Virus record (IMG/VR): IMGVR_UViG_3300023196_000692
Coordinates: 1-33,234 of that record
Strand: one strand, 5' to 3'
Length of the DNA stretch: 33,234 nt
DNA from: a virus
Of this stretch, positions 1-33,234 are shown piece after piece. The translations under genes were made by a program, and so were the position numbers. The first letter of the stretch is position 1, and each line of letters opens with the position of its first letter. The notes under the pieces were generated by a model, which searched no databases, was not told the DNA's origin, and was given only the letters and a program-made list of their open reading frames with translations.

Positions 1-345
1 TGTAGCTACATCACCTACATCTTCGCCTTCTCTAATCAGACCATCAGTTTTATCTTGAGATGTCCATAAGGTATCAGCTATTTTTTTAGCTGTTGCTGTA
101 CCATAAGAAGCTGTAACTTTATCACCACTAGCATCATAGGCTAATGTTTGATTTGTATTAATGTACCACTCTTCATCTTTTTTATTGGTGTTGTCATACT
201 CTACTTCGTATAAGCCAATGGCTTTCTTTTCGGCAACAGTCCATAAAGAATAAATCTTACGAGAGTATTGAACATTATTAATTGTTAATCTTCTAGGATT
301 ATTAAATTGTTTGGTAATGCTACCACTTTCTACTATTGCATACAT
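1..345 (-). CDS. Tail-associated protein, N-terminal part (cut by left edge)
   Basis: The reading frame opens at an ATG three bases downstream of the tail fibre stop codon and stays open for 115 codons to the edge of the window, so the 3' end is missing. The N-terminus (MYAIVESGSITKQF...) followed by a WYINTNQTLAY segment resembles a protein I associate with tail genes of marine podoviruses, usually next to fibre genes; that is recollection of family style, not a search. There is no signal peptide or membrane segment. The position directly behind the fibre suggests a fibre accessory or chaperone-like protein or a second receptor-binding component. A weak GAGAG lies upstream of the start. The codon phase at base 1 matches that of the open frame at base 33234 on the same strand. 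Confidence 0.7.
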   Translation of the reverse strand, partial: MYAIVESGSITKQFNNPRRLTINNVQYSRKIYSLWTVAEKKAIGLYEVEYDNTNKKDEEWYINTNQTLAYDASGDKVTASYGTATAKKIADTLWTSQDKTDGLIREGEDVGDVAT

Positions 346-348
346 ATT

Positions 349-1956
349 CTAACTCTCACTTAAATTCATTGATCTACCCACTTCTTGCCAGATAGCACCA
401 TTGTATCTGAATACATGAATGTCCGTCTTGCCATCACTAGCAGTTTCCGTAGGCTCGGTACTTGCTGGAAATTCAAATACTGTGTTCCATCCAATAGAAT
501 GTGAACCATTGTAATTGATTTCTAAACAAATAAATTGTCCTTCAACACCATTACTAGGAGCAGAGAAAGTTGTGTTTTCTGTAGTTTGATGATACGCATT
601 TGGTGATACTGCAACATCCCAGGCAACAGCATTAGATGATGAAGTAATAGCATCTTGTGTTAAGATACCAGCACCAGCTAAAGTTAAAGTTGTTGAAATA
701 GTTGTTGCTCCTGTCACAGCTAAAGTTGATCCATCAAAAGTTAGATTAGCTTCTCCGAGCAAAGCATTAGCACCCGAGACAGTAGCTATAGTATTATTTG
801 TTGAACCAGATAAAGTAGGTATTGTTAAACTAGAAAAAGCTGGAGGTGAACCAGCACCAGCACTTGTTAAAACTTGTCCACTTGACCCTGTAGCAATTGC
901 AACTGGATCACCAGAAGCATCATAAGAAATAATATTACCATCAGTACCAGGTGCAAGTTTAGCTAAAGTAATTGCATTATCATCAATAGAAAAAGTTAAA
1001 TCATACGGATCAGCATCAGTACCGTTAGAAGTATTAGTCCAGTTTGTTGTAATACCAGAACCAATAAACTTAACTTCTTTTCCATCCTCAATTGTAACTT
1101 CCGTACCATCATCATCCTCTAGTACAAAGTTTGTCATAGAACCAGAACCCGATGGTCCAGTTGGTCCCGTAGGTCCCGCTGATCCCGTAGGTCCCGCTGG
1201 TCCAGTTACAGAATTTCCTTGAGGTCCTGTTGGTCCCGTAGAACCTTGAGGTCCTGTAGGTCCTTGACTTCCTGTAGGTCCAGTTGGCCCCGAAGGTCCA
1301 TTTGGTCCAGTAGGTCCTGTAGCACCCGTTGCACCAGTAGGTAATCCAAAGGCAAATGCCCCAGTTGTAGAATTGTATGTAGCAGTAGCAGAACCACCAG
1401 CACCTACAGTAGATACAGAAACACTTGTTCCAGGTTTAGCTATAGGTTCTAAAGCAGTACCATTGCTGTCATACGCAACAATCTTATTTGCATTATTAGA
1501 AGCTGTGTTATCGTAAGGCCAAATTAATTCACCAGATGTACCTGTGCCAGATGTTGTTCTTTTTGTGTACGGTGATAATTGAATAGACCTAGAAATATTC
1601 TCAGACATTTGCTGATCAAATATAACTTGGTCATCTAATTCTGTTTCTAAAGAAGAAGCAGTCATTGATCCACCAGTAGAATACGCAGTAGTACGCTGTA
1701 TTGTATCAGCCGATAGAATTGTAACTATGTCATCTTCAGAAGGAAATTGACCCGAAGCAAAAGTAATAGAACCCGATCCAGAGGACAAGGAAACAGTATA
1801 ATGTGTAGTTAAAGTTTTTAATGTTGAATTAACATAGACAGCTAAATCTGATCCAGAATTAACTCTAAATGTAAAAGCATACGGACCTTCTTGACTACTA
1901 GAGCCAACGGTGTATTGCTTCTTACGATGTACGTCAGTTATTGTAAAATCTGCCAT
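349..1956 (-). CDS. Tail fibre protein with T7-type N-terminus and collagen-like repeat
   Basis: This 535-residue protein is probably the trimeric receptor-binding tail fibre. Residues 1-150 match the T7 gp17 N-terminal pattern that anchors the fibre to the tail: an early YTV followed by YAFTFRV, a DDIVTI segment, and a helical stretch with TELDDQ. Residues about 208-272 are a collagen-like Gly-X-Y run rich in GPT, GPS and GPQ triplets with one short break (NSVT). The C-terminal 260 residues are rich in Ser, Thr, Gly and Ala, with a final beta-rich domain containing CLEINYNG and EFPAST. Collagen-like shafts are common in phage fibres and form extended trimers. The gene lies at the end of the structural operon after the ejected proteins, as in T7-like genomes. 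No clear Shine-Dalgarno sequence precedes its ATG. Confidence 0.88.
1141..1335 (-). repeat. Collagen-like GXY coding repeat inside the fibre gene
   Basis: On the minus strand this stretch encodes about 20 Gly-X-Y triplets (fibre residues about 208-272). At DNA level it is a degenerate 9-base repeat built around GGTCCAGTT, GGTCCCGTA and GGTCCTGTA units on the plus strand. Such repeats tend to change copy number by recombination or slippage and therefore alter shaft length. An out-of-frame ORF seen here is a by-product of the repeat. Confidence 0.85.
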
Positions 1957-2039
1957 CTAATTTGTAAACCTATGTTTTGCCATTTGTAAAGCATAAACCA
2001 AATATTTTGAATAGAAACATATCATTACCTAAAATAGAC

Positions 2040-4907
2040 CTATTTCTTTCCTTTAAGATTAATCTTTGATTTTAAGAGTTCTACTTTGTCATTAAAGTTT
2101 TCATTCTCTTTTAAAAATTGTTGTCTAGCTAATTGAGTTCTAGCAGATACAATAGACCGTAAACCCTCTAATTTATCACCAGGCAATAATTCATCAAATT
2201 CTGGATCATCCATAAATTCTACCATTTCATCTAGCATATTACCGTCACCGTAATCTTGGTTCGTGTAACGAATAATTGTATGGTACTCTTCTGCTGTGAG
2301 AGGGATACCACCAATAAAGGCTCTTGGCATAGCAATACCTAAATTTAATTCTACTAATAAATCATCAACACGGTTGTACTTTTCTTTTGTAACACGAATA
2401 GGGCTAAACATATTTTGTTCTGGTCCTACCATTTCCTCACCCCATAAATTTAATCGTGGTTCTAATTCTGCATTATAGAAAGGGCTTTGGTGCATTGCTT
2501 TATTGTAGGCTTTGTAAAAGGCTCTGATAGGTGCTGGTATATCCCCATCAAAATTTTCTCTAAACCATGATGCTTGATCTGTTGTAATCATTTGTTCGTA
2601 GTAAGTAGGATCAGACATTTTTGTTAAGTAATTACCAAAAGTACCAAGAGGATTAATAGCAAGTCCAACAGTAGCTTCTGTTCCCTTAGATATTAATTGT
2701 GTTAAAGCTCTAGTTGCCATATCATTAGCATCACCGTACCCTGGTTGAAACAAGGCTCCAATTTCTGTTATACCTGTCGCAAAAGGTTGCTGTGTAATGT
2801 AAGGAAATATAGAACCTAAACCAGCCTGGAAAAGATCAGTAGTCATATTAATATAATTAGGATCAGCATATTGATCTGGTCTTGATGACATATAAGCAAA
2901 GTCCGCTGATATAGCTAATAAGGATGATATAGGATCAAATCTTGCATACGAAATACACTCAAACAATCCATCATCTTGCATATTACAAATAGAGTAGGGC
3001 TGTAATCCTTTTCGTAAGAAGGCTTCTCTCTCAGATTTTCTTGGAGGAACCATACCCGTAATCATCATATTAGGATTAGATGTATTTGCCCCGTAAGCCA
3101 TTGATCCGAATGTGTACATTAATGTTGCCCCAGTAGATACTTTGGCTAATGCTAATTGCTGTGCGTGTTTACCATTTGCACCCGATAAATTTTTACGAAC
3201 ACTAGGCATGAACATAAATAATGCTGGATTTCGTTTATTACTTTCCATAAATATATTCATGATTGTTTTATAGAATGGTACAAACAATTTCATTTCTGGA
3301 ACATTTAAAATAGTCTGTGCTTTTTGTAGTATGCCAGGTGGTAAATCTTTTTGGAATGTACCTTCTAACATAGACTCTTGAACAAGTTTGACTGTTTCTG
3401 AATCTGGATCAGCTAATGTTTGTAAGTATATTTTTTCTGCTGACGCATTATCAATACCATCTGCTATGGCAGTATTCATTTTAACAGTTGCCAATCTTTC
3501 TAATTCCATTTGAAATAAAAATCCTTTGGCAAATTCATCTTCCGCAACAAGTAATCTACCAGGAGTTCTGACAACAGCACCCATATAATCAAAGAAATAA
3601 CCAAGAGGAGTATCCTTTAATGATCCAGCTAAATCTCTTGTAATGGCTTTATCTTTTCGTAAGTCTAATTTTGTTGTTGATGCATCACCAGTTTTTAATG
3701 AAGTCCATGCATTGCCAACAGCTAGTTTTGATCCGTACTTCATTGACTTAATCATTGCCCATACTTCATTAAACATAACGCCTTCTTTAGAACCGACAAT
3801 TGGTAATTTATTGATACCAGCGGCAATTCCGTATTCAGCAATTCTCAAAGCATTAAAAGAAGTATTACCAACAATATTAACTGTATGCGTAACAGGTGAC
3901 ATTAGTCTTGTCATTACCCAGGCTTCAGCCCAAGCATCTCGTAATTTTTTAGAGTAACTATCTTTGACAAATTGTGTTTTTTGATATGGTTGTAATTGTA
4001 AGTACGCTGATGCAATACTTTTTACTTCATCCATATTAGTTGGGTCTACACCCATTTCTTTAAATATGTTTTCTAATTCACTAACACCCTCTAATTTAGG
4101 TGAGTCCATTTTAGATACAACACTAAGTGTTCTACCACTCTCTGATAATGCCCCAGCAGTCTGACTGTATAAGGCTCCGTATAATCTAAATGTTTTATAG
4201 AAGGCTTCTACATCGGCTTGAGAAGGATTATCTTTTAATATTGCACCAGCTAATCTATCTACCTCTGCTCTAACAATGGCAGTTTCTAATATGGCTCTGT
4301 AAGCTAACGTTGTTTCAAAAGGCTCACCAGTTTTTCTTTTTAGGATTTTCATGTAGACATCATTCCTACCGTACTTAGACGCAATGACAGCTATTTCATC
4401 CATTGACATAGAACCACGTTTAGCAATTTCTATATTTGTTTTAAATATTGTAGCAACAGCATCTTGTAGTGTTGCCTTACTATCAAAGATAGAACCTTCT
4501 ATATCTCTTAGTGTTGTCTGTAGTGATCCTTCAATGGGCTGTAGTTTACCCATTTGTAAATCAGTCATAACTTCTTCTATGATCTGTTGCTCATTCTCTG
4601 AAAAGTTTCTAAAAATAACATTGCCTGTACCTTCTTCAAAAGTGTACATTTTATTATCGGGTACTTTTGTTTTTAATATCTCTTGTTGTTTTTCCATAGC
4701 TTCATTAATTGTTGAGCCATGTGTTTTATCTTTATAGGTAACATCATCCTTTGGTTTAAGAATTTTCTTTGGAAAAATATTAACCGCAACATCGTATTCT
4801 TCTGGAAGTTTTTCTTCAGCTAACTGATCCTCCATCAATACATTGATGTCCGTAGTATTATTATCGACTAATTCTTCTGATGGTAAAACTGGATTTTCTT
4901 CTATCAT
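2040..4907 (-). CDS. Large internal/ejected virion protein (polyvalent-protein type)
   Basis: This 955-residue protein is the largest in the window and sits where T7 places gp16, the last internal virion protein before the fibre. It carries a recognisable mid-region: a helical block (LAYRAILETAIVRAEVDRL, then YSQTAGALSESGRTLS) followed by a WVMTRLMSPVTHTVNIVGN segment. That pattern occurs in large polyvalent proteins of marine phages, which are ejected into the host with the DNA. Hydrophobic stretches near residues 345-385 and 630-660 could insert in the membrane. I see no lytic transglycosylase catalytic motif, unlike T7 gp16. Its ATG overlaps the stop of the preceding gene (ATGA), indicating translational coupling. 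The ejected role is inferred from position and size. Confidence 0.75.
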   Translation of the reverse strand: MIEENPVLPSEELVDNNTTDINVLMEDQLAEEKLPEEYDVAVNIFPKKILKPKDDVTYKDKTHGSTINEAMEKQQEILKTKVPDNKMYTFEEGTGNVIFRNFSENEQQIIEEVMTDLQMGKLQPIEGSLQTTLRDIEGSIFDSKATLQDAVATIFKTNIEIAKRGSMSMDEIAVIASKYGRNDVYMKILKRKTGEPFETTLAYRAILETAIVRAEVDRLAGAILKDNPSQADVEAFYKTFRLYGALYSQTAGALSESGRTLSVVSKMDSPKLEGVSELENIFKEMGVDPTNMDEVKSIASAYLQLQPYQKTQFVKDSYSKKLRDAWAEAWVMTRLMSPVTHTVNIVGNTSFNALRIAEYGIAAGINKLPIVGSKEGVMFNEVWAMIKSMKYGSKLAVGNAWTSLKTGDASTTKLDLRKDKAITRDLAGSLKDTPLGYFFDYMGAVVRTPGRLLVAEDEFAKGFLFQMELERLATVKMNTAIADGIDNASAEKIYLQTLADPDSETVKLVQESMLEGTFQKDLPPGILQKAQTILNVPEMKLFVPFYKTIMNIFMESNKRNPALFMFMPSVRKNLSGANGKHAQQLALAKVSTGATLMYTFGSMAYGANTSNPNMMITGMVPPRKSEREAFLRKGLQPYSICNMQDDGLFECISYARFDPISSLLAISADFAYMSSRPDQYADPNYINMTTDLFQAGLGSIFPYITQQPFATGITEIGALFQPGYGDANDMATRALTQLISKGTEATVGLAINPLGTFGNYLTKMSDPTYYEQMITTDQASWFRENFDGDIPAPIRAFYKAYNKAMHQSPFYNAELEPRLNLWGEEMVGPEQNMFSPIRVTKEKYNRVDDLLVELNLGIAMPRAFIGGIPLTAEEYHTIIRYTNQDYGDGNMLDEMVEFMDDPEFDELLPGDKLEGLRSIVSARTQLARQQFLKENENFNDKVELLKSKINLKGKK

Positions 4908-7090
4908 TGTACTCCTTCATTAGAAGGAATATCTGTAACTACACCTTTTGTGTTTTTGTTGGCTTCCAATCCTTCATTTTGGATAGTTTCATTTTTTGCA
5001 CTCGTAGATAGGCTTCCTGTGCTGTCATTGGCTTTTCCTTCAATGATTTTTCTTGTGACGTCTGCATAACTTTTTGGTTCACTTTTAACTCCTAACTTTG
5101 TATATAAACCTTGCTCAAAGTACCATAAGATTGCCTGTGTGTCACGCATATTAAAGCCGACCATTTCAGAAACATCCTTGATCATTTGATCCATTATTTC
5201 TCTTTCTGCATTATTTCTAGGCTGATCTGCATTAGATTTTACACCATCCTTAGTAGTAATATACATATTACCAGCCTTACGATTAAATCCTCTAGTAAAC
5301 CAAATATCTGGTACATTATTATCACTCAGTCCTTTTAGGTTTTTCATAAATGGACCAACTTTAGGACCAAACATATCAGCCCCTAAAATTTCTTTATCCA
5401 TAGCACCAGCCATTTTATTAAAACCAAATGCAGTTCTCATAGCATTTACTTCTTTAACTGTCGTAGGTGTTTCTAAGAATAACAAGAATTGCTTTAGTCC
5501 ATACTGTTCTATAAATTTTTCTGTAAATTCTAATTGTTTTTTAAGATGTGGCCTTCTTGTCCATCCAAGTCCTGTTTCTGGATTTGTTTTAGGAAGCGTT
5601 CCAGTATCTGCGTATTGTTTTAATAATTTAACAGCTACTGCCCAATCACTTCCAACAGGTGTACCTGGTGAAGCTATAGCAGTAAAGAAAGGAACTAATT
5701 CTTTTAAGATAGGCTGTTCTTTTATAACAGGAACATAATCGTCAAGCATGGACATTGCATCGTTAACATCTTTATCATACCATCCAGCACCTGTTACTTC
5801 TTGATCCAATTGATAATTAATTTCTTCTACAGAATTATTGACAATAATTTTATAATCATCTGGATTTTTAATATCTAAAGTTTTTTGATTAGTATCAAAA
5901 TAATTAATAACATCATCTAGCATTACTTTATTTTTGTTAGTTGCTTTTACAATTTTACCTGTTCCTTCTATAGCTTGATTTTCTATAATCATGTTTACTG
6001 CTGAAGAACTATTTTGTTCTAAAAGATTTAATTGTTCATTTTCTTTTGCAACAGGAGGATTACCATCTATTAATTCATCTTGATTAAATTCATTAACTAA
6101 ATCTTCTAATTCTTTTTTATTTTTACTTTCAGTAATTTCAACAGGCTCTAAATATTCATCTGTTTTTTTAGTATCAATAATAACAAAATTACCTGTCTGT
6201 TGTTCTTTTTCATCTAACTTTTCAACTATTTTATATCTTTGATTATCTAATGATCCATAACCATCTTTTAATTCTTCGGGTGTAGCTGATGCACTAAGAG
6301 ATTTAAACTCTTCCATTACCTCTGGATCATTCTTTCCCTTTTTAAATATTTTACCAAACAAGGTTAAGGCTGGTCCAACAAACTCACCAACAGGACCAAT
6401 AGGTCCATCTGCTACAATACTTTTTATTTTTTCTTCAAAAACACTATCAGCAGTATAATCTTCCTCTGGTGTTGCTAACCAGTTAATAAACTCTTTAGCC
6501 ATACTATCAGCCTGTGTCTTATCTACTTTAAACACATCAACAAAAAATCCTACTAGGTTTGGATCACCAGCAACTTGAGCAGTTGCTACTGTTGCCCCTT
6601 CAGTCATCAATCCTCTAACAATAGGTCCTATAATTTTTGTACCTTGCAAAATACCATTAAATAATTTGTAGTATCCAACACCAGGAGTCATGTACTGTGT
6701 TAAGCCTTCAGCAAATCCACCAGGTAGTGTTTCTGTATCTCCAATATTAGGATAAATATTATTTTTAAAAAACTCACCAAACTCTTGAACAGAGTTATCA
6801 CTAACAAGGTCTAACTTTTCTAATGTTGCCATACCAAGACTACCAACACCCTCGGCAAGTTTAGCACCACCACGCATCATGCCTGTACCAATATCTTGAT
6901 TATACTTTAATGCTGTTTCTCCAATTTGCTTGTAAGTATTAAAAGTGTCCGTTGCGTAATTCTTTACCTGGTTAAAAAAACCATCCTTGGAATTATTGTA
7001 TTGTTTGTATCCATCTTCCGTTAAGACAAAATCTTTAGAAGAGTTTTTGAAATCATAAAAATTTATTAGGTTTTCTTCTAGGCTACTCAT
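4904..7090 (-). CDS. Internal/ejected virion protein, polyvalent-domain type
   Basis: This 728-residue protein lies between the gp15-like and gp16-like genes. Residues about 40-260 are Gly- and Ala-rich with several amphipathic or hydrophobic helices (for example GGFAEGLTQYMTPGVGYYKL), as in membrane-interacting ejection proteins. Residues about 265-440 are charged and Asn/Glu-rich. The C-terminal part (about 450-690) contains GADMFGPKVGPFMKNLKG, a VPDIWFTR segment and a DTQAILWYFEQGLY segment, a signature I recognise from polyvalent phage proteins of unknown activity. The Trp, Arg and Glu residues there may be catalytic, but I cannot name a reaction. It starts at the base where the upstream gene stops and overlaps the next gene by ATGA, so all are probably translated as a unit. 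Confidence 0.68.
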   Translation of the reverse strand: MSSLEENLINFYDFKNSSKDFVLTEDGYKQYNNSKDGFFNQVKNYATDTFNTYKQIGETALKYNQDIGTGMMRGGAKLAEGVGSLGMATLEKLDLVSDNSVQEFGEFFKNNIYPNIGDTETLPGGFAEGLTQYMTPGVGYYKLFNGILQGTKIIGPIVRGLMTEGATVATAQVAGDPNLVGFFVDVFKVDKTQADSMAKEFINWLATPEEDYTADSVFEEKIKSIVADGPIGPVGEFVGPALTLFGKIFKKGKNDPEVMEEFKSLSASATPEELKDGYGSLDNQRYKIVEKLDEKEQQTGNFVIIDTKKTDEYLEPVEITESKNKKELEDLVNEFNQDELIDGNPPVAKENEQLNLLEQNSSSAVNMIIENQAIEGTGKIVKATNKNKVMLDDVINYFDTNQKTLDIKNPDDYKIIVNNSVEEINYQLDQEVTGAGWYDKDVNDAMSMLDDYVPVIKEQPILKELVPFFTAIASPGTPVGSDWAVAVKLLKQYADTGTLPKTNPETGLGWTRRPHLKKQLEFTEKFIEQYGLKQFLLFLETPTTVKEVNAMRTAFGFNKMAGAMDKEILGADMFGPKVGPFMKNLKGLSDNNVPDIWFTRGFNRKAGNMYITTKDGVKSNADQPRNNAEREIMDQMIKDVSEMVGFNMRDTQAILWYFEQGLYTKLGVKSEPKSYADVTRKIIEGKANDSTGSLSTSAKNETIQNEGLEANKNTKGVVTDIPSNEGVQ

Positions 7091-9003
7091 TATTCCATAT
7101 CCTCCAACAATTCTTGTAATGTTTCTAGTTCTTCAATTATTAAATTAATTTGATCATTGGTAACGGGCTTTCCTTTAATTCTAGGTCTTGAAAATTTTTT
7201 ATCTGGAAAGATTAAATTATCTTTTGTAACCTTACCTTCTTCCATTTCTTTTAATTCTTCTAATTCATCAATAAGTTTATCAATGCCAACAGAGTCATTT
7301 AAAAATTCAGTATTAACATTCTCATAATCATCTTTATAAAAATTCTTAAAGTATGAGTTCCAACTAGGACCAGATAATGCGTAACCACTATCAACACTTT
7401 TAATATTTTTTTTAATATCTTTAACAGATGATTTTTTAAGTAAATCCGTATTGACGTTGCTTGTTAAGTCTAATACTTTTGCTTCTATATCTGCACTTGT
7501 TGCATCGGGATGCTCTCTTATCCAGTCTAGTAAATCATTTGATTTTTCACGGTATAAATTAGCTGAAGCCTTATCCTTAGTTGATTGATTAATAATTGTA
7601 GCTTCTGAATATCCAAAGGCATTACGCATATACCGATCACCAATTTGAAAGGCTTTTGTTTTTGATGTTTGTAAATCTGCATCAAGTTTAATTTTTTGAT
7701 CTAAAGTTATATCTCCAGCATTTCTTGCTTCTTGTATTTTAGTATGTGTTAAGTCTTTAGTTATTAATAAATCATTAGATAAATTTTCTAATACCTCTTG
7801 ATCGACAAATTCCCCTCCATCATCATCTGCATCTAATTGCTGTGATAATTCAATAAACAGTTTATCATTTATTTGTCTTGCTTCTTGAACAACTAATTTT
7901 GCTTCTTCAAAATCATTATCAAATCTTGCACCGTAGTACCTAGCTTCTAAATTACTAATAGCATCTGTATTTTCTAATTCTAATGCTTTGTCCTCATCCT
8001 CAAATATTTTAATAACATTGTCTTTCCATTCTTTAACAGAGTTTCTAAACTCCTTTTGTTTATTTTCTGGTAGACTTTCATAAATACTTTTATACCCATC
8101 AACATCAAAATTAAATGATCCTTTTAAAACATTTTTATAAATAGATACTGCTGTAGAAGGATTAATGTTTTCTGGTTTATCAATAAAGTTTTCAAATAAA
8201 TAATTTTTCTTTGCATTAATAACTTCTTTATCAAATTCCTTAGACCAAGTATCAACTATTGCCCCTTTACCATTATCAATTAACATTTGTTGTAAGTTTA
8301 TTTTTAAAGTTCCTAGTTGTTGATCAATAGTAAATTTATCAGTAGGACCAGCAGATATAATATTTTTTAATGTATTAATTTCTTCGTAAGCATAAGTTTC
8401 TACCGATGCTTCATTTTGAGATATTGTTTCTGTTAAAACTTTATTAGAAAAATTTCGTAAGTGTGTGTTACCAGCAATACCTAATTCTGCTTTTAATTTA
8501 ATTGCTGTAGCGGGATCAATATTTATTAGTGAGTCTGTGTACCCTTGTATAGTAGCATTAAGTTTTTTAATTACACTATCTGCATCGGGTTTAATTGCAA
8601 CTGTTGGATCAAAAAAGTTTTCTACACTTTCATCATAAATTTGATTTAATTGTGTTTTAGCTTTAATGACTATATCCGTAGATAATAAATTCATTAATGT
8701 TGCTTTAATAGTTTGACCTTTGACTGTTTCATCATTGGCCCCTCTCTCTTTTAGTAACTTAGCTTTCTCTGCTGGATTAGCTTCATAAAAATGATCTACA
8801 CTAATAGGATTTTCTACAGCAAACTTTTCAGCATCCCTCATTATTTGTTTAGATGATTGCTCATTAGCATAACTAACAACAGAACTAATTTTTTGATTAA
8901 GACTATTAAACATATTAGCTTGTTCTTTCAAACCAGCAAAACTTGTACCTGGTACTGAAAAACCTTGTATGCCTAATTTTCTATATGCGGGTATCTGTGC
9001 CAT
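7090..9003 (-). CDS. Internal virion protein, T7 gp15-like by position
   Basis: The 637-residue product is almost entirely helical and charged, rich in Lys, Glu, Asn and Asp, with no membrane segment and no Cys-based motifs. The N-terminus (MAQIPAYRKLGIQGFSVPGTSFAGL) followed by a long series of heptad-like helices (for example EDEDKALELENTDAISNLEA) is typical of the gp15-like core or ejection protein of T7-like phages. The gene follows the small gp14-like gene after 2 bases and shares its final base with the next gene. Role inferred: part of the inner core that is ejected to form the channel across the periplasm. Sequence identity to T7 gp15 is not evident by eye; the call rests on order, size and composition. 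Confidence 0.65.
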   Translation of the reverse strand: MAQIPAYRKLGIQGFSVPGTSFAGLKEQANMFNSLNQKISSVVSYANEQSSKQIMRDAEKFAVENPISVDHFYEANPAEKAKLLKERGANDETVKGQTIKATLMNLLSTDIVIKAKTQLNQIYDESVENFFDPTVAIKPDADSVIKKLNATIQGYTDSLINIDPATAIKLKAELGIAGNTHLRNFSNKVLTETISQNEASVETYAYEEINTLKNIISAGPTDKFTIDQQLGTLKINLQQMLIDNGKGAIVDTWSKEFDKEVINAKKNYLFENFIDKPENINPSTAVSIYKNVLKGSFNFDVDGYKSIYESLPENKQKEFRNSVKEWKDNVIKIFEDEDKALELENTDAISNLEARYYGARFDNDFEEAKLVVQEARQINDKLFIELSQQLDADDDGGEFVDQEVLENLSNDLLITKDLTHTKIQEARNAGDITLDQKIKLDADLQTSKTKAFQIGDRYMRNAFGYSEATIINQSTKDKASANLYREKSNDLLDWIREHPDATSADIEAKVLDLTSNVNTDLLKKSSVKDIKKNIKSVDSGYALSGPSWNSYFKNFYKDDYENVNTEFLNDSVGIDKLIDELEELKEMEEGKVTKDNLIFPDKKFSRPRIKGKPVTNDQINLIIEELETLQELLEDME

Positions 9004-9005
9004 TA

Positions 9006-9476
9006 TTATCCTGGAGTTTTTGGTTTTTTCTCAAACATACCTTGTTGTTGCATGGTGGCTCCTTGCATAGCCATCGTAGCAAAAGCATTTATGTATCCAG
9101 TTTTCTTCGCTACTCTTCCAGCTTGTCTAAGTTGTGATGCTTCAAAGACAGTCATGCCTTTAATAAATTTTTCATTTAGTTGTGTTAGTTTTAATTCTTC
9201 CCCACCAGCCCTACGCATAGATGTTGTTAATGTAGTTAAGTATCCCTCAAAACCACCACCACCAGAACCAGCCCTTGCTAATGCTGTTCCTAAAGTTGCA
9301 TTAAGATTAGCCAATGCTATATTGCCTAGTTCTTTTGCTTTTGTGCCTTCTACTTTACCTTCAAACTCTTTTGTCATTGCTTGTGCATCGTAATACGCTT
9401 TCATGGCTTCACCTTGATAAATTTCACCGTATGCTTTTATTCCTGTTCCCACTACTGCTACTACTGTCCAAAACAT
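9006..9476 (-). CDS. Internal virion protein, T7 gp14-like
   Basis: This 156-residue protein begins with a hydrophobic segment (MFWTVVAVVGTGIKAYGEI). A helical Ala- and Gln-rich body, a Gly-rich turn (GSGGGGFEGYLTTLTTSMRRAGG, about residues 70-92) and a second Ala/Met-rich helix follow. Small internal virion proteins of this kind precede the gp15/gp16 pair in T7-like phages and insert into the outer membrane during ejection. The start shares one base with the stop of the tail tubular B gene (ATGA-type coupling), and the next gene begins 2 bases after its stop. The alternative is simply a small virion protein of unknown role. Confidence 0.68.
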   Translation of the reverse strand: MFWTVVAVVGTGIKAYGEIYQGEAMKAYYDAQAMTKEFEGKVEGTKAKELGNIALANLNATLGTALARAGSGGGGFEGYLTTLTTSMRRAGGEELKLTQLNEKFIKGMTVFEASQLRQAGRVAKKTGYINAFATMAMQGATMQQQGMFEKKPKTPG

Positions 9477-11467
9477 TATTGCCCCGTACTCACTTTGTAT
9501 TCCAAACCAAGCAACGTAAAAAATAATGGTGCTGATTGTGAAATGGTTATTTGCCCTTGGTTATCATAACCCATTAAAGGCATAATTCTTTTCTTCCCTG
9601 TAAAAATATTATTACTACCAAGAGTAACAGGAAATGTTTCTACAGATACATCACTACCGTTAAGCGTAATGTTTTCTGTTAAGTATAAAATTAATGTTGC
9701 TTCTAGTATTCTTTTTTTCATGCCAATAATTGTGCCACTTGGTAATTGTGTTTCAACAGGCATGGTTGTAATTGTTGGTGTGTAATCTAATCCTACTTCA
9801 ATGTAAGTAGCTGGAGTTTCATCAGACGTTATAGCACCAGAGGATACAGTTTCATCCGCTAGTGTTCTTCCGTTATTAATTACTTTAACTGACTTTGCTT
9901 CTAAATGTGTTAATCCCGATATTGATGTACTACCAGGTAAGTTTCCCGCCACCGTAGAATATTGAACAGCACTATCTAAGGTAAAATCATCATTCCATTT
10001 TTCTACATAGTAAACTGTTGAACCATTAATAGATCGTTTGATAACAAAGTATGTTGTATCAACATCAACACCTACATTAATAAAATCACCATCGGTTGTT
10101 TGAGAAGAGGGGGCTACTACTTGTTGTCCTTTAAGAATAGAATATGTTGTTAGGTTTCCATCTGTTCCATTGACAATCAATAGTAAATCCCCTTCATCTG
10201 TCGATGTTGCTCTTCGTAAAGCCATATCGCTGGGTGCTTTAAGTAAGTGTGATGATAGTAAAGAAATATTATTTGAGATGTATGATAACTCTACATCAGA
10301 AAAGTTAAACTCTCTTAATGATTTACCAGACCTTTGAATAAATAATGTACCACTCTCTGCTATAACAGGGCGTATACCATCTTTACTTCCTCTTCTTGTT
10401 GATGGTCTAACAACAATATTAGAAGGAGTAATAGGATTTAAGTCTGATTGCGGTAAATAAAATTCACCACCCTTAGTAAATAATTGTAAATCTCTTCCAC
10501 TAACAATACCGTTAATGGCGTTCATTTGATCTGTGTCTATAGTAAAAAATATTCCATCATCATCTAAACCCTCACCAGGATTAAAATCAAAAAAATCATT
10601 TACCCTAGAAGCCCACACACCTGTTGGTAATGTTTTACTACCACCAAAATATAATCTCCCTTCATGAAATACACAGGACCGTGGATACCCGTAAGTACCA
10701 GACCAGGCATCAACGTAATCTGTTTCTAAAACCCAATCACCATTTGCTAAAGCATCCGTAGAAAAGAACGGTACTTCGACAATTGCCTTAACAGATGTTG
10801 CTGAAGTAAAATCAATTATTCTTGCTCTACCTATTCCGTCTTTTGCTTCAACATAATCATTAATATTACCACTTGCAAAAACACTAGCGGAAGCTGTTAG
10901 TGTAACATTACCATCAACAGCAGAAGGGGTAACTGTTCCCGAAGGTTCAGAAGTTGATAAAGTAAAAGCATACTTAGGTGTAAAGTCAAAACTAATATCA
11001 CTTATAGTCCAGGTGCTATGTGATCCACCTCTAACTATTTTTTTAGGGGCCATGTCCTCTTGCACAATAATTAATGTGTCAGCAGACTGTGTCCAATTCA
11101 TTGTACCAATATTAGCCGAAGCAATACTTGTTGTTAAATAATCATCACTCCCACCATTAATACCTGTTTGTAATACACCGCCTTTGTAAACATACATTCT
11201 ATTATTAACAAACAACAACATATACGATTGTGTTGTAGAAAATTCAAAAGGTACTAAACGACATCCATTTTGCGGATTAGACGCAGAAGGTATAGTTCCT
11301 ACATACTGAAGTCCAGGCCTTCTTGTAACTCCACCTTGAGGTTGCACTAAAACATTTGTTGCGGAAGCTAATCCGTTATAATATTGTTTAATATCGGTTC
11401 TACTTCTTAATAGGGGATCAATCTCACCTGTCGTAAAGTTAGACTGAAAGTTCGTAACTCTACTCAT
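9476..11467 (-). CDS. Tail tubular protein B (nozzle), T7 gp12-like
   Basis: The N-terminus is diagnostic of the T7 gp12 family: NFQSNFTTGEIDPLLRSRTD, then YYNGLASATNVLVQPQGG and TRRPGLQYVG. The tail of this family forms the nozzle of the short podoviral tail. The 663-residue length is typical of marine podoviruses and shorter than T7 gp12 (about 794). The rest is beta-rich, with a GRLYFGGSKTLPTGVWASR motif (about residues 270-290) that is also recurrent in the family. The gene directly follows tail tubular A, overlapping it by one base, which is the canonical order. Confidence 0.92.
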   Translation of the reverse strand: MSRVTNFQSNFTTGEIDPLLRSRTDIKQYYNGLASATNVLVQPQGGVTRRPGLQYVGTIPSASNPQNGCRLVPFEFSTTQSYMLLFVNNRMYVYKGGVLQTGINGGSDDYLTTSIASANIGTMNWTQSADTLIIVQEDMAPKKIVRGGSHSTWTISDISFDFTPKYAFTLSTSEPSGTVTPSAVDGNVTLTASASVFASGNINDYVEAKDGIGRARIIDFTSATSVKAIVEVPFFSTDALANGDWVLETDYVDAWSGTYGYPRSCVFHEGRLYFGGSKTLPTGVWASRVNDFFDFNPGEGLDDDGIFFTIDTDQMNAINGIVSGRDLQLFTKGGEFYLPQSDLNPITPSNIVVRPSTRRGSKDGIRPVIAESGTLFIQRSGKSLREFNFSDVELSYISNNISLLSSHLLKAPSDMALRRATSTDEGDLLLIVNGTDGNLTTYSILKGQQVVAPSSQTTDGDFINVGVDVDTTYFVIKRSINGSTVYYVEKWNDDFTLDSAVQYSTVAGNLPGSTSISGLTHLEAKSVKVINNGRTLADETVSSGAITSDETPATYIEVGLDYTPTITTMPVETQLPSGTIIGMKKRILEATLILYLTENITLNGSDVSVETFPVTLGSNNIFTGKKRIMPLMGYDNQGQITISQSAPLFFTLLGLEYKVSTGQ

Positions 11468-12084
11468 TATTTTCTAATTTCTACTAATGGAAAATCTACT
11501 ATTGCTTGAGGAGGATTTCCTCTGCCATCTATATTCATTGCTTGTCTAAAATAACCACCACGATTATTTTCTGAAGGACCACCTAAAGCAATATTACGCC
11601 AGTAGTTTCCCTTTTCTGTTTGATCAGTAATTGGTTCTGCTAAATGCCACGCCATCATGTACTTTAATAATTGCACAAAGTATGTTGGCATTAAATCTTC
11701 TGGAACTCGGTAAACGTAATCTATGTAAATAGTTGTTTCATTTGTAAACAATTCATTACCGTATATTTCAAAGGATTGTATAGGATGAGTAAAGGTATTT
11801 GATGTATTAAAAACAGCAATAGGGTTTCCCGCTATAGCATCTGCTGGAAGAGGGTAAGCATACTTCCATTCATTTATAGGTGTTGTTGTTGATTGTGCTA
11901 AGACAACTTTCTTTGTACCCCATGACCATTTATACATAGTCAAGGTTGAGTCTCTAATGTCTGGATATAAAGCCTGGCATAGTCCACTTGCTTCAGTTCC
12001 ATCTGTAAAGGAGGTGATAACATTAGCCCCAAGCATCCTTAGAGCATCAGCACATATTCCCACATCTGTATCACCACTAGCCAT
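11467..12084 (-). CDS. Tail tubular protein A (adaptor), T7 gp11-like
   Basis: This 205-residue protein matches the gp11 family, the ring that joins portal to nozzle. It opens with DVGICADALRMLGANVITSF, then SGLCQALYPDIRDSTL and a W-rich stretch (MYKWSWGTKKVVLA), followed by EWKYAYPLPADAI and a C-terminal helix around YFVQLLKYMMAWHLAEPIT. All of these are characteristic of this adaptor family. A good ribosome-binding site (AAGGA) lies 4 bases before the ATG, immediately downstream of a strong hairpin, so its expression may be set apart from that of the capsid genes upstream. Confidence 0.92.
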   Translation of the reverse strand: MASGDTDVGICADALRMLGANVITSFTDGTEASGLCQALYPDIRDSTLTMYKWSWGTKKVVLAQSTTTPINEWKYAYPLPADAIAGNPIAVFNTSNTFTHPIQSFEIYGNELFTNETTIYIDYVYRVPEDLMPTYFVQLLKYMMAWHLAEPITDQTEKGNYWRNIALGGPSENNRGGYFRQAMNIDGRGNPPQAIVDFPLVEIRK

Positions 12085-12100
12085 AATATCCTTTTGTAAA

Positions 12101-12118
12101 AGGGGGCCGAAGCCCCCT
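12101..12118 (-). terminator. Rho-independent-type hairpin between capsid and tail genes
   Basis: Read on the minus strand, the sequence forms AGGGGGC-TTCG-GCCCCCT, a perfect 7-bp GC-rich stem capped by a stable UUCG tetraloop and followed by TTTA. It lies just after the stop of the 91-residue gene and abuts the ribosome-binding site of tail tubular A. The short T-run suggests a partial rather than absolute stop, which would lower tail transcripts relative to capsid; it could also protect the 3' end of the capsid mRNA. Confidence 0.75.
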
Positions 12119-12130
12119 CGTTAGTTAAGT

Positions 12131-12406
12131 TTAGTCTGAGTCAGTAACAGCTATAGTCGTACCGTCACTCACATCTACAACGCCAGAAGCATTGGACAAA
12201 ACAATAGAAATTACCATTGTTGGTGCATCGCTATCATATAAGAACATGACATCGCCCACTTTCAATAGGTCACTTGCAGTATTGAAATATCCAGAAGAAT
12301 TCATATCCGCTGTACTATCTGTAGTAGTATAGGTCCACATCGCTGGTGCAGTACCAGCTCGGCTATTACCACCAATCGGATTTAATCCGTCAATTGAAAA
12401 GGCCAT
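12131..12406 (-). CDS. Small head protein, possible capsid decoration protein
   Basis: The 91-residue product begins MAFSIDGLNPIGGNSRAGTAPAMWTYTT and continues with a predicted beta-rich fold (GYFNTASDLLKVGDVMFLYD, then a Val/Ser/Ala-rich end). Proteins of this style, with an early NPIGG followed by AP.MW.Y.T, are commonly encoded directly after the major capsid gene of marine podoviruses. A head decoration or stabilising role is inference from position, size and composition. It starts one base after the capsid stop, and a strong hairpin follows its own stop, which groups it with the capsid transcript. Confidence 0.72.
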   Translation of the reverse strand: MAFSIDGLNPIGGNSRAGTAPAMWTYTTTDSTADMNSSGYFNTASDLLKVGDVMFLYDSDAPTMVISIVLSNASGVVDVSDGTTIAVTDSD

Positions 12407-12407
12407 A

Positions 12408-13250
12408 TTAAGACTCCCTACAAGTTATCTCAACAATACCTTCAGCATCAATGCCAACAGCACCAGCAGAGAACATAGAGTTCACTAAGAATGATGCCTT
12501 TTCAGGTATGTAGTTGATTTCAGTTTTTTGTGCCATATTCTCGGCTAAACCCACACTAGATTTATGCCATGCTAAAACAGTTCTATCTAAAGAACCATCA
12601 ACAGCTAGGCCACCTTCATCACGATCACCAATAGTGATAAATTTAAATCCTAAAAATGAATCTAAGGACCCTGTTGCAAGAACGCGAACAGTGTTACTAT
12701 CAATAGACTTTACATCAGCTTCATCTAATAGACCTTGCATACTCTTAGCGTGACATAGAATAAATCTATCTTCCGCTGGTACGTTTTTCGTATCCATTAG
12801 TTGTTTAGCTTTTAAAAGTTTATCAACGTTTAAGTTAGTATTAGAACCACCAATTGAGTTGGCTACAGTTAAAGATGTTCCAGCACCATCAATCGCATCA
12901 ATGATCATTTGATCAAGTCTACGCCCAATAGCTTTTGAAACTACTTCTACTAGTTCTCTTCTTTCGTCAAAGTTTACCTTTGCTTGCATAAAAATATCAC
13001 TATATTCACCAGCAGAGAAATCTGTCATAGATACAGATACTTGACTGTGAGCAACACCCAATGGAGTAATGTCCGCTTGAGGTACTCTTAATGTAGCACT
13101 ACCTTTACCAATTTTAGGAAACTTGTATGTATTGCCCTCTACTCCCGATCTTAATCGAACAGTATCACGAAGCACACTTGATGCTTGGTAAGCCTGTTTA
13201 ACTTCAGAATCAAAAAGAGTAACATAAGCAGTAGATAATGTTAAAGACAT
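12408..13250 (-). CDS. Major capsid protein
   Basis: This 280-residue protein has the hallmarks of the capsid type found in short-tailed marine phages: an N-terminal LSTAYVTLFDSEVKQAYQ, a VEGNTYKFPKIGKG segment, then VNFDERRELVEVVSKAIGRR (the spine helix region) and a C-terminal AENMAQKTEINYIPEKASFL. It is preceded by the scaffold gene and followed by a small head protein. A 143-base leader separates it from the scaffold, unlike the overlapping genes around it, and contains a candidate promoter. A clear AAAGGAAAAG ribosome-binding site precedes the ATG. High expression is expected. Confidence 0.92.
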   Translation of the reverse strand: MSLTLSTAYVTLFDSEVKQAYQASSVLRDTVRLRSGVEGNTYKFPKIGKGSATLRVPQADITPLGVAHSQVSVSMTDFSAGEYSDIFMQAKVNFDERRELVEVVSKAIGRRLDQMIIDAIDGAGTSLTVANSIGGSNTNLNVDKLLKAKQLMDTKNVPAEDRFILCHAKSMQGLLDEADVKSIDSNTVRVLATGSLDSFLGFKFITIGDRDEGGLAVDGSLDRTVLAWHKSSVGLAENMAQKTEINYIPEKASFLVNSMFSAGAVGIDAEGIVEITCRES

Positions 13251-13365
13251 AATATCTTTTCCTTTTAATTAATAAGTTTGATTTCAGTTGTTCGATTAAC
13301 TCGGCTGAATATATAAATGTTCGGCCATAAAAAATATGGTTGTCGATCTAAGAAAGCTATTTCAT

Positions 13366-13393
13366 ATTATAAAAAATTTGTGAAGGTGTACAA
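13366..13393 (-). promoter_or_regulatory. Candidate sigma70-type promoter ahead of the capsid gene
   Basis: On the minus strand, a perfect TATAAT (13366-13371) lies 16 bases after TTGTAC (13388-13393), which overlaps the end of the scaffold gene. Transcription from here would give a leader of about 110 bases to the capsid ATG at 13250. The leader contains a small CCATA/TATGG hairpin (13325-13339). The -35 element is poor (3 of 6 consensus bases). The unusual length of this gap in an otherwise overlapping operon supports a regulatory role. Confidence 0.45.
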
Positions 13394-14218
13394 TTATGCA
13401 ACAGGTACTTTCACCGATCCACCGTAGGCTTTCTCAAATGCTTTTTCTACTCTATCTCTATATGCTTTGTCCGTTAAATATCGTGGATCAGCAATCATAG
13501 AATTAAGTTCATCACCAGAAGGTTGTCCTTCTATGTCAACAGATTGAGTAGGAATAGTTTGTTCCCCGTAGTATCGTCTAATTTTATTTAATACTTTTAT
13601 ACCATCAGCAGTTCCCGCCATTGCTTGAAACTCATTCATGTCATCCGCACCCAATACACCTTTGCGTACTAAGCCTTTAGCAAAGTCACGAATACCAGAA
13701 ACTAATTGATCAGCATTAGGTCCTAATTTTTTTAACTCTTGTTCTCTTGCAAACTTTGTATCTTCTGTATTAGCTTCCGTAATAGATAACACGCCCTGGG
13801 CTAATTCATCATACGCACCTTGGGTAATACCATGCTTTAAAGACCAATCATGGAATGTCTTTACTGTAGGATCATCCATTGCAAGATTTTTATCAGAGAA
13901 TACTTCGGTGTTATATTCTTTAGGAGCTTTGTGTTTACCTTGTTTAAATTGTGTTTCTAATTCCGTATATGACTTAGCTAACTTTTCTAACTCTGGTCCA
14001 TCATCACTCCAAAACTTTTCTGGAATAAAATCGGGTCTTTCGTATTCTATATCATTTGGTTCTTGACCATCCTCTGCTATTGTCGCTGGTTCATTTGATT
14101 TATCTTGATGTGATAATTCTTCATTAACTTTAGGTGTACTATCTTCTACTACCTCATTTGCTAATCCATCTAGTAATCCTGTATCTTGTTGTGTTTCTTG
14201 TACTGCTTCTTCAGCCAT
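13394..14218 (-). CDS. Capsid scaffolding protein
   Basis: The 274-residue product is acidic and mostly helical, beginning with a low-complexity Glu/Gln-rich region (MAEEAVQETQQDTGLLDGL). A FIPEKFWSDDGPELEKLAKSYTELE segment (about residues 65-90) follows; it is characteristic of podoviral scaffolds that precede the capsid gene. The remaining part has long amphipathic helices and a short basic C-terminus (AYGGSVKVPVA) that would contact the coat protein. It overlaps the Bbp19-like gene by 8 bases and is followed by the capsid gene. Family and position agree. Confidence 0.87.
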   Translation of the reverse strand: MAEEAVQETQQDTGLLDGLANEVVEDSTPKVNEELSHQDKSNEPATIAEDGQEPNDIEYERPDFIPEKFWSDDGPELEKLAKSYTELETQFKQGKHKAPKEYNTEVFSDKNLAMDDPTVKTFHDWSLKHGITQGAYDELAQGVLSITEANTEDTKFAREQELKKLGPNADQLVSGIRDFAKGLVRKGVLGADDMNEFQAMAGTADGIKVLNKIRRYYGEQTIPTQSVDIEGQPSGDELNSMIADPRYLTDKAYRDRVEKAFEKAYGGSVKVPVA

Positions 14219-14516
14219 TTTTAACCCTTTCTATTCTTGATTTTATTTCTCTGACTATTGAGTTTTGTCCTTCTCTTGCATAACCAAATGAAGGTTCAGC
14301 CCCAGGTATCCACGCTGGTTGATCAATAGTTTTACTTTGTAAATGCTTGAGTAATTTTTCACCATCATCTGTAGTAAAAACTCGTAAGTATAAACGATCT
14401 AATTCATCTTGATCTTGATGTTGATTTTTTGTTAGCTTGACAGCATTAGCATTAACACCTTGCCATCCAGGATCATTTATTGATTGTATATGTTCTGATT
14501 GTTCTTTCTTAATCAA
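14211..14516 (-). CDS. Bbp19-like small protein between portal and scaffold
   Basis: This 101-residue protein contains LYLRVFTTDDGEKLLKHLQSK followed by a short loop and GYAREGQNSIVREIKSRI. That arrangement is typical of the Bbp19 family, small helical proteins encoded between portal and scaffold in many podoviruses; their function is not established. It overlaps the portal gene by 4 bases (ATGA) and the scaffold by 8, so its translation is coupled to both. The first 35 residues are variable and polar. Confidence 0.72.
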   Translation of the reverse strand: MIKKEQSEHIQSINDPGWQGVNANAVKLTKNQHQDQDELDRLYLRVFTTDDGEKLLKHLQSKTIDQPAWIPGAEPSFGYAREGQNSIVREIKSRIERVKNG

Positions 14517-16111
14517 GCACCCACCTCATTTGCTACTGCCGATGCTGGTTCTTCCAAAGGAGGGGAACCAGGAGGACCACCTTGTCCACCTTGCATTTGC
14601 ATAGCTTGAGCTTGGGCCATTTGCATTGCTTGTTGTTGTATCATTTCTCTTTCTTCGTTTGTTGTACGAAGAGTTGAGCTGACACCTAATTTGTCTGCGA
14701 TGAAATCTGCAATCGCATCTGGTTTAACTGTTGACATACCACCAGGTCCTAATGCTTGACACATTTGGAATAATTGCATGGCTTCATTTACTTCTTCCAT
14801 GTTCTGTGCTTTAGCTAATGGGGATACAGGAATAACTTTTACTTCTAAGCCATTAACTTTTAAAGGCATTTCAATTAAACCTTTTTCATCCATAATCATT
14901 AATGTTCTTTTAATAATCGGAACCATTGTTTCTGTAATCAATCTACCAAAAGACGCACCAAGATTTTGTGCTAGTTCTTTCATTCTTTCTACAACTTCGG
15001 TAGCTGATCTTGCACTCATGTTGTCGGGAGGAAGGCTTTCATCCATGAGCATCTTTTTAATACTAATAACTAAATCATTAATAACTAATTGCGTAACATT
15101 AAAATCACCAGCACGGGGAAGAGGGGCCAATGAAGCACCTTGTGGTCCACCGTTTCTTGCAACAGGAATAACTGCTCCAGGTACAATTTTAATTGTTTGC
15201 GGATTTAACACACCATCATCACTTGCTGTGTACACACCGGAGATAGCAATAGATGCGTTCTTTAATAATAATTCTTTTGTTTTATTTAATGTTTTAATAT
15301 CGGGTAATGCGGATACAAGAGGACCTCTACCGTAAACTTCACCAGCCACTTTAGTAAAGCGACTAACAATCCACGGGCTGTTATCCATATCTCTGTATAC
15401 TAATTCTGATTGTGATTTTTCATGGATGACATGATAACAATAAGTACCCATTTCTAAATCGTAAATAGTTGCTTCTAATAATTCTACATCTTCCCCTGGT
15501 TTATTTTTCATTAACTCTAAAACAGCATCGGGTATACTTGCATCTGGCCATTGACGAAGAATAGCTTCACCTCTTACTTTCATTCTACGATAAACGTTAT
15601 CAATAGAACCGTAAGGACCTTCTTCTAAGGCAACAAGATACTGAGGAACGGGAGTAAAAACAATAGGATTAACATCATCACCAGGTTGTACTAACATTAC
15701 CGCAGTACCAACAGCTAGGTCTAAAATAAATTCACCCATTGCTAAATCAAAGTTTGATTGTCGTAAAACAGAAAATAATTTATCTAAGTACATATCCAAT
15801 GCCATCTGTACTTCTTGTTTGTTTGCTTCTGGTATTTCGTTTCCTGGTTCTAGTCTGCACCATTTTTTATATGGTGGAAATAATCCCGATTGTATTTTAT
15901 TAGCAAAGCGTTGCGTTGAGTCTATGGCTGTAGAGTCAAAGACTACGTTCATTTTGTTTTGACCAGGAACACCGCCTTCATAAAAACCATCGTATAAATT
16001 ACGTTGTGGTAAAGCATAACGATAGCAATCCTCATAAATAGATCGCCAGTTATCTTTACGAGATAGGGCTTTTTGATGCCTACCAATAATGTCTTTAATG
16101 GGTAATGGCAT
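14513..16111 (-). CDS. Head-to-tail connector / portal protein, T7 gp8-like
   Basis: The 532-residue product is the portal through which DNA is packaged and released. The N-terminus (RHQKALSRKDNWRSIYEDCYRYALPQ) and the following FDSTAIDSTQRFANKIQSGLFPP are signature segments of the T7-type head-tail connector family. Middle residues about 340-400 include KKMLMDESLPPDNMSARSATEV, the wing/stem region. The C-terminus is a Gln/Met/Ala-rich helix ending in Pro/Gly-rich residues. Length fits T7 gp8 (536). The downstream Bbp19-like gene overlaps it by ATGA. Confidence 0.94.
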   Translation of the reverse strand: MPLPIKDIIGRHQKALSRKDNWRSIYEDCYRYALPQRNLYDGFYEGGVPGQNKMNVVFDSTAIDSTQRFANKIQSGLFPPYKKWCRLEPGNEIPEANKQEVQMALDMYLDKLFSVLRQSNFDLAMGEFILDLAVGTAVMLVQPGDDVNPIVFTPVPQYLVALEEGPYGSIDNVYRRMKVRGEAILRQWPDASIPDAVLELMKNKPGEDVELLEATIYDLEMGTYCYHVIHEKSQSELVYRDMDNSPWIVSRFTKVAGEVYGRGPLVSALPDIKTLNKTKELLLKNASIAISGVYTASDDGVLNPQTIKIVPGAVIPVARNGGPQGASLAPLPRAGDFNVTQLVINDLVISIKKMLMDESLPPDNMSARSATEVVERMKELAQNLGASFGRLITETMVPIIKRTLMIMDEKGLIEMPLKVNGLEVKVIPVSPLAKAQNMEEVNEAMQLFQMCQALGPGGMSTVKPDAIADFIADKLGVSSTLRTTNEEREMIQQQAMQMAQAQAMQMQGGQGGPPGSPPLEEPASAVANEVGA

Positions 16112-16114
16112 TAA

Positions 16115-16228
16115 TTAAAATAAACCAACAATAATAATAACAACTATAACTAAACCAGCTACAACTGTAATTTGGCTTTTTTTATTTAATGAGACAAACC
16201 AATCTTTAATATTTTTTAGCTTTTCCAT
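16115..16228 (-). CDS. Small single-span membrane protein
   Basis: A 37-residue ORF begins MEKLKNIKDWFVSLNKKSQ and ends in one uninterrupted hydrophobic segment (ITVVAGLVIVVIIIVGLF). It is therefore a membrane protein with a short basic cytoplasmic head, running to the end of the chain. It overlaps the upstream basic protein gene by 23 bases and stops 3 bases before the portal ATG, so it fills the gap exactly. I do not recognise a family. It could be a small holin-like or virion membrane protein; its setting among structural genes leans to the latter. Confidence 0.6.
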   Translation of the reverse strand: MEKLKNIKDWFVSLNKKSQITVVAGLVIVVIIIVGLF

Positions 16229-16367
16229 ATTTCCTTTTCATATCACCTTTAGGTGTATTTTTAATTTTACCGCCAGTAGAAGAAGCAAACGCTTTTGCAC
16301 CAGCCATACCTTTCTTTGAATAACTAAAATTTTTAGTCTTTCCGTCTTTAGTCACCACTTTCGGCAT
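16206..16367 (-). CDS. Small basic protein (53 aa)
   Basis: This ORF starts MPKVVTKDGKTKNFSYSKKGMAGAKAFA and ends in KRKYGKAKKY, with about a third Lys plus Arg. Very small basic proteins that begin MPKV..KDGK and carry a YSKKGMA segment are frequent near phage packaging and portal genes; their function is unknown, with nucleic-acid binding the obvious guess. A good ribosome-binding site (AAGGAG) lies 7 bases before the ATG. It overlaps both its neighbours. Confidence 0.68.
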   Translation of the reverse strand: MPKVVTKDGKTKNFSYSKKGMAGAKAFASSTGGKIKNTPKGDMKRKYGKAKKY

Positions 16368-16476
16368 CTTCGTTCTCCTTTATTTTTTCAGCAATCTTCT
16401 CTTGATTAGAAGGCTCATCCTTAAATCGTGGATTGCGTATGTAAATTTCTTCAGCCAAGTTTTGATCCTGTGTCAC
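16348..16476 (-). CDS. Short ORF (up to 42 aa), non-ATG start
   Basis: An open frame reads VTQDQNLAEEIYIRNPRFKD and on to a Glu/Lys-rich end, overlapping the genes on both sides (26 and 20 bases). Its only possible starts are GTG at 16476, directly after an in-frame stop, or TTG six codons later with an AGGA upstream. The EEIYIRNPRFKD segment looks like real protein rather than random sequence, and without it the stretch between the 90- and 53-residue genes would be an unusual gap in this dense region. No function can be assigned. Confidence 0.42.
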   Translation of the reverse strand: MTQDQNLAEEIYIRNPRFKDEPSNQEKIAEKIKENEDAESGD

Positions 16477-16723
16477 CTAATAATATTTTTCTTTTATTTC
16501 TAACCGAAGCTACTTCGGTCATACCATCTGTTGTATCTAAATTATTTTTTCTAGTAGAACGAATCATTTTTGTTCTTGATACTGTTGTACTTTCTGGAAC
16601 AGTTTTTTTAACAATAGAAGATTTAGATTGTACTTCTGGCCTTCTTTCTGATGACCCAGAACTTGCTCTTCTTATTTTTTCTATATTTTTTTTAACTAAT
16701 TTAACTACTGGATTTCCACCCAT
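16451..16723 (-). CDS. Small basic protein (90 aa), related to its upstream neighbour
   Basis: The product is strongly basic and Ser/Thr-rich, with a predicted N-terminal helix (VVKLVKKNIEKIRRASSG) and a disordered middle. Its end, SVRNKRKILLGDTGSKLG, resembles the SLRSNRRMLLNPENEPTGV segment of the adjacent 83-residue protein, suggesting a shared short motif or old duplication. It starts on the last base of that gene. Phage proteins with an R-R-x-L-L then Gly-rich end are often found beside portal and terminase genes; the role is unknown. Confidence 0.6.
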   Translation of the reverse strand: MGGNPVVKLVKKNIEKIRRASSGSSERRPEVQSKSSIVKKTVPESTTVSRTKMIRSTRKNNLDTTDGMTEVASVRNKRKILLGDTGSKLG

Positions 16724-16974
16724 TATGACCTCCTAATTGTTTCATACGGATCTCTCACCGATACGGTGTCCGTAAGTGTTGGGCCTACGCCCGTAGGTTC
16801 GTTTTCTGGGTTCAGTAACATTCGTCTATTTGAACGAAGTGATTTTGTGCGTGAAGCAATTTTTTTTAATTCTGATTTTCTTTTTGCATTAGCTATTTCT
16901 TCTCTTTCATTTTGAGCATCAATTACCGATTGTGGCATTTCTGGTTCTTTTGGCTTTTGAAATAAACTTCCCAT
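16723..16974 (-). CDS. Small basic protein (83 aa) near portal
   Basis: This protein begins MGSLFQKPKEPEMPQSVIDAQ, a Pro-rich start followed by a charged helix (EREEIANAKRKSELKKI) and then a basic SLRSNRRMLLNPENEP segment. The N-terminal style (short hydrophobic start, then KPK.P..P) is common in small podoviral head-joining or minor structural proteins next to the portal. It overlaps its neighbours by one base each. Function unknown; minor virion or head-assembly protein is the likely reading. Confidence 0.6.
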   Translation of the reverse strand: MGSLFQKPKEPEMPQSVIDAQNEREEIANAKRKSELKKIASRTKSLRSNRRMLLNPENEPTGVGPTLTDTVSVRDPYETIRRS

Positions 16975-17474
16975 TAATATATCCTTGCGTACATTTCCCA
17001 GTCTGATTGATCAGTACCAAACTTTCGCAATACGCCTTCGCTGGTAAAATACATTGCTTTGATCCATTTGTGAGCCACAACATTTGACGAACAAACTGTG
17101 CATTGCAAACGATGTAATTTTAATTGACTAGCAACTAAATCAAAAAATTTTAATGAGCCTTTATGAAATTTCATTTTATGTTTTGGTAAATCTTTATCGG
17201 GTATCATCCAAAATTCTACAACATGGTTCCAGTAAGGAAGTATGCCCCAACAATTTATGGGCTGTTCTTTATCAAAAAAAGTATACGCAGTTCCCACATC
17301 ATTGGCTTGATCAATATACGAAAAGTAATCTTCGTGATGACTTATCACACTTAGATCAACATCATTGAGTTCCATTAATTTTAAATGATCCGCTTTAAAT
17401 GGTTCTATGCGTAACTCATGTCCATCTAAACCGAACAAGGTATTCATGTCATTGTAATCATAAATATCAAGCAT
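16974..17474 (-). CDS. Gp13-family / GNAT-like protein
   Basis: The 166-residue product looks like the phage Gp13-like (DUF2833) family, whose fold is GNAT-like. Segments NCWGILPYWNHVVEFWMIPDK (beta strands 4 and 5), then a helix with KGSLKFFDLVASQLKLHRLQC and VVAHKWIKAMYFTSEGVLRKFG at the C-terminus follow the acetyltransferase order. The acetyl-CoA pyrophosphate loop (Q/R-x-x-G-x-G/A) is not evident, so enzymatic activity is doubtful. In T7, gp13 is needed for virion assembly. It is encoded directly after TerL, sharing one base with its stop. Confidence 0.7.
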   Translation of the reverse strand: MLDIYDYNDMNTLFGLDGHELRIEPFKADHLKLMELNDVDLSVISHHEDYFSYIDQANDVGTAYTFFDKEQPINCWGILPYWNHVVEFWMIPDKDLPKHKMKFHKGSLKFFDLVASQLKLHRLQCTVCSSNVVAHKWIKAMYFTSEGVLRKFGTDQSDWEMYARIY

Positions 17475-18997
17475 TAGGCAAATATATCAAAGTCTGATGA
17501 AGCTGTGGCCATACCCTTCAGCATATTTTTATTGCGTGTTAAAGCACGGTGTTCACCACCACCAAGTAAGCAATACATAAATGCATCACCGATATGAGAG
17601 TGTTCATTTTTATTGGGTGTATCTTTGTATCGTTCTTCCCCCGATATTTGCACACGCTTAAAGTGATAGCCACCACTTAATGCTTTGCGTAATCGTAAAC
17701 ATTTTTTATTGACTAGTATACCTGGCTTACCCATAATCATTCTACCCATTGGTGAAGCACCAGCTTCCCGTCTAATTTTAAAGTCATTGGATACGGTAGG
17801 TCTTGCGTTATAGCCTAGAGTTTTTAAATGATCAAAGGCTGTCGTTTCGTATATGGCATCTCGTTGCATACCAGCGGGATCACCCCATATTAATATTTCA
17901 TTCTTTGGAAAATGAATGTTGAGTTCTGTTTGTAAAATATGACCGAAGCGTTCTAAGCCCATATCAAAAGTAACAATCTCATGCAGTATACGCCATTGAC
18001 CTTGTAATGTTTTCTGGGCAAAAATAGAAGCTGGAGTTAAACCAAAGTCAATCCCAATGTGAACGGGGAGTGACGGATCAACTTCTAAATCAGCGGACAT
18101 TAAATGATCATCGTATTCGGGAATAACTGGTTTACCTTCCTGGACATAAGTATACTTACCTTCAGCGTAACATTGTATCCAATCTAAATTTTTTCCTAGC
18201 AACAATTGTTCATAGTATCCATCGGGTAAATTTTTTGTGTTCTCTGCTTTGTTGTTTTCTTTCCACCATCTCCCAGCAGAAAAAACATATCCATTGGCTT
18301 CGGGGTTCTCTGGTAAGTCATCACTTGTAACTTGCTTGACTGCTGGTGTCTGCTTATAAAACTTCCAAGCAAACTTCCCTGTCATCTTTTCTTTTTCAGC
18401 TAACCGAAACCACCAATGATCATCATCCATGGGGTTCGTATCCATCCACACACCACGCCATGTCGGACCACCATCACTCTTTGTTGGGTATCTTCCTACA
18501 CGGTGTGTGAGTCCATCAATTACTTGCTTGGGTAGCTCCCTAGCTTCATTGACCCATGCACCCGTTAATTCCATTGATAATAATTTTCGTACATCTTTTG
18601 GCTGGTCCAGGGCTAAGAATATAACTTCACAATCAATACCGTGAGCATTATCTCTACTCGGTAGTTTAATGTGATGCGTAATAGGCGGTGACCATCTCAT
18701 GTTGCCCCAGGTATGTTCGGGAAATAATTCTAGCCATGTCTTAATCGTAGTGGTGCGTAGTTCTGGGTAAGAGTTTCTGACAATAACAAAACGAGAGTAT
18801 CTAATACCATCCTTCGGACTAGGCTTTTGTGTTACTGCTTTTAGCATAATCTCTGATGCACAGGCATACGATTTACCCGATCCTACAGGACCCATTAATC
18901 CTCTAACAAAACTTTTATCTTGTAGAAACTTCCAAACAATAGGGGAGGTTGAATAGTCTAGTTTTAAATTAGTAATCGCATTACTCATCGTCAGCAT
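17474..18997 (-). CDS. terL: Terminase large subunit
   Basis: The packaging motor: an N-terminal ATPase and a C-terminal nuclease. Walker A is GPVGSGKS (residues 36-43), Walker B with catalytic Glu is LTGAWVNEA (144-152), and the coupling motif is GVWMDTNP (182-189). Nuclease acidic residues appear in HIGIDFG (D317), IWGDPAG and HSHIGDAF. The 507-residue length is normal. The first Met (18997) and a Met three codons later are both possible starts; both lie inside the TerS gene, which overlaps by 17 bases, and neither has a clear ribosome-binding site, implying coupling to TerS translation. Confidence 0.96.
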   Translation of the reverse strand: MLTMSNAITNLKLDYSTSPIVWKFLQDKSFVRGLMGPVGSGKSYACASEIMLKAVTQKPSPKDGIRYSRFVIVRNSYPELRTTTIKTWLELFPEHTWGNMRWSPPITHHIKLPSRDNAHGIDCEVIFLALDQPKDVRKLLSMELTGAWVNEARELPKQVIDGLTHRVGRYPTKSDGGPTWRGVWMDTNPMDDDHWWFRLAEKEKMTGKFAWKFYKQTPAVKQVTSDDLPENPEANGYVFSAGRWWKENNKAENTKNLPDGYYEQLLLGKNLDWIQCYAEGKYTYVQEGKPVIPEYDDHLMSADLEVDPSLPVHIGIDFGLTPASIFAQKTLQGQWRILHEIVTFDMGLERFGHILQTELNIHFPKNEILIWGDPAGMQRDAIYETTAFDHLKTLGYNARPTVSNDFKIRREAGASPMGRMIMGKPGILVNKKCLRLRKALSGGYHFKRVQISGEERYKDTPNKNEHSHIGDAFMYCLLGGGEHRALTRNKNMLKGMATASSDFDIFA

Positions 18998-19403
18998 CTA
19001 TGACTTCTGGGCCATGCATTGTAATACCAACAACACTAGGTGTATTTACATTGCTTTCTGATTCTAATAATCCTTGAGCCTTTGCCAGTAGTCTTAAAAT
19101 GGCTACCTTGTCATGCATCTCTACTTCCAAGCTGTCACCATTCTTACCAGGAACGACTTTAATTCTTTTAATGGCCTTAATAGCAAATTCATCAATATCC
19201 TTTGAGTCTTTCACTTTGACATTCCCGTTATTATCCCATTCCATAATGTGGCCAATGTTGGCACGGGCAATATCTACTATCTCCTGGGCTACCGCATCCT
19301 TGCTATGATCTAGGACATCTGATTTATTAATCCTCCTCTCAACAACTCGGACACCGCCAAATCTATTAAGGGGAGGTTTTGTAATAACTTTCTTTTTAGC
19401 CAT
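18981..19403 (-). CDS. terS: Terminase small subunit (short form)
   Basis: The 140-residue protein carries the central and C-terminal part of the Terminase_2 family: EIVDIARANIGHIMEWDNNGNVKVKD, then DIDEFAIKAIKRIKV and VEVEMHDKVAILRLLAKAQGLLE. These segments form the oligomerisation core. The usual N-terminal helix-turn-helix that binds the pac/cos site is not apparent; the first 30 residues are basic (KKKVITKPPLNRFGGVRVVERR) and may bind DNA instead. It lies directly upstream of TerL, and its ATG shares one base with the stop of the small basic gene before it. Confidence 0.88.
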   Translation of the reverse strand: MAKKKVITKPPLNRFGGVRVVERRINKSDVLDHSKDAVAQEIVDIARANIGHIMEWDNNGNVKVKDSKDIDEFAIKAIKRIKVVPGKNGDSLEVEMHDKVAILRLLAKAQGLLESESNVNTPSVVGITMHGPEVIDADDE

Positions 19404-19561
19404 TAAGACTTAGCAGTTTTCTTTGCTTCTTTTAACGCCTTATTGGATACAGTACCCTTGCCAGGCCTACTCGTATTATTTTTTTTCCTCTGATTCATGT
19501 TGTAATACAATCCCTTTTTGGCAGTTCTACCGTCTTTCGTTTTATGCGTTTTAGTATTCAT
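19403..19561 (-). CDS. Small basic protein (52 aa) ahead of the terminase
   Basis: This ORF reads MNTKTHKTKDGRTAKKGLYY, then a polar middle (NNTSRPGKGTVSNKAL) and a Lys-rich end. A consensus AGGAGG lies 5 bases before the ATG, a better ribosome-binding site than most genes here have, and the stop overlaps the TerS start (TAATG). It is strongly basic with no hydrophobic segment. No family is recognised; the position suggests a DNA- or terminase-associated packaging accessory. Confidence 0.65.
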   Translation of the reverse strand: MNTKTHKTKDGRTAKKGLYYNMNQRKKNNTSRPGKGTVSNKALKEAKKTAKS

Positions 19562-19570
19562 TGTGTCCTC

Positions 19571-19801
19571 CTATAGTGGTATATCGTCTAGTTCTTCGTT
19601 ATTAGATGGGGCAGTAGGCTTAAACTGGTCCTTAATCGTTATCTGCATCATCTTTGTATTGCCATCTTTGGAGGTCTGCTCCCAGATAGAAACATCATAG
19701 GTTCCTGGAGGTAGTGCTTCTTTTAATTCACACTTCCCGTTCTTCCATAATGGGCCATTCCCATCGTTCTTGAAGGTATTTAAGTAGATTGGTTTTTCCA
19801 T
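19571..19801 (-). CDS. Small protein (76 aa) with SSB-like acidic tail
   Basis: The product begins MEKPIYLNTFKNDGNGPLW and has several predicted beta strands (GTYDVSIWEQT, KMMQITIKDQF), then a Pro/Asn linker and the terminal residues EELDDIPL. The ending resembles the C-terminal tip of bacterial SSB (DDDIPF), which recruits replication and repair proteins. The short beta-rich body followed by an acidic tip is also seen in small phage ssDNA-binding or DUF736-like proteins. Function is inference. It is the first gene after a leader with a candidate promoter and hairpins, and ends 10 bases before the next start. Confidence 0.65.
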   Translation of the reverse strand: MEKPIYLNTFKNDGNGPLWKNGKCELKEALPPGTYDVSIWEQTSKDGNTKMMQITIKDQFKPTAPSNNEELDDIPL

Positions 19802-19810
19802 GATTTCCTT

Positions 19811-19837
19811 TCAAAAAAAAATTCCCAAAAATTGGAA
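19811..19837 (-). terminator. Weak hairpin plus T9 tract in the leader
   Basis: On the minus strand TTCCAA-TTT-TTGGGAA (one bulged G, 19822-19837) is followed by nine T residues (19813-19821), then the AAAGGAAATC ribosome-binding region of the 76-residue gene. The stem is short, so this would be an inefficient terminator or attenuator. It is the second of two hairpins in the leader. Confidence 0.35.
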
Positions 19838-19853
19838 AATAGTTTTGTGGTCC

Positions 19854-19877
19854 ACCCCCTATATACGCACAGGGGGT
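19854..19877 (-). promoter_or_regulatory. GC-rich hairpin in the leader of the packaging operon
   Basis: ACCCCCT (19854-19860) and AGGGGGT (19871-19877) form a perfect 7-bp stem with a 10-base loop. No T-run follows immediately on either strand. It stands out in an AT-rich, gene-free gap of about 155 bases between the initiator gene and the 76-residue gene. A transcript-stabilising, pausing or antitermination-related element is possible. Confidence 0.45.
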
Positions 19878-19923
19878 AGGAGGGGTAAGGTCGCTTTTTT
19901 CTTAGCCCCCGTAATAAATACAA

Positions 19924-19952
19924 ACCATATACGTTGGATTGCAGTTTGTAAA
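19924..19952 (-). promoter_or_regulatory. Candidate promoter for the packaging and structural genes
   Basis: On the minus strand TTTACA (19947-19952) and TATGGT (19924-19929) are separated by 17 bases, a plausible sigma70-type promoter. It starts just after the stop of the initiator gene. Transcription would begin near 19917 and give a leader of about 115 bases containing both hairpins. The -10 matches 4 of 6 consensus bases and the -35 matches 5 of 6. Confidence 0.4.
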
Positions 19953-19958
19953 TAGTAG

Positions 19959-20825
19959 TCATGGCCTAGTGTTCCTGGCTACTGCTTTTACAAATCTTTC
20001 TAGTTCATCATCAGTATTATTATTATTATTCTTAGGTTTGTTGAGCATCATCCTATTGAAATACTTAATACTCCTGGGCATTTCCTGTCTTGGGAAGAAC
20101 TTATCTTTGTACCATTGCAGTAACCTATGTAGCTTCCTAACTACCTGTTCGTATTCCATACCAGATTGTAACCATGAGATAGCAATATTGATGTGATTAT
20201 CATTGAATGTGAAATACTGACCAGAAAGTTCCTCAGTCTTACGTTGCCATTGTATTAGTACCTCTTTACCCTTAATATATATATCATTGTTAATTGAGGT
20301 GTTATGTATTCCTTCTGAGTGCATACTTCGTATTCCTTCTGAGGGAATATCTGCATTACCATTACCTCTACGATTATTCCTTGAGGGAATACTTTTCTTC
20401 TTCTTATCAACAGGCTTGTCCGTCATCTTAGGACCTTCTGGAAACTCTAATGGTTCTTCATCAGACCTCTCTGTTGCGGTGGCAATTGCCTTGGCATCCT
20501 CTTCGGTAATCTCATTATCAAACACCATGAAGTATTTATTCCCCTTGAGTCCAGGATGCTTCTTAGCGTACTTCAGATACCCAAACTCCATGAGCTTCTT
20601 GATGTGCTTACTCACGGATGGTTGACCAATGCCCATGATCTTACCAATAGTAATCTGATTGGGCCAACAGACACCTTGACGATTAGTATAATTACCTAAC
20701 ATCGCTAAGACTCTGAACGTCTGAGGGAACCTCTTGAAGCGTTGATCTACAACAGCAGACTGTGCCAACACACAGAAATATCCAGGAGTCTTTCCCTTAC
20801 CGTAGTCCTTCTTTTCATTTGACAT
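19959..20825 (-). CDS. Lambda O-like replication initiator (winged-helix)
   Basis: The preferred start is the ATG at 20825 (MSNEKKDYG), giving 288 residues; an ATG ten codons upstream lies deeper in the previous gene. Residues about 10-105 form a winged helix: FPQTFRVLAMLGNYTNRQG, then QITIGKIMGIGQPSVSKHIKKL (helix-turn-helix) and FGYLKYAKKHPGLKGNKYF (wing). The linker (about residues 130-185) is polar and contains a repeated IPSEGIR/HSEGIH pattern that reflects iteron-like DNA. The C-terminal part (LIQWQRKTEEL, then ISWLQSGMEYEQVVRKLHRLLQW) is helical, possibly for contacting a helicase loader. Architecture and length resemble lambda O (299 aa), although direct homology is not visible by eye. 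It follows the DnaA-like gene, overlapping by 11 bases. Confidence 0.7.
   Translation of the reverse strand: MSNEKKDYGKGKTPGYFCVLAQSAVVDQRFKRFPQTFRVLAMLGNYTNRQGVCWPNQITIGKIMGIGQPSVSKHIKKLMEFGYLKYAKKHPGLKGNKYFMVFDNEITEEDAKAIATATERSDEEPLEFPEGPKMTDKPVDKKKKSIPSRNNRRGNGNADIPSEGIRSMHSEGIHNTSINNDIYIKGKEVLIQWQRKTEELSGQYFTFNDNHINIAISWLQSGMEYEQVVRKLHRLLQWYKDKFFPRQEMPRSIKYFNRMMLNKPKNNNNNTDDELERFVKAVARNTRP
20307..20325 (-). repeat. Iteron-like repeat R1
   Basis: TATGCACTCAGAAGGAATA on the minus strand. It matches R2 at 17 of 19 positions; the left half is degenerate (TATGCA instead of TATTCC). Its start is 24 bases from that of R2, which is in frame and two helical turns plus. Confidence 0.7.
20331..20349 (-). 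repeat. Iteron-like repeat R2
   Basis: TATTCCCTCAGAAGGAATA on the minus strand, an inverted repeat with arms TATTCC/GGAATA around CTCAGAA. It encodes IPSEGI in the initiator linker. Confidence 0.7.
20375..20391 (-). repeat. Iteron-like repeat R3
   Basis: TATTCCCTCAAGGAATA on the minus strand, with the same arms as R2 (TATTCC/GGAATA) and a 5-base centre CTCAA. It encodes IPSRN, in the same codon phase as R2. Confidence 0.65.
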
Positions 20826-21174
20826 CAAACATCTTTTCAATCGTTGCCAGATCACCTGGTTGGTGATTGTTTAGATAGTGCATAATGCTTGTGTGATCCT
20901 TGTTAATACTTTTACCTATCATGGTAAGTGTAACCTTCTCCGAGCAATGCTTCATGGCTAAATGAGCATAGTCTATTCGTGCTTTTACAAAAGGTCTGGC
21001 TCTGCATGGGCCTTCCAATTGCTCCATTGTTAAACCATGAAAGACACCCACAGCTTTCTTTAACTGTGAAAGTTTAGGCACATACTGATTAGGACCAGTA
21101 GAACCAACAAGAGTATTCTTTAAACTACGAATAAAAAGTATTTCATCGGATGTAAGACTAGGAACATAACTCAC
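20815..21174 (-). CDS. DnaA domain IV-like DNA-binding protein
   Basis: The 119-residue protein ends with the DnaA box-binding signature: FVKARIDYAHLAMKH, a short turn, then VTLTMIGKSINKDHTSIMHYL. The KDHTSIMH segment corresponds to the (G/K)RDHTTV(L/M)H signature of bacterial DnaA domain IV. The ATPase domain is absent. The N-terminal 60 residues (SYVPSLTSDEILFIRSLKNTL and so on) resemble nothing I can name. It may bind DnaA boxes on phage or host DNA, to recruit or displace host DnaA. Its stop overlaps the start of the O-like initiator, and its ATG overlaps the DUF3310 gene, so the three are co-translated. Confidence 0.8.
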   Translation of the reverse strand: MSYVPSLTSDEILFIRSLKNTLVGSTGPNQYVPKLSQLKKAVGVFHGLTMEQLEGPCRARPFVKARIDYAHLAMKHCSEKVTLTMIGKSINKDHTSIMHYLNNHQPGDLATIEKMFDVK

Positions 21175-21419
21175 TTCTCACCATGCCTGTCAGTCATTAA
21201 CCGCATTAATCTTTCAAGAAACCAATGAGCCTTACCTACTGCAACAGAACCTGGTTCACCGTCTTTGACACCCATCCTTGATAAATATTTCATCGCTGAT
21301 CCCTTGAGATAGCCTACAGCTTCGGGGTAACTCATTTGTGATAGTATGGCTTCTATAGTCTCAATTCTCTGGCCATTTCCTTGTCTTTTGTAGTGATTTG
21401 GATTGATTTGATCAGTCAT
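21171..21419 (-). CDS. DUF3310 / SaV-like protein
   Basis: The 82-residue product contains PNHYK near the N-terminus, then RIETIEAILSQM and GYLKGSAMKYLSRMGVKDG. This is the standard order of the phage DUF3310 (SaV-like) family, sometimes called a nucleotide kinase-like protein, whose function is not settled. It is the first gene leftward from the divergent control region, with an AGAGG ribosome-binding site just upstream, so it is likely an early replication-phase gene. Confidence 0.87.
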   Translation of the reverse strand: MTDQINPNHYKRQGNGQRIETIEAILSQMSYPEAVGYLKGSAMKYLSRMGVKDGEPGSVAVGKAHWFLERLMRLMTDRHGEK

Positions 21420-21526
21420 ATTACCTCTTTGTTAATATATTTTGTAAAATGTGAATAATATATATTGCAAATACTGTTTTGATGTTTATATGTATATAGA
21501 ACATAACAAGAAAAGGAGAAGAACAG
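21420..21526. promoter_or_regulatory. Divergent control region between early-right and replication genes
   Basis: This 107-base, very AT-rich gap separates divergent genes. TTGCAA (21465-21470), a palindrome, could serve as -35 in both directions; plus-strand TATATG (21487-21492) is 16 bases away. AAAAGGAG precedes the plus-strand ATG and AGAGG precedes the minus-strand ATG. It also holds TTTGATGTTTA (21478-21488), which recurs in the gap before 24798. Specific promoter hexamers are tentative; that the gap drives both operons is likely. Confidence 0.55.
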
Positions 21527-21775
21527 ATGAAAATTAAAAGAGTAAAACCAAAAGGATTTATTGCTAGAGAAAATGGTTATTCAAACTTTAGCACTTCTGG
21601 TTATGAATATCATGTTGTTGGTACTGATATTAAGATATTTCAAAATGATATAAATTGGAAAGCAAAAGGTACTGATGTTAATTTAGAATGTCTTACTTAT
21701 AAAGGAATTGTAGAATTAGTAAAAAATAAACTTGCCCTAACAACTTTGGGTATTGAAAGAATTAGTAAAAACTAA
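21527..21775 (+). CDS. Unknown small protein (82 aa), first rightward gene
   Basis: The product starts MKIKRVKPKGFIARENGYSN and has alternating strands (YEYHVVGTDIKIFQ, WKAKGTDVNLECLTYKG) with a Lys-rich end. No family is recognised. It has a consensus AGGAG ribosome-binding site, is the first gene of the plus-strand operon and its stop overlaps the next start (TAATG). First genes of early phage operons are often host-takeover or regulatory proteins; nothing in the sequence shows which. Confidence 0.72.
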   Translation: MKIKRVKPKGFIARENGYSNFSTSGYEYHVVGTDIKIFQNDINWKAKGTDVNLECLTYKGIVELVKNKLALTTLGIERISKN

Positions 21776-22053
21776 TGGCTAATTATTATTGTTACGAATG
21801 GCAAAGAGTATCTTTAGAAGATTCTGATTTTGAAGGCTCTAAACAATTAAAAGATTTAGTTATTAATAGTTTGACAGAAACTTTGAAGAGTTATGAAATA
21901 TCATTAGCTTGTACTAAAGTTGTTAGTGATGAATTAGTAGCTGAAGAGTATGCAATTATTCGTGGTGATAAACTAGATGATGTTTTTGGTACTACAACTA
22001 AGACTGTACCACAGAAGTACATTAAAGAATTTAACAAACTAATAAAGGAATAG
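21775..22053 (+). CDS. Unknown small acidic protein (92 aa)
   Basis: The protein begins MANYYCYEWQRVSLEDSDFEG and is helical and acidic in the middle (KDLVINSLTETLKSYEISLA). I do not recognise it. Its start overlaps the stop of the upstream gene and the next gene begins 3 bases after its stop, placing it firmly in the operon. No membrane segment, signal peptide or metal-binding motif is present. Confidence 0.68.
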   Translation: MANYYCYEWQRVSLEDSDFEGSKQLKDLVINSLTETLKSYEISLACTKVVSDELVAEEYAIIRGDKLDDVFGTTTKTVPQKYIKEFNKLIKE

Positions 22054-22056
22054 AAC

Positions 22057-22260
22057 ATGAAACTAACTAAAGAAGTATGGAATGAATTATTAAGCGGTTT
22101 AGCATTACAAGAAATATCAAGAGATAGAGACGATGATCTTACTGATGCAGAAGAAAAAGTACAACAAGAAGCATTTAATTATTTAAATTTTATTGGAAAA
22201 GAAGAATGGAAAGAAAAAGTAATTGATGATGCTAAAGTTATAAAGAAAAGCTATGCCTAA
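22057..22260 (+). CDS. Unknown small acidic protein (67 aa)
   Basis: This is a short, mostly helical acidic protein (LALQEISRDRDDDLTDAEEK, then FNYLNFIGKEEWKEK). AAGGA lies upstream of the ATG. It overlaps the serine recombinase start by 8 bases, so recombinase translation may depend on it. No family is recognised. Confidence 0.65.
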   Translation: MKLTKEVWNELLSGLALQEISRDRDDDLTDAEEKVQQEAFNYLNFIGKEEWKEKVIDDAKVIKKSYA

Positions 22261-22984
22261 GAAATCATTCTTTCAAGATGCTTCAGAGTTAATGGGTAAC
22301 AACAAAGCTGGTAAAGCACACTACGGAAAGTATGTTGCGTACTACCGTGTATCAACAAAGAAACAAGGTGATACAGGTTATGGTTTAGAAGCACAGCAGA
22401 AAGCAGTCCAGGATTATTTAAATGGTGGTCGCTGGAAGTTAGTAGGGGAGTTTACTGAGGTAGAGAGTGGTCGTAACAATAGACGGATGCAGTTTAAAGA
22501 AGCATTAAAACTATGTAAGAAAACAGGTGCTAAACTTGTTGTTGCAAAGCTAGATCGTCTATCCAGGAATTTATTATTTCTTGCTACCTTGATGGAGTCT
22601 AACGTAGAATTTATTTGTTGTGATATGCCACAAGCCAATAGACTAACAATACAGATTATGGGTGCTATGGCAGAGGATGAGAGTGTTAGAATTAGAAAAA
22701 GAACAAAGGATGCATTAGCAGTAGCCAAGGCTAAAGGCGTTAAGCTAGGCAATCCATATGATAACATACGATTGAAGGCTGGTAAGAAGGGTAACAAGTC
22801 ACAAAACAAGGAAGCTGATTTATTTGCCTGGGAAATACTACCTTTGATTGACGGGATAAAGGCTTCTGGGTTATCATCATTAAAAGATATTGCAGACGCA
22901 TTAAATGCAAGAGGGGTAACTACACAGCGTGGTGGTACATGGCATCCATCTACGGTGTCTAATATTTTAAAGAGGAGGAAGTAA
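22253..22984 (+). CDS. Serine recombinase (resolvase/invertase type)
   Basis: The N-terminal catalytic domain begins VAYYRVSTKKQGDTGYGLEAQ, with nucleophile Ser34 in YRVST, followed by AKLDRLSRN (Asp101, Arg102, Arg105), both invariant in the family. GRNNRRMQF and MAEDESVRIRKRTKDAL (the E helix region) follow. The C-terminus (about residues 190-243) is a helix-turn-helix of the type DIADALNARGVTTQRGG.WHPSTV found in serine recombinases. At 243 residues it lacks the long zinc-ribbon/coiled-coil of large serine integrases, so resolution or inversion is more likely than phage integration. It couples to the next gene by TAATG. Confidence 0.93.
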   Translation: MPKKSFFQDASELMGNNKAGKAHYGKYVAYYRVSTKKQGDTGYGLEAQQKAVQDYLNGGRWKLVGEFTEVESGRNNRRMQFKEALKLCKKTGAKLVVAKLDRLSRNLLFLATLMESNVEFICCDMPQANRLTIQIMGAMAEDESVRIRKRTKDALAVAKAKGVKLGNPYDNIRLKAGKKGNKSQNKEADLFAWEILPLIDGIKASGLSSLKDIADALNARGVTTQRGGTWHPSTVSNILKRRK

Positions 22985-23475
22985 TGAGAACTAAAATGGA
23001 AAGTAGATTTCCTAAGTTATATAAAAAGTTTAACTCTAAGGATGTAGCTAATTATACGAGGTGGATAAAACAACTAGCAGAAATGTATCATGATTATAAA
23101 TTACTTAGACTTTTTGATTCACATCCTAAATGGATGGGTTTGTGTTTTTTAATGGAGTCCTGGTTTGATCGAAAATTAGTCTCAAAAACTGACATGGCAA
23201 AACACATGATAGGGATGAGTAGAGATGGGTCATTAAAATTTATTAATCACATGATTGATACGGAAGTTTTATTTGAACACGGTGATGATACAATTAAAGC
23301 TGATCAACGAAAAAAGTATCTTGTACCAGCCCGTGAATTATCAGAAGAATGGTTTGTCTATGTTAAAGAACGATTAATGACAGGTATTGAGCATAGTGAT
23401 ATGATTACTTTAGGTGGTCAGCCTATTGCAAGAGATGTCAATGAAATGTGCTACAAAGTTAAAATTGTTAAGTGA
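22984..23475 (+). CDS. Winged-helix (MarR-like) protein
   Basis: Residues about 45-110 have the winged-helix order: LCFLMESWFDRKLVSKTDMAKHM, then a recognition helix GMSRDGSLKFINHMIDT and a wing with FEHGDDTIKADQRKKYLV. The DQRKK wing tip is like the DRR(K) of MarR-type regulators. No enzymatic motif is seen. Located between a serine recombinase and a tyrosine integrase and coupled to the former by TAATG, it is a good candidate for a regulator or directionality factor of the recombinases; that is inference from context only. Confidence 0.7.
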   Translation: MRTKMESRFPKLYKKFNSKDVANYTRWIKQLAEMYHDYKLLRLFDSHPKWMGLCFLMESWFDRKLVSKTDMAKHMIGMSRDGSLKFINHMIDTEVLFEHGDDTIKADQRKKYLVPARELSEEWFVYVKERLMTGIEHSDMITLGGQPIARDVNEMCYKVKIVK

Positions 23476-23505
23476 AAATACTATGATTAAATACAGTACT
23501 TTTAC
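23475..23505 (+). repeat. Left copy of the repeat flanking the integrase gene
   Basis: AAAATACTATGATTAA (23475-23490) directly followed by ATACAGTACTTTTAC (23491-23505). Both elements recur in the same order just after the integrase gene (24515-24530 and 24557-24571) with one mismatch each. The second element here also forms CAGTA-CTTT-TACTG with the bases that follow it. Confidence 0.8.
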
Positions 23506-23544
23506 TGACTATTATTTTATGTATTTGTGTGCTGTGGTTACACT

Positions 23545-24516
23545 ATGAATAATCTGATAAAAAAAGATAGTTCTAAACATTTAAAGATTAAGGACTTACA
23601 AAAAGAAGCCATATATTATGCCAAACAGAGTGTGGCTGAGAATACAAAGAGGGCGTACACAGCCGATTGGAGTGCTTTTGTATCCTTTTGCAAAGAGTAT
23701 GATGTCAATGCTTTACCAGCCAGTTATGAGAATATTGCTCATTTCTTGGTTAGAGAAGCTAGAACCTTAAAACATTCTACATTACAAAGACGATTAGGCG
23801 TTATTCGGACCTACCACCGATTAAAAGGGCATTACCTGGACCCTCATCATCCTGTTTTAGAGACGGTGTGGCGTGGAATTAAGCGTGTCAAGGGAACAAA
23901 AACAGAAAGTAAAGAAGCCATTTGGACATCGGATTTAAAGAAGTTTATTGATGAATTAGAGTACCACAGCATTGGCAATATACGAGATAGAGCAGTTTTA
24001 TTATTTGGGTTTTTATCGGCCCAACGAAGAGAGAATATAGCGGAAGTGCGTGTAGAAGATTTAACCTGGAGTCCGCAAGGTATTATCTGGAAGATGCCTA
24101 AATCCAAGACAGATCAAAGCGGGGAAGGGAAGCTCATACCAATCCCCTATATGCGTACTCCTAAGTATTGTGCAGTAACACAGTTAGAGAATTGGTTGCG
24201 TGTTAGTGGCATTAAAGAGGGCTATGTGTTTAGACGTATTTTTAAGAATAATGCTGTGAATGAGAAAGACCAGCCAATTTGCGGGGCTACCGTGAATGGT
24301 ATTGTGAAGAGAACAGCAAAATTAGCGGGGTATAATCCAGAGAAGTACGGGGGTCATAGCCTTCGTATTGGCTTTATTAGTCAAACAAGAAATACCAATG
24401 CTCCCGATCATACGATTATGAAAGTAACAGGCCACCGTGATACCCGCATGATTGATCATTATGCCCAGGAAGGTAATATCTTTCAAAACTTAGCTACCCA
24501 TAAACTACGCTTATAA
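23545..24516 (+). CDS. int: Tyrosine recombinase / phage integrase
   Basis: A full catalytic set is visible in 323 residues: Arg161 in AQRRENI, Lys188 in SKTD, His271 and Arg274 in GGHSLR, His297 in TGHRDTR and the nucleophile Tyr306 in IDHYAQ. The N-terminal 115 residues form the core-binding SAM-like domain (NTKRAYTADWSAFVSFCK, RRLGVIRTYHRLKG). The start at ATG 23545 is preferred to a GTG 18 bases upstream. No clear ribosome-binding site is present, so expression may be low or coupled. The gene is flanked by imperfect direct repeats and followed by a non-coding region with palindromes, as expected for an attP next to int. Confidence 0.93.
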   Translation: MNNLIKKDSSKHLKIKDLQKEAIYYAKQSVAENTKRAYTADWSAFVSFCKEYDVNALPASYENIAHFLVREARTLKHSTLQRRLGVIRTYHRLKGHYLDPHHPVLETVWRGIKRVKGTKTESKEAIWTSDLKKFIDELEYHSIGNIRDRAVLLFGFLSAQRRENIAEVRVEDLTWSPQGIIWKMPKSKTDQSGEGKLIPIPYMRTPKYCAVTQLENWLRVSGIKEGYVFRRIFKNNAVNEKDQPICGATVNGIVKRTAKLAGYNPEKYGGHSLRIGFISQTRNTNAPDHTIMKVTGHRDTRMIDHYAQEGNIFQNLATHKLRL

Positions 24517-24571
24517 AATACTATGACTAAGTCCTAGGACTTTATCCTAGATATTAATACTGTACTTTTAC
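24515..24571 (+). repeat. Right copy of the repeat, with palindromic insert; candidate attP region
   Basis: AAAATACTATGACTAA (24515-24530) and ATACTGTACTTTTAC (24557-24571) repeat the two elements upstream of int, here separated by 26 bases. The insert contains the perfect 14-base palindrome AAGTCCTAGGACTT (24529-24542) and CTAGGA-CTTTA-TCCTAG (24534-24550). Tandem TGTTCGCATA/TGTTCGTATA follow at 24580-24600. Clustered direct and inverted repeats beside int are typical of attP arm and core sites. No tRNA-like identity segment is recognised. Confidence 0.55.
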
Positions 24572-24797
24572 CCCCTACCTGTTCGCATAATGTTCGTATA
24601 TACAAGGTGTTATCAGAACATATATAAACCATGATACAAGCAAACATACACCAAAGCAGAAAACAGGGAAAATCTGGCTTCTGTCAAGGGAAAGGGTTTT
24701 GGGGTTTATATTTGATGTTTAAGAATGATTTGCTGTTTATACAAATAAAATCTCTTAAATTTCTGATTTAACTACTTAATATTAAAAAAGGATCACT
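24572..24797. other. Non-coding gap after the integrase
   Basis: I see no convincing gene in this stretch. It holds the tandem TGTTCGCATA/TGTTCGTATA (24580-24600), AT-rich segments, and TTTGATGTTTA (24711-24721), shared with the divergent promoter region at 21478. A promoter for the following recombination operon is probably here, but no strong -35/-10 pair stands out. AAGGA lies 5 bases before the ATG at 24798. Confidence 0.5.
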
Positions 24798-25031
24798 ATG
24801 TCTGTCATTATAAGAAACGATAACTCCCCGATCTCGAAAAATAAATATCTAACAATAATCAGAGATCAGTTAAATTTATATATCAAGCCCGATTGGCTTT
24901 TTGTTACCAATAAAATCATACAAGCATCATACCGATTAATTATCACTTTGATAAGTTTTATTCTCACACTAAGTCTTGGTGTCATTATTCCAATTTTTTT
25001 GTTTGTACTCTTAAATATAGGAGGTCAATAA
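24798..25031 (+). CDS. Small membrane protein (77 aa)
   Basis: The first 40 residues are polar and basic. Residues about 44-73 are a long hydrophobic region (LIITLISFILTLSLGVIIPIF and on), enough for one long or two short membrane spans. No family is recognised. The AAGGA ribosome-binding site is well placed. Its end contains the GGAGG ribosome-binding site of the exonuclease gene that starts at the next base. It could be a superinfection-exclusion protein; that is only a suggestion from size, topology and position after int. Confidence 0.65.
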   Translation: MSVIIRNDNSPISKNKYLTIIRDQLNLYIKPDWLFVTNKIIQASYRLIITLISFILTLSLGVIIPIFLFVLLNIGGQ

Positions 25032-25970
25032 ATGCCTAAACTTACGATAACTGGAAAAGAATTAGGCTGTTCGGAATTACCTAGTATTGTTGAAACTCAT
25101 GATGGTTTTACTGGGTATAATAGCAGAAACGATGTCTTAAAAAGGCATATTGATGCTAGAGTTAGTGGTCATGTCGATAATCGCTTGGGTGATGTGAACG
25201 CTAAAGTTAGGGCTGGAAATTATATGGAAGGCACTATAGGGCAGATGGTCCTAGATAAACTGAACCAAATAGGAAAAGTCACTACTTCATTACCTACTGA
25301 AGCAGATAGAAATCCTCTTGTTCCAGGTCTAGGATCATCACCCGATTACTATGTAACAATACAAGACAGCATTGAGTTTAAAGATAACTTTCAAGTATCA
25401 CACACATTAACAGGTAAAGGATTATTAGAGATTAAGAACTCTACAATACCTGGATTACCAACTAATGTGCGTATTCAATCTCAAGGTCAAATGCTTTGCG
25501 GTAACTACTCCTGGTGCATCATTGCAAGGTTAGTTAGTGGATGGGATTTACAATTGTATGTTGAGTTCTCTAACAGAGATGTCCAAGATAAAATAACGGA
25601 AGCTGTTACAGATTTTTGGCATCGTGTCGACACAGAGGATTACTACGATCCAGACAGTTCTTCAGAAGCTAGTCGTTTAATTAAAGGCAACGGTATTACA
25701 GAGTCAGTAGATTTATCTGGCAATAATGAATTACCTACCTTGATCCATGAATGGAAAGCCAATGAAAAGATTATGAAACATTCTAAGCAAATTAAAGATG
25801 ACTTAGAGATTCATATGAAGTCTATACTAGGTCAGAACGAAGTAGGAAAGTGTCAAAACTATGAACTACGACACACCACCGTAAATTACAAACCACAGCC
25901 AGAGAAGTTAGTTCCAGCTAAAGAAGGATACAGCACAAGACGATTTGGCATTAAGGAGATAAATGAGTAA
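25032..25970 (+). CDS. YqaJ-like PD-(D/E)XK exonuclease
   Basis: This 312-residue protein shows the spaced acidic core of lambda Exo/YqaJ-type recombination nucleases: Glu66 in NYMEGTIGQ, Asp105 in LGSSPDYYV, Glu133-x-Lys135 in GLLEIKNS, and then RIQSQGQM with the conserved Gln helix. It would degrade one strand of double-stranded ends to load the annealing protein encoded next. A GGAGG ribosome-binding site precedes it and it overlaps the ERF gene by 8 bases, the usual pairing of exonuclease and single-strand annealing protein. Confidence 0.86.
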   Translation: MPKLTITGKELGCSELPSIVETHDGFTGYNSRNDVLKRHIDARVSGHVDNRLGDVNAKVRAGNYMEGTIGQMVLDKLNQIGKVTTSLPTEADRNPLVPGLGSSPDYYVTIQDSIEFKDNFQVSHTLTGKGLLEIKNSTIPGLPTNVRIQSQGQMLCGNYSWCIIARLVSGWDLQLYVEFSNRDVQDKITEAVTDFWHRVDTEDYYDPDSSSEASRLIKGNGITESVDLSGNNELPTLIHEWKANEKIMKHSKQIKDDLEIHMKSILGQNEVGKCQNYELRHTTVNYKPQPEKLVPAKEGYSTRRFGIKEINE

Positions 25971-26643
25971 TATTTATTTAAAGATGAACAATGTTATGGC
26001 TGGATGTAAGCCTATTGTTAAAGATAAAGCTAAAGGTATTCCCTATCCTGTACTGCCCTGGAATAAAGTGTCGGACATGGTGAAGGATTTATTAGTAAAA
26101 GAAAAGATTACTTTTATACCACAGATAAGAGAAACAATTGCCAATGGTAATATGACTATCACAACAGTTGATGGTGAGTTTATTAATGCAGAAAATCCAG
26201 AAGAGAAGATTACCATTAATGGCTTTACGGGATACGGTATTGATAGTTCAGATAAAGGACCAGGTAAGGCGTACTCTTATGCCATCAAATATTTATTTAT
26301 TAAAACATTTTGTATGCAGATTGGTGATGATGAGGATAGTGAAAAATCTAATCCTCAAGCACAGACACTTGATAAGCTAGTCAGACTTACAGGTAAACCT
26401 AAAGGTAATGTTGTTGATCTTAATGTTAAAAAAAAGAATGACATTAAAAACACAATGACAAATATTGTGATGAACTCTGAAGCACCAATAGATACTCGGT
26501 TTAAAGATTTAAATGATTATTTTTTTGATAAAAAACTTGTTGAAGAAATAGATAAATTTGAACCAGAATTACAAAAAGAGTTAGTTAATTTACATGGTGT
26601 GTATGTGCGATCAATGAAATCTAAAATGAAAGGTTCAGAATGA
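25963..26643 (+). CDS. ERF-family single-strand annealing protein
   Basis: The 226-residue product begins YLKMNNVMAGCKPIVKDKA, then PVLPWNKVSDMVKDLLVKEKITFIPQ and a beta region (NGNMTITTVDGEFINA, then INGFTGYGIDSSDKGPGKAYSYAIKYLFIKTF) with DDEDSE after it. The GKAYSYAIKYLFIKTF.(I)GDDED segment is the conserved signature of ERF proteins. It forms rings on ssDNA and anneals complementary strands. The C-terminal 90 residues are polar and helical. It has an AAGGAG ribosome-binding site and overlaps the YqaJ-like gene by 8 bases. Confidence 0.87.
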   Translation: MSNIYLKMNNVMAGCKPIVKDKAKGIPYPVLPWNKVSDMVKDLLVKEKITFIPQIRETIANGNMTITTVDGEFINAENPEEKITINGFTGYGIDSSDKGPGKAYSYAIKYLFIKTFCMQIGDDEDSEKSNPQAQTLDKLVRLTGKPKGNVVDLNVKKKNDIKNTMTNIVMNSEAPIDTRFKDLNDYFFDKKLVEEIDKFEPELQKELVNLHGVYVRSMKSKMKGSE

Positions 26644-26849
26644 TAGGTCCTACTGAAAAACAACAGAGGTGTCTAAACTTTATTAAAGATTTTTTAAATA
26701 AAGAAAAAAGATCACCTACACTTAGACAGATTAAAGATCATCTTGAATTAAAATCACATACCTCTGTTTGGCATATGCTGAGACGTATGGAAGAAAGAAA
26801 TTTAATTAAAGTACATATTGGTAAAGCAAATGGGATTGAGGTCCTATGA
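26640..26849 (+). CDS. LexA N-terminal domain-like winged-helix regulator
   Basis: All 69 residues match the DNA-binding part of LexA: TEKQQRCLNFIKDFLNKEKRSPTLRQIKDHLELKSHTSVWHMLRRMEERNLI. The order (Q..xL.FI, SPT..xI..xL.L.S.t.V...L..ME) is that of the LexA helix-turn-helix and wing. The cleavable S24 peptidase domain is absent, so it cannot self-cleave. It overlaps the ERF gene and the next ORF by ATGA. A small transcription factor for the recombination/early operon is likely. Confidence 0.85.
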   Translation: MIGPTEKQQRCLNFIKDFLNKEKRSPTLRQIKDHLELKSHTSVWHMLRRMEERNLIKVHIGKANGIEVL

Positions 26850-26971
26850 CTGACCAAGATATAAATTTAGACTCTGCAAAAATAGAAGAATGGATGGAAG
26901 CTAACAAGAACAATCCGTATGTTCAAATACTTGGCAACATCTGGCTTCGTAAATTGTGGAATTTAATATAG
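26846..26971 (+). CDS. Short ORF (41 aa) at the end of the plus-strand operon
   Basis: The ORF begins MTDQDINLDSAKIEEWMEAN and ends in an aromatic/hydrophobic helix (NPYVQILGNIWLRKLWNLI). It overlaps the LexA-like gene by ATGA and stops 1 base before the terminator-like hairpins. The acidic start and the amphipathic Trp-rich end look non-random. It could be a peptide binding a host factor or the membrane. No family is recognised. Confidence 0.6.
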   Translation: MTDQDINLDSAKIEEWMEANKNNPYVQILGNIWLRKLWNLI

Positions 26972-26972
26972 T

Positions 26973-27045
26973 TTCTAAAGGGGTTTTTGTTTTTTTTCCT
27001 ACTTTAGAATAGGGGCTGGTTCCTCCTTAGTTAAAAACTAGCCCC
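26973..27045. terminator. Pair of hairpins between convergent operons
   Basis: TTCTAAAG (26973-26980) and CTTTAGAA (27002-27009) form a perfect 8-bp stem around a T-rich loop. GGGGCTGGTT (27012-27021) and AACTAGCCCC (27036-27045) form a 10-bp stem with one mismatch and a 14-base loop. The position, just past the end of the plus-strand operon and facing the leftward operon that ends at 27131, suits a bidirectional terminator. T-runs (26984-26998 on plus) lie inside the first loop rather than after the stem. Confidence 0.55.
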
Positions 27046-27130
27046 ACCCTCTAATTAGCCATATAAAGACCATACAACAGGTTTAGTGTTTTTAAGGCAC
27101 AATCACCCTAGAAGGGTACTACAAACGTAT

Positions 27131-27415
27131 TTAAAGGGGTATTCTGAGAACCTTTTTGACGATACCTACAGGAAAAACATTGCGATCACCGTAAGATTCA
27201 TCATTATCTACTTGATAGGTAGCAAATGTATAAATGTAGTCTTTTGTTCGCTTGTATAAATAACATTTACTAATTAAGTTTGCTGGTTTCATTTTATTAA
27301 ACTCTTCTGCTGTAGCAATACTACTGTCACCTAAAATATCTTGCCAATGTATTTCTACTTCGGGATACTTCTTACCGTGTACTGTTATAGATTTATATTT
27401 GCGTGAGTTCGCCAT
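27131..27415 (-). CDS. Unknown protein (94 aa) at the end of the lysis arm
   Basis: The ATG at 27415 (MANSRKYKSITVHG) is preferred over a GTG four codons upstream because GGAAGG lies before it. The N-terminal half is beta-rich (KSITVHGKKYPEVEIHWQD) and the rest mixed, ending ...VFPVGIVKKVLRIPL. I know similar small proteins in marine phages but cannot assign a function. It overlaps the phosphoesterase gene by 23 bases and is the last gene before the convergent hairpins. Confidence 0.68.
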   Translation of the reverse strand: MANSRKYKSITVHGKKYPEVEIHWQDILGDSSIATAEEFNKMKPANLISKCYLYKRTKDYIYTFATYQVDNDESYGDRNVFPVGIVKKVLRIPL

Positions 27416-28112
27416 CCCACCTTCCACCTTTTAATAATCGCATGGGTATTAAATGTGGTATGCCTTTGTTAATTAACAGACACCCAAGTACAGGTCTAGC
27501 TAGTGATCCATTTCTGGAATACGCAAAAGCCATACTATCTTTATCTATCATACTACCAATCGTACACGCCCATTTTAAACTTTCTGGGGTTGAGAAATAG
27601 GTAGACGTATAAACAGAATGAAAATGTGATTGCACATACCCATCATAACCAAGAGCCTGGGCTGACTTCACACAATCTTTATTAAGGTTATGTATAAAAT
27701 AAAAAGAACCCCACTTAGATTTGATTAGTATATGTGGATGCCAAGTCCATCTTCTTTTATCTACCTCTAATACGTCAGCATAATCTTTTATCATTTGCTC
27801 TGGTAGCATATGTTGTTTTCTTCTACGGTACAGAAGGGAACCATGATTAGAATGTAAGAACATCATATCGGGAACAATCTCCTGTAACTTATGTAAAAAA
27901 TTTTTAGCTAAGTCTAACTCTTTAGTAGGTGCATCTAGGTCTGGATCGGGTGAATGAAAAGAAAAACTACTGCCATCTATCTCATCTCCCATACAAACCC
28001 ATCTTGTAGGCTTATACTTTTTCTTACACGCTTTAATAAAAGCTAGTGCATCTCTATGCTGGTACGGTGAATGAAGGTCAGAGATACAAAATATTCTTTT
28101 GTTTATGTCCAT
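27393..28112 (-). CDS. Metallophosphoesterase (calcineurin-like)
   Basis: The five metal-binding motifs are in order: SDLH (Asp12, His14), MGDE (Asp43), SNHGS (Asn89, His90), FIHN (His141) and SHFH (His163, His165). Position 91 is Gly in place of the usual Asp/Glu of GNHE/GNHD, a small deviation. The 239-residue length fits the fold. The substrate is unknown; phage members include nucleic-acid or nucleotide phosphodiesterases and phosphatases. It lies downstream of the holin-like gene with a single-base gap to it. Confidence 0.88.
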   Translation of the reverse strand: MDINKRIFCISDLHSPYQHRDALAFIKACKKKYKPTRWVCMGDEIDGSSFSFHSPDPDLDAPTKELDLAKNFLHKLQEIVPDMMFLHSNHGSLLYRRRKQHMLPEQMIKDYADVLEVDKRRWTWHPHILIKSKWGSFYFIHNLNKDCVKSAQALGYDGYVQSHFHSVYTSTYFSTPESLKWACTIGSMIDKDSMAFAYSRNGSLARPVLGCLLINKGIPHLIPMRLLKGGRWDGELTQI

Positions 28113-28493
28113 CTATTTTTTAAGAAACTTAGTCATGGACCTCAGTCCAAAGCTACTTCCAATTGCACCGTACATGGCAAACTGAAACCACTGGGGCGTG
28201 GCACTTAAAGCGAGAAAACCTTTTTCTACATAAGGAGTAAAGGGAGGTATAAAACATCCACCAATTATTAAAATAAATAATATAGTCCACGCTTCATCAG
28301 CCCATGTTGCATTTTGATTTTTTAATGCAGTTAAATCATAATCAATTTCACCAGATATCTGTTTTTTCATAATATCTGTTTTACTTTTTATCTCAGTAAT
28401 TTTTTGTTCTGCCTTTGCTTTCTTAGTTTCTGTGTAACCTTTGACAGCACTACCAACTATATTTGCAACAGGTCCAAGTAACATATTTAACAT
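28113..28493 (-). CDS. Holin-like membrane protein
   Basis: The 126-residue protein has an N-terminal amphipathic segment (MLNMLLGPVANIVGSAVKGY), a charged helix (residues 20-50), then two membrane spans at about 66-84 (ADEAWTILFILIIGGCFIPP) and 101-117 (QWFQFAMYGAIGSSFGLRSM). The W.DE.WT..F...P.I..F.PY...GF..L...P.W pattern is that of the GTA/phage 3TM holin family. It is placed right after the lysozyme, sharing one base. It likely permeabilises the inner membrane for the lysozyme. Confidence 0.78.
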   Translation of the reverse strand: MLNMLLGPVANIVGSAVKGYTETKKAKAEQKITEIKSKTDIMKKQISGEIDYDLTALKNQNATWADEAWTILFILIIGGCFIPPFTPYVEKGFLALSATPQWFQFAMYGAIGSSFGLRSMTKFLKK

Positions 28494-28942
28494 TATATTT
28501 CCCTCAACTTTCTTGATATCTCTTCCACCCTATGCGGTACTTGACGATACCATTTTGAATCTTTTATTTCCTCGGATGCTAATTTTGTTTCACCATCTTT
28601 AATTAATTGAATAGTTTTTTTAAATTTACTAAACCCATTCTTGCCCAGGACAAAGACACACTCTATTCCAGCTTCCTTCGCCATAGGATGACAATCACCT
28701 AACAATTCATCTGCCCCAGCTTTGGCTATAGAAAAATCTACCTCAAATAATTTCTGAACAAAGTCATAGGTGTACTCTTTATTGACATCTATCTTATCAC
28801 TTTCTTTAACACGGTGGCCTATACCTATAGTATAAAATGGTTCTTTGACTGGACCATCGGCTGTGTTGTATTCTAATTGATAGGCTTTTAATCGTAAGCC
28901 TTCACTATTTGTAATCTCTTCTTTTAACCTGTCGTAGTCCAT
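28493..28942 (-). CDS. Endolysin, T4 lysozyme-type (GH24)
   Basis: Residues 10-43 match T4 lysozyme: ITNSEGLRLKAYQ holds the catalytic Glu14, and FYTIGIGH holds Thr38. The usual catalytic Asp that directly follows the Tyr is replaced by an 8-residue-longer loop (LEYNTADGPVKEP) where Asp29 could serve. The C-terminal half (KNGFSKFKKTIQLIKDG, SKWYRQVPHRVEEISRKL) also follows T4 (RWYNQTPNRAKRV). Length 149 against 164. No signal peptide, so it needs the holin. It overlaps the upstream exported-protein gene by 19 bases. Confidence 0.88.
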   Translation of the reverse strand: MDYDRLKEEITNSEGLRLKAYQLEYNTADGPVKEPFYTIGIGHRVKESDKIDVNKEYTYDFVQKLFEVDFSIAKAGADELLGDCHPMAKEAGIECVFVLGKNGFSKFKKTIQLIKDGETKLASEEIKDSKWYRQVPHRVEEISRKLREI

Positions 28943-29163
28943 ACAATATTCTTCCCATTAAGTTGTGTTTCATCAAAGCATCTAGTACGCATATATATAC
29001 CTCGTTCTTCAAAATCTTGATGAAGTACACTAATCAATTGTTTCATTTTGAAATCGCACTCTGCCAAGGTTTCAAATTTCACAGGTATCCTAACATCAAA
29101 ACATAGATTTGTCGATTGTATGTTTGCAACGCACAGAATACCAGCAATAATATAGTTAATCAT
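28924..29163 (-). CDS. Small exported Cys-containing protein (79 aa)
   Basis: The start is set at the ATG at 29163 (MINYIIAGILCVANIQ) because GGAGG lies 4 bases upstream; a longer frame from 29196 has no such site. The N-terminus is a signal peptide or membrane anchor (IIAGILCVANI) and the mature part holds three Cys (NLCFDV, AECDF, TRCFDE), possibly one or more disulfides. Proteins of this size with a signal and paired Cys are common beside phage lysis genes. It could be a spanin or periplasmic accessory; unproven. Confidence 0.68.
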   Translation of the reverse strand: MINYIIAGILCVANIQSTNLCFDVRIPVKFETLAECDFKMKQLISVLHQDFEERGIYMRTRCFDETQLNGKNIVWTTTG

Positions 29164-29164
29164 A

Positions 29165-29740
29165 CTACCTCCAGGGCTGACCACATACCCAGCCAACTAA
29201 AGAATAACGTGTACCTTTTGTGACAGGTTGAACACGATGATATAAGTAACTAGGAAATATAATAGCACCACCTTGCGTAGTTTTATCTAATGTTTTAATT
29301 CTATCTTTGTCATTAGGATTACCTATTTCAAATTGAAAATTACCACCGTCATATTCTGCTGGATCATTTAATAAAATACTAAAACTAATCTTGCGTACTA
29401 ATCCTTTTAGGTATCCTTCTTCAAAAGATTTATCTAAATCATTATCCCTATGCCAATCATAGAAATCACCCTCACCGTAGCTAGTGAATTGTATGCACTC
29501 TATAACCGTAGTTTGTAAGTTCCACCGCAATTGGTCGTTTGCCTGTTGTAATTGTGTATACAAGATTTGACCTAAATGAAAGTCGTTCATCCAACTTATT
29601 TTTGATTTGCGTTGGTCCTGTTGATCCTTCCCCCAGGTCTTGCCCTCCAATAAATTCTTCTTCCCATTCTGGATTATCGTCTGGCAATCTGTTGCTTTCA
29701 AGAAGTTGTTGAAGTAACCATAATTTATAGGTGTTATCAT
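29165..29740 (-). CDS. 2OG-Fe(II) oxygenase
   Basis: The metal and cosubstrate residues are present in the correct order and spacing: WHRD (His97, Asp99), YLYHRVQPVTKGTRYS with His168 and Arg178, inside a jelly-roll (EYDGGNFQFEIGN, QGGAIIFPSYL). That is the prolyl-hydroxylase/PKHD-type family. Length 191. Substrate unknown; in phages these are thought to modify proteins or nucleic acids. It lies within the lysis arm, its stop (TAG) two bases before the start of the exported protein gene. An ATG seven bases upstream in another frame gives only a shadow ORF. Confidence 0.9.
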   Translation of the reverse strand: MITPINYGYFNNFLKATDCQTIIQNGKKNLLEGKTWGKDQQDQRKSKISWMNDFHLGQILYTQLQQANDQLRWNLQTTVIECIQFTSYGEGDFYDWHRDNDLDKSFEEGYLKGLVRKISFSILLNDPAEYDGGNFQFEIGNPNDKDRIKTLDKTTQGGAIIFPSYLYHRVQPVTKGTRYSLVGWVCGQPWR

Positions 29741-29765
29741 CTGTCATCCATTTCTTCGCTTGTTC

Positions 29766-29960
29766 TTAATCAAAAAACCCCATCCACTTAGCAATTACAC
29801 CAAGTACAATACCTATCATTACTAAAGCCTTTAAACCTCCAGAACCCATAGCTGAAAATTTTTGTAAGTTTTTAATTTCTTGTTGCATTGTTTCTTGGCT
29901 CTGCAACATATGCTTTACATCAGTCCGTAGTTCAGCAATTTCTTTTTCCCAATCAGCCAT
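29766..29960 (-). CDS. Small C-terminally anchored coiled-coil protein (64 aa)
   Basis: The N-terminal 35 residues form a short coiled coil (EKEIAELRTDVKHMLQSQETMQQEIKNL). Residues 43-60 are a membrane span (LKALVMIGIVLGVIAKWM). The gene shares its first base with the stop of the adjacent 171-residue membrane coiled-coil gene, so the two are likely partners in the envelope, perhaps in a spanin-like or lysis-timing role. No family is recognised. Confidence 0.65.
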   Translation of the reverse strand: MADWEKEIAELRTDVKHMLQSQETMQQEIKNLQKFSAMGSGGLKALVMIGIVLGVIAKWMGFFD

Positions 29961-30475
29961 TACTTTATCTGACTTAAAGGGTTATCTAATGATAGCTTAA
30001 TTCTTTTATCAATAGTTTCTTCTAGCTTTGTCATTGCTTCATTAATATCTTTATCCAACTCATCCATGTCATTCTCAATTGATGTTAATGTTTCTTTTAA
30101 ATCTTTACTATTATCTCTAGCATCTTGTTTTACTTGTTGCTCTACATCCTCAACAATAGACTCTATACGTCTTACATCAGTACGCAGATCATTCTTTAAT
30201 TCATTAGCAACATCAGACACCAAAGATACTTCTTGTATAATCATAGACAACTCACCCTGGATCATGTCTACTTCTGATTGCACTAACTCTAATCGTTTAT
30301 CAAAGTCACTTAAATCTGGTGCAACATATTCTTGTATCTGTTCTTTCATGTCCAGGTAGTCCTTATAAAATTCAAAACCTCCCCACATAGCACCACCCAA
30401 AGTTGTAAGGGCAGTAATTACTAAAAAAATTTTACCGCCTTTAAATTTTAATCCACCAAATTCTAGTTCCGCCAT
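29960..30475 (-). CDS. N-terminally anchored coiled-coil membrane protein (171 aa)
   Basis: It starts MAELEFGGLKFKGGKIFLVITALTTLGG, a short basic head and one membrane span (residues about 15-35). The rest is a long acidic coiled coil (residues about 60-165, for example DVRRIESIVEDVEQQVKQ). The topology (single anchor, long periplasmic or cytoplasmic rod) resembles an inner-membrane spanin, and the neighbouring exported proteins might be the outer partner; the sequence does not prove it. It overlaps the acidic exported-protein gene by 13 bases. Confidence 0.68.
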   Translation of the reverse strand: MAELEFGGLKFKGGKIFLVITALTTLGGAMWGGFEFYKDYLDMKEQIQEYVAPDLSDFDKRLELVQSEVDMIQGELSMIIQEVSLVSDVANELKNDLRTDVRRIESIVEDVEQQVKQDARDNSKDLKETLTSIENDMDELDKDINEAMTKLEETIDKRIKLSLDNPLSQIK

Positions 30476-31659
30476 TGACTCTCCACCATTTCGTTATGTA
30501 ACCCATCACTACCAACAAACAAAAGATATTGGCCCATAAGGTTATAGTTAATTTCACCATCAGCTAGTACAACATCATCAAAGAAACCTTGACGGTCCTC
30601 TAATTCTTTTTGACTTTGAAAAAATGATTTACTATCAGCTAACACTTGCATAACAATTAATGTTTTTAATTGATTAGTAGCATCGTATCTTTTCTTATCA
30701 TCCATTGACTTAACAATTTTCTTACCAACTTTTTCTTTAGCTGACTCTTCCTTCTTTGGTTCTTCCTTTGGTTTTTCTTTAGGCTCTTCCTTTACTTCTG
30801 CTTTTTCTACTTCTTTTGTTTCTACTTCTGGCTCTGTCATTTCTTCTTCAATAGTTTCTTCTACTGTTGTTTCTATTTCAGCTTCAATCTCTGCTTCTAT
30901 TTCTATTTCTATTTCGGCTACCTCTATTTCTATCTCTGGCATTTCCATCTCTATCATTTCAGCCATCTCTGTTTCTACAGTTTCATAAGTTACTTCTTCC
31001 ATTTCTATAGGTTCCATTGACATACCTTCATCAGTATCCACCATGTCATTACTGTCAAAAATATCTTCAACAATATTTATAATTTCTTCTGGTGCATCTA
31101 TGTTAAGAGCAACAAACATTTCTACAGTAGTTATTTCTTGGCTAATAATGGTATTGATAACATTATATAACACATTGATTGATACATCATCGAACATGGG
31201 GCCTATAGCAAGATTAATATCTCTACCTCCAATCTCAATAATGACTGTCGTTAAACTACCAGCAAAGTCAAAACTGTTTTCATATGTTTGATAGCCACTT
31301 GCAGTACCACTAGCAGATAAAATATCAGTACCAGAAAAGACATTGGTGTTTCCATCCTTACCTGTGATATGCATATAGATAGAGTCACTAGCATCTTGCT
31401 TGTCTACTTTAATTGTATAATTAGTTTGACCTCCATTAGAAATATTAAGATCAGATATGTCTACTGTCTGTATAAATGTAGTTCCCATATTAGGAACACC
31501 CATTGCTGATGTAGAGTTACCCGATCCAGTAATCATAGCACACTTGTCTGTACCTAATTGACCACAATTATTTCCAGAAAGTATACTAGCTGGGCCAGGC
31601 TCCCCCCCAGTCTTGGTCCATATCACCTTCTTTAGATGATACAACGTAGTCATTGTCAC
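30463..31659 (-). CDS. Acidic repeat protein, 3' part of a frame-split exported protein
   Basis: Only from the G7 tract (about 31605) leftward does this frame look like protein; its first 19 residues (MTMTTLYHLKKVIWTKTGG) are an alternative reading of the end of the upstream ORF. The body has a beta domain (about residues 25-170, with CGQLGTDKC, MGVPNMGTTFIQTVDIS, IEIGGRDINLAIGP), then a very acidic Glu/Ile/Met repeat region (about 208-285), a Lys/Glu/Pro linker (283-310) and a helical C-terminal domain. Removing one G from the tract joins it to the upstream ORF as a single 481-residue secreted protein. Function unknown; adhesion or envelope association is possible. Similar exported beta-domain proteins occur in marine phages. 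Confidence 0.72.
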   Translation of the reverse strand: MTMTTLYHLKKVIWTKTGGEPGPASILSGNNCGQLGTDKCAMITGSGNSTSAMGVPNMGTTFIQTVDISDLNISNGGQTNYTIKVDKQDASDSIYMHITGKDGNTNVFSGTDILSASGTASGYQTYENSFDFAGSLTTVIIEIGGRDINLAIGPMFDDVSINVLYNVINTIISQEITTVEMFVALNIDAPEEIINIVEDIFDSNDMVDTDEGMSMEPIEMEEVTYETVETEMAEMIEMEMPEIEIEVAEIEIEIEAEIEAEIETTVEETIEEEMTEPEVETKEVEKAEVKEEPKEKPKEEPKKEESAKEKVGKKIVKSMDDKKRYDATNQLKTLIVMQVLADSKSFFQSQKELEDRQGFFDDVVLADGEINYNLMGQYLLFVGSDGLHNEMVESQWRN

Positions 31660-31909
31660 CGTCTAATAAATCACCAGAGTTTTCATTGGTAACTGTTGTA
31701 GTTGTAATGTCTTTAATTGTTTCTATTGTAGTAAGAACACCATCTGGTTTATGCTCTACTGTTTCTGTTACTGTTTCAATAATAGTTTCTGTAACACCAG
31801 GAGTACATAATCCAGTAACATCTGTTGTGCAGTCTACAGCTTTACTAGAAGAGGATAGGAATACCAATATACATAGCCATAGCCATAAATAAAAACTTCT
31901 CAAGGTCAT
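31586..31909 (-). CDS. Exported Thr/Val-rich protein, 5' part of a frame-split gene
   Basis: The start is certain: AAGGAGG lies 6 bases before the ATG. Residues 1-25 are a signal peptide (FYLWLWLCILVFLSSSSKA) followed by DCTTDVTGLC and a Thr/Val/Glu-rich stretch (ETIIETVTETV). Residues 90-103 (SSKEGDMDQDWGG) lead into a run of seven G (31602-31608), after which this frame ends quickly (AWPS). The neighbouring frame continues immediately with EPGPASILSGNNC, which fits better. The two parts therefore probably belong to one gene. The first 65 bases overlap the preceding gene. Confidence 0.72.
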   Translation of the reverse strand: MTLRSFYLWLWLCILVFLSSSSKAVDCTTDVTGLCTPGVTETIIETVTETVEHKPDGVLTTIETIKDITTTTVTNENSGDLLDGDNDYVVSSKEGDMDQDWGGAWPS

Positions 31910-32399
31910 GATTATCCTCCTTCCTTATTACAATTTGATTTTCTTTTAGTAATCTAGCTTTGACTAAGCTACCCTCTGGCATAAGATGTACATTGTCTAA
32001 CCATGCATCTCTTGCATCATTTCCTATTTTACTTTCACCATTAATATTTACTGGGGCGTAAGTACCAGCGTTCCATAATGCATCGAACACTCTTGGTTCA
32101 GATGCTAATAAAGTCACCGCACCAACTTTCATTTGAAATTGGTATAACTTTGAAGAGAGTAATAATAATTCACAGGTTTCATCTGTGACTGTGATACCCG
32201 AACTAATACCAAATATCTGGGTTTGCACCGCACCCGCTACAGCAGTCTTACAAATATTAGAATTGTTTACAACAACGGAAGGGGAGTTAGCAGTACCAGG
32301 CGTTGAGGTCACTACCGTACTAGACACCGTGTTAATATCCGCACCTAAAATTTTTGTAGAAAAAAATAAACTAAGAAATAAGATAAGTATAAACTTCAT
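31845..32399 (-). CDS. Exported protein of unknown function (184 aa)
   Basis: Residues 1-19 are a signal peptide (FILILFLSLFFSTKILG). The mature part has a Thr/Ser/Val-rich start (NTVSSTVVTSTPGTANSPS), two Cys (NICKTAV, DETCELL), a helix SSKLYQFQMKVGAVTLLASEPRVFDALWNAG and a hydrophobic C-terminus (FLFMAMAMYIGIPILF) that could anchor it. Exported proteins of this layout are found beside the acidic repeat protein in marine phages, but I cannot name a function. It begins in an ATGA overlap with the Cys-rich mini-ORF. Confidence 0.7.
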   Translation of the reverse strand: MKFILILFLSLFFSTKILGADINTVSSTVVTSTPGTANSPSVVVNNSNICKTAVAGAVQTQIFGISSGITVTDETCELLLLSSKLYQFQMKVGAVTLLASEPRVFDALWNAGTYAPVNINGESKIGNDARDAWLDNVHLMPEGSLVKARLLKENQIVIRKEDNHDLEKFLFMAMAMYIGIPILF

Positions 32400-32488
32400 G
32401 CACCACAGCTTTCACATTCGTCATCACAAAAACATTGATCTTCATCACCACCACATACTGGGCATTTAGGATTTAGAAAGCTGTGCAT
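32396..32488 (-). CDS. Cys-rich mini-ORF (30 aa), possible zinc-binding peptide
   Basis: The frame reads MHSFLNPKCPVCGGDEDQCF and ends CDDECESCGA, with seven Cys: CPVCGG, CFC, then CESC. CxxC pairs suggest zinc binding. It starts 16 bases before the end of the upstream tail gene and its stop overlaps the next start (ATGA). There is only a weak GGGA upstream of the ATG. If real, it is a small zinc-ribbon-like peptide; it could also be a chance frame. Confidence 0.45.
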   Translation of the reverse strand: MHSFLNPKCPVCGGDEDQCFCDDECESCGA

Positions 32489-33234
32489 GGGGTCCCATCC
32501 GATCCAACCAGAGGTGAAGAAGCAAATGCTAAATAGATGTAGGTTCTTCCAGAATCGTCTAAAGTTGAAAAACCGTTTCTATGTTTTATACCATTAGATA
32601 AAAAATCTACACCTCTAGTTGCATCAGAATCTTCTACATCACTTTTATTTGGATAAAGATAATTATTAACTATATTAGAACCATTAGAAGAACTTCTTTT
32701 ATTATCAAAAATATTCCAATTTGCGGCATTACTTGTACATTTAAAAAGAACAACAGATGGTTTGAAACCAAGATAGATAAATGTTCCATCAGTATTTGAA
32801 CCACTACCAGAGTAGCTACCAAATTTACTGTAGCCTTGTATTTCTTTAAACGCATAACAAACATAGGTTGAGCCATCACCATTACAAACTGCGTTATTAC
32901 CTAATGCTATTTCTGTACCATTGGGTGCTGTATCATCAAATCGTGTATCTGAATCTGAGGTTGCGTCAGTTGTGTTTAATAATAGATGGTCTGTTTCTGG
33001 TGCTGATGTATTTTTATGATGATATACTAACCAATCTTCCGTTCCACTTCTTCTTTTAATAATAAAAAATGCAGGTGCTGAACCTAGACCATGTAAAAAA
33101 GTATGACCTGTTCCGCCTGTTCCTGTGTAAGTAATAATAGAAAATCCTGCCGTTGTGTTTGCTTGTACTGAACAAGCTATATTACTACCACTTTCAGATT
33201 GTGAATTAGTTTCTGTTCCACCATTAGCTTTCCA
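32473..33234 (-). CDS. Tail protein, C-terminal part (cut by right edge)
   Basis: No start lies inside the window, but the minus-strand frame is open for 253 codons from the right edge to a TAA at 32473-32475. It contains VQANTTAGFSIITYTGTGG, HTFLHGLGSAPAFFIIKRRSG, then DGSTYVCYAFKEIQGYSKFGSY and DFLSNGIKHRNGFSTLD, ending YIYLAFASSPL. I recognise this layout from a repeated beta-rich domain (DUF7483-like) in tail or fibre proteins of marine phages. It is likely a receptor-binding or fibre component. The 5' end lies outside the contig. Confidence 0.82.
   Translation of the reverse strand, partial: WKANGGTETNSQSESGSNIACSVQANTTAGFSIITYTGTGGTGHTFLHGLGSAPAFFIIKRRSGTEDWLVYHHKNTSAPETDHLLLNTTDATSDSDTRFDDTAPNGTEIALGNNAVCNGDGSTYVCYAFKEIQGYSKFGSYSGSGSNTDGTFIYLGFKPSVVLFKCTSNAANWNIFDNKRSSSNGSNIVNNYLYPNKSDVEDSDATRGVDFLSNGIKHRNGFSTLDDSGRTYIYLAFASSPLVGSDGTPCTAF

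Follow-up and report, generated by a model that had tools for sequence, protein, structure and literature searches.

An inherited +1 frame change beside a G7 run splits the gene of a predicted exported protein in pelagiphage-like viruses

Frameshifting with a net change of +1 or -2 has been described in tailed phages, with a -2 shift in the tail assembly genes of phage Mu and +1 shifts on CCC in structural genes of the Listeria phages PSA, A118, and A500 (PMC5009743). Leaky decoding has been described at a G7 run in the herpesvirus thymidine kinase gene (PMC5009743). In translationally coupled split genes, the hallmark is a stop and a start codon lying within 10 nucleotides of each other (PMC3711429). 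In Escherichia coli, G-only heptamers are poor -1 shifters, with the lowest value, 0.018%, seen for G_GG.G_GG.U (PMC4066793).

Here, we analyze a split gene in a pelagiphage-like virus record, whose full length of 33,234 bases we call the window. The locus is similar to the phage frameshifting systems in that it concerns a phage gene, has a net +1 direction, and carries a shift-prone sequence just before the stop of the 0-frame, with a short N-terminal form and a longer joined form to be expected. It differs from them since most members of the gene's family are unshifted, and since the window gene encodes a predicted exported beta-sandwich protein instead of a tail chaperone or a known major structural protein; moreover, the Listeria sites are CCC based, while the window site is G7A. 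With the herpesvirus thymidine kinase gene it shares an indel allele associated with a G7 run, at which leaky decoding could restore some full-length product, although there the indel is in the run, here it is next to it, and the organism is another one. As in translationally coupled split genes, a stop is followed by an ATG one base on in three of the four distinct shifted alleles, whereas the window allele has lost this ATG and the gene of the family is a single frame.

The split gene lies on the minus strand, to which all coordinates of its parts refer. The upstream ORF (31586-31909) encodes 107 amino acids, with a signal-peptide-like N terminus followed by a Thr-rich predicted beta-hairpin, and is homologous to the N-terminal part of a one-frame protein in relatives; a Shine-Dalgarno-like AAGGAGG (31916-31922) precedes its ATG. 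It ends in D-W-G-G-A-W-P-S and a stop (GAC TGG GGG GGA GCC TGG CCC AGC TAG). The run of seven G within this end, followed by A (31602-31608; C7 on the plus strand), reads G_GGG_GGA in the upstream frame and is the sole run of six or more G or C across the window. It is followed by GCCT (31597-31600), four bases at the place where the family has an invariant Gln codon, which is where the alignment puts the frame change; the TAG of the upstream frame (31586-31588) occupies a codon position identical to that of TAA in L084 and L086. Just beyond it, ATA (31582-31584) stands in the place of a conserved ATG (the Met of P-A-S-M) that L057, L084, L086, and the majority of relatives have; the window's next in-frame ATG comes 15 codons later. 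The downstream part (30463-31605), 380 amino acids in the other frame, consists of a predicted beta-sandwich domain, acidic repeats, and a conserved helical C terminus, and is 66 to 94% identical in amino acids to the matching part of one-frame relatives. The ORF that contains it is longer (30463-31659), and its likeness to relatives begins only at the G run.

The gene preceding the split gene (31845-32399, minus strand) also has a signal-peptide-like start and overlaps it by 65 nucleotides in another frame. Elsewhere in the window, a 2OG-Fe(II) oxygenase family protein (Pfam PF13640; 29165-29740, minus strand) is encoded between a coiled-coil gene and a lysozyme gene, and, as read from the sequence, a collagen-like protein with G-P-T repeats (349-1956, minus strand) is probably a tail fiber or appendage. 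Serine recombinase-like and tyrosine recombinase-like ORFs (22253-22984 and 23527-24516, plus strand), likewise read from the sequence, lie close together, and a temperate lifestyle is possible.

Homologous sites were collected from IMG/VR by two protein scans and three pattern scans, which gave 181 distinct sites among the matches listed. In 177 of these 181 sites, a single frame runs through D-W-G-G-Q-G-P-A-S-M; across 39 aligned intact proteins, the D, W, G, G, Q (Q104), G, and A of this motif do not vary. The two ORFs of the window correspond to a single gene in relatives. A homologue from a cultured phage, gp53 of Pelagibacter phage HTVC115P (MN698247, QGZ18288.1), is 66% identical over the matched pieces and lies in the same type of gene neighborhood; it differs from the window gene in being an uninterrupted single frame of 1401 nucleotides. 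Neither half was assigned to a family in Pfam or PHROGs at the thresholds used, and the query used found no homologue in bacterial genomes. Elsewhere, the 1.4-kb gene is seldom disrupted, with 2 cases among 148 relatives: L155, in the upstream part, and L208, in the C-terminal part.

An earlier, sequence-only reading of the window had taken the two ORFs for halves of one secreted protein, with the stop four codons past the G run, the boundary at the run, a joined frame that would be 481 residues long, and the first 19 residues of the downstream ORF as an out-of-frame reading of the upstream end and not a real N terminus. All of this agrees with our analysis. The uninterrupted gene that it proposed to look for exists in the 177 intact sites, and relatives encode one protein, not the two separate proteins that it named as the contrary outcome.

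An AlphaFold2 model of the intact relative L002 (mean pLDDT of the whole model, 55) comprises a signal helix, a beta-hairpin (residues 38 to 80), a beta-sandwich (142 to 267), an acidic part that is disordered, and a helical end that is predicted only weakly. The shift site falls inside a low-confidence linker (residues 103 to 112). The predicted sandwich, which corresponds to 31108-31485 (minus strand) in the window and has a pLDDT mostly of 70 to 90 there, is carbohydrate-binding-module-like and aligns to CBM16, Fbs1, and phage tail-fiber domains at Z 8 to 9; many unrelated jelly rolls are tied at these values, and thus only the general fold is indicated.

The shifted state was found in the window, L001, L057, L084, and L086, i.e., four distinct alleles plus the window, in two lineages and always at the same codon. 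The shifted contigs come from different metagenomes. The window allele is also present in L001, at 99.2% nucleotide identity (34 mismatches in 4590 nucleotides), and in L057, at 91%. The second lineage, L084 and L086, carries its +1 shift at the same codon and is distant from the window, with 113 to 118 of 168 codons differing. By alignment, the extra base sits in the codon after the G run, which is CAA or CAG in intact genes, GCCT in the window lineage, and CAAA in L084 and L086. A tree forcing all shifted rows together was rejected (p-AU 0.001 for both the upstream 249 nucleotides and the downstream 330 nucleotides), and parsimony needs three changes. Since a single origin is rejected and the same allele occurs in differing contigs, the +1 split is a real allele, inherited and with at least two origins, and not an error; we regard its position and recurrence and the intact downstream frame as likewise shown. 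A pattern allowing shifts of -2 to +2 gave in-frame and +1 sites only, among the matches listed. One further match of +1 length, L293, was discarded as it does not look like a relative.

The shifted alleles have more in common than the indel. G7A is present in four of four distinct shifted alleles, while only 5 of the 177 intact sites have G7 (Fisher 3e-6, without correction for kinship); taken as one prestated test on the second lineage alone, the association is about 0.03. All shifted alleles stop in the 0-frame at the same codon. However, 22 of the 177 intact sites would gain a stop at that codon after a one-base insertion, and therefore the shared stop alone is a weak sign.

The downstream frame is uninterrupted in every shifted contig (that of L084 ends 173 codons into the downstream part), and no further lesion was seen in the downstream part of the shifted alleles. 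Between L084 and L086, 57 codon differences are synonymous and 7 nonsynonymous (dN/dS 0.04), and the private changes of L086 are 11 synonymous and 1 nonsynonymous; by these counts, the downstream part of L086 appears to be under strong constraint. The window and L001 differ by three synonymous and no nonsynonymous changes, and the private changes of the window relative to its neighbors are two synonymous and six nonsynonymous, including the conserved Met and an Ala of the C-terminal part, which suggests weaker constraint in the window lineage, on small numbers. The region around the site is mosaic: L086 matches L147 to L149 on both flanks but L084 in the 150 nucleotides before the site. We read this L084/L086 segment, which ends at the shift site, as small-scale recombination at the linker. 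Because of this mosaicism, the downstream halves may for a large part of their history have belonged to intact genes. An excess of nonsynonymous changes between the window and L057 was considered as a sign of decay and set aside, since part of it (e.g., N-S for G-G) is shared with the intact L003 and is due to recombination.

The reading that we prefer, with a probability of roughly 0.38, is that a recurrent +1 indel is tolerated at the interdomain linker and that the C-terminal part is reached by net +1 or -2 slippage on G7A. The indel has arisen at least twice. It lies directly after G7A, in a codon of the linker that separates the N-terminal hairpin from the beta-sandwich, is inherited within each lineage, and in one of them moves on a short recombining segment. 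A fraction of ribosomes would then move by net +1 (or -2) on G_GGG_GGA, which is present in every shifted allele and by inspection permits both +1 and -2 re-pairing, and would make some full-length exported protein, while the remaining ribosomes would stop four codons later and release a short form of 107 residues. Such a shift would fuse the two halves, and the sandwich domain would retain a signal peptide; this peptide is encoded only upstream, so that export of the C-terminal domain would depend on the joined product. The recurrence in two lineages, the sharing of G7A, the rarity of disruptions elsewhere, and the intact, apparently constrained downstream part favor this reading, as do the precedents in phage Mu, the Listeria phages, and the herpesvirus gene given above. 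The G run could also act as a putative anti-Shine-Dalgarno pairing element. Against slippage stand the behavior of G-only heptamers in E. coli, the relaxed-looking changes in the window lineage, the recombination, and the lack of a shared stimulator: by 80-nucleotide folding energy, which is low in the window and weak in L084 and L086, no common stable downstream RNA structure was found among the shifted alleles.

According to a different explanation, the gene has undergone fission with translational coupling, whereby ribosomes stop at TAA or TAG and restart at a nearby ATG, and the C-terminal part is made as a separate, nonexported protein. The stop is followed by an ATG one base on in L057 (TAG-T-ATG), L084 (TAA-T-ATG), and L086 (TAA-C-ATG), a distance within the published mark of 10 nucleotides (PMC3711429); in L084 and L086, AAAGG lies ten bases ahead of this ATG, and the split falls in the low-confidence linker of the model. 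However, the window and L001 have ATA in place of this ATG, with the long gap to the next in-frame ATG described above, the restart product would be without the signal peptide that upstream-complete relatives have, and a stop at that codon may readily arise by chance, as the hypothetical one-base insertions into intact sites indicate. We consider restart possible but somewhat unlikely.

We hold to be doubtful, to the same degree, that the split is a plain loss of function, with the C-terminal part not made, the gene not needed in some hosts, and the untranslated part refreshed again and again through exchange with intact relatives by recombination. The relaxed-looking changes in the window lineage, the strong mosaicism around the site, and the small minority that shifted alleles represent are all consistent with such a loss. 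It fits less well with two independent events at the same codon, of the same sign, with the same G7A and the same stop, with the few disruptions elsewhere in the gene, and with the strong constraint seen in L086 and in the L084-L086 comparison.

The sequence-only reading had placed the indel in the G run itself and had considered a phase-variable tract; in such a tract, slipped-strand mispairing would turn production of the joined protein on or off. The presence of G7 at the junction does invite this idea; yet five distinct intact relatives (L002, L035, L047, L051, and L272) read G7 in frame, and the run is either 4 or 7 long in the 181 sites listed, among which no G5, G6, or G8 allele was seen, i.e., no tract-length alleles differing by one or two bases. 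Since the run is in frame in intact relatives and the indel lies outside it, in the next codon, phase variation is rejected as highly improbable. Sequencing or assembly error, suggested by the homopolymer adjoining the site, is for practical purposes refuted: three mutually different contigs share one allele, two others have an independent +1 allele, the contigs derive from different metagenomes, and the extra base lies outside the homopolymer. For the programmed +1 shift that had been the other option, the evidence points both ways: the shared G7A and the retained downstream frame speak for some means of reaching the second frame, but most of the family, being unshifted, has no need of it, and no conserved stimulator was found among the shifted alleles.

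Slippage on G7A at a tolerated linker indel is thus ranked above restart and loss, both of them serious rivals, and the reality and inheritance of the allele are much firmer than any of the three. A bolder proposal, which we deem clearly unlikely, is that the slippery G7A repeatedly lets wild pelagiphages tolerate a +1 indel, that a once-fused exported protein would thereby become two frameshift-expressed forms, and that a short recombining segment would carry the site from strain to strain. If no joined protein is made, the annotated split is still a genuine allele rather than a fault of assembly, and part of the protein would be dispensable in some phages. If it is made, closely related wild phages would hold frameshifted and unshifted versions of one gene, the frameshift having two independent origins, and the steps by which programmed frameshifting evolves would be directly testable. 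Should the proposal of a repeatedly permissive G7A be true, the origin of programmed frameshifting could be watched as a polymorphism.
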